Below are positions 1-38,333 of a stretch of DNA of 38,333 nt, one piece after another. How positions within the stretch are numbered: the first letter of the stretch is position 1; every line of letters starts with the position of its first letter. The position numbers and the translations under genes are program-made. This stretch comes from Planctomycetia bacterium (lineage in GTDB: Bacteria; Planctomycetota; Phycisphaerae; Phycisphaerales; SM1A02). The notes under the pieces were generated by a model that was given only the letters and a program-made list of their open reading frames with translations, made no database searches and was not told where the DNA came from. The stretch is from NCBI GenBank assembly GCA_005790605.1, contig SXUI01000034.1, positions 1-38,333 of the forward strand, read 5' to 3'.

Positions 1-489
<489 letters not shown>

Positions 490-522
490 GCGCCGCAGCC
501 TCGATCGAACGCGGATCATCCG

Positions 523-2091
523 TTACGGCGACACGCTTGCGATCGCCGTGTTCTCTCCCCCGATCGCTCGCAGCGCAGGCAACTCGGGTCGCGCCGAGGT
601 GATCCAAGCTCCAACAGCGCCAGCCGGGATTTGCACGATTGGTCCTCCGCTTCCGACCTGGAAGGAACGAACTTCAGGCTTGGCGGTGACGCGCCAGAGG
701 TACGCATTCGTTCCGACCTTTGCTCCCGTGGCAACGATGCGCGCGTCCCAAGCGAGGCGTGACGCATCAAGCGGTTCAGCGATCTTGTCGTTGAGGCGTC
801 GATTGATATCAGCGAGCACCGCATCCAAGGCGCGCCCTTCCGCATGGCGTCGGTCACGGGAGATCGTGGTTTCAACGCCGTTCACAAGTTCGGGCGGATT
901 CCAGAGCATGAATGTCTCAGTTCGAAGGAGCGCGATATGACGAACCATCTCGTCGTAATAGCGCGCATCCATCTTGTAGCACGCCGTCCCTTCGGTATCG
1001 CCACGCCAACTTGGCGAGGCAATCCAAGGATGCATCGGCGTAGCATCGCTTCGTCGGACCGATCGGCCGACTTGCACATCCATCAAGAACGCGAGCCATG
1101 CGCTCTTGCCGATCGGTGTGCCGCCTGCGCCAAGTCGCAATCGAGTTCGGTCCGATGGATCGATGGAGCAATATCGTGCAGCTCCATCAAGCAGTCCATA
1201 GAGCGCGGGCGCGCTCGCGGTTCCGAATCGGTTGTTGAGTGGCTGCGCATGCCCATTGAAATCTGAGCTCGCCTCACCTACCGAGATCTTCGAGCCCTGA
1301 TAGTTGCTGCCTTTGATGTCAGGGAAACGCGCGCGCGCCGGTTGCCAGATCGCTCGGTCGATCGCCTGATTGGCGATGGACTGAATGACGAGGTTCCACG
1401 CGAGGTAACCCGCGCCACTCTGAGGTCCCGCATAGGTCGCGCCGATGTACGGTTTAACAACGCTGCTCACCGAGGAAGTTGTCGACATGAGCAACGCGTC
1501 ATTGAAGCGCGCGTCGTCCATCAGAATGGAGATCTGTGCGGACGTGAGATGCCAGTTGGTGAGATGACCAGGCTCTTCGTTGTCGAGAATGATCACTTCA
1601 GGTTTCGCGCCAGCGGTGGCGAGTGCGGCGAGCGCGTTCGTCCATTGCGTGCGAATCCGAGTTTCGGCGTTGGTTGGCCACGGTGTTCGCACACCACTCG
1701 CAAGTTGTGGCACCTTGTCGCTCGGATCCGTCAGGAGTCCATCGCGGTAGTACCAAAGATGCAGTGCTCGGCGTCCCTTGGGAGCTTGCCGAAGTTCTTG
1801 CGCAACTCGGTCGACGGGAAGCACCTGACCTCCCGTGTTGCCGAAGTTCTCAAATCCGCTTCGCACATCGCGCAACCAGACCATCGGCGTGACAAAACGA
1901 AGTCCGCCCGGAACGGAGCTCCAAGTCGCGGCCCAGATTCCAGGTGCCGCCGTGGGCTCGCTGCTGCGAGGGGGCGCTGGCGGAAGCGTCACCTTTGTCG
2001 AGTTTCCCTTTACCGATTGCGCTGTTGCGGTCTGCGCGCTTTGCAGTGCGAGTGTGCATGCGATTGAGGCAGAGAACAACGCGCTCAACAT
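523..2091 (-). CDS. Exported protein of unknown function, possible TIM-barrel glycoside hydrolase
   Basis: This 522-residue protein starts with a clear Sec signal peptide (MLSALFSASIACTLALQS, cleavage probably after TATAQ). The start is supported by GAGGGG seven bases upstream of the ATG. I do not recognise the family. The middle has features common in TIM-barrel sugar hydrolases: a strand ending in acidic residues (VIILDNEEPGH), an aromatic-rich stretch (HPWIASPSWRGDTEGTA) and another strand end (ETFMLWNPPELVNG). The last 90 residues look like a small beta-sandwich (AYLWRVTAKPEVRSFQVG). It is the last gene of a minus-strand polysaccharide run, so an extracellular enzyme trimming or remodelling the polymer is a reasonable inference. 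Its stop lies about 33 bp from the convergent gmd stop. The gene is well supported; the function is a guess. Confidence 0.8.
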   Translation of the reverse strand: MLSALFSASIACTLALQSAQTATAQSVKGNSTKVTLPPAPPRSSEPTAAPGIWAATWSSVPGGLRFVTPMVWLRDVRSGFENFGNTGGQVLPVDRVAQELRQAPKGRRALHLWYYRDGLLTDPSDKVPQLASGVRTPWPTNAETRIRTQWTNALAALATAGAKPEVIILDNEEPGHLTNWHLTSAQISILMDDARFNDALLMSTTSSVSSVVKPYIGATYAGPQSGAGYLAWNLVIQSIANQAIDRAIWQPARARFPDIKGSNYQGSKISVGEASSDFNGHAQPLNNRFGTASAPALYGLLDGAARYCSIDPSDRTRLRLGAGGTPIGKSAWLAFLMDVQVGRSVRRSDATPMHPWIASPSWRGDTEGTACYKMDARYYDEMVRHIALLRTETFMLWNPPELVNGVETTISRDRRHAEGRALDAVLADINRRLNDKIAEPLDASRLAWDARIVATGAKVGTNAYLWRVTAKPEVRSFQVGSGGPIVQIPAGAVGAWITSARPELPALRAIGGENTAIASVSP

Positions 2092-2142
2092 ACTTTGGCC
2101 CCTCGAGATGGATCCGAAACAACAGTCTCTCTCACCACGCCA

Positions 2143-2157
2143 ATGTGAATGTCACAT
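2143..2157. promoter_or_regulatory. Perfect inverted repeat upstream of the exported-protein gene
   Basis: ATGTGA-atg-TCACAT is a perfect 6-3-6 inverted repeat lying about 52 bp upstream of the ATG at 2091, in the 145-bp gap after the O-antigen ligase-like gene. Its position suits an operator. No protein can be assigned and chance occurrence is not excluded. Confidence 0.3.
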
Positions 2158-2236
2158 GCAATGAGGGACGGGTCAAGAAAGAAGCGCACAAGGTTTCGAC
2201 TCTCGTTGGAGGATTGAAGGAGATACGACAGTCACA

Positions 2237-3655
2237 TCAGGCGTGCGGGACGCCCTCTGATTCGTATTCGGCGCACTCCGGTTCGTCGGATCCGGCAAGA
2301 TCGTCTTCTTCGGCGTCCAATTCCTCGTCCGTCAATACAAGTTCATCAAGCCCCCACGCGAGTGCGAATTCGCGGTCTCCACTCACCTCTGCGCTGCGAA
2401 TGGCATTCAGGAGCACACTTGCCATCGAAGTGGAGATCAGGAGGAGGACCATCGCGCCGGAGTTTCGGCTCATGATGTACCCCTCGAAGTTCGCGCCGAA
2501 GAGGTAGGCGAGGTTGAAACCAATGACGAGATCGGCCGTTGGACGAAGTCGTCGGTACGGAAGCGTTGCACGAAAGATCGCCACACACTGCGCAAGAATC
2601 GCGACCGCTAACAGGAGCGTGAGCGCGAGCATGCCGATGCCAAACGACGCGGCTGCGAAGAGAAAACTATTCTCGCTCATCTCGAGCTCGTCCATGCCGA
2701 TGCCGGCGATTGGTGATGAGCGGAAGTCCGCGAGGAGTTCGGCCCACGCGACCGATCGCGTGTCGCCACCTTCAGTCAATCGGGCGAGCGGAAGATCGAT
2801 GCCGAGTGTGTCGGCAATCTTGAGCGCGGCGAATGCGAGCACGATGCCCACAGGCAAGATGAGAATCGAGCGACCGACACGGCGATAGGCGAGCACAATG
2901 ATGCCGATGCCAGCAATCGCAATCGCGGTGCGCGAGCCGGTGAGGAGAATCGCAATGCCGCACGCACCAAACACGGCGATCCAAAGCGGGACGCCTTTCG
3001 CGAGCGGTTCGCCCCAGATCCGCCACGCAGCGAAAATCATGCAACCAGCGGCGATCGTTCCTGCGTGCTGCGGATTTGCCGCAACTCCAATGAGGCGATC
3101 CTGCAATCCGATAGTCAAGCGGCTTGGATCGGTGAGTCCCTGCACAACGCAAGCGCCGCAGAAGAGCAAGAAGCCGATACCGACGATGTATGAGTAATCC
3201 TGGATGTCCTCGCGCCGACTGACGAGCGCGGGAAGAATGAACATGATCGGGACAATCGTCGCGAGCGCGAATGCCATGGAGATGAGTCCAGCCTCCGCGC
3301 CTTCGTGCGTGATGCGCATGAAACCCTGGTAGAGGCCAATCGCGAGAACCAACCACGAAACCAATGGAACTCTTCCAACTCGCGAGTTTCCAATCATGGG
3401 GATCGCGCCGAGCAGAAGCAAGACGGAGAGGCCCGCGAATGCAGCATTGCGTGCGCTTTGAAGCGGGAGCAACCAAGAGCCGTAGATCGAACCGCGCCAG
3501 TCGCGAGCGACTCCGATGGAGGCGAGGAAAAGGAGGAACCCCAACATCACAAGCAGGCCCTTTCGCGACATCAAGGCGACAAGGACGATGACTGGCACCG
3601 CGACGAGCATCAGGAGCACTTCGACGGCGCCGAGTTCTGGCAGAGAGCTTTGCAC
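2237..3655 (-). CDS. O-antigen ligase/polymerase-like integral membrane protein
   Basis: This 472-residue protein has about eleven predicted membrane segments, beginning with VEVLLMLVAVPVIVLVALM. A central stretch (ADTLGIDLPLARLTEGGDTR followed by SVAWAELLADFRSSPIAGIG) matches the large periplasmic loop pattern of the Wzy_C/WaaL family, where R-x(n)-W/Y-x-x-A and P-x-x-G-x-G are typical. Family members polymerise surface polysaccharide or transfer it from an undecaprenyl carrier. Gene context (nucleotide-sugar dehydrogenase, glycosyltransferase) supports this. The start is GTG, about 130 bp after the preceding gene. The cytoplasmic C-terminal tail is unusually acidic (ELVLTDEELDAEEDDLAGSD). 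Ligase cannot be told from polymerase by sequence alone. Confidence 0.85.
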   Translation of the reverse strand: MQSSLPELGAVEVLLMLVAVPVIVLVALMSRKGLLVMLGFLLFLASIGVARDWRGSIYGSWLLPLQSARNAAFAGLSVLLLLGAIPMIGNSRVGRVPLVSWLVLAIGLYQGFMRITHEGAEAGLISMAFALATIVPIMFILPALVSRREDIQDYSYIVGIGFLLFCGACVVQGLTDPSRLTIGLQDRLIGVAANPQHAGTIAAGCMIFAAWRIWGEPLAKGVPLWIAVFGACGIAILLTGSRTAIAIAGIGIIVLAYRRVGRSILILPVGIVLAFAALKIADTLGIDLPLARLTEGGDTRSVAWAELLADFRSSPIAGIGMDELEMSENSFLFAAASFGIGMLALTLLLAVAILAQCVAIFRATLPYRRLRPTADLVIGFNLAYLFGANFEGYIMSRNSGAMVLLLISTSMASVLLNAIRSAEVSGDREFALAWGLDELVLTDEELDAEEDDLAGSDEPECAEYESEGVPHA

Positions 3656-3786
3656 GGGGGGATCCGATGGTGCGACAGAACAACACTGCCCTAACGCAGT
3701 TCAGACCTGTTTCATCGGCTTGGATCGAGCCAAGTCTTCAGCGACAAGCGCCAACTGAGGGTGAGCAGAGGACCTCAAGACCGCGT

Positions 3787-5784
3787 TCAACCTCCACTCG
3801 GAGGTGAGCACTCTCCCCACGCGTCAATCAGGGTCACGAGGTCTGCAGCATCGACGCGGTCCGACCCATCAAAGTCAGCCGCAGAATCCGTGTCCCACGC
3901 ACCAAGCAGCATGACCAAATCCGCGCTGTCCACGATGCCATCAAAGTTGAGGTCCCCAAGACACTGGCAGATATCTGGGATTGCGTCTCCGTTCGCATCG
4001 ACGACGAGGCCGAGGTCGACTGCCACTCGATCCACCACGCCATCGTTATCGCAGTCGCGTTCGTACTCGAGGACAAGGGAGCGCAACTCATCAACGGGAG
4101 CTCGCGCGATCCACACCGTCGCTGCTTTCGCCCCAATCTCCATCGACGCACCAGCAGGCTCGCAGCGCTCCTTGTGCCCCGCATTCCATGGGATCTTGGT
4201 TGGCGTTCCGCCCGCCCCCCACTGCCAGCCGCAGCCTGATCCATTTGCGCCAAGCGCGGCATCGATGATGTAGTTGGAGATGCTCTCGTATCCGAGCGTG
4301 GTGAGATGTGCCGCACCGCCATTGTCTTGCGGAAAGTAGAGCGGCCGCATGAACACCTTCCCAAGATCGACGGTCGCAGCATCATTGCGTTCAGCCGCGA
4401 TCAACTGAGCGCGCGCACGAAACGCCTGAAACGCGGCGGTACTCCCACCAAGTTGCGCATCGTGTGATGTCTTGAGAATGAACGCTGTCTCGTCACTCGA
4501 TCCACCACCAGTCAACCAAATGGCATCGAGCCGCGCGACCATGCGTCGCAGTGCCTCTTCGTGTTGATCCGCGGTGAGCGGCAGGTCATTCATTCCCGTG
4601 GAGAGCACAAAGAGCACGCGAGGGGCCTGTCCGCGCCGCGCTTGCCGATCTCGAAGCAGCGAAACCCATTCGCTCGCGGTTGTTCCACCGAAGTCATCGA
4701 GGTCATCTGCGATATCGCGAGAAGTGCCACCGCTATGCCAATCGAGGACGCTGACCGACCATCCGTGCGAGGCGTCCGTGCGTTCAACAGAAGCCCACGA
4801 GAGAAAGATCGGCGCGCTGAGCCCGGAGCCGCCATCAAGCGTGAATCTGAATCCAGATTCATTGCCGAGGGCTCCCGAGACCGAGAGCGAAGTTTCGATG
4901 ATCTGCGTCTCCGGCGAATCACAAATCACACAACCGCCTGAGATGCGTTCGGCGGAATAGTTTTTCCATGCAGTTGGGCAAATGCTGCCGCCGCCCGGCA
5001 AGAGCCCGTGTCGAATTCGAAACTGCAGCGGCGCAGCGTCGGTGATGAATGGGTGCGCTGCGTCGATACCCAAGCCGCCAGTCACCGACGCACTCCCGCT
5101 TGACAGCCACGTGTAGCCCGAGCCCGTGTTGGGAAAACCACCGGGGAAGTCGAGATGTTGCGCGAGCGATGCTGGAGCATTCTGTGTGGATGTCGCAGCG
5201 TTTCCGAGTTGCGCCGGCCACTCGCCATTGGGCGCGATGAATTTGGACCACCGCCATCCAGCCGATCCACCGTCGTGATTGAATGGAGTCGGACCGATCG
5301 CTGCGCAAAGAAAGTCGTGACCTGCGAGCGCGCTTTGCATGCCGTGGTCCCATCCGGTTGTGCGGAAGAGCACATTGCTGTCGCCGATGACGACGATGTC
5401 AAGTGTCCGATTCGTCGCAGTGTCTCGAAGCCACTCTGCAGGGACACTCTTCGCATCGAAGATGCCAGGCGCGCAGTCGGGATCGCGCCATCCGTCAATC
5501 CACGACGAGTTTAACTTTGAGTCGAGCATGAGCGTGCGCACGAAGGCCTGCTCGCTTGGCGAGTTTGGCAAGACCAGTCGTGCACCGCGGCGCTCCGCAA
5601 TGAGTTGCGCCTGCGCGTAGGTGCGAGGCGATTCAAGTGCGAAGGTTTCATAGGCATGACCGTTTCCACCTCCTGCGGTCTCCCAAACTCGGAGCAGCGG
5701 CGGCGTCGAGGCCATCGTCCCGAATGCAATCACGCCCGCCGCGATGGCGGATGCGACGACGAATTGCAAGGGCACACGCGGCAT
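3787..5784 (-). CDS. Secreted SGNH-hydrolase-like protein with lectin-like N-terminus and GC-type dockerin tail
   Basis: I place the start at the ATG at 5784 because a signal peptide follows at once (MPRVPLQFVVASAIAAGVIA) and GAGAG precedes it; the frame is open up to 5877. The predicted protein has 665 residues. Order of parts: signal peptide; a short C-type-lectin-like stretch (ETFALESPRTYAQAQLIAER, then WIDGWRDPDC); an SGNH hydrolase-like core with IVVIGDSN (block I), STGMNDLPLT (block III Asn) and GGAAHLTTLGY (block V His); and a tail with two calcium loops, DLNFDGIVDSADLV and DFDGSDRVDAADLV, typical of planctomycete GC-type dockerins. SGNH enzymes remove or transfer acyl groups, often acetyl on polysaccharides. 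Lying between the glycosyltransferase and the ligase, it may act on the exported polymer. Block II Gly was not assigned with certainty. Confidence 0.82.
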   Translation of the reverse strand: MPRVPLQFVVASAIAAGVIAFGTMASTPPLLRVWETAGGGNGHAYETFALESPRTYAQAQLIAERRGARLVLPNSPSEQAFVRTLMLDSKLNSSWIDGWRDPDCAPGIFDAKSVPAEWLRDTATNRTLDIVVIGDSNVLFRTTGWDHGMQSALAGHDFLCAAIGPTPFNHDGGSAGWRWSKFIAPNGEWPAQLGNAATSTQNAPASLAQHLDFPGGFPNTGSGYTWLSSGSASVTGGLGIDAAHPFITDAAPLQFRIRHGLLPGGGSICPTAWKNYSAERISGGCVICDSPETQIIETSLSVSGALGNESGFRFTLDGGSGLSAPIFLSWASVERTDASHGWSVSVLDWHSGGTSRDIADDLDDFGGTTASEWVSLLRDRQARRGQAPRVLFVLSTGMNDLPLTADQHEEALRRMVARLDAIWLTGGGSSDETAFILKTSHDAQLGGSTAAFQAFRARAQLIAAERNDAATVDLGKVFMRPLYFPQDNGGAAHLTTLGYESISNYIIDAALGANGSGCGWQWGAGGTPTKIPWNAGHKERCEPAGASMEIGAKAATVWIARAPVDELRSLVLEYERDCDNDGVVDRVAVDLGLVVDANGDAIPDICQCLGDLNFDGIVDSADLVMLLGAWDTDSAADFDGSDRVDAADLVTLIDAWGECSPPSGG

Positions 5785-5913
5785 CGAACTCTCATCGACC
5801 AACAAGACGAGTGGGTCAAGCCCTATGGTCACACACCGAAAATGCGGATGCGGTCGCATCCGTGACACCTTCAACATACTTCCGGATTCAGGGGATGGTC
5901 GGCAGAGTGACGG

Positions 5914-7089
5914 TTATAGACCCGCCATCACAGAAACCCGCATCGTCCGCGCAGTTTCGTACATGCGCTCGAACTGTTTGGCGACAACTTTCGGGTCGCA
6001 CACGCGGAACACCCACTCTCGAGCGTTCGTGCGACAGGCGGAGTGTGGAGCGTGTTGGGCGAGACCAAATCGAATGCCATCCGCAATGCTCTTCGGATCG
6101 CGCTCGACGATCGTCGCAGCTCCACTCTCCTGCAGTTCTGCATGCGTGTCGACGAGGTTGGTCGTGACGACTGGTGTTCGACACGCGAGGGCTTCGTAAA
6201 AGACAAAGCCGAAATTCTCTTGGTTCGACGGAATGACGAGAAGGTCGCACGCTTCGACTATGGAAACTTTCAGGTCGCCGTCAACATGTCCAAGAAAGTG
6301 CACATGCTCCGCAACACCACAATCTCGCGCGCATCGCGTGAGCGTCTCGCCGTAACCCTGATCTGGGTTTCCGACCACCACCACACTGGCGTCGAGTTGA
6401 TCCTGTCGCAAGAGTGCGAGGGCTTGAATGAGGACATCAAGCCCCTTCTTCGGCGTCACTCGACCGAGAAAGAGCAAGCGCACCTTCGCCTTGAGCGCGT
6501 CGGGAAACTGCTTCTGAGCGAGCGCTGCTCCAGGGAGCCGCTCAAACGGCGTGAGATCCATCAAGTTCGCAATCACCGTGCCGCGCCCATTGGGAAACCA
6601 TTTCTTGCTCTGCGCGAGCTCGGCTTTCGCGGTGCAGTGCACGAAGGCAGCGCGCTCGAGCATGAGCGCGCCCCGCGTCGCAAGATGTGCGCGTTTCTTC
6701 CAAGTCTTCTGCGCCATGCACCAATCATCAAGCATGCCGTGCGGCGTCGAGATGTACGGCACATCGAACGAGCGACACAACGCCGCGACGCGGATGTTGA
6801 ACAACTCCCACATCGCGTGCAGGTGAACGACATCTGCATTGCGAATCGTTTCACTTCCCTCGCTGCCGAGTGACTTGGAGAGCAACAGCGCATCAGGACC
6901 CGCATCCACGATGTTGCGAGGGTTTGCTCCAAGTTCTCGCCCCCACCCAGCCGGAAGAGTCGAGGCGCGCGAGGTCAATACATCGACCTGATGCCCTTGT
7001 GCAGCCATGGCGGAGGCCAGGTCGATCGCCGCACGCGCGGTTCCACCGAGCTTCGCGTCGAGGTTCGTGATGGCTTGGACGATCCGCAT
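5914..7089 (-). CDS. Glycosyltransferase family 4 (GT-B fold)
   Basis: The protein has 391 residues, the normal length for GT4. The N-terminal half has the acceptor-side glycine loop (MRIVQAITNLDAKLGGTARA) and a following hydrophilic helix; the C-terminal half has LLFLGRVTPKKGLDVLIQAL, the nucleotide-sugar domain start. The EX7E motif is exact in SNQENFGFVFYEALACRTPV, where the two Glu residues bind the donor. These retaining enzymes transfer a sugar from an NDP donor to a lipid-linked acceptor at the cytoplasmic membrane. The start lies 23 bp after the stop of the nucleotide-sugar dehydrogenase gene, so the two are probably co-transcribed. Donor and acceptor cannot be inferred. Confidence 0.93.
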   Translation of the reverse strand: MRIVQAITNLDAKLGGTARAAIDLASAMAAQGHQVDVLTSRASTLPAGWGRELGANPRNIVDAGPDALLLSKSLGSEGSETIRNADVVHLHAMWELFNIRVAALCRSFDVPYISTPHGMLDDWCMAQKTWKKRAHLATRGALMLERAAFVHCTAKAELAQSKKWFPNGRGTVIANLMDLTPFERLPGAALAQKQFPDALKAKVRLLFLGRVTPKKGLDVLIQALALLRQDQLDASVVVVGNPDQGYGETLTRCARDCGVAEHVHFLGHVDGDLKVSIVEACDLLVIPSNQENFGFVFYEALACRTPVVTTNLVDTHAELQESGAATIVERDPKSIADGIRFGLAQHAPHSACRTNAREWVFRVCDPKVVAKQFERMYETARTMRVSVMAGL

Positions 7090-7112
7090 TGGTGTGAGTG
7101 CGCAGGTCTTGT

Positions 7113-8480
7113 TTACGCCCGAACGAGTCTTGCGCCCATTGTCGCTTCGTACTTTCGCATCGCATCACGCGTGTCGATGACAAGCGCCGCATGTTTCGCG
7201 AGAAGCGCGTAGTCGACGGCGGAGTGCGCCGTTGCGATCAACACGCAATCAAAGTTCGCGAGAGACGACGCGTCGAGTGCGACACTCGTCATTTGTAAGT
7301 CATGCCTTCGTCCAGCCCATGTCGCTGGGCAATGCGGGTCGTGATACTCCACATGAGCGCCGCGATGCTGCAGGAGTTCGATGAGTTCAAACGACGGGCT
7401 CTCGCGCACATCATCGATGTCGGCTTTGTATGCCAGTCCGAGGACCAACACGCGACTTCCCTTCACCGACTTTGACTGTTCATTGAGCGCTTCGGCGACG
7501 CGATCAATGACATACGCGGGCATCGCGGTATTGATCTCGCCGGCGAGTTCGATGAATCGCGTGGAATGCCCAGTCTCCTTCGCTTTCCACGTGAGGTAGA
7601 ACGGATCGATTGGAATGCAGTGGCCTCCGAGGCCCGGGCCCGGATAGAACGGCATGAATCCAAAGGGTTTCGTGCTTGCGGCGCGAACCACTTCCCAAAT
7701 GTCGATCCCCATCGCATGGAGCACGACTTTCATTTCATTGACCATCGCGATATTGACAGCGCGAAAGATGTTTTCAAGCAACTTCGCGCTCTCGGCGATC
7801 TCGGCGCTCGCGACCGGAACAACCGTCGTGATTCCCTTCTCATAGACGGCGGTTGCGAGCTTCGTCGAAGCTTCATCGAGCCCACCGACAAGTTTTGGAA
7901 TACTGCTTGTGGTGTGTGATTTCCGGCCCGGATCTTCTCGTTCGGGCGAGAAGGCGAAGAACACATCGCGGCCCGACGCAAGCGTGTGCGCGCGGTCACT
8001 CGCTGCATGCATGACCGCGGGCATCATGTCTTCGCGGGTTGTGCCGGGGTAGGTCGTCGACTCAAGAATGATGAGTTGTCCGCTTCGGAGGGTCTTCCCA
8101 ATCGCAGTGGCGGTTCGCAGGATGTAGGAAATGTCTGGTTCTTGGTGAATCCCGATTGGCGTGGGGACACAGACGATGAGCACATCCGCTTCACCTAGTC
8201 GGTCGAAGTTTGAAGTTGCTTCAAAGCGGGGACTCGCCTGGAGATCTGTGGTGAGCTCAGTGCCAAGATGTTTGAGATAGTTCTCGCCGCGCGCGAGTGC
8301 CTGAATCTTGCCATTATCCACATCGAACCCAAGGACGCGAAGCCCGCCGCGATGCAGTGCGTGTGCGAGTGGCAATCCGACATACCCAAGACCAACCACG
8401 CCGACCCGCGCGTCGTTTGATTGAATGGAGGCGAGTAATCGTTGTGCTGGAGCCGAGAGGCTCGATGGAAAAGTTGTCAT
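7113..8480 (-). CDS. UDP-N-acetyl-D-hexosamine 6-dehydrogenase (WbpA/WecC type)
   Basis: The protein has 455 residues. It opens with the NAD-binding loop VGVVGLGYVGLPLAHALHRG, has FAFSPEREDPG in the middle, and the catalytic cysteine in GPGLGGHCIPIDPFYLTWKA. The C-terminal domain carries VLVLGLAYKADIDDVRESPS. This order is that of UDP-sugar dehydrogenases that oxidise C6 twice to a uronic acid. The extended GGHCIPIDPFYLTWKAKE form is closest to UDP-N-acetylglucosamine 6-dehydrogenases of the WbpA type, as I remember them, rather than UDP-glucose dehydrogenases. It is the first gene of the minus-strand polysaccharide run and so supplies an N-acetyl-hexosaminuronic acid donor. The exact substrate is not certain. 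Confidence 0.93.
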   Translation of the reverse strand: MTTFPSSLSAPAQRLLASIQSNDARVGVVGLGYVGLPLAHALHRGGLRVLGFDVDNGKIQALARGENYLKHLGTELTTDLQASPRFEATSNFDRLGEADVLIVCVPTPIGIHQEPDISYILRTATAIGKTLRSGQLIILESTTYPGTTREDMMPAVMHAASDRAHTLASGRDVFFAFSPEREDPGRKSHTTSSIPKLVGGLDEASTKLATAVYEKGITTVVPVASAEIAESAKLLENIFRAVNIAMVNEMKVVLHAMGIDIWEVVRAASTKPFGFMPFYPGPGLGGHCIPIDPFYLTWKAKETGHSTRFIELAGEINTAMPAYVIDRVAEALNEQSKSVKGSRVLVLGLAYKADIDDVRESPSFELIELLQHRGAHVEYHDPHCPATWAGRRHDLQMTSVALDASSLANFDCVLIATAHSAVDYALLAKHAALVIDTRDAMRKYEATMGARLVRA

Positions 8481-8538
8481 AGGAAGCTCGGTTCCTGCCC
8501 AATGCGAGTGGGGAGATTATCCGAACCTCAGACGATGA

Positions 8539-9021
8539 TTAGACCTGCACAGAGAGTCTGGGCCGTGTGGGTTGGGCGCCAGTCGTCGCAGCAACCGGAG
8601 CCGCGGGCGGCATCTCGGTCACACCGCTCGCAGCATGATTCTCGCGAGCGAGTTCGTCCATGCAGAGCACCCAAGTCTCTCGTTCGAAGCGGAGGAGCTT
8701 GAGCACTTCGTCAACGATTGTCTCACTCTTTTCGATACTCGCCTCAAGGAGCCGTTGATACATGAAGGTGTAAAGCGCAGTCATTCGCTCGCAGAGCTCT
8801 GGGCTTCGCTCGGGTCGCAGTGAGTTCACGAGTTCGAGCAAGATTGCCTGTGCTCGGGTCGTGCCTTCAAAGGAGGCCTCGAAGTCACGACTCGCATATC
8901 CCGCCTTGGCATTTTCGCTAAAGCGAATCGCTCCATCGATGAGCATCAAGCGAAGCTCTGCCGGCGAAGCCGTGAGGACTTTCGTGCGCAAGTAAACTTG
9001 TGATCCGGCGGCTGCTTTCAT
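8539..9021 (-). CDS. fliS: Flagellar export chaperone FliS
   Basis: FliS binds the C-terminus of flagellin in the cytoplasm and keeps it from polymerising before export. The 160-residue protein begins QVYLRTKVLTASPAELRLML, matching the Y-x(n)-V-x-T-A-S-P-x-E-L-x-x-M/L-L-Y/I-D signature of FliS, followed by four amphipathic helices. The last 30 residues (from about 130) are a loose tail rich in Ala, Pro and Thr, longer than in the usual ~125-135-residue protein. It starts 44 bp downstream of the fliD stop on the same strand, the classic fliD-fliS order. No flagellin gene is in the window. Confidence 0.92.
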   Translation of the reverse strand: MKAAAGSQVYLRTKVLTASPAELRLMLIDGAIRFSENAKAGYASRDFEASFEGTTRAQAILLELVNSLRPERSPELCERMTALYTFMYQRLLEASIEKSETIVDEVLKLLRFERETWVLCMDELARENHAASGVTEMPPAAPVAATTGAQPTRPRLSVQV

Positions 9022-9065
9022 GGCTCATTATCTCATCGGCGATGCGGACGCTGAACTTTCGCCCG

Positions 9066-12000
9066 TCAACCTCCGCCGAAGCCCATGAGCATGCTCGTCA
9101 TCGAAGACTGTTGCGCCTGCAGCTTTGCGAGGGTTGACTCCATCGTCGCGAATTGTGTCTGCAAGCGCAGCCTGCGCGCGTCGATGCGGGAATCGAAAAG
9201 TGTGATTCGACCATTCAACCCCTTGAGCTGGTCGTCGAGGCTCTTGTCGGCGATCTTGAACACGCCATCGATCGGATCCACAAGTTTGTTCAGCGTTGTC
9301 GCGATGAGATCCGAGAAGCCGAGACTTGTGTAGGTTGTCGAGTCGTTCGCGACGGTGATGCCAGGGCTGACCGTTTGTGATGTCGAAGACTGCGCTTGGT
9401 AGGCGGTGAAGAGGTCCTCCACTGCTTGCGCGTCTGTGTCGTATGCGGCGCGGAACTTCTCCTCATCGAACACGATTTGCCCGTCTTTTCCAAAGCGAAT
9501 GCCGACCTGTGTGAGGTACTGATATCGACCTTCTACATTCTTGGCTTTGCTTTGCACCAGGCCGACGATCTGCTGTTTCGCTCGCGCGACAGTGGGATCT
9601 CCCAACAATGGGCCCTTCGTCTTTGCCTCATCGTCGTACTTGTCGTAGGTATTGATTCGGCCAAGCGCGTCATTGAGTGCCGTGACGATGCTCTTCACGC
9701 TTGTGAGAATGCCATCAAAGTCACGGCTCACCGTCGCGGTGGTCTCCCCGACTTTCTTGGCAGTCACATTCATGCCAGAAACAACATCTCTGAATTCGTT
9801 GGTCGCGCTCGTGAAGACGAAGGAAGTTTCAGAACCACTCTCGCCGAGCACGAGCACCGCGTCGCGCGCCTCGGTCATCGTTGACAGACCAAAGTCCACG
9901 AGCCCCGAATCGGCCATCAAGCGGCCGTTTCGCCCGGTGACACTTGAAGTGATGGCCAGGCGGTAGGGCTGCGCGCCACTCCCTGCGTTCACGATCGTGG
10001 CAGAGACTGGGAGTTTCGCTTCCGTGATCTTTCGCACGATGTCTGCGAGCGTGTCAGATGTTTCGAGATCGACACTTCGCTGATAGGAGCCATCGATGTC
10101 ATCCCCCGCTGCTGTCGCAGACTTCGAGATGCCAAGCGCAGTCGCCACGCCACCCGAAGAGTCTTCGACCTTCATCGCGCGAGTCGCGACTCCCGTGTTC
10201 GTATCGACGAGCAGAAGTCCGTCACCGTTGGCGTTGATGCGCGCTTCGATAAAGAGACCACGCGAGTTGATCTCGCTCATCACATCGTAGAGCGTGACTG
10301 CATCGCTATCGATATCCACGTTCGCCGTGGCACCTGTACTGTCGGTCAACTTCATGCGACCCGTGCCGACACCGCGACCGTAGTTGAGCGTTGTGAGCAG
10401 TGATCCCTCACTCACATACTGTGATTGAAGATCGGTACCACGCAGGCTGTCAGCGGAGCCGCTTCGCGCGATTCCCAAAGCAGTCGCCATCGTGCCCGAG
10501 AGCGAGAGCGCACCAGAGCCACCTGAAGTGTCGTTGGCAATAAGTGACTTTCCGCTGTCGCTTATCGCGAGCGCGACATCGACGCCACTCAACGCAGCTT
10601 GCGCGTTGACGGCGCCAATGATCTCGCTCAGTGTGCCGTACGCGGCGAGTCCGGTCATCGAGAACGATGCACCGGAGCGATCTTGAATCGTGATGGCATC
10701 CGCGCTACTCAGCCCGCTTCCACCGTTCATCGTCGCGGCGCGAACTGTCTGAACCCCGCTCGCGATGCGCGAGCCCGTCACGCTTCCCGTGCCGGTGAGA
10801 CCATGAATTCCAAGATTGCGAGCGGTGCGTTCTGAAATCGCTGCGCCCTGGCTTGAGCCGTCGACGGTGCCAGCGAGCACGGTGATCGTGTTCGCGCCAG
10901 CACTGAGTTGCAGTCCTGTTCCCGCACCGTTGATGGTCGCAGTGACGGCGCCGCTTGTTTGAGCGCTAATGCGATCAATCAAGTCACCAATCGTTGTCGC
11001 GCGAGGTACCGCAACTTTGTTTCGCACAACGCTGCCATTGATGACGGCTGCGCCGCTCGTGCTGACTCCCGTAAAGATGCCGAGGTCTTGCGCCGTCGCG
11101 TCCGCATGTGGTCCCGCACCTCGAACTTGCAGTGTGCCACTTCCCGCCATGGTGTCAGTGACGACGAATCCCTTGCCATCCGCGCGAAGGCTCATGACGA
11201 CCTTGCCGGCACCGAGCGTCTCCTCAAGTTCGCCGTTCACGCGCGCCAGAAGCTCCCCCACTGTCTTGACTTTCGCGTCAGTGACTTCACCATCGACGAG
11301 CACATCACCGAGGTTGACTCCGACACTCACGCCAGTTGAAGTGATGACGGTGAAGTCGTCCGCATCGGTTGTGTTGATCCGAATGCCGGCGCCATCGCGA
11401 AGATCTGAGAGGAGAGTTGACGAGGTGATCGGCGCGTCCTCGCGCCCAAGTGAGATGCTGTAGACAGTGCCTGCGACATCGAGCCGAAAATCTGCGACGC
11501 CATCGCGTGTCAATACTCCGGCGCCGTCATTGAGACTCGCGAGTGAAGAGTTGCGACCGAGCCCGTTCAATTGGGAACTCGTCACCGTATTCGCGTAGAT
11601 GTTTGCTTCGATGCCAAGGTCTTGCGCGAGTGTCCCCGTCACATCATCGACGATGAACGAAGCACCACCGCCAGAAACGTCACGCAGAACGAGGCGTTCG
11701 TTCTCAATCGCGGCAGTGACATTCACCGTTTCGTCAGCGTTGATCGCTTCAACAACTTCTTGCAGGCTCGTTGCCGCACTGAGGTCGATCAAGCTTGTCT
11801 TGAAGAGGCGATCCGTAATGCGAACCTTGCCTCCATGCACACCGTCGCCGCCATTGAGCGTCGTGAGCGCAGTGTCATTTTGCACGCCGCCGTGTCCGAG
11901 TTCGAAGGAGATTCCATCGAGGCCAGCCGGAACGGTGTTCGTGCCCGCGAATCCGCGCGACAACAACTGGCTGTTGGTGACCATGCGTGCGATGCGCATT

Positions 12001-12293
12001 TGGTACGCGCCGGGTGGCGTGGAACTTCCAGTGGACACCGACATCAGCGTGTCGTCGCCAAGCGCCGCACGCATCGTGTCAAAGACTTTTCCGGTTCGCA
12101 GTTTTCCTGCGGCGCTCTTGGCTGCCAGGATGCGCGCATTCACATCGAGAAGCGCAGTCCTTGCCGCAGTCACTACGCCAATTCTGCGTTGAATCGGCGC
12201 TTTCCCGCGCGACTCAAGCGAGAGCAGTTGCTCGATCAACGCGGCACTATTGATGCCGCTAATGAGTCCAGTACCGACAGAAAGCCCGGCCAT
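9066..12293 (-). CDS. fliD: Flagellar hook-associated protein 2 (filament cap), expanded form
   Basis: The open frame reaches 12365, but the ATG at 12293 is preferred because MAGLSVGTGLISGINSAALI is the usual FliD N-terminus and AGGGG lies about ten bases upstream. This gives 1075 residues, about twice the usual 450-700. FliD forms the cap at the filament tip and guides flagellin assembly. The FliD_N domain (IEQLLSLESRGKAPIQRRIG) is followed by about six flagellin hook-IN-like modules of the form L-x-x-V/I-x-x-I-N ... L-x-x-x-D/S-x-x-G-G, for example LQEVVEAINADETVNVTAAI and LYDVMSEINSRGLFIEARIN. The FliD_C domain ends in a coiled coil (LQTQFATMESTLAKLQAQQS). The expansion is all in the surface-exposed middle. 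Confidence 0.93.
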   Translation of the reverse strand: MAGLSVGTGLISGINSAALIEQLLSLESRGKAPIQRRIGVVTAARTALLDVNARILAAKSAAGKLRTGKVFDTMRAALGDDTLMSVSTGSSTPPGAYQMRIARMVTNSQLLSRGFAGTNTVPAGLDGISFELGHGGVQNDTALTTLNGGDGVHGGKVRITDRLFKTSLIDLSAATSLQEVVEAINADETVNVTAAIENERLVLRDVSGGGASFIVDDVTGTLAQDLGIEANIYANTVTSSQLNGLGRNSSLASLNDGAGVLTRDGVADFRLDVAGTVYSISLGREDAPITSSTLLSDLRDGAGIRINTTDADDFTVITSTGVSVGVNLGDVLVDGEVTDAKVKTVGELLARVNGELEETLGAGKVVMSLRADGKGFVVTDTMAGSGTLQVRGAGPHADATAQDLGIFTGVSTSGAAVINGSVVRNKVAVPRATTIGDLIDRISAQTSGAVTATINGAGTGLQLSAGANTITVLAGTVDGSSQGAAISERTARNLGIHGLTGTGSVTGSRIASGVQTVRAATMNGGSGLSSADAITIQDRSGASFSMTGLAAYGTLSEIIGAVNAQAALSGVDVALAISDSGKSLIANDTSGGSGALSLSGTMATALGIARSGSADSLRGTDLQSQYVSEGSLLTTLNYGRGVGTGRMKLTDSTGATANVDIDSDAVTLYDVMSEINSRGLFIEARINANGDGLLLVDTNTGVATRAMKVEDSSGGVATALGISKSATAAGDDIDGSYQRSVDLETSDTLADIVRKITEAKLPVSATIVNAGSGAQPYRLAITSSVTGRNGRLMADSGLVDFGLSTMTEARDAVLVLGESGSETSFVFTSATNEFRDVVSGMNVTAKKVGETTATVSRDFDGILTSVKSIVTALNDALGRINTYDKYDDEAKTKGPLLGDPTVARAKQQIVGLVQSKAKNVEGRYQYLTQVGIRFGKDGQIVFDEEKFRAAYDTDAQAVEDLFTAYQAQSSTSQTVSPGITVANDSTTYTSLGFSDLIATTLNKLVDPIDGVFKIADKSLDDQLKGLNGRITLFDSRIDARRLRLQTQFATMESTLAKLQAQQSSMTSMLMGFGGG

Positions 12294-12319
12294 ATGGGTG
12301 GTACCCCTGAGTTGACTCC

Positions 12320-12360
12320 CTCGGAAACTCTCCGAGTGATTTCCGGCAGCGCCGCCGGAA
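12320..12360. other. Two adjacent hairpins in the fliD leader
   Basis: Two inverted repeats stand side by side just upstream of the fliD start. The first is CTCGGA-aactc-TCCGAG at 12320-12336; the second is TTCCGGC-agcgcc-GCCGGAA at 12341-12360. Neither is followed by a T-tract in the fliD direction, so a classic terminator is unlikely. They may be a leader attenuator, an RNA stability element or a copy of a dispersed palindromic repeat. Confidence 0.4.
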
Positions 12361-12399
12361 CCCATGGTTGAAGCAAGGCGAATGCCAACGCGACATCCG

Positions 12400-12636
12400 T
12401 CATGCCGCTTCGTTCATCGACCATCCCGCCGCTTTTCCGGTGCCAGACTTCCAGATAGGGGTGAGTTCCGACCGTCTGCGCAGTTCCAATACATCGCTCG
12501 CCCAACTCATGAGTACTCGACTGAAGAGTTGATGCGCCCGGTCCACGGCTGCTTCGGCGCTGCGCGTGTCGATCTGCAATGAAACGGTCTCGCTCTTGGG
12601 CTTGAACTCTGAATACTTGGAGGGTTTCGTGTTCAT
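12400..12636 (-). CDS. Small protein of unknown function upstream of fliD
   Basis: A 78-residue frame with a good start: AAGGA lies seven bases before the ATG. The protein (MNTKPSKYSEFKPKSETVSL...) is hydrophilic at the N-terminus with a probable amphipathic helix in the middle (AEAAVDRAHQLFSRVLMSWA), no signal peptide and no membrane segment. I do not recognise it; it does not look like FlaG or FlgN. It lies upstream of fliD on the same strand, about 106 bp away, so it could be a flagellar accessory or regulator. Its TGA stop overlaps an ATG (ATGA) that opens a further 55-codon frame running into fliD; I do not count that as a gene. Confidence 0.5.
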   Translation of the reverse strand: MNTKPSKYSEFKPKSETVSLQIDTRSAEAAVDRAHQLFSRVLMSWASDVLELRRRSELTPIWKSGTGKAAGWSMNEAA

Positions 12637-12836
12637 GCGACCATCCTTGGAAGACGCGAAAAGTCATTCGACATCCGCGCGCCGTCAAAAGAATCGGCTC
12701 GATTCAGATGCGATTGAAGCCAATCCACCACGATTTGACTTACCGAAGCGATGACAACGACCGGACCGCGAGTGTCGAAATCACTCAAACGGAAAAACCA
12801 CGAATTCCAGTGATACTGTTGCGATCTTGCGCGAAA

Positions 12837-14039
12837 TCACGACTCTAACTGCGAGACTCCGAGTCGCGCGAGCAACCCGTCGAACTGATCGAGCGTGAAG
12901 AAGTCAACAATGAGTCTTCCTGACCCCTTCTTGCGTCCTAGTTGGAGCTGAACCTTCGTGCCGAGTTTCGACGAAAGTTGGCGCTCCAGATCGCTTACGT
13001 GGGCGATTTTCGGCGCGGCGGACCGCGGATTGCTGCTGTTCGGAGCTTCAAGCGCTGCCTTCACGCGCCTTTCAAGTTCTCGGACGCTCCACCCTGCTGA
13101 GACCGAAGATTTGGCTAGCGCGACGCGTGCGTCGATGTTGATCACGGACAAGAGCGCCTTCGCGTGCCCCTGTGAGAGCGCGCCGGAACGCACCATTGAT
13201 GCGACGCCAGCGTCGAGCTCAGTGAGCCGCAGTAGGTTCGTCACGGAGGCCCTGTCGAGACCAACTCGATCAGCGACAGAAGCGTGGGTAAGAGCGAACT
13301 CCTCCGCCAACTTCCGTAAGGCAAATGCGCGTTCCATCGCGTGCAGGTCTTCACGATGGACATTCTCGATGAGCGCAAGCTCTGCAGACGATTGGTCAGA
13401 AAGTTCACGGACGAGCGCCGGGATTTCCGCAAGCCCGAGGAGCTTCGAGGCTCTCCAGCGACGCTCGCCCGCGACGAGTTCGAAGGTCCCGTTCTTGGAT
13501 GGACGGACCACAATTGGCTGCATCAAGCCGGCTGAACGAATCGACTCCGCGAGTGATTTCAATCCACCTTCATCAAATGAGGTGCGTGGCTGCCGTTGGT
13601 TTGGATGGATGAGCTCCACTCGCAAGAGGCGCAATTCGCCTTCCGATGGACTGGTGCTCGGCACCGCAGGGGCGGGCTGCCGGGGATTGCGTGCGGAGAT
13701 GTGCGCTGCTGGCTTGTATTCCACGACTGCCGCGGGGGCGTCTGTTCCACGGGGAACCCCCAGCGTGAGGTCGATCCCATTCAGGCTCGGCGAAGCTACC
13801 GACGTCGCGACTGGTTGGTTTGGTGTTTTCGATTGGTCTGAAATGGCCGTCGGCGGTGGAACCGTGACGGGTACTGGAGCACCGAGTAGGGCACCCAAGC
13901 CGCGACCGAGTTTTCGAAGAGGCGATTTTCCCGCTGAATTCGAGGTTGAATCATTCATTTCGTGCAATGCCATCCGTAGCAGGTTGCGAGTTTGGCGACT
14001 TGTTCCCCGTGGAACATTCGTATGACAGGGTAGTGTCAT
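12837..14039 (-). CDS. parB: ParB/Spo0J-family chromosome partition protein
   Basis: ParB binds parS, spreads on DNA as a CTP-dependent clamp and works with ParA to segregate origins. Visible parts: the conserved ParA-contact segment RKLGRGLGALLG near residue 42; a proline-rich linker; the nuclease-like core with LIHPNQRQPRTSF, SIRSAGLMQPIVVRP and the CTP-binding VAGERRWRASKLLG; ALIENVHREDLHAMERA; the helix-turn-helix VADRVGLDRASVTNLLRLTE; and a C-terminal dimerisation domain. The ATG at 14039 has AGGA four bases upstream, but the ATGs at 13973 and 13958 would give a more usual N-terminus. No parA adjoins it here, which is unusual: the neighbours are a divergent TMTC-like gene and the fliD cluster. 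Confidence 0.95.
   Translation of the reverse strand: MTLPCHTNVPRGTSRQTRNLLRMALHEMNDSTSNSAGKSPLRKLGRGLGALLGAPVPVTVPPPTAISDQSKTPNQPVATSVASPSLNGIDLTLGVPRGTDAPAAVVEYKPAAHISARNPRQPAPAVPSTSPSEGELRLLRVELIHPNQRQPRTSFDEGGLKSLAESIRSAGLMQPIVVRPSKNGTFELVAGERRWRASKLLGLAEIPALVRELSDQSSAELALIENVHREDLHAMERAFALRKLAEEFALTHASVADRVGLDRASVTNLLRLTELDAGVASMVRSGALSQGHAKALLSVINIDARVALAKSSVSAGWSVRELERRVKAALEAPNSSNPRSAAPKIAHVSDLERQLSSKLGTKVQLQLGRKKGSGRLIVDFFTLDQFDGLLARLGVSQLES
13743..13758. promoter_or_regulatory. parS-like site inside parB (second)
   Basis: TGTTCCACGGGGAACC differs at two positions from the palindrome TGTTCCACGTGGAACA, a known variant of the ParB-binding consensus TGTTTCACGTGAAACA. It shares the 15-mer TGTTCCACGGGGAAC with the site at 14001-14016, in opposite orientation. 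It encodes VPRGT in the linker of ParB, as the other site also does. Binding is inferred. Confidence 0.45.
14001..14016. promoter_or_regulatory. parS-like site at the 5' end of parB (first)
   Basis: TGTTCCCCGTGGAACA (on the minus strand TGTTCCACGGGGAACA) has one mismatch from the palindrome TGTTCCACGTGGAACA. It lies inside the first codons of parB if the 14039 start is used, or in its leader if a later ATG is used. parS sites within or beside parB are common in bacteria. The centre lies 258 bp from that of the other site. Confidence 0.6.
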
Positions 14040-14057
14040 AGATTCCTGCGAAGGGAT

Positions 14058-14072
14058 GCGCTTGTCAAGCGC
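14058..14072. promoter_or_regulatory. Perfect 7-1-7 palindrome between parB and the divergent membrane-protein gene
   Basis: GCGCTTG-t-CAAGCGC is a perfect dyad in the 137-bp divergent intergenic region, 19 bp upstream of the parB ATG at 14039. It suits an operator for a dimeric regulator acting on one or both genes. The regulator is unknown. Confidence 0.35.
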
Positions 14073-14176
14073 GCGCGATCGAAATCATCCCAGTGGAGCG
14101 CCGTGTTCAGTTATCGGACGGACGACTTCCGAGAGCAGTCACGATCGAGTTGATTCCCTGATGATGCGCCACTCGC

Positions 14177-16330
14177 GTGGAACACCTTCCCTCCATCAAA
14201 TCCGATGTGCTCAGAGCGCTCTGGCGCGAACGGAGATTCGTGACATGGATCGCGCTCCTCGCGTTCGCTGCGTTTCTGCCGAGCGTTTGGATGTGCGGCT
14301 GGATTTGGGATGACGATTCGTATGTCACGCTCAATCGTGTCGTGCAGAGTTCAGACGGCCTCTGGCGTGCGTGGATACCAGGAGAGACGCCGCAGTACTA
14401 CCCATTGGTGTTCGTGAGTTTTTGGATTGAGCACGCGATCGTTGGCCTGCACCCCGCGCTCTTTCACTTTGACAATGTTTGTTTGCACGCGGCGGCGTGT
14501 GTGTGTTTCTACTTCGCGTTGATTCGTCTTCGCGTGCCCCACGCATTTTGGATTGCAGCGATTGTTGCTGTGCATCCCATGCAAGCTGAGAGTGTCGTCT
14601 GGGTGACGGAGCGAAAAAATGTGCTCTCGTTTCTATTCGCGATGGCGAGCGTGCTTGCTTGGTTGCGCGCGGAAGACACAACCTCGCGTCAGCAGGTTGC
14701 GCGATGGAGCGCGATCGCGCTGCTCTGTTTTGTTTGCGCGATGTTGTCGAAGACGACGGCGGTGTTCATTCCGCCCGTGTTGATTCTCATTCGGTTGTGG
14801 GAGCGCCGAGCGATCAACTTCATGCTCTGCGTGCGCGTCGCACCTTTCTTTGTCCTCGGCCTCATCGGTGGCTTACACACGGCGTACCTCGAGAAGACGC
14901 ATGTCGGCGCAGTGGGGGACGAGTTCTCGTTGACGATCTTGCAGCGCGTGAGTCTTGTCGCGCAGAATTTTTTCTTCTATCCATTGCACGCGCTCATGCC
15001 ATTTGAACAGGTGTTCATCATGCGGCGTTGGCAACTTGGGCAGTGGGTGTTCGGCGTGGATGAACCTGGCGCAGCAGCACTCGTCGCGTCGATCGTCGTT
15101 GTGTGTATCGCCGCGCTCCGGTGGCGGCGGAATCGCGCGACCCTGTTGATCTTGCTCTGGTACTCCGCCGCGATTTTCCCCGCGCTTGGATTCTTTGACA
15201 TTTATCCGTTTCGATACTCCTTCGTTGCGGATCACTTTGCATACGCCGCGCTTCCCGCGATTTCGTGCGCGGTGGTCGTGTTTTTCGGAAGGGAGATCAC
15301 GAATGTGCGTGTTCGCACTGTTGTTGGCGTCGTCTCAATCGTTGCGCTGCTGACGCTGTCATGGCGAACACTTCCGCGCTTCGAAGATGAGAAGACGCTG
15401 TGGACCACGACTCGGGCGCAGAATCGAGGTGCATGGATCGCTGGGGATAATCTCTCAGCGATCGCATTGAGAGAAGCTGAGGCCGTACTGCAACTTCCGC
15501 CCGCGAACTCGGTGTCCGAACAGCAGCGGCGTGATGACTTCGTTCGTGCGCGTGCTGATGACGCATACATCCTCGCGTCTCATGATTCTTGGTTGGACTT
15601 TGACCCCGTAGTCTCCTACACAAATCGATCGGAGGCGGCTCGTCTTCGCGGCGATTACGCTCAGGCACTAGGGGACTTGGACCTGTCCGTCTATCGGGGA
15701 GTCGACGCTCACGGAAGTTTCGTGGCAAGCGGCGAGATGAGCGCGGAAGGCCATTGGATGCGTGGTCGACTTCTCGAACTACTCGCGCGCGACGCGGAGG
15801 CCGCGAGCGAGTATCGCATTGCGTCTCACGACGCGGATGTGCGCATTCGTGAGCGGGCGCTTCGAAGCCTTCTTGCATTGACGGTGCGCACCGAGCGAAC
15901 ACTCGATGCGGCTCGCGTCGCGCGCGAACTCGTCGAAGTCGCGCCAAACGACAGGGGCGCTTGGCTCAATCTTGGTGCTTCACTGATCGCCAACGGAGAA
16001 CACAGAGAGGGTCGTCGCGTACTCCTTGTGCAGCTCTTGAGCCGTGAGTTGTCCGAACAGTTGTGGGTTTCAGCTGCGGTGAGATATGTACGAAGCGTGG
16101 CCGATGATGATGCATCGGATGCTGATGAGATTGCTGCGGCGCATCGCTTCGCGGACACCATGGTGGAGCGCAGTGGCGGGAGCGAGATTGCGAAACTACT
16201 GCTCGCGCGTATGCGACTTCGAGCGGGAGATCGGGATGGTGCCCGGGCGCTCGCGATGGAAGTTGAGCAGAAGGCCGGGTCAGATGTCGTGCGCAATGAA
16301 GCGGCAGCGATTCGCGCGCTCACGGATTGA
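14177..16330 (+). CDS. TMTC-like membrane protein (GT-C type) with TPR-like C-terminal half
   Basis: The protein has about 717 residues from a GTG start; the start is uncertain because no good ribosome site is seen. The first 400 residues have around ten membrane segments and the landmarks of the DUF1736/TMTC group: WIWDDDSYVTLNRVV in the first periplasmic loop with its acidic residues, TPQYYPLVFVSFWIEHAIVG, and HPMQAESVVWVTERKNVLSF. The rest is soluble, helical and repeat-like (REGRRVLLVQLLSRELSEQL), consistent with TPRs. Eukaryotic TMTCs are O-mannosyltransferases; the role of the bacterial relatives is not settled, though protein or lipid glycosylation at the membrane is likely. It stands alone between parB and the riboswitch. 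Confidence 0.82.
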   Translation: MEHLPSIKSDVLRALWRERRFVTWIALLAFAAFLPSVWMCGWIWDDDSYVTLNRVVQSSDGLWRAWIPGETPQYYPLVFVSFWIEHAIVGLHPALFHFDNVCLHAAACVCFYFALIRLRVPHAFWIAAIVAVHPMQAESVVWVTERKNVLSFLFAMASVLAWLRAEDTTSRQQVARWSAIALLCFVCAMLSKTTAVFIPPVLILIRLWERRAINFMLCVRVAPFFVLGLIGGLHTAYLEKTHVGAVGDEFSLTILQRVSLVAQNFFFYPLHALMPFEQVFIMRRWQLGQWVFGVDEPGAAALVASIVVVCIAALRWRRNRATLLILLWYSAAIFPALGFFDIYPFRYSFVADHFAYAALPAISCAVVVFFGREITNVRVRTVVGVVSIVALLTLSWRTLPRFEDEKTLWTTTRAQNRGAWIAGDNLSAIALREAEAVLQLPPANSVSEQQRRDDFVRARADDAYILASHDSWLDFDPVVSYTNRSEAARLRGDYAQALGDLDLSVYRGVDAHGSFVASGEMSAEGHWMRGRLLELLARDAEAASEYRIASHDADVRIRERALRSLLALTVRTERTLDAARVARELVEVAPNDRGAWLNLGASLIANGEHREGRRVLLVQLLSRELSEQLWVSAAVRYVRSVADDDASDADEIAAAHRFADTMVERSGGSEIAKLLLARMRLRAGDRDGARALAMEVEQKAGSDVVRNEAAAIRALTD

Positions 16331-16337
16331 CGCTATG

Positions 16338-16547
16338 CTTGCAGCGTCCCGTGTGTTGCGGGACATTTGACGCGTCAGGCGAAAGCGGTGTGAATCCGCT
16401 ACGAAGGCGTCACCGTGAACTGTGTGAGCGACGAGCTCCTGCAGAAGTCGGGTCGACCTGGCGCATCAATCTGTCCGACCCCTCCGCTCATGAGGTGCGC
16501 CGGCTTCTGCAGACCTGCCCGCTTGCGTGTTTCGCAAGCAATGCAAG
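16338..16547 (+). promoter_or_regulatory. Cobalamin (B12) riboswitch aptamer
   Basis: The leader contains the marks of a cobalamin aptamer in the right order. P1 can form between CTTGCA at 16338-16343 and TGCAAG at 16542-16547. A GTCCCG...CGGGAC hairpin (16346-16364) follows. Then comes AAAGCGGTGTGAATCCGC, the conserved GGTGnnAAtCC element (about 16382-16399), then CACCGTGAACTGTG, resembling the CCACTGT element. The B12 box is CTGCAGACCTGCC (about 16507-16519), matching CAGGAGACCTGCC at 11 of 13 positions. The length of about 210 nt is normal. It lies directly upstream of the small exported-protein gene. Boundaries are approximate because the fold was done by eye. Confidence 0.85.
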
Positions 16548-16601
16548 GCTCGCAGCGCCTCGACTTCATGGAAGTGCCGCACGGAGGGGAAGTGTTCGCT
16601 T

Positions 16602-16628
16602 TGACTGGCGCATTTCCAGTCAGAAGGG
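16602..16628 (+). promoter_or_regulatory. Putative riboswitch expression platform: hairpin abutting the ribosome binding site
   Basis: TGACTGG (16602-16608) pairs with CCAGTCA (16616-16622) over a CGCATTT loop. The Shine-Dalgarno AGAAGGG begins at the last base of the stem and lies nine bases from the ATG at 16637. Such a hairpin next to the RBS fits translational control, where ligand-bound aptamer stabilises it by a kissing loop. The kissing partner was not identified. Confidence 0.5.
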
Positions 16629-16636
16629 TTTGTTGC

Positions 16637-17212
16637 ATGCAGTTCATGAGTGTTGGTTCGATCGGTTTCGCAATCGCAAGTGCATTGACAATCACTGTCA
16701 GTGCGAACGCGGCGATTGTCGGAAGTTACGCAGTCGGTAGTGGCTCACAAGTTTCAACGGTGCAGTTTGACTTCGTCACACTTGGAACGAACGAGACGAA
16801 TACGTATCTCTACGAAGTCGCGCACGATGCGGGGCTCTTTGGCGATGATTTGTTTGCGATCATCGCTGCTGCACAGCCTGGTTACTTTTCGCATGAGGTC
16901 ATCACTTTTTCCTTTGGCGACGCGCTCTACAGCGTGGGGATTGGCTCAGACTTCGCCGCTGGGTTCGGCACCGCGCCGGACTATCTTGACTACTGGCACT
17001 ACTGGACGCGGGACAACGCCGCGCAGGCATGGAGTGAGTCGTGGATCGGATTTGGTGATCGCGCGGTGACCGATGGCAGTTGGGATGGGTGGGTCTTCAA
17101 TCTATGGGGCGCGCCTGCTGCAGTGCCAGCGCCCGCGGTGCTCTCACTCTTCGCGATGCTCGGCATGCGCCAATCACGCCGCCGATCGGTTACTTGCTCG
17201 TCGGCGTCTTGA
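16637..17212 (+). CDS. Small exported protein with PEP-CTERM-like tail, under B12 riboswitch control
   Basis: The frame is open from 16415, but bases before 16637 belong to the riboswitch; the ATG at 16637 follows AGAAGGG and begins a signal peptide (MQFMSVGSIGFAIASALTIT, cleavage near SANA). The product has 191 residues. Its C-terminal third has an aromatic motif, DYWHYWTRDNAAQAW...FGDRAVTDGSWDGWVF. It ends with VPAPAVLSLFAMLGM followed by RQSRRR, a short, degenerate PEP-CTERM-like sorting signal. I do not know the family. The aromatic motif resembles the YW-x-Y...V-x-DGD-x-x-W-x-Y pattern of DUF4430, the fold of the C-terminal domain of intrinsic factor/transcobalamin; this is a resemblance by eye only. 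With the riboswitch, a role in B12 capture at the cell surface is a reasonable inference. The last 23 bases overlap the convergent gene. Confidence 0.8.
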   Translation: MQFMSVGSIGFAIASALTITVSANAAIVGSYAVGSGSQVSTVQFDFVTLGTNETNTYLYEVAHDAGLFGDDLFAIIAAAQPGYFSHEVITFSFGDALYSVGIGSDFAAGFGTAPDYLDYWHYWTRDNAAQAWSESWIGFGDRAVTDGSWDGWVFNLWGAPAAVPAPAVLSLFAMLGMRQSRRRSVTCSSAS

Positions 17213-20200
17213 GTGTCGAAAGGTATGCCACAACATCGCGCAACTCACTCTTCGTAAGCACGCTTCCCATCTTCGGCATTGCCGACACTGGCCCGAATCC
17301 GTCCACGACAACCGCTTGCGGCACAAGAAGTGATTGCAGGAGCGACCGCTTGTCTGCGTGAAGCGCAACGCCATCAAGGGCTGGTGCGGCATTGCCGCCC
17401 GTGCCTTCAACGGTGTGACACTTCACGCAGACGGCGGATTGGTGATACAGCACGATTTGCCGTCCACGATCTGCATCGCCGCCCTCGACGCAGAGCAGTT
17501 CGAATCGACCGAGTTCATCAGTCGCTCGTGCGTTGAAGCGCGCGAGCGCGTTCTGCATCGCAGCATCTTGCGTTGCTCTTGCAAACTCCTCAATCTCGAG
17601 TGCAAGCGCTGGCGCAATCGTTCCCTCAGCAAGATTGTTTGCGAGCGGCGCGACGATCTCCGTCGCGAGCTCCGGATGCCTTGAGAGATCGCGAAGTGCA
17701 AGTTGTTGTTCAAGCAAACTCCCCGACTCCACTGCTTGGCGGAGTTGCGGTACGGCAGACGGGAAGTCCACGACTGCGAGAATGGACCGTGCTTGTGCAC
17801 GCAAGCTTGCGCTGTCTGACGCGAGAGCGGCTTCCACCGCGGCAGGTCGACGTGTCGCATCTCCCGCGAGAGAACGGAGACTTGCGACGCGCTCTCGCTC
17901 GGGAACTGCTGTTTCGCGAATCGCACGCAACGCGGCATCGGGATCGAGCGAGACACCATGCTTCGAGGTCATCTCAAGTGTCGCCGCCCGAATCGCGGCC
18001 GAGCGATCCTCAGCGAGTGGAGCAAGTCGTCTTGCAAGCACGGCCTTGAAGGCCTCGGCATCGCGCCTAGATGCATCGATAGGTCGATACGCGCCGTTGA
18101 CGCGATCTCGCACACCTGGCGAGAGCCACTCTCCGAGTGTTGCGATCGCTTCGAGCCGCATGGGTTCTGGGTTACTCGTCGCGAGCGCATAGGTACAGAC
18201 TTCGGAGGCGAGGCTGTCGCTGCCCATGCGCAAGGCGGCATAGAGCGCACGACGCGTGAACGGGAAGTCACTCGTATCTATAGGTGTCGCGCCAATAGGG
18301 CTCTCCATCGCCCCACTAGGGAGTTGCCAGCGAACGGTGAGGTGATCGCCGCCGCCGCCTTCCGCGTGACGCGCTTCGAATGCATAGCGCTTTCCTGCTT
18401 CAAGTTGAATCGACGCACTCTGCTGACCTGGCGCCGAGGTGAAGTCGTTCACATTCGAGTAGCCCTCAACACGCGCAACTTCTCGCAGCGTTGATGGATC
18501 TTCATCCGTACCTATGAGGAGGACGGAATCGTCATCACTCGCGATCCCGAAGATGTACTGGCCTGTTTCAGGGGCAACCACAGAACCTCGAATGCGCGCG
18601 ATGTACTTGTCGCCTGCGTTGCGCGGCGCATCAGGGGTCGAGAGTTGCGCGCTATTCGATGGAGCGGACGCAAATCGCGCGGCATCGATGAGATCGTTTG
18701 CGGTGGCGGCTCGATCGAGCTGCCAGACCTCGCGGGTGAAGACATGCTTCGGCGCTGACTGCGGTGCAGAAGTCGCTGGTGCGCCAGATTGAGAGTTGGC
18801 GCGAATCAGCGACTCAGCGAGCTTCAGAGTGAGGGCGTCGAGTTCGAGATCATTGATCGCTCGCGCGGCTTCATGGCGCAGGAGTCGCTCTGGGTCTTCA
18901 AGAAACTGTGCGATACGCGTGTCGCGTGACTTTCGCATGGCCAAGAGCGCGGCGAGCCGAACGCATGCGCGTGGGTCAGCTGCGAACTCGCCGAGCTTGA
19001 CGGGATCTTGCATCCAGTGCAGCGCCATCACACCCGCGTGGCGAAGGAACACATCTTGATCGTTGTTCTCTGCGAGCATGGAGAGGATGGATGGCGCTTC
19101 TTCAATCGCACGCATGCGGCCAAGCGCCATACTTGCGAAGTAGCGGACGCGGAGCGAAGGGTCAGCGCAGAGTTCGGCAAGTTTCGGAGCGGCGCTTCGA
19201 GTTCGTGCTTCGCCAAGCACCTTCGATGCTTGCGCACGAATCTCCGCGTCTCTGTCATCGAGCAACCCCATGACGAGGCGCATCGGATCGAACGGATCTC
19301 GCGCGCTCGGATTCGAAGCAAGGCGCGCCTGCGCTTGTTGACCGAGTGCCCAGATCGCGTGCACGCGAGCGAGTTGGTTGGGTGCGCTGATTGCAGCGTC
19401 GCCGAGAAGGTCCGTCGTCTGTTGGCCTCGCGATGCGAGTTCCCATTGTGCACGAGAGCGAACTCGGCGATCGGCGTGTGAGAGCAACTCGCGAAGTTCA
19501 TCGCTATCGCGTTGCGAAAATCCTTCGCGCAAGAGTTGAGCCGTTGAGAGCACCGCGTTGTCTTGCGCGTGCTTGGGATCCCAAACAGAGTAAAGCTCGC
19601 CCTTCTTCGCGGAGTACCAACCATCGCCCCAATCACTCACGATGATGCGACCGTCGGGCGCGAAGTCGATATCCGTCGCGAGCACATTTTCAATGAACGG
19701 CGTGACGCTCGTGACTTGAAAACCAGCGCCAAATGGCTGCACACGAACATCGAGGACCTGGCTGTAGGACGCACCGCCAAGGAAGTCGCAGAGAAAGAAC
19801 GCGCCTCGGTAGGACGCATCAAGACCAGTACCCGGATAGCAGACAAGGCCACTCGGTCCACTGCTCACATGATCAAGCGGAGGAATCGTCCACGCTGGCT
19901 GCGATGGATTGCTCTCGCGAACTTTCATTGGAGCGAGATCTGCGCGGAGATGCCAGATGCCCTCTTGATTCCACGGACCACGCTGGTTCACGCCATCAAG
20001 CGTTTGGTACTCCATGCGCCAACCTGTCTCTCCGCCCTCAACGCAGTAGACGAATCGCGCTTGGTCTCCGCCGTCCGAGTTGTTGTCGCCTGTGAAGAGA
20101 TTTCCGAAGTCGTCGAACGCGAGTTCCTGCGGATTGCGAAGTCCGGTGCAATAGAGCTCGATCGCGCTGCCATCCGGATTACAGCGGAACACTGCACCCG

Positions 20201-20975
20201 CGCGCGGATCTTTGAGGATCTCTCCCTCGGGCGTGCGAATGTTGTATCCACGATCACCGATGGACCAATAGAGCTTGCCATCGGGACCCCAAACGAGTCC
20301 GTGCATGTCATGGCCACGAAGCGCAACGCGCACACCAAATCCGTCGTAGACCGAGGTGCGGTCCTCCGCAACCCGATCGTTGTCGTGATCTCGCAATCTC
20401 CAGAGCGAAGGGATGTTCGTGTACCAAACATCGCCATCGCGGGTGATGAGTCCAGCACCAGTTCCATCAAGCGGATCATGAAACGGTCCCGCGAAGAGGC
20501 TACGGCGATCGAGTCGCGCATCGCCATCTGTGTCCTCAAGCATGATGACGCGGTCTTCGTACTTGCTGTAGTACGCCATGCCGCCTTCGCGCTTCTCTGC
20601 CCACTTCTCATACATCTTGAGTCGATCAGCCGTAGATTGCGCTTGCAAATCATCGAGCAGCCACCAGCGACTCGAGCGATTGTCCTCAACCCCTAACTCC
20701 TGCCGGTCACTCTCCGCGACGAAGATGCGTCCAAGTTCATCGATGGCGATCGCGACTGGATCATCCACTGTGGGGTAGACCGCAATCAATCGGCACGACA
20801 AGCCTGCGACGGGGCGGAGTTTGCAAGGATCCGTGAGTTTGGGATTCGCGTCCGCAAGCGCCGCGCTCTCGGCTTCGGTTGGGGGAACGCAACTGAGAGT
20901 CGTCGGGACAGGCAAAATCGTCGTCGCTGCACCGGCTGCGACCGCGAAGAATCGAGTGGAACCAAGAAAGCGCAT
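17190..20975 (-). CDS. PVC-type CxxCH heme protein with beta-propeller, HEAT repeats, PA14 and cytochrome c domain
   Basis: The ATG at 20975 is preferred over 21026 because it starts a signal peptide (MRFLGSTRFFAVAAGAATTI). The protein has 1261 residues. The first ~430 form a sorbosone-dehydrogenase-like propeller (DPVAIAIDELGRIFVAESDR, GLRNPQELAFDDFGNLFTGD). HEAT-like helices follow (RVHAIWALGQQ, VRYFASMALGRMRAIEEAPS). A PA14-like beta domain then has ARIRGSVVAPETGQYIFGIA and SIQLEAGKRYAFEARHAEGG. More helical repeats precede a C-terminal cytochrome c with CVKCHTVEGTGGNAAPALDG and a possible Met ligand in SAMPKMG. This architecture is typical of Planctomycetes. Such proteins are thought to be periplasmic or surface redox enzymes acting on sugars; substrates are unknown. 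PA14 suggests carbohydrate binding. It is divergent from the Tat-exported isomerase-like gene. Confidence 0.9.
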   Translation of the reverse strand: MRFLGSTRFFAVAAGAATTILPVPTTLSCVPPTEAESAALADANPKLTDPCKLRPVAGLSCRLIAVYPTVDDPVAIAIDELGRIFVAESDRQELGVEDNRSSRWWLLDDLQAQSTADRLKMYEKWAEKREGGMAYYSKYEDRVIMLEDTDGDARLDRRSLFAGPFHDPLDGTGAGLITRDGDVWYTNIPSLWRLRDHDNDRVAEDRTSVYDGFGVRVALRGHDMHGLVWGPDGKLYWSIGDRGYNIRTPEGEILKDPRAGAVFRCNPDGSAIELYCTGLRNPQELAFDDFGNLFTGDNNSDGGDQARFVYCVEGGETGWRMEYQTLDGVNQRGPWNQEGIWHLRADLAPMKVRESNPSQPAWTIPPLDHVSSGPSGLVCYPGTGLDASYRGAFFLCDFLGGASYSQVLDVRVQPFGAGFQVTSVTPFIENVLATDIDFAPDGRIIVSDWGDGWYSAKKGELYSVWDPKHAQDNAVLSTAQLLREGFSQRDSDELRELLSHADRRVRSRAQWELASRGQQTTDLLGDAAISAPNQLARVHAIWALGQQAQARLASNPSARDPFDPMRLVMGLLDDRDAEIRAQASKVLGEARTRSAAPKLAELCADPSLRVRYFASMALGRMRAIEEAPSILSMLAENNDQDVFLRHAGVMALHWMQDPVKLGEFAADPRACVRLAALLAMRKSRDTRIAQFLEDPERLLRHEAARAINDLELDALTLKLAESLIRANSQSGAPATSAPQSAPKHVFTREVWQLDRAATANDLIDAARFASAPSNSAQLSTPDAPRNAGDKYIARIRGSVVAPETGQYIFGIASDDDSVLLIGTDEDPSTLREVARVEGYSNVNDFTSAPGQQSASIQLEAGKRYAFEARHAEGGGGDHLTVRWQLPSGAMESPIGATPIDTSDFPFTRRALYAALRMGSDSLASEVCTYALATSNPEPMRLEAIATLGEWLSPGVRDRVNGAYRPIDASRRDAEAFKAVLARRLAPLAEDRSAAIRAATLEMTSKHGVSLDPDAALRAIRETAVPERERVASLRSLAGDATRRPAAVEAALASDSASLRAQARSILAVVDFPSAVPQLRQAVESGSLLEQQLALRDLSRHPELATEIVAPLANNLAEGTIAPALALEIEEFARATQDAAMQNALARFNARATDELGRFELLCVEGGDADRGRQIVLYHQSAVCVKCHTVEGTGGNAAPALDGVALHADKRSLLQSLLVPQAVVVDGFGPVSAMPKMGSVLTKSELRDVVAYLSTLKTPTSK

Positions 20976-21012
20976 GAGAGTGTGGAATGCTATCGGCGAT
21001 AGCATCACCCGC

Positions 21013-21945
21013 ATGTCGCAACCCATCGATCAACTCGCTGCTCGTCGGACTTTCTTGGGTGCGGTCGGAGCCGCATCACTGACTTCTGTCGCGTCTGCGA
21101 ATCTGCTTGCGCGCGCGCAGACCCAAACCACGCCGAGCCAAGTAACAGCACTCGATCCCAACAAGCCAGGACGCACTCCGAACATGAAGTTCGCGATCAA
21201 CCTTGAGATGTGGTTCGGAAACTTGCCGTTTGCAGATCGCATTCGCGCAACCGCGGATCTCGGTTTTGAGTTCGTTGAGTTCTGGCCTTGGCGCAACAAA
21301 GACGCGGTCGCGGTGAAGGCGGCGCTCGCACAAACAGGCGTCAAGGTTACGCAGTTCACTGCGTGGGGTTTCGTACCTGGCATGAATGATCCGAAGAATG
21401 AAGAGGCCTGCATCGCTGAGGTGGAAGCATCGTGCCTCTTTGCGAAGGAGATTGGGGCGCCAATGATGACCGTCGTTGCAGGCAACGACATTGCCGGCGT
21501 TTCGAAGCAAGACATGCACGCGCAGGTGATCAAGGTCCTCAAGCGCCTCGCGCCAATCGCGGAGAAGCATCAGGTCATGCTCATTCTGGAACCGATGAAC
21601 ATTCGAAATGACCACAAGGGGCATTGCCTGTGGGGCAGCCCAGATCCAGTGCGCATATGTCGCGAAGTCGCTTCACCATGGGTGAAGATCAACTGGGATC
21701 TGTATCACATGCAGATCAGCGAAGGCGATCTTTGCCGACGATTGCGCGAGGGTTTTGACCAAGTGGGATACATCCAAGTCGCAGATAATCCTGGCCGCAT
21801 GGAACCCGGTACAGGCGAGATTGCGTACGCACGCGTGTATAAGGAGCTTCGTGATCTCGGATACACGAAACCGATCGGCGTGGAATGCAATCCGAGTTGC
21901 GATCCTAAAGAGGCGGCGTTTCGCCTCGCACAGTCGGATGTTTGA
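21013..21945 (+). CDS. Tat-exported hydroxypyruvate isomerase-like TIM-barrel protein
   Basis: The ATG at 21013 gives 310 residues and places a twin-arginine signal at the N-terminus (QLAARRTFLGAVGAASLTSV); an ATG at 20974 in frame is an alternative. The mature part is a sugar-phosphate isomerase/epimerase-type barrel of the hydroxypyruvate isomerase group: MKFAINLEMWFGNLPFADRI, then MLILEPMNIRNDHKGHCLWG, INWDLYHMQISEGDL, IQVADNPGRMEPGTGEIAY, and IGVECNPS. The Glu, Asp, His and Glu in these strand ends match the metal-binding and catalytic set of the fold. Hydroxypyruvate isomerase is cytoplasmic in E. coli, so a Tat signal implies a folded, metal-loaded periplasmic enzyme, perhaps acting on 3-keto sugars. 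The true substrate is unknown. Confidence 0.87.
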   Translation: MSQPIDQLAARRTFLGAVGAASLTSVASANLLARAQTQTTPSQVTALDPNKPGRTPNMKFAINLEMWFGNLPFADRIRATADLGFEFVEFWPWRNKDAVAVKAALAQTGVKVTQFTAWGFVPGMNDPKNEEACIAEVEASCLFAKEIGAPMMTVVAGNDIAGVSKQDMHAQVIKVLKRLAPIAEKHQVMLILEPMNIRNDHKGHCLWGSPDPVRICREVASPWVKINWDLYHMQISEGDLCRRLREGFDQVGYIQVADNPGRMEPGTGEIAYARVYKELRDLGYTKPIGVECNPSCDPKEAAFRLAQSDV

Positions 21946-22000
21946 ATCCTCACAACACGCTTCCGGTTTGACATTGCTCACGGATTGAAGGACAGAACTT

Positions 22001-22621
22001 ATGCAACTCATCACCCTTGCTCTTCCACTCGTGCTCCTCGCAGCCTCGCCTATCTTGCCAACCCCGCAGGCTGCTCCGCCAGCGCCGGTTGCTCCAGCAC
22101 CACAAGCCCAAGGCGGCAGTTTCACGATTGATGATGTGCATTCAAGCGCACTCTTCCGCGTGCAGCATTTTCACGCAGGTCAGTTCTGGGGACGGTTCAA
22201 CACCATCGCAGGAACCTTCACGCTTGCACAAGATCCGGCGAAGATGGCCTTTGATGTTTCGATTGACACCGAGAGTGTCGACTCGGGAAATCCAAAGCTC
22301 GATGGCCATCTCAAGAGTCCAGACTTCTTCAACGCGAAGGAGTTTCCAAAGATGACCTTCAAGAGCACCGGGTGCACAAAGAATGCCGATGGGACCTTCG
22401 CGCTCACCGGTGACCTGACGATTCGTGGCGTGACGAAGAGCATGACCGCGACGCTCGAGGTGACTGGTTGGGGCTTCGACATGGGTCGCGGAGCACGAGC
22501 AGGCGCAGAAGCGCGCTTCAAGATCAATCGATCGGACTTCGGCGTGAGCTACGGCGTCGACAATGGGGCACTCGGCAACGAGACAACGGTCATTGTCGGG
22601 CTTGAGGGCACAGCGGCGTAA
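22001..22621 (+). CDS. YceI-family exported lipocalin-like protein
   Basis: The 206-residue protein begins with a Sec signal (MQLITLALPLVLLAASPILP) and an Ala/Pro-rich spacer. The domain starts FTIDDVHSSALFRVQHFHAG and continues with SVDSGNPKLDGHLKSPDFFN, FPKMTFKSTG, LTIRGVTKSMTATLEV and RFKINRSDFGVSYGVDNGAL, all standard YceI landmarks. YceI proteins form a beta-barrel that binds polyisoprenoid chains such as octaprenyl lipids in the periplasm; their physiological role is mostly undefined. Its TAA stop overlaps the ATG of the next gene (TAATG), so it is coupled to the fucosidase gene. Confidence 0.93.
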   Translation: MQLITLALPLVLLAASPILPTPQAAPPAPVAPAPQAQGGSFTIDDVHSSALFRVQHFHAGQFWGRFNTIAGTFTLAQDPAKMAFDVSIDTESVDSGNPKLDGHLKSPDFFNAKEFPKMTFKSTGCTKNADGTFALTGDLTIRGVTKSMTATLEVTGWGFDMGRGARAGAEARFKINRSDFGVSYGVDNGALGNETTVIVGLEGTAA

Positions 22622-24048
22622 TGTTCGCGCACTCCTTGCTCTCGCTCCTCATGAGTTTCTCGATGCAAGCTTCGCCACTCATCGACGACGCTCCAGTGCC
22701 GTTTGGACCTGTGCCAACGGCGGCTCAATTGGCCTGGCACGATCGAGAAATGCAGATGTTCATCCACTTCGGTCCCAACACCTTCACGGGGCTTGAGTGG
22801 GGCGAGGGCGGGGAGAATCCGAAGCTCTTCGCACCGACTGCGCTTGATGCGAATCAATGGGCAAGGGTGGCGAAGGACGCGGGGATGGAAGCGATCATCC
22901 TTACCACGAAGCATCACGATGGCTTCTGTCTTTGGCCGTGCGAGTCGACGACGCACGATGTCGCGTCGAGTGGTTGGAGCCACGGCGAGCGAGATGTGTT
23001 GCGCGAGTTGAGCGACGCATGCGCGAAGGCTGGTCTTGGGCTCGGCGTCTATCTGTCGCCATGGGATCGCAACAACCCGAAGTACGGAACCGGCGAGGCG
23101 TACAACGAGTACTTCAAGGCGCAACTTCGCGAGGTGCTTGGCGGCGAGTACGGGGATATCGTGGAGATGTGGTTTGACGGCGCGTGTGGAGAGGGGCCCA
23201 ACGGCAAGCGCCAGGTCTACGACTTCAAATCCTTTAACGCGCTCGTGCAGGAGCTTCAACCGAACGCGGTGATCTTTAGCGATGCGGGCCCTGGTGTTCG
23301 TTGGGTCGGCAACGAGCGAGGGATTGGGAGTGAGACACATTGGTGCCGACTCAATCGCGACGACTTCTTCCCAGGCACGCCGCGGAGCGCGGAGCTTGGG
23401 GAAGGGCATCGAGAGGGCACGCATTGGGTTCCCGCGGAGTGCGATGTTTCCATTCGGCCGGGTTGGTTCTATCACCCAGACACCGATGCAAAGGTCAAGA
23501 GCATCGATGAACTCGAAGAGATTTGGTACGCGAGTGTTGGTCGCGGCTGCGGGCTCCTCCTCAATGTGCCGCCAGATCGACGCGGACTCATTCACGACAA
23601 CGATGCTGCGGCAATGCGCGGGCTCAAGGCACGGCTCGATGCAACCTTTGCGAAGGACCACGCGCGTGGCGCCACCGCATCAGCAACGACCACTCGCGCT
23701 TCGAAAGCCAACCCAGCGAGGTTTGCGGCGAGTTGTGTCGTCGATGGCGATGCCTCAACCTATTGGGCGACTGACGATGCGGTCCACGACGGCGCCGTGA
23801 CGATTCCATTCGGAGCCCGCGCCAAAGTCAGCGTCATCCGGATCGAGGAGTACATCAAGCTCGGCCAGCGCGTCGCGAAGTTTCATGTGGATGCGCTCGT
23901 CGAGGGAAGTTGGAAGCGTGTGACCGATGGGACAACCATCGGTGCGCGCCGGATTCTCCGATTCGATCCAGTGCAGGCGAGCGCGATTCGTGTTGTGATC
24001 GACGAGGCAGCGGCGTCGCCGTGCATCTCTTCTATCAAGATCTATTAG
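22621..24048 (+). CDS. GH29 alpha-L-fucosidase with C-terminal discoidin-like domain
   Basis: The protein has 475 residues with an N-terminal signal peptide (MFAHSLLSLLMSFSMQASPL). The catalytic domain has the GH29 marks: MQMFIHFGPNTFTGLEWGEG, ILTTKHHDGFCLWP, and the nucleophile Asp in VEMWFDGACGEG. GRGCGLLLNVPPDRRGLIHD closes the barrel. The last ~120 residues resemble an F5/8 type C domain (ASCVVDGDASTYWATDD, VSVIRIEEYIKLGQRVAKFH), a fold that often binds sugar chains. The enzyme releases L-fucose from glycan ends, probably outside the cytoplasm. The start overlaps the YceI stop and the xylose isomerase gene follows 12 bp later, so the three genes are probably one transcript. Confidence 0.93.
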   Translation: MFAHSLLSLLMSFSMQASPLIDDAPVPFGPVPTAAQLAWHDREMQMFIHFGPNTFTGLEWGEGGENPKLFAPTALDANQWARVAKDAGMEAIILTTKHHDGFCLWPCESTTHDVASSGWSHGERDVLRELSDACAKAGLGLGVYLSPWDRNNPKYGTGEAYNEYFKAQLREVLGGEYGDIVEMWFDGACGEGPNGKRQVYDFKSFNALVQELQPNAVIFSDAGPGVRWVGNERGIGSETHWCRLNRDDFFPGTPRSAELGEGHREGTHWVPAECDVSIRPGWFYHPDTDAKVKSIDELEEIWYASVGRGCGLLLNVPPDRRGLIHDNDAAAMRGLKARLDATFAKDHARGATASATTTRASKANPARFAASCVVDGDASTYWATDDAVHDGAVTIPFGARAKVSVIRIEEYIKLGQRVAKFHVDALVEGSWKRVTDGTTIGARRILRFDPVQASAIRVVIDEAAASPCISSIKIY

Positions 24049-24060
24049 GCGAGGCAACGC

Positions 24061-25374
24061 ATGTCCCAAGCGGCATTCCCAGACATCGACATCGTGCCCT
24101 TTGTAGAGCAATCCTCTCGCGCGCCGCTGGGATTCCGGCACTATCGACCGGAGGAGTTGATTGAAGGCAAGGCGATGAAGGACCACTTGCGCTTCGCGAG
24201 TGCCTACTGGCACACGATGCGCAATGGTCTCGCGGATCCGTTTGGAAGTGCGACGGCGCAGATGCCGTGGGATGACGGCAGTGACAACATCAGCAACTGC
24301 CTTCGCCGAGCTGACGCATTTTTTGAGTTCGTGACAAAGTGCCGCATCGAGCGTTGGTGCTTTCACGATCGCGACATTGCTCCAGAGCGCGCGACGCTGC
24401 GCGAGTCCAATCGTGATCTTGATACCGTCGTCGCACACTGCAAGACCCTTCAGCAGTCAACGGGCGTCCGCCTGCTTTGGGGGACGGCGTGCTTGTTTGC
24501 GCATCCTCGCTATGTCTCTGGCGCAGGAACGAGCCCGCGTGTGGAAGTCTTCACGCACGCCGCAGCACAAGTGAAGAAAGCGCTCGAAGTGACGCACGAA
24601 CTTGGTGGCGAGGGCTATGTTTTTTGGGGAGGGCGCGAGGGCTATCTCTCGCTCATCAACACTGACATGAAGAGAGAGCGCGAGCACTTGGCGCGATTCC
24701 TCCACCTGGCGTGCGACTACGCGAAGGCGATCGGGTTCAAGGGCCAGTTCTACATCGAACCAAAGCCGCGTGAGCCGAGCGTGCATCAATACGACTCCGA
24801 CGCCGCGGCGTGCCTTGCGTTTCTCTCGGAGTTTGATCTGCGCGCGCACTTCAAACTCAACATCGAGACGAACCATGCGACGCTTGCGGGGCACACCGTC
24901 GAGCACGAACTCGCGTTGTGTCGCGCGACGGGATCGTTTGGTTCGGTGGACGCGAACAGCGGCACCGATCATTGCGGATGGGACACCGATGAGTTCCCAA
25001 CTGATCACCGACTCTGCACCAAGATGATGCTTGAGATTCTTGCAGCGGGGGGGTTCACGACCGGCGGATTGAACTTCGACGCCAAGCGCAGGCGCGAGAG
25101 CTTCGAACCAGTTGACCTCTTCTACGCGCATGTCGCAGGAATGGACGCTTTTGCTCGTGGTCTCAAGGCGGCTGCGGCGATTCGCGCGGATGGTCGCATC
25201 GCGGAGTTCGTCAAGAACCGCTACGCCAGTTGGGATGGCTCACTTGGGAAGGGAATTGAGCAAGGCCGGGTGAACATGCAGGAACTTGAGGCGCTCGCGC
25301 TTGATCAGTCTGCGTGGCATCTCGAGAGCGGTCGCCAGGAAATGCTCGAACACATGCAGGATGGCATCGTTTAG
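24061..25374 (+). CDS. xylA: Xylose isomerase
   Basis: The 437-residue length is normal for class II xylose isomerases. Landmarks: [36 protein letters not shown] with the metal-binding Glu, [30 protein letters not shown] with the Asp-x-Asp metal ligands, and [26 protein letters not shown] carries the catalytic His-Asp pair. It converts D-xylose to D-xylulose in the cytoplasm with Mg or Mn. The substrate-loop region reads [17 protein letters not shown] where many homologues have DANRGD-x-x-x-GWDTDQFP; this is a small variation. It is the last gene of the plus-strand run. No xylulokinase gene is in the window. Confidence 0.95.
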
Positions 25375-25387
25375 GCGACGGCGGTTG

Positions 25388-25419
25388 GCAACACAAACGC
25401 CGCCCCGAAGCGGGCGGCG
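25388..25419. repeat. Left copy of a 32-bp direct repeat (truncated terminator palindrome)
   Basis: These 32 bases are identical to 25672-25703. The stem core CGCCGCCC/GGGCGGCG (25398-25405 and 25412-25419) is intact, but the outer AAA/TTT pairing is lost because the 77-bp repeat array starts exactly where TTTGT should follow. It can still act as a hairpin after xylA. Confidence 0.85.
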
Positions 25420-25572
25420 CGAATCTTGAGCGCTCGCGACTTGCGCCGCGATCCGTTAGTCCCATTGCCGAGTTTGTAGGCGCGTCGCCTCGCTCGCGAA
25501 TCTTGAGCGCTCGCGACTTGCGCCGCGATCCGTCAGTCCCATTGCCGAGTTTGTAGGCGCGTCGCCTCGCTC
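25419..25572. repeat. Two tandem copies of a 77-bp unit
   Basis: Unit 1 is 25419-25495 and unit 2 is 25496-25572. They differ at one base (T at 25457, C at 25534). Each begins GCGAATCTTGAGCGCTCGCG and ends GCGTCGCCTCGCTC. Open frames crossing the array just reflect the repeat. No gene is seen; it looks like an inserted or expanded non-coding repeat. Confidence 0.9.
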
Positions 25573-25581
25573 GCTTTGGCG

Positions 25582-25613
25582 TGCGCCTGGCCGAGTGAAT
25601 CGGCACAGGCGCA
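25582..25613. other. Strong hairpin downstream of the tandem repeat
   Basis: TGCGCCTG pairs with CAGGCGCA, with an inner CCGA/TCGG stem over a GTGAA loop. It has no T-tract. It may be part of a dispersed non-coding element together with the 77-bp repeats. Confidence 0.55.
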
Positions 25614-25671
25614 ATTCCGGCGTCGATTGACTCATTTCAAGGCAAGAAACCTGCACGAGCGCTCAAGGGAT

Positions 25672-25708
25672 GCAACACAAACGCCGCCCCGAAGCGGGCG
25701 GCGTTTGT
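25672..25708. terminator. Bidirectional terminator palindrome between xylA and the B12-fold gene
   Basis: ACAAACGCCGCCC (25677-25689) pairs perfectly with GGGCGGCGTTTGT (25696-25708) over a CGAAGC loop, a 13-bp stem with A- and T-rich outer ends. It lies between two convergent genes and can serve both, although the T-tracts are short. The first 32 bases are duplicated at 25388-25419. Confidence 0.7.
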
Positions 25709-25742
25709 AAGGAAGGAAGGAGACTTGTTGATTCGCGGCTGA

Positions 25743-26435
25743 TCAGGCCGCTGCGCGGACGCGGAGCTTCTTCGCCCAGCGTTCGTTGCGGACAGTCTGG
25801 AGCTGCACGAGTCGCTGAAGGAGATCCGCAGGACCCTTCGCGCTGATGTCAGCGCCGATTTCCTCGGCCAAGCCTGGTGCGCGATTGAAGATGCCGCCGC
25901 CGACTGCGATTTGCATCGATGGGTGTGCGTTCTTCTCGCGGATTGAATCGATGAGTTCACGGATCATCGGCGCGTCCTTGGCGCTTGAAGCGAAGAGCAG
26001 GAGCACATCAGGTTGTCTGTTTGCAAGCTCCTCGGAAATGTCGTCGTTGGCAACGCCGCCGCCAGCAAAGGTGACTTCATATCCATCCGCCTCAAGCAGG
26101 TCAGCCACCATCTGTCCTGCGAGTTCTTCGGTCTCGTTTGGACCACAGAAGATGCAGATCGATCGGCCGCGGAGTTCCTTCTCCTCGTATCGCGCTTGTG
26201 CTTGATCGACGAGCATGCGCAGCATTCGCGTCGAGTAGTGGTGCGCGAGCGTCGTCATCTGATCCTTGCGGAACAGCGTGCTCGTGAGCTCAAGGAGTGG
26301 CCAGAACAGGTCCTTTGCGAGAGTCTCTGCACTTTCGCCTGCTGCGTAGAGGGAGTTGACGAACTTTCGTGCGCTACGGCGCTCGCCCGAGACGAGGTGC
26401 GAGTGAAGTTGCTCGATGCTGCGTTCAATGTTCAT
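25743..26435 (-). CDS. B12-binding-fold protein lacking the DxHxxG motif (possible sensor)
   Basis: The ATG at 26435 is preferred over 26537 because residues before it are low-quality sequence. The 230-residue protein has two parts. Residues 1-85 form a helical cap domain of the B12-binding type. Residues 90-215 form the Rossmann-like B12 fold: SICIFCGPNETEELAGQMVA, ADGYEVTFAGGGVANDDISE, DVLLLFASSAKDAP and IAVGGGIFNRAP. The lower-axial motif DxHxxG is replaced by NETEEL, so the cobalt-binding His is absent. The cap has F55-x9-H65-H66, aligning by eye with the W-x9-E-H motif of CarH photoreceptors. No DNA-binding domain is attached. It may bind cobalamin base-on, bind another ligand, or act as a B12-independent sensor. 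It is convergent with xylA. Confidence 0.82.
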   Translation of the reverse strand: MNIERSIEQLHSHLVSGERRSARKFVNSLYAAGESAETLAKDLFWPLLELTSTLFRKDQMTTLAHHYSTRMLRMLVDQAQARYEEKELRGRSICIFCGPNETEELAGQMVADLLEADGYEVTFAGGGVANDDISEELANRQPDVLLLFASSAKDAPMIRELIDSIREKNAHPSMQIAVGGGIFNRAPGLAEEIGADISAKGPADLLQRLVQLQTVRNERWAKKLRVRAAA

Positions 26436-26503
26436 GGGAAGTAGGGGGCTTAGAGCTGTTTGCCTTGCGCACCATCCACAGTGCGCTTCGGCTTCTTGCG
26501 AGT

Positions 26504-26520
26504 TCCGGATGCACTCCGGA
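26504..26520. promoter_or_regulatory. TCCGGA direct/inverted repeat
   Basis: TCCGGA occurs twice, spaced by TGCAC; as TCCGGA is self-complementary the pair is both a direct and an inverted repeat. It lies in the ~210-bp divergent region between the B12-fold gene and the DUF4097-like gene and could be an operator or a weak hairpin. Confidence 0.25.
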
Positions 26521-26528
26521 GGTTGCCT

Positions 26529-26546
26529 GCGTGACACGCATCACGC
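26529..26546. promoter_or_regulatory. CRP/FNR-like operator candidate
   Basis: GCGTGA-cacgca-TCACGC is a perfect 6-6-6 inverted repeat whose core GTGA-N6-TCAC equals the half-site layout of CRP-family sites. It lies about 95 bp upstream of the B12-fold ATG and 100 bp upstream of the DUF4097-like gene, in their shared divergent region. The regulator is inferred from the motif only. Confidence 0.4.
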
Positions 26547-26646
26547 TGCGGCACTGCTTGTTTCGGCGCGCACGCCGCGGGTGGAAGAGTGAAGGAAATA
26601 TGTAGCCAATAACGAAAAGGGGTTGCGGTTCTCCGCTCCCAAACCC

Positions 26647-27582
26647 ATGCTCTACACACACATGCGCGAATTGCACTTCAGCCCGATATCCGTTTTCGCA
26701 GCTTCGACTTCAAGTCGCGCGATCGCGTGGACGGCGGCATTGCTGTGCAGCGCACATCTTTATGCCGGTGATCCGCCGACTGCAGACGAGGCGCGAAGTG
26801 AAGCGATCGCTGCCCGCGAGCCAAGTGAACCCGAACGACTCGTCATTGGTTGTGACGCCGGTGATGTGACGGTCGAAGTTGATCCATCGCTCAAGGACAC
26901 CAAGGTTGAGGCGAAGTTTCATCTGGTCGGGCGCGATGCGGCGGATCTTGCGAAGCGACAAGCGACATTGAGGTTGCATGCGTCGCGGACGCCCGACGGA
27001 TCAATCATCGTTGAGCCAGTGCTTGTTGGAGGCATGCGTGACGGCGAGCGCGCGGACATCACGGTTCGCACATTTGCGGCTGCCGACACCTCGATTCGCG
27101 CGAAGCATGGCGCGATGAAGGCGACTGGCATCGCGGGGAAACTTCGTCTTCGCGGTGGGCATGGCGCGGTCTTACTCCGCCGATGCACAGGTGTGATCGA
27201 TGTGCATTCTGAACATGGCGCGATCGACATCTTCGATGCCGAGCGAGATGTGCAGATCGCTTCGAAGCACGCTCCAGTTTCTCTGCGGTACGCCGATGAC
27301 GCTGACGCAGAGTTCAAGATTGAAACGACGAACGGTCCGGTGACGGTTTCAGTAGGACCGCTCTACGACGGAAGCGCGACGCTGCGTACAACAGCGGGTG
27401 GGATCGTGCTTCATGATGCTGCGAAACGCATGCGAACGCCGCGCCTCGGAGAGACTGTGGCGCAGGTCGAACTTGGCGCGGGTATCGCGCAGTCCATCGT
27501 CGAGACCTCCAACGGCACCGTCATACTGGAAGCGCGGACGGCTGCTTCTTCGGAGCCAGCTGGCTCAGCACCACACCCGTGA
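26647..27582 (+). CDS. Exported DUF4097-like beta-repeat protein
   Basis: About 311 residues from the ATG at 26647; the frame opens at a TTG at 26623 and an ATG at 26662 is also possible, none with a clear ribosome site. A signal peptide is visible (AIAWTAALLCSAHLYA, then GDPP). The rest is a run of short beta-strands rich in G-x-V/I patterns: VIGCDAGDVTVEV, TSIRAKHGAMKATGIAGKLR, IDVHSEHGAIDIFDAERDVQ, FKIETTNGPVTVSVGP. This repetitive strand pattern is that of DUF4097 'putative adhesin' beta-solenoid proteins, of unknown function. The 3' end overlaps the convergent transporter gene by 62 bp. Confidence 0.75.
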   Translation: MLYTHMRELHFSPISVFAASTSSRAIAWTAALLCSAHLYAGDPPTADEARSEAIAAREPSEPERLVIGCDAGDVTVEVDPSLKDTKVEAKFHLVGRDAADLAKRQATLRLHASRTPDGSIIVEPVLVGGMRDGERADITVRTFAAADTSIRAKHGAMKATGIAGKLRLRGGHGAVLLRRCTGVIDVHSEHGAIDIFDAERDVQIASKHAPVSLRYADDADAEFKIETTNGPVTVSVGPLYDGSATLRTTAGGIVLHDAAKRMRTPRLGETVAQVELGAGIAQSIVETSNGTVILEARTAASSEPAGSAPHP

Positions 27583-28414
27583 GCATGAGTGCAGCACCAA
27601 TGTACTGCTGAAGTTCGGGGCGCTCACTGAGGAAGATGATCCCGCATCCCATTCCAAAGACGCTCTCAAGAGACATGATGAGCGCGGCATGTGCGGGTGG
27701 CGCGCTCTTCTGGGCAATGACTTGCAAAGTGAACGCGACCGCGACTGGAAACGCCGCACCAAGGAGAATCGACCACTTCGCGAGGAGGATCGACTCCCAT
27801 TCGAGTTGTCCCAGAAACGCCGCGATGATCAACGACACGATGCCCGTCACTCCGAGTTGCAGGATGGAGAATCGAATCGCTTCAACTCTTGACGAGTACC
27901 GTCCGACCAGAATCACTTGAATCGCCCAGATGACTGCAGACACGAGGACGAGCCCGTCACCCGGATTGACTTCGAACTCGCGCGTGATGCCGAGCAACGC
28001 GAGCCCAATACCGGCGAGTGCGACTCCACCCCACACCGACCAACGCAGGTGTTGTCCAACCAGAAGTCCGAGCAAAGGCACAAAGACGACATACAGACTT
28101 GTGATGAACGCGCCATTCGAGGCCGTCGTGTAGCCGAGACCAGCTTGTTGGAACAGCGCTCCCGCTGCCATCGCGACACCAACGATCAATCCGCCGCGAA
28201 GTGTGGTGCGTCGAACTTGCTGTGTGTTCTCCTCCGGCCACGGAACGAAGGCCAACAACGGAAGCAGCAGGATGGTTCCGATTGTGAAACGAAGTCCTGT
28301 GAACCCAAAGGGCCCAACATGATTGGCTCCAAGGATCTGGAACACGAATCCCGCGCCCCAAATCGCTGCTGCGGCCAAGAGAAAAGAATCGGCCACAGCA
28401 GTCTTCATGCGCAT
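27521..28414 (-). CDS. EamA/DMT-superfamily transporter
   Basis: The 297-residue protein has about ten membrane segments in two homologous EamA halves. The first half has LLAAAAIWGAGFVFQILGAN and LRFTIGTILLLPLLAFVPWP; the second has VLVSAVIWAIQVILVGRYSS and AALIMSLESVFGMGCGIIFL, with the usual ExxF/G stretch before the last helices. These carriers export or import small metabolites such as amino acids or nucleotide sugars; substrate cannot be read from sequence. It is divergent from the DUF1080 gene with a gap of about 70 bp. Confidence 0.9.
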   Translation of the reverse strand: MRMKTAVADSFLLAAAAIWGAGFVFQILGANHVGPFGFTGLRFTIGTILLLPLLAFVPWPEENTQQVRRTTLRGGLIVGVAMAAGALFQQAGLGYTTASNGAFITSLYVVFVPLLGLLVGQHLRWSVWGGVALAGIGLALLGITREFEVNPGDGLVLVSAVIWAIQVILVGRYSSRVEAIRFSILQLGVTGIVSLIIAAFLGQLEWESILLAKWSILLGAAFPVAVAFTLQVIAQKSAPPAHAALIMSLESVFGMGCGIIFLSERPELQQYIGAALMLTGVVLSQLAPKKQPSALPV

Positions 28415-28484
28415 CGATGCGACTGTAACCCACAGGAAGCAAGTGCGCCTTGCACTTTGTTCGGTTGCCCGTCAGGCTGCGCGG

Positions 28485-29207
28485 ATGCTCAGCTTGACCA
28501 ATCGCTCGATGCGCGTCTCGCTCCTCGCTCTCACTGCCGCTGGATTGCTCTCGGCGTGTGATGCGACCCCGAAGCCCCCAACACCGCTTCTCACGGATGG
28601 ACTCAAGGGTTGCGAGTTTGACGCGAGCTACTGGTCGTATGACGGGAATGTTCTCACGGGTCGCACGACTGCCGAGAATCCCCTCACGAAAAATCAGTAC
28701 CTCTGGTTTCCTGGCGAGTACTCAGATTTCGAGTTGCTCTGCGATGTGCGCATTCAGGGAGGGAACTCCGGCATTCAATATCGCACGGAGCCACAAGAAG
28801 CAGGAGAGCCACGCGGGTTTCAAGCGGACTTCGACGCTGCGCACAGTTACACCGCGCGCGTTTACGAAGGTGGCGATGGTGGCCGTGGATTGGTGAACGA
28901 GCGCGGCGAGTCGGTGCACTACACCAACGGCGCGCGAACCGCTGAGCGATTCGCCGATGCCGCAACGATGGACGCGGCGATCAAGCGGGACGACTGGAAC
29001 GCGTATCGCATCATCGCGATCAACGGCATAGTGACGCATGACCTCAACGGTGTGCTCATGACGAGAGTCGAGGAGGATGTCGCTCGTCGAGCAAGTGGCC
29101 GCATCGGCGTGCAACTCCATGTTGGTGAGCCGATGGTTGTTGAGTACCGCAACCTCCGCATCACGCCAATCAATGCAGACAACCAATCTGCGCGGGGCGG
29201 GCGATGA
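28485..29207 (+). CDS. DUF1080 (3-keto-disaccharide hydrolase-like) lipoprotein
   Basis: From the ATG at 28485 (another at 28509 is as likely) the product has 240 residues, beginning with a lipoprotein signal, MRVSLLALTAAGLLSACDAT, where LSAC is the lipobox. The rest is a jelly-roll domain with landmarks LTKNQYLWFPGEYSDFELLC, RIQGGNSGIQYRTEP, IKRDDWNAYRIIAINGIVTH, DLNGVLMTRVEED and GRIGVQLHVGEPMVVEYRNL, the DUF1080 set. Some members hydrolyse 3-keto-glycosides. The protein is expected at a membrane face. Its TGA stop overlaps the ATG of the next gene (ATGA), so it is translated together with the PVC-type cytochrome. Confidence 0.92.
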   Translation: MLSLTNRSMRVSLLALTAAGLLSACDATPKPPTPLLTDGLKGCEFDASYWSYDGNVLTGRTTAENPLTKNQYLWFPGEYSDFELLCDVRIQGGNSGIQYRTEPQEAGEPRGFQADFDAAHSYTARVYEGGDGGRGLVNERGESVHYTNGARTAERFADAATMDAAIKRDDWNAYRIIAINGIVTHDLNGVLMTRVEEDVARRASGRIGVQLHVGEPMVVEYRNLRITPINADNQSARGGR

Positions 29208-32200
29208 CTGATCCGAGGTCGCGCCTTCCGATGGCGATCGTTCTTGTCGCGGCGGGGACAATCTTGGTGAGCGTCGTTGCTGTTTCAACGGTCTTGAAAC
29301 GAGGCGACGCCATCACGGTCGCGCCGGCTCCGCCGGCGATCACGCAGGCGCGCGTTGCCCCGCCTCGCGCGACACCGCAGCGCCCGCAGTGGATTTGGAC
29401 AACCGATGCTGGCGCAACCGACGCAGTCTTCGTTCGTGAGTTCACGCTCGCGCAGGCTGCAGAGATTGCCACGCTCGTCGTCAGCGTCGACAATGCATCT
29501 GAGGTGTTGATTGACGGGAAGCCTGCGCTCACGACAACCGATTGGGAAACACCGGTCGAGGCAAGTGTGGCAGCGCAACTTGGCAAGGGTACGCACACGC
29601 TTGAAGTTCGCGCGCACAACGAGGGCGGTGTTGCAGCGGTTCTCGTTGACCTCAACATTCGCGACGCACTCGGTGCAGAAACGCAGATTGTGAGCGATGG
29701 AAGTTGGGAAACTGTTCGAGGCAACGCGCGCGCGGCTGTCCGCGTTGTCGGACCGTATGGCATTGCACCTTGGGGCGCGCTTGCGTCCTTTGACGCGCAT
29801 GCAGTGCAGTCGTCCATCGTTGTTGCGGATGGATTCACCGTTGAACTCGTCACACAGATCAAGAAGGGACTTGGATCGATCGTTGCGATCGAGTCGCTTC
29901 CTGATGGCTCACTTGTTGCGAGTCCGCAGCATGGGAAGTTGCTTCGTGTCGTGCCAGGTTCGAAGGGCGTGCCGGCAGTCGTTACGCCAATCGACCTTCC
30001 CATCGGTGACGCGCAAGGGCTTGTCTTTGCGAAGCGCGGAAATGCGCATCATCTCTATGTCAATGTGAACTCAACGGGGACGGCACCAAGCGGTCTTTAT
30101 CGACTGCGTGACGAGGACGCCAGCGGAGACTTTGAGGCAGTAGAAAAACTGATTGGATATCCGGAGACTGGCGGCGAGCACGGCCCACACGGCATGGTGA
30201 TTGGGCCGGATGGATTGCTCTACATCATCGGCGGCAATCATGTGCCGCCGCCTGACTGTCAGATCTCGCGTGTTCCGCGAGTCTGGCAAGAGGACTTCGT
30301 TCTTCCGCGCATGTGGGATCCGGGCGGTCATGCGGTCGGGCTTCTCGCGCCAGGAGGTTGGCTTGTTCGAACAGATCTCGATGCGAAGCAGTTTGAGTTG
30401 CTTTCCATCGGGATGCGTAACGCGTACGACATCGCGCTTGTTGACGGCGAAGTACTGACCTATGACTCGGACATGGAATGGGAAATGGGAACGCCTTGGT
30501 ATCGGCCGACGCGCATCCTCCATCTTGCGAGCGGCGCTGACTTTGGTTGGCGCAGCGGTTCCGCGAAGTTTCCATCTTGGTATCCCGACTCGAATCCAGC
30601 CCTACTTGATGTAGGTCCCGGTTCGCCGACAGGCATGTTGAGTTGCGCCGAGTGCTTCACCGATCCAAAGTGGAAACACGCGGTCCTTGCACTCGACTGG
30701 ACATACGGGACGATTCATGCGCTCCTTGTCGAGCCATCCGGTTCGGGATTCACCGCGACGCGGCAGGAGTTTCTCTCAGGCAAGCCGCTACCTCTCACAG
30801 ACGCCTGCGTTGCGCGCGATGGCGACGGCGGGTTCTACTTCGCGGTGGGTGGTCGAGGCGCGGCGAGTGCCATTTATCGAGTGAAGGAACGCGTTCGCGT
30901 TGCAGATGCGAAGACTGCGGTGATGCCCGATGTGGATGGGCTTCGCGCTCTTCGTCGGCAGCTTGAGTCTATGCAGCGTCCAGGGCTTACGCCAGATGCG
31001 ATCGAGGTCGTGTGGCACGCGCTTGGCCACAATGATCGGCTTCTTCGAAACGCAGCGCGCGTGGCGCTTGAACATCAAGCTCCATCCTCTTGGAGCTCGC
31101 GCGCGCTGACCGAGTCAGATACTGAGACTGCGCTTACCGCGCTGCTCGCCCTTGCGCGTACTTCACCAAGCGATGCTGAGGCGGTGCAAGTTCGTATTGC
31201 CGCAATCGACGATGGGTCGCTTTCCCAAGATCATGCGCGCAATGCAGCGCGCATTCTTGGCATCACGCTCGCGCGCGGACACGACCTCACACCACTCGCG
31301 CGGATCGCGAACATCGAACGACTCGAAACTCGACTTCCCTCAGGCGACGAACTGTACGACCGCGAGGTCGGTGCGTTGCTCGTTCGACTCGGCGCAGCTT
31401 CCGCTGTTCCTAAACTCGTCACGATGCTTGAGGCGAAGGATGTCGTTCGCGATGTGCATGACGCAGCGCTTCTCGCTCGAAGCGACGGCTACGGCCCTCA
31501 AGTCGCGCAGATGCACGCCAAGCGTGGCGAGAAGCAGCAGTTTGCGGCGGCGATGATGTTGCGTGAGGCAACCAATGGTTGGACCGACGGGCTCCGAGAT
31601 CGATATGCGCTCTGGTTCGCGCGCGCGCGCCGAACAGCCGGCGGAAACTCGTATCAGGGATCGCTGAAGCAGATCTTGAAGGACGCACTGACCAAAGTGC
31701 CTGAGTCCAAACGCGCGCGGTTTGAGCAACTTGCGAGTGATGATGGCGCGGATCTCGTCGATAGACCGCAACCAGTCGGTCCCGGACGCAATTGGACGAC
31801 GGATGAGATTGAGCAACTCGCGCTCGATTCGAAGTCGGCAAATGTTGTGAACGGCGCGATGATGTTTGCGGCAGCAGGGTGCATCGATTGTCATCGCAGC
31901 GGCGCGCTCACGGCGCTCCACATCGGTGGACCAGATCTCACGAATGTTGCGCTGCGATTCGGTGCGCGTGAACTTGCGGAAGCGATCGTCGAGCCATCGA
32001 AGGTCCTGAGCGATCAGTACGAGTTTGAGGCGTTCGAACTCCTCGATGGAACTGCCGTCGTCGGTCGCATCGTCGACGACAACGAGACGCGATATCTGAT
32101 CGTTGAAAATCTCCTCGCACCAGACGCGCGCGTGGAAGTGCTCAAGTCGCAGATCAAGTCGCAGCGACGATCCAAACTCTCGCCCATGATGCCTGGCCTT

Positions 32201-32263
32201 GTTGATCGACTCAACGCACAAGAAGTCCGTGATCTCTGCGCGTATCTGTTGCAGTCGAACTAG
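29204..32263 (+). CDS. PVC-type CxxCH heme protein with beta-propeller, HEAT repeats and cytochrome c domain
   Basis: The protein has 1019 residues with an N-terminal membrane anchor or signal (MAIVLVAAGTILVSVVAVST). A galactose-binding-like domain comes first (QWIWTTDAGATDAVFVREFT, VSVDNASEVLIDGKP). Then a sorbosone-dehydrogenase-like propeller follows (IVAIESLPDGSLVASPQHGK, GEHGPHGMVIGPDGLLYIIG, SIGMRNAYDIALVDGEVLTY). HEAT-like helices occupy the middle. The C-terminal cytochrome c has AAGCIDCHRSGALTALHIGG, with a Met ligand probable in KLSPMMPGLV. Coupling to the DUF1080 lipoprotein suggests they act on the same sugar, with oxidation by the propeller and electrons to the heme. It resembles the other CxxCH protein in this window in layout but lacks the PA14-like region. 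Confidence 0.92.
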   Translation: MTDPRSRLPMAIVLVAAGTILVSVVAVSTVLKRGDAITVAPAPPAITQARVAPPRATPQRPQWIWTTDAGATDAVFVREFTLAQAAEIATLVVSVDNASEVLIDGKPALTTTDWETPVEASVAAQLGKGTHTLEVRAHNEGGVAAVLVDLNIRDALGAETQIVSDGSWETVRGNARAAVRVVGPYGIAPWGALASFDAHAVQSSIVVADGFTVELVTQIKKGLGSIVAIESLPDGSLVASPQHGKLLRVVPGSKGVPAVVTPIDLPIGDAQGLVFAKRGNAHHLYVNVNSTGTAPSGLYRLRDEDASGDFEAVEKLIGYPETGGEHGPHGMVIGPDGLLYIIGGNHVPPPDCQISRVPRVWQEDFVLPRMWDPGGHAVGLLAPGGWLVRTDLDAKQFELLSIGMRNAYDIALVDGEVLTYDSDMEWEMGTPWYRPTRILHLASGADFGWRSGSAKFPSWYPDSNPALLDVGPGSPTGMLSCAECFTDPKWKHAVLALDWTYGTIHALLVEPSGSGFTATRQEFLSGKPLPLTDACVARDGDGGFYFAVGGRGAASAIYRVKERVRVADAKTAVMPDVDGLRALRRQLESMQRPGLTPDAIEVVWHALGHNDRLLRNAARVALEHQAPSSWSSRALTESDTETALTALLALARTSPSDAEAVQVRIAAIDDGSLSQDHARNAARILGITLARGHDLTPLARIANIERLETRLPSGDELYDREVGALLVRLGAASAVPKLVTMLEAKDVVRDVHDAALLARSDGYGPQVAQMHAKRGEKQQFAAAMMLREATNGWTDGLRDRYALWFARARRTAGGNSYQGSLKQILKDALTKVPESKRARFEQLASDDGADLVDRPQPVGPGRNWTTDEIEQLALDSKSANVVNGAMMFAAAGCIDCHRSGALTALHIGGPDLTNVALRFGARELAEAIVEPSKVLSDQYEFEAFELLDGTAVVGRIVDDNETRYLIVENLLAPDARVEVLKSQIKSQRRSKLSPMMPGLVDRLNAQEVRDLCAYLLQSN

Positions 32264-34368
32264 TGCTTCCACGCGCTCGCGGGAACGACAACCTTCTTCG
32301 CGTTGCTTGGCGTGACCCACGAAACGCGCAGGAGATCTTGACCTGCTGCTTCAAACATGTCGAGCTCGATCGGATGCAGCCCCTTCGAAAGCGCGATTGC
32401 GCCAGATGCTTCCGCCGCGCTGTGCAACTCGTCGTTGTCTACAACGAGTGAGCCTTGCACCTTGAGCGTGCTGCCATCATCTGAGTCAACGAAGAAGCGG
32501 TAGAGACCATCTTCGGGTGCGTCGATGAAGCCGGTGAAGGTAAGGCCAAAGAACTCTTCGCGCGGTTTCACTGCAATGGTCGGCGTCGCGGCAATGCCAT
32601 CGGTCTCCTTCTTCCCAGTTCGAATGTCTGCGCACGCCTTTGCGTTTTCAGCGATCGAGTAGGTGGTGTACGCGAGTCCGGCATCGCTCTTGAGCGTCTG
32701 CACGGCGGGCAGCGGAGTCAAGAGCGTGAAGGTTCGGCTCACCACGCGCGTCACAGGTTGATCTTGGTAGAAGCCCTGCGCATGAACGGTGGTCGTTGCG
32801 CGAACCGCGAATGGCGCGCTTGCCGCCGCACTCTTGTTCGTTGGCTGACTGCCGTCGGTCGTGTATCGATAGACGAGCATGCTGTCTTCTGGCGCCGTCT
32901 TGATCGACACTTCGAGTGAGCCGACGAACTTTTCATCGGCTGCAGTGATCACCGGATTGGCCGCAATCGCGAGCGTGCCTTCGAGGTCAACCGACACGAC
33001 GGTGCAGATTGGATCGACGGGAGTTGTAGGAAGCATGAAGGTCGTGACACCGCCTTCTTGCCGATGGATGAAGAGTTGCTTGGTCTTCTGACCAAGGATT
33101 TGTACGGCGCCGACGCCGGAAAGCAGGCCTGAGAGCTGCAACTTTCCATCCTTGGGCCAATCGGACACCATCAAGTAGAGGCGATCGCCTCCATCGGGAT
33201 TGACACCGCGCGTCACGCGACCCCAACTCGGCGCCTCAGAGAACGGATTCGCGTGGGTTCCGTAGATCGCACTGCTGTTGACCTTCATCCACGCGCCCAT
33301 CGCTCCGAGTCGCTCGACACTTGGCGCGGGTATCTCCCCTTCGCCAGTGGGTCCAACATTCAAGAGGAAGTTGCCGCCCTTGCTTGCGATGTCGCAGAGT
33401 TTGTGAATGAGATCAGCGTTCGACTTCCAATCATGATCGTTCTTGTCAAAGCCCCATGTGCCATTCATGGTCATGCAGGTTTCCCAGTCGACGCCCTCTG
33501 GTAGTCCAGTGGCGGGGATCTGTTGTTCCGGGGTGCCGTAGTCGCCGCGGTAGTTTCCTTCGCGCGTCACGCCCTCCATGCCGCTGCGACCGGTGTCCAC
33601 GCGATTGTTCACGATGATGTCAGGATCAAGTTCGCGCACGAAGTCGTACAACTTCATGCCCTTCTCGTGTGTCCAAGTTCCTTCCCACTCGCCATCAAAC
33701 CAGAGGATGCCAACCTTGCCGTACTTTCCGCCCACAAGTTCGCGCAGTTGCGCCTTCATGTACTCCTCGTAGCGGTCGTACTGCGCGCTGTCCGTGGGAC
33801 GCTTGTCCCATGGTCGACGCGGCAAGTAGTCGGGGTGATGCCAGTCCATGATGGAGTGGTAGAAGCAGAGGCGAATGCCAGCATCGGCGCACGCATCGGC
33901 GAGTTCCTTCAGTGGATCGCGCGGCGCAAAGGGCGAGGAGCCGACATCCCAATCGCTGATTGGCGAGTCCCACAAACCAAATCCATCGTGATGCTTGGAA
34001 GTGATCACGATGTACTTCATGCCGGCGTCTTTGGCGATCTGCACCCAACGCTTGGCATCAAACTTCACTGGATTGAATTGATCACGGAGTGGCTCGTAGT
34101 CCTGTGGCGTGATCTGCGCATTGGAGAGCAGCCACTCGCCAGCGCCGCGCACCGCCTTGCCATTCCACTCACCACCGGCGGTTGAGTACGCGCCCCAGTG
34201 GATGAACATGCCAAACTTCGCTTCGCGGAACCACTGCATGCGGGCGTCGTGTTCGGCGGGCGTTTCGTTCACGAGATTCGTGCCCCCGTGCCGAGGCAGT
34301 TCTTCTTGGGCGAACGAAAAGGTCGTGAGTGAGCATGCGAGCGCCGCGACGATGGCTGGAGAATGCAT
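32260..34368 (-). CDS. GH29 alpha-L-fucosidase with chitobiase-like and PA14-like C-terminal domains
   Basis: The 702-residue protein has a signal peptide (MHSPAIVAALACSLTTFSFA, before QEELP). The GH29 domain shows FGMFIHWGAYSTAGGEWNG, IVITSKHHDGFGLWDSP, the nucleophile Asp in VGILWFDGEWEGTW and NFLLNVGPTGEGEIP. After the catalytic barrel is a short beta domain (LVYRYTTDGSQPTNKSAAAS), typical of chitobiase/beta-hexosaminidase C-terminal modules, and last a PA14-like region (FTGFIDAPEDGLYRFFVDSD, then DGSTLKVQGSLVVDND). The last residues of the PA14-like domain are RVSWVTPSNAKKVV. It is a second exported fucosidase, distinct from that at 22621-24048. It converges on the PVC-type cytochrome with a 4-bp overlap of stops. 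Confidence 0.94.
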   Translation of the reverse strand: MHSPAIVAALACSLTTFSFAQEELPRHGGTNLVNETPAEHDARMQWFREAKFGMFIHWGAYSTAGGEWNGKAVRGAGEWLLSNAQITPQDYEPLRDQFNPVKFDAKRWVQIAKDAGMKYIVITSKHHDGFGLWDSPISDWDVGSSPFAPRDPLKELADACADAGIRLCFYHSIMDWHHPDYLPRRPWDKRPTDSAQYDRYEEYMKAQLRELVGGKYGKVGILWFDGEWEGTWTHEKGMKLYDFVRELDPDIIVNNRVDTGRSGMEGVTREGNYRGDYGTPEQQIPATGLPEGVDWETCMTMNGTWGFDKNDHDWKSNADLIHKLCDIASKGGNFLLNVGPTGEGEIPAPSVERLGAMGAWMKVNSSAIYGTHANPFSEAPSWGRVTRGVNPDGGDRLYLMVSDWPKDGKLQLSGLLSGVGAVQILGQKTKQLFIHRQEGGVTTFMLPTTPVDPICTVVSVDLEGTLAIAANPVITAADEKFVGSLEVSIKTAPEDSMLVYRYTTDGSQPTNKSAAASAPFAVRATTTVHAQGFYQDQPVTRVVSRTFTLLTPLPAVQTLKSDAGLAYTTYSIAENAKACADIRTGKKETDGIAATPTIAVKPREEFFGLTFTGFIDAPEDGLYRFFVDSDDGSTLKVQGSLVVDNDELHSAAEASGAIALSKGLHPIELDMFEAAGQDLLRVSWVTPSNAKKVVVPASAWKH

Positions 34369-34404
34369 GCGCGAATTCTACAAGGCATGGACTATCCTCT
34401 GTGT

Positions 34405-35022
34405 ATGTCCACCGCGAAACCACTGGCCAAGGTGCTTGCCAAGACCGAGCGGCGGATCTTCGTCACCGCTGATTCGCACTTTGGTCACGCCGACGCGATG
34501 CAGTGGTATGGAAGGCAGTACCCAAGCGTTGACGCGATGGACGCAGCGCTGCTTGAAGGCATCAATGCCGTGGTGGGCGCGCAAGACATTCTCATTCACC
34601 TCGGCGACTTCATGGTGAAGGGCACCGGACGCAAGTGGGAGCGCGAGGACTTCAAGCGCGCGCAGGAGTATCGCGAGCGAATCCACTGCAAGCGCGTGCA
34701 TTTGATTCAAGGCAATCACGATCCGCGCGGCGAGGAGAAGTTTGACGCGATGTTTGCATCGGTGGATGAGATCGTTTCAGTGAAGGGCGTTCAAGGCATT
34801 GAGGAACGAGTGGTGTTGTTTCACTATCCGCTCGAACAATGGCAAGGCCGACCGACTGGCGCGATGCATCTGCATGGACATGTGCATGGTTTCGGCACAG
34901 CGGTCGCAAGGCGACACGACTGCGGTGTGGACGCGAGGGGTATTGGATTCGAGCCGCGCACGCTCGAGGAGATTCTCGCGAGCCTGCGCGCAACTCCGCC
35001 AAGTGGTTTCGTCAGGGCGTGA
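34405..35022 (+). CDS. Calcineurin-like metallophosphoesterase
   Basis: From the ATG at 34405 the product has 205 residues; in-frame ATGs at 34363 and 34387 are alternatives, and 34405 is chosen because the conserved region follows. Metal-binding motifs are in order: FVTADSHFGHAD (D-x-H), LIHLGDFMVKG (GD), LIQGNHDPRG (GNHD), LFHYPLEQW and LHGHVHG (GHxH). The family hydrolyses phosphoesters with a two-metal site; members with the HFGH start are small soluble enzymes with unknown natural substrates. No signal peptide is visible. Its start region is divergent from the fucosidase start with a gap of about 36 bp. Confidence 0.9.
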   Translation: MSTAKPLAKVLAKTERRIFVTADSHFGHADAMQWYGRQYPSVDAMDAALLEGINAVVGAQDILIHLGDFMVKGTGRKWEREDFKRAQEYRERIHCKRVHLIQGNHDPRGEEKFDAMFASVDEIVSVKGVQGIEERVVLFHYPLEQWQGRPTGAMHLHGHVHGFGTAVARRHDCGVDARGIGFEPRTLEEILASLRATPPSGFVRA

Positions 35023-35053
35023 GGCGCGCCGCGAGGCGAACGAACTGGCTTAG

Positions 35054-35653
35054 TTACTTCACCTTCGCACGAATCGCAGCGGCGCGTTGTTCAAGCGGAA
35101 GCGCCTCAGCCTCTCGGTCGAGCTTTCGATAGACCCCGGCGAGATTGTCGAGAACTGTCGCGATACTGGGATGATCCGTTCCGAGTGCCCTTTCATTGAT
35201 CGCGAGCGCTCGTTTGTAGAGCGGTTCTGCTTCGGCGTACTGGTCTTGGGAACCGTAGAGCAGCGCGAGATTATTGAGGCTCACCGCGACATCAGGATGT
35301 TCCGTTCCGAGTGTCTTCTCCCTGATCGCGAGCGACCGCGTGCAGAGCGGTTCCGCCTCGGCGTACTCGCCTAGGGACTCGTTAAGCATCGCGAGATTGT
35401 TGAGAGTCGTCGCGACATCTGGATGCTCCGGTCCGACCCGTTCTTCCGCAACTTTTAGCGCAGCATTCGCGAGGGCGATGCCCCGCTCGTACTCGCCCGC
35501 ATCGAGTAACCGGAGGGTTTCGTCATTCAGGGTCTCCCACTCGATTCCAGCATGCTCCTCAGTCGGGCTAACTACCGGCGCGGTTCGGTCGCATCCCGGC
35601 GCAGCGAGTGTGAGCATGCCCGCGATCCACAAACTCCGTAAGTGCCGCTTCAT
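35054..35653 (-). CDS. TPR lipoprotein (kinesin-light-chain-type repeats)
   Basis: The 199-residue protein begins MKRHLRSLWIAGMLTLAAPG followed by Cys, a probable lipoprotein signal (lipobox AAPGC). Residues 45-195 form TPRs of the 42-residue kinesin-light-chain type, seen as HPDVATTLNNLAMLNESLGE, HPDVAVSLNNLALLYGSQDQ and HPSIATVLDNLAGVYRKLDR, each followed by YAEAEPL- or EAEALPL-type helices. Such repeats act as protein-binding scaffolds. Partner and role are unknown. The gene sits between a phosphoesterase and lpdA without clear functional links. Confidence 0.87.
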   Translation of the reverse strand: MKRHLRSLWIAGMLTLAAPGCDRTAPVVSPTEEHAGIEWETLNDETLRLLDAGEYERGIALANAALKVAEERVGPEHPDVATTLNNLAMLNESLGEYAEAEPLCTRSLAIREKTLGTEHPDVAVSLNNLALLYGSQDQYAEAEPLYKRALAINERALGTDHPSIATVLDNLAGVYRKLDREAEALPLEQRAAAIRAKVK

Positions 35654-35797
35654 ATTCCGGTTCTCCGTGTCTTGTCGGCAAAGTCGTGCCCTGTCAACAG
35701 AACGAAAGCGTACGCCGAATCCCTCGCGGAGCGAATGGACACCAGGAGCACTGCTGCTGGCTCAAGAGTACGGATTTCGCACTCAGAATTGCTTCAC

Positions 35798-37282
35798 TCA
35801 CGCATGTATCGCGCGGCCTTCGGTGGCGAGGGCGGCTTCGTGAAGCGCTTCGTGCATCGTCGGGTGCGCGTGGACGGTCGAGATCACATCCTCAATGGTT
35901 GCTTCCACCCTGCGTGCGAGACACATTTCGCCAATGAGTTCGCTCGCGTCTTCACCGAAGATGTGCGCGCCGAGGATTTCTCCGTACGGCTTACTCGTGA
36001 TGATCTTCACGAGGCCCTCAGTCGCGCCGACTGCAATCGCCTTGCCGTGACTCTTGAGGTTGTAGGTGCCAACCGAATACGCGATGCCCTTGGCCTTCGC
36101 GTCTCGTTCGGTCATGCCGACTGACGCGATCTGCGGGTTGCAGTAGGTGCAACCTGGAATCGATGCGTAGTCCACACCAAGCGTGTGATGTCCCTTCATG
36201 CGTTCCACGCACGCGACGGCTTCTTCGCTCGACACATGCGCGAGCCATGGCGGCCCGATGACATCGCCGATGGCGTAGACGCCAGCGACGGAAGTTTGAT
36301 AAGTCGGTTCCTTCTTGTCCTTGAAGTCCGTCCAGATGTGATCCTTCTCCACGCGAAGTCCGAGCTTCGCGTCGAAGAGCCCTTCGAAACGACCCTTGAC
36401 GCCGATGGCCACAAGCACTGCGTCGCAATCGATCGTCTTGGTCTGCGACTTGTCCTGCGTACTCGCGACAGTCACGGTTGCGCCGCCACTTGCCTTCTTC
36501 TCGATCTTCGTCGTTGTGTGCGCAACGAGGAAGTCCATGCCTTGCTTCGTGAAGGTCTTGAGCGCGGCCTTGGAAATGTCATCGTCTTCAACCGGCAGAA
36601 TGCGATCGAGCATCTCAACGACAGTCACCTTGGTGCCAAACGCGTTGAAGAAGTACGCGAACTCCATACCAATCGCGCCGGAGCCGACGATCACAATCGA
36701 CTTCGGTTGCTCGGTGCAGGCAAGCGCGTCGTAGCTTGAGAGAATCGTCTTGCCGTCGCAGGGCGTGCCGGGAAGTTCGCGCGGCGCGGCGCCGGTCGCG
36801 ATCAGGATCCGATCGGCAGTGATCTCGCCAAGCTTCTCGCCACCGATGCCGTGGTAGTAGTTCTGATCAGCCTTGGAAAGTTCGATGCGACAAGGCGAAG
36901 TCGCGGTCTTGCCCGACACGATTTTCGCGTGCCCTTCGAAGTGCTCGATCTTGTTCTTCTTCAAGAGGTACGCGACGCCGCTACTGATTTGCGTCGTGAT
37001 GTTGCGACTGCGCCCCATCACCTTCGACCAATCCACGGCGACCTTCGCCGGATCAATATCGAATCCCCAATCGCGCCCGTGGCGGATTGCTTCGAGGTAG
37101 AGCTCGGCGTTGTGAAGAAGCGCCTTCGTTGGAATGCATCCCCAATTGAGGCAGACGCCGCCAAGCTTGTTGCGCTCGACACATGCGACCTTCATGCCCA
37201 TTTGCGCCGCGCGAATCGCGCCGACATAGCCGCCTGGGCCGCCACCAATGACGATGAGATCGAAGTGCTTTGTTTCTGCCAT
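35798..37282 (-). CDS. lpdA: Dihydrolipoyl dehydrogenase (E3)
   Basis: The 494-residue flavoprotein re-oxidises the lipoyl group of 2-oxo-acid dehydrogenase or glycine cleavage complexes with NAD. Landmarks: FAD loop LIVIGGGPGGYVGAIRAAQM, the redox disulfide in GGVCLNWGCIPTKALLHNAE, NAD loop IVIVGSGAIGMEFAYFFNAF, second FAD stretch GVYAIGDVIGPPWLAHVS, and the catalytic His-Glu pair in AHPTMHEALHEAAL. No E1 or E2 genes are adjacent. The ATG at 37282 is preceded by GGAG at about ten bases. The identification is very secure. Confidence 0.96.
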   Translation of the reverse strand: MAETKHFDLIVIGGGPGGYVGAIRAAQMGMKVACVERNKLGGVCLNWGCIPTKALLHNAELYLEAIRHGRDWGFDIDPAKVAVDWSKVMGRSRNITTQISSGVAYLLKKNKIEHFEGHAKIVSGKTATSPCRIELSKADQNYYHGIGGEKLGEITADRILIATGAAPRELPGTPCDGKTILSSYDALACTEQPKSIVIVGSGAIGMEFAYFFNAFGTKVTVVEMLDRILPVEDDDISKAALKTFTKQGMDFLVAHTTTKIEKKASGGATVTVASTQDKSQTKTIDCDAVLVAIGVKGRFEGLFDAKLGLRVEKDHIWTDFKDKKEPTYQTSVAGVYAIGDVIGPPWLAHVSSEEAVACVERMKGHHTLGVDYASIPGCTYCNPQIASVGMTERDAKAKGIAYSVGTYNLKSHGKAIAVGATEGLVKIITSKPYGEILGAHIFGEDASELIGEMCLARRVEATIEDVISTVHAHPTMHEALHEAALATEGRAIHA

Positions 37283-37476
37283 GACTCAAGACTCCAAGAA
37301 AACTGCGGGTGCCGCAAGATTGAAAGGGGCGGATTGTAGAGGGGTCGGCGGCTTGGGGTTTGCTCCTGCTTCGATTCTCGCGGCGCGGGAGAACAACGCA
37401 AGAAATGGCGGCGAGTCTGTAGTATTCACCCTCTCGCTGCCCCGTAACCCTCATCGCCCCAAAGCCTACCCCTCCC

Positions 37477-38333
37477 GTGCGAATTGCGATCCTCAGTGAC
37501 ATTCACGCGAACCTCGCTGCCCTTGAGGCCGTGATCGCTCACGCCGAGACGAAGGGTGTCGAGCAGTTCGTGTCGCTAGGCGATGTGGTTGGATATGGCC
37601 CCGACCCTGTCGAGTGCGTCGACATTGTCGCCGCGCGTTGCGATTGGTCGCTCCTTGGCAATCACGATTGCGCGGTGCTCTATGAGCCGACGAATTTCAA
37701 TGAGGTCGCCAAGCGCGCCGCGTACTGGACGCGCGACGCGATCATGCAGCGACATATGGTCGAGGCGGCTGCGCTTGACGCACGCATCAGCGCGGGGGAA
37801 CTTGCGGCGAGTGATCCATCCGTCCCCGAGGAGCGCGCGCGTATCGAACGCGATCGCATGCGCCGACTCGATTTCATCAACATGATGCCAGTGCGCAAGC
37901 GGTTCGATCGCTATGTCGCGGTGCACGGCACGCTCCGGAAGTACATCAACGAGTATCTCTTCCCGCAGGATGCGTCGGCGTATCCGCGCAAGATGCGCGA
38001 CATCTTCAGCCTCATTCCCGACGGCTGCACGCTCTTTGTTGGCCACACGCATTGGCCAGGCGTCTTCAGCCGCGACATGGATGATTTCGTTTTCGATAGC
38101 CCCTCAGATTTGCAAGACGGTGTCTGGATCGTGCCCGATGCATCTGAAGTTGAATCGCCTGAGGAGTTGAAGTCCATCGTCAACCCGGGGTCGGTTGGTC
38201 AACCGCGTGACGGAGACCCACGCGCGAGCTACGCGATTCTCGACATGTCCGGACCGCGCCATCGGATTGAGTTTCAGCGCGTTGAGTACGACGTGCAGAA
38301 GACCTGCGATCGCATCCTCGCGAACGATCAACT
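37477..38333 (+). CDS. Metallophosphoesterase, N-terminal part (runs off window)
   Basis: A frame opens at GTG 37477 and is still open at the last base (285 codons), so the 3' end is outside the window. Motifs are in order: IAILSDIHANLAALEAVI (D-x-H), FVSLGDVVGYGPDPVECV (GD), SLLGNHDCAVLYEP (GNHD), VAVHGTLRKYINEYLF (VHG), LFVGHTHWPGVF (GHTH) and IVNPGSVGQPRDGDPRASYA, the closing NPGSVGQPRD signature. This is the YfcE/MJ0936-like group of phosphodiesterases, cytoplasmic, with uncertain natural substrates. Residues about 90-135, rich in Arg and Glu, form an insertion between the GNHD and VHG motifs. No ATG start is available in frame nearby, supporting GTG. It is divergent from lpdA, with a 193-bp gap. 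Confidence 0.93.
   Translation, partial: MRIAILSDIHANLAALEAVIAHAETKGVEQFVSLGDVVGYGPDPVECVDIVAARCDWSLLGNHDCAVLYEPTNFNEVAKRAAYWTRDAIMQRHMVEAAALDARISAGELAASDPSVPEERARIERDRMRRLDFINMMPVRKRFDRYVAVHGTLRKYINEYLFPQDASAYPRKMRDIFSLIPDGCTLFVGHTHWPGVFSRDMDDFVFDSPSDLQDGVWIVPDASEVESPEELKSIVNPGSVGQPRDGDPRASYAILDMSGPRHRIEFQRVEYDVQKTCDRILANDQ

Follow-up and report, generated by a model that had tools for sequence, protein, structure and literature searches.

In the animal carriers of vitamin B12 (transcobalamin, intrinsic factor and haptocorrin), an N-terminal alpha domain closes over the vitamin. To our knowledge, links between these carriers and any bacterial protein with an established role in B12 are not commonly drawn, and the open-licence literature yielded no paper on a bacterial transcobalamin-like, riboswitch-linked protein of the kind described below. 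A bacterial family that we presume to come from actinobacterial cobalt/B12 loci is SCO2322 (NCBIfam NF040672), for which a search of the same literature likewise returned no paper. The isolated beta domain of transcobalamin has been crystallised with cyanocobalamin and cobinamide (PMC5599065), and strands beta3' to beta7' of rat transcobalamin, together with the beta7'-beta8' loop, are said to be anchored by the ligand (PMC11107200). In Bacteroides, BtuG, BtuH and BtuJ (DUF4465) are reported to be B12-binding surface lipoproteins from cobamide uptake loci (PMC12751083, PMC8941943).

We analysed a 38,333-nucleotide stretch of DNA from a Planctomycetia bacterium of the order Phycisphaerales (contig SXUI01000034.1, assembly GCA_005790605.1, positions 1 to 38,333), hereafter called the window. 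One of its genes likely encodes an exported, probably exosortase-anchored corrinoid-capture protein with a transcobalamin-beta-like domain, which would catch B12 outside the cell. The gene and its leader comprise the following features.

16347-16467, forward strand: divergent cobalamin riboswitch aptamer with the core GGTGTGAATCC...CGTCACCGTGA...AGTCGGGTC; covariance model R1, 73.3 bits (the same element as L001:1211-1331)
16479-16495, forward strand: short leader hairpin CCUC-CGCUCAU-GAGG (16481-16495), a possible expression platform
16637-17212, forward strand: gene for the predicted transcobalamin-beta-like protein, 191 amino acids, stop codon (17210-17212) within the range
16637-16711, forward strand: putative signal peptide, residues 1-25, MQFMSVGSIGFAIASALTITVSANA, read by eye; model helix 7-21
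16742-17107, forward strand: predicted transcobalamin-beta/DUF4430-like beta-grasp domain, residues 36-157, the model range aligned to transcobalamin 310-409
16991-17014, forward strand: motif 1, YWHYWTRD, residues 119-126, with strand 120-125; from conservation and model
17060-17098, forward strand: motif 2, RAVTDGSWDGWVF, residues 142-154, including strand 149-154; from conservation and model
17123-17185, forward strand: degenerate PEP-CTERM-like tail VPAPAVLSLFAMLGMRQSRRR, residues 163-183; model helix 166-184

The coding frame (16637-17209) gives 191 residues, and its ATG is kept in all four same-genus leaders compared. We also weighed the in-frame GTG at 16592, which follows GGAGGGG, as an alternative start and ruled it out, since its frame contains a stop in L003 and the GTG itself is missing from L004. 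A large convergent gene on the reverse strand (17190-21026), with DUF7133, HEAT repeats, PA14 and cytochrome c domains, overlaps the 3' end of the gene by 23 bases. At its C-terminus the protein carries VPAPAVLSLFAMLGMRQSRRR and then a short extension. Scans with the Pfam and NCBIfam profiles gave no PEP-CTERM match to the window protein; TIGR02595 matched 4 of 30 aligned family members at E <= 1, and its cut-off (16 bits) was passed by L079, L092, L108 and L144, all of them distant relatives. An exosortase gene (PF09721) is present in the window's genome. The signal peptide and the tail together suggest that the protein is exported and sorted to the surface or the matrix.

Relatives were sought in 101 genomes, namely the window's own and 100 related ones. 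The window protein matched in 37 of them at E <= 0.01, and 35 of these matches were taken as real; G011 (E 0.005) and G081 (E 0.006) were dropped, as were four secondary matches in G001, G028 and G041 (E 7.9e-5 to 0.009), which covered the C-terminal part only. Five real carriers (G018, G032, G033, G068 and G096) have no locus in the aligned set, and their genes were read later. The alignment comprises the window protein and one relative from each of 29 other genomes, with 30-75% identity to the window protein. Among the motif residues of these 30 members W120, Y122, W123, D150, W152 and F154 are invariant, and Y119, H121, R142, G147 and V153 are conserved in at least 90% of them, so that 11 of the 21 motif residues are invariant or at least 90% conserved and the other ten vary more. 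Of the residues that separate the motifs, G138 is invariant and W132 reaches at least 90% conservation. Both aromatic motifs sit where the initial annotation had placed them; their order was also as it had described, and the spacing it gave, about 20 residues, is corrected here to 15.

A wider scan used two short peptide patterns derived from the alignment, applied to one genome per species (84,980 species), and such patterns would miss more distant relatives. It returned 81 relatives at 79 distinct loci. The record titles name planctomycetes for 65 of the 79 loci and only 'uncultured bacterium' for six; the rest name other groups or none. These others include L079 (titled Deltaproteobacteria), L092 (Myxococcota) and L108 ('bacterium'), whose proteins are among the most divergent; titles of environmental assemblies may err. 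Removal of duplicates by the C-terminal 105 residues left 82 distinct proteins over both sets, and a loose pattern for the motif pair, written after the alignment had been seen, matches 81 of them. In plasmid records no match to the window protein or to the L108 protein was found. Two strongly divergent transcobalamin-like proteins, encoded at L167:5018-6009 and at L165 (in G033; the same gene as L141), have cobalamin riboswitches of their own and, as judged by eye, retain FW-x-x-[YW] and later G-x-W-x-G-[WF].

The fold was predicted with AlphaFold2 from the 30-sequence alignment. The model has a mean pLDDT of 83.3, with means for ten-residue blocks of 87-98 over residues 31-110, 61 over 111-120 and 90-95 over 121-160; the low confidence thus falls just ahead of motif 1. 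When the model was compared with the PDB by Foldseek, the first 19 rows were all transcobalamin, intrinsic factor, haptocorrin or the DUF4430 protein 3u7z. The scores were modest (best E 2.5e-4, with six rows reaching 0.001 or lower), and the TM-scores by query were 0.34-0.44 because the tails are unmatched. Re-alignment gave Z 13.1 over 110 residues at 2.8 A for intrinsic factor 2pmv and Z 11.2-12.3 over 100-101 residues at 2.2-2.7 A for the transcobalamin entries, among which 2bb6, 2bb5, 5np4 and 5no0 reached Z 11.8-12.3 over 100 residues at 2.3-2.4 A. Haptocorrin 4kki scored Z 12.2 and 3u7z Z 10.4, whereas the best fold outside this group, a molybdopterin-synthase subunit, scored only Z 6.5. 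A second model, in which the distant L108 protein leads 15 others (13 of the 16 rows being common to the first alignment), had a pLDDT of 81.8 and gave the same ranking, with Z 11.6-12.8 against 6.6 for the next fold. We therefore predict from these models that the window protein has the beta-domain fold of transcobalamin, intrinsic factor and haptocorrin.

The resemblance to DUF4430 and intrinsic factor that had been seen by eye is thus borne out at the level of the model: the proteins it named are the nearest structures (Z 10.4-13.1 against 6.5), and they fill the first rows of the proposed Foldseek comparison. The refuting outcome set beforehand, a model without kinship to the DUF4430 fold, did not occur. 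In the strict Pfam sense the DUF4430 assignment does not hold, since the PF14478 profile (cut-off 23.8 bits) gave no match to the window protein at E <= 10, to the 30 aligned members at E <= 1, or in the window's genome. Pfam as a whole returned nothing for the window protein and scattered weak matches among the 30 members. Searches of the PDB with the family by phmmer and by profile gave unrelated low matches only, and PDB sequence searches with planctomycete DUF4430 proteins gave nothing. Since these sequence-only routes are weak, the identification rests on the predicted fold together with the riboswitch.

The register between the window protein and the animal carriers was deduced from the ends of the aligned ranges, because the aligner gives no residue pairs. 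The last position of the structural alignment sets model residue 157 against transcobalamin residue 409. With the count taken back from there without gaps along the human transcobalamin C-terminus (376-409, FWQLLRDPNTPLLQGIADYRPKDGETIELRLVSW), D398-G399 falls on D146-G147, G390 on G138 and D393 on D141. FW 376-377 of transcobalamin then corresponds to YW 119-120, with about five extra residues between the motifs of the window protein. The C-termini of haptocorrin (TYWELLSGGEPLSQGAGSYVVRNGENLEVRWSKY) and intrinsic factor fit the same register. The counterparts of motif 1 would then be FWQLL in transcobalamin and YWQFL in intrinsic factor, the human letters being taken from the PDB chains, and that of motif 2 would be YRPKDGETIELRL in transcobalamin. 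On this register the conserved motifs lie on the last strands and on the loop that presumably match the ligand-anchoring region of rat transcobalamin.

The fold comparison also bears on what the protein would do with a corrinoid. In the manner of haptocorrin, it could scavenge or buffer corrinoids that are incomplete (cobinamide, other cobamides), or B12 in the shared matrix, without feeding the cell's own uptake. Haptocorrin is among the equal-best folds (Z 12.2), the isolated transcobalamin beta domain is reported to bind cobinamide (PMC5599065), and surface anchoring would suit the role of a sponge. We nevertheless regard this as improbable, as control by a riboswitch implies a benefit for the B12-starved cell.

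As to the riboswitch itself, Rfam at its gathering score reports no cobalamin riboswitch in the window. When RF00174 was run on the 601 bases around the leader, it matched 16325-16457 with 18.9 bits (E 0.013), below the cut-off of 31.5. The riboswitch that had been assumed in front of the gene consequently falls short of the Rfam cut-off in the window, and it is through the relatives that it becomes solid. With Rfam alone (E <= 0.05), a riboswitch of the cobalamin clan lies directly upstream, on the gene's strand, in 21 of the 30 loci (14 of 20 plus 7 of 10), and the cut-off of RF00174 or RF01482 is passed in five of the 30 loci L001-L030 (L013, L018, L022, L026 and L027). The core pattern occurs within 600 bases upstream in 20 of the 30 and 42 of the 79 loci; the 1.2 Mb searched contain no further copy on either strand. 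The covariance model R1, built from 38 sequences including the window copy, detects an upstream element in 29 of the 30 and 74 of the 79 loci, ending 40-248 bases before the assigned start codon, and finds no other match above 17.4 bits in 1.1 Mb.

Counted by protein, R1 is positive for 76 of the 82 distinct proteins; 38 of these are represented in the training set, so that their match follows from the way the model was built, and 38 are not. Three more (L026, L079 and L108) are supported by RF00174 above its cut-off, which brings the model-supported number to 79 of 82. L106 and L107 begin 18 and 2 bases after the contig end. For L092 no covariance model reported a riboswitch, and its leader, GGGAAGTGTGGTG ... 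GCGCCGCCGTGATGG ... AGCCGGAAGACCTGCC, resembles by eye a core and B12 box that an insertion has separated. The aptamer helices covary: 90.9% of the cells are paired, as against 73.6% in shuffled and 29-46% in slid alignments, and 125 cells are changed on both sides as against 42, the structure counted having come from the same alignment. Two of the five measures are less clear, namely the pairs changed on both sides (reached by 67 of 500 shuffles) and the pair types (31 of 500). The element thus has a conserved core and a B12 box with covarying helices, and the gene behind it is presumably related to B12.

Between the aptamer and the start codon, CCCCUCCG (16479-16486) is complementary to CGGAGGGG (16582-16589). 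CCTCCGCTCATGAGG and CGGAGGGG are identical in all four same-genus leaders and CCCCUCCG in three of the four. The leader folds no better than its shuffles (z -0.75) and its best structure lacks the long pairing of CCCCUCCG with CGGAGGGG; on account of this z-score we claim no on/off mechanism.

The empty Rfam gathering search of the window and the empty Pfam scan of the protein might be read as a sign of chance, that is, of an aromatic motif picked out by eye in an unrelated exported protein near an unrelated riboswitch-like stretch. The conservation of the motifs, the predicted fold and the riboswitch association each oppose this, and we take such a coincidence, which would be extremely improbable, as refuted.

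The gene content of the window's genome (3.03 Mb, 99% complete) is consistent with a cell that uses B12 and takes it up. PF02310 occurs at four places; by reading of the open reading frames, one belongs to a MetH-like protein and one to a mutase B12 domain joined with a GTPase of the MeaB type. The third place lies within the window (25827-26147), where a stand-alone protein on the reverse strand (25743-26537) has both B12-binding domains, PF02607 and PF02310; by eye it lacks the DxHxxG cobalt-binding motif, and it is possibly a former CarH-type regulator. A trio of PF01497, PF01032 and an ABC ATPase on contig 52 has a BtuFCD-like order, and its role as BtuFCD is putative. PF02570 (CbiC) was found in none of the 101 genomes and in 7 of 14 control genomes, which makes corrin-ring synthesis unlikely in the group, as judged from this single biosynthesis family. 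The TonB-dependent receptor family PF00593 was not found in the window's genome. The idea that the gene and TonB receptors are complementary was ruled out, PF00593 being present in 10 of 33 carriers and 10 of 28 non-carriers among the same-family genomes, where carriers are those with E < 1e-5 and G011 (E 0.005) counts as a non-carrier.

The searches of the window's genome turned up two cobalamin riboswitches in all, the one described above and a second; R1 detects both, and RF00174 also detects the second. The second belongs to the following unit.

Contig 52 of the window's genome (G000:C52, locus L140), 8087-8334: cobalamin riboswitch
Same locus, 8425-9357: gene for an apparently exported protein with a weak dockerin-type tail
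Same locus, 9351-10160: gene for a prepilin/DUF1559 protein

Three other genomes have homologues of all three genes, the transcobalamin-like one included, behind one riboswitch. The unit reads transcobalamin-like, prepilin, surface protein in L108; transcobalamin-like, surface, prepilin in L170, which belongs to the same family as the window's genome; and surface, transcobalamin-like, prepilin in L164, which shares its taxonomic order. In L163 the transcobalamin-like and prepilin genes occur together. The surface protein of L108 shares 32% identity with that of the window's genome (E 9e-31). A riboswitch precedes the pair of surface and prepilin genes in seven more loci (L146-L150, L166 and L167), a divergent transcobalamin-like gene in L165 and in the second unit of L167, and other surface-type genes with a prepilin-type gene in L168 and L169; as these loci were chosen by riboswitch or protein matches, they illustrate the arrangement and do not amount to a survey. 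Of the 79 family loci, 8 (L033, L051, L065, L073, L082, L087, L108 and L109) are matched by the surface protein of the window's genome; for those other than L108 the dockerin tail alone might account for the match. At L169:1958-5306 a cobalamin riboswitch is followed by genes for a repeat-rich PEP-CTERM-like protein, a second PEP-CTERM-like protein and a prepilin-type protein. The suggestion that the repeat-rich gene is a BtuG, perhaps a beta-propeller, was not established (PQQ_2 at E 0.0016, below its cut-off; no support from a PDB search).

The transcobalamin-beta fold might serve a ligand other than B12 (cobalt or some other metal, a carbohydrate or a partner protein) within a B12-regulated surface programme, for example as a matrix or adhesion protein that is produced under B12 shortage and has no contact with the vitamin. 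In four genomes the gene stands in an operon-like run with a prepilin/DUF1559 gene and not with a transporter, three of the four runs also including a second surface-type protein; moreover, 3u7z, a DUF4430 structure, carries only the title 'putative metal binding protein', and a shared fold does not show a shared ligand. What makes this reading unlikely is that the nearest folds are those of B12 carriers and not of general beta-grasp proteins, and that the link to the cobalamin riboswitch is nearly universal. Capture of a corrinoid remains our preferred reading. A broader proposal, which we put forward tentatively and would not yet favour, is that Phycisphaerae planctomycetes have a riboswitch-controlled B12 set of their own, in which transcobalamin-type capture proteins, surface proteins with dockerin or PEP-CTERM tails and prepilin/DUF1559 proteins jointly gather extracellular B12 and pass it to BtuFCD without a TonB-dependent receptor. 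On that proposal the domain with which the animal carriers grip B12 would have a bacterial counterpart with the same job.

For the window protein itself, the following sequence of events may be envisaged. Judging from its class, the divergent riboswitch would permit expression when intracellular cobalamin is low. The signal peptide would export the protein, and the C-terminal tail would have it sorted to the cell surface or the matrix. There the single beta-grasp domain would bind B12, gripping the corrinoid with the YWHYW strand and with the loop and strand G...DR...DGSWDGWVF. The cell, probably lacking corrin-ring synthesis, would import B12 via the BtuFCD-like inner-membrane transporter and use it for MetH and a methylmalonyl-CoA-mutase-type enzyme, as its gene content suggests.

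Several bacterial families invite comparison. The Bacteroides binders differ from the window protein in fold, BtuJ having an augmented jelly roll and the BtuH domain being reported without known structural homologues; they have lipoprotein anchors in place of a sorting-type tail, and BtuG partners the outer-membrane transporter BtuB (PMC12751083, PMC8941943), whose receptor family is not found in the window's genome. NF040672 aligns its positions 7-60 of 144 with window residues 118-173, the motif stretch, and matches 28 of the 30 aligned members at E <= 1 (best E 8.4e-5); the window protein scores 17.3 bits against a membership cut-off of 85. The DUF4430 structure 3u7z has the same predicted fold (Z 10.4), and of the planctomycete DUF4430 proteins L112-L123 several consist, like the window protein, of one domain that follows an apparent signal peptide, and present their elements in the same order: a V-x-[VI]-[DN] strand, a WYY strand and GD-x-x-x-W-x-[YF]. 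In a single comparison by hhalign, the family and nine planctomycete DUF4430 proteins gave a probability of 41 and E 2.8e-4, which is only suggestive of kinship between the profiles. DUF4430 was found in 18 of 294 Planctomycetota, all 18 in the category 'same phylum' and none in the window's order or class. Since DUF4430 gives no sequence match, the window protein represents a new family in the transcobalamin-beta fold group.

The nearest folds are those of the animal carriers. The beta domains of transcobalamin (5np4, 5no0, 2bb5, 2bb6, 8ixt), intrinsic factor (2pmv, 3kq4) and haptocorrin (4kki) share the predicted fold over window-protein residues 33/36-157 (Z 11.2-13.1, 100-110 residues, 2.2-3.0 A), with 13-19% identity over the aligned part. 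The aromatic-Trp strand reads [FY]WQ[FL]L or YWELL in the carriers and YWHYW in the window protein, and the loop G-x-x-[DS]-[YR]...[DN]G is common to both, intrinsic factor having NH in place of DG. Unlike the carriers, the window protein is bacterial, lies behind a riboswitch, has a sorting-type tail and has about five more residues between its motifs. It also lacks their N-terminal alpha domain, only the apparent signal peptide preceding the beta-type domain; a single-domain corrinoid binder is plausible, and its affinity without the alpha domain may be lower than in the animal carriers. The family offers a concrete, testable prokaryotic relative or analogue of these carriers and points to a possible B12 route in B12-dependent planctomycetes in which no TonB-dependent receptor is detected.
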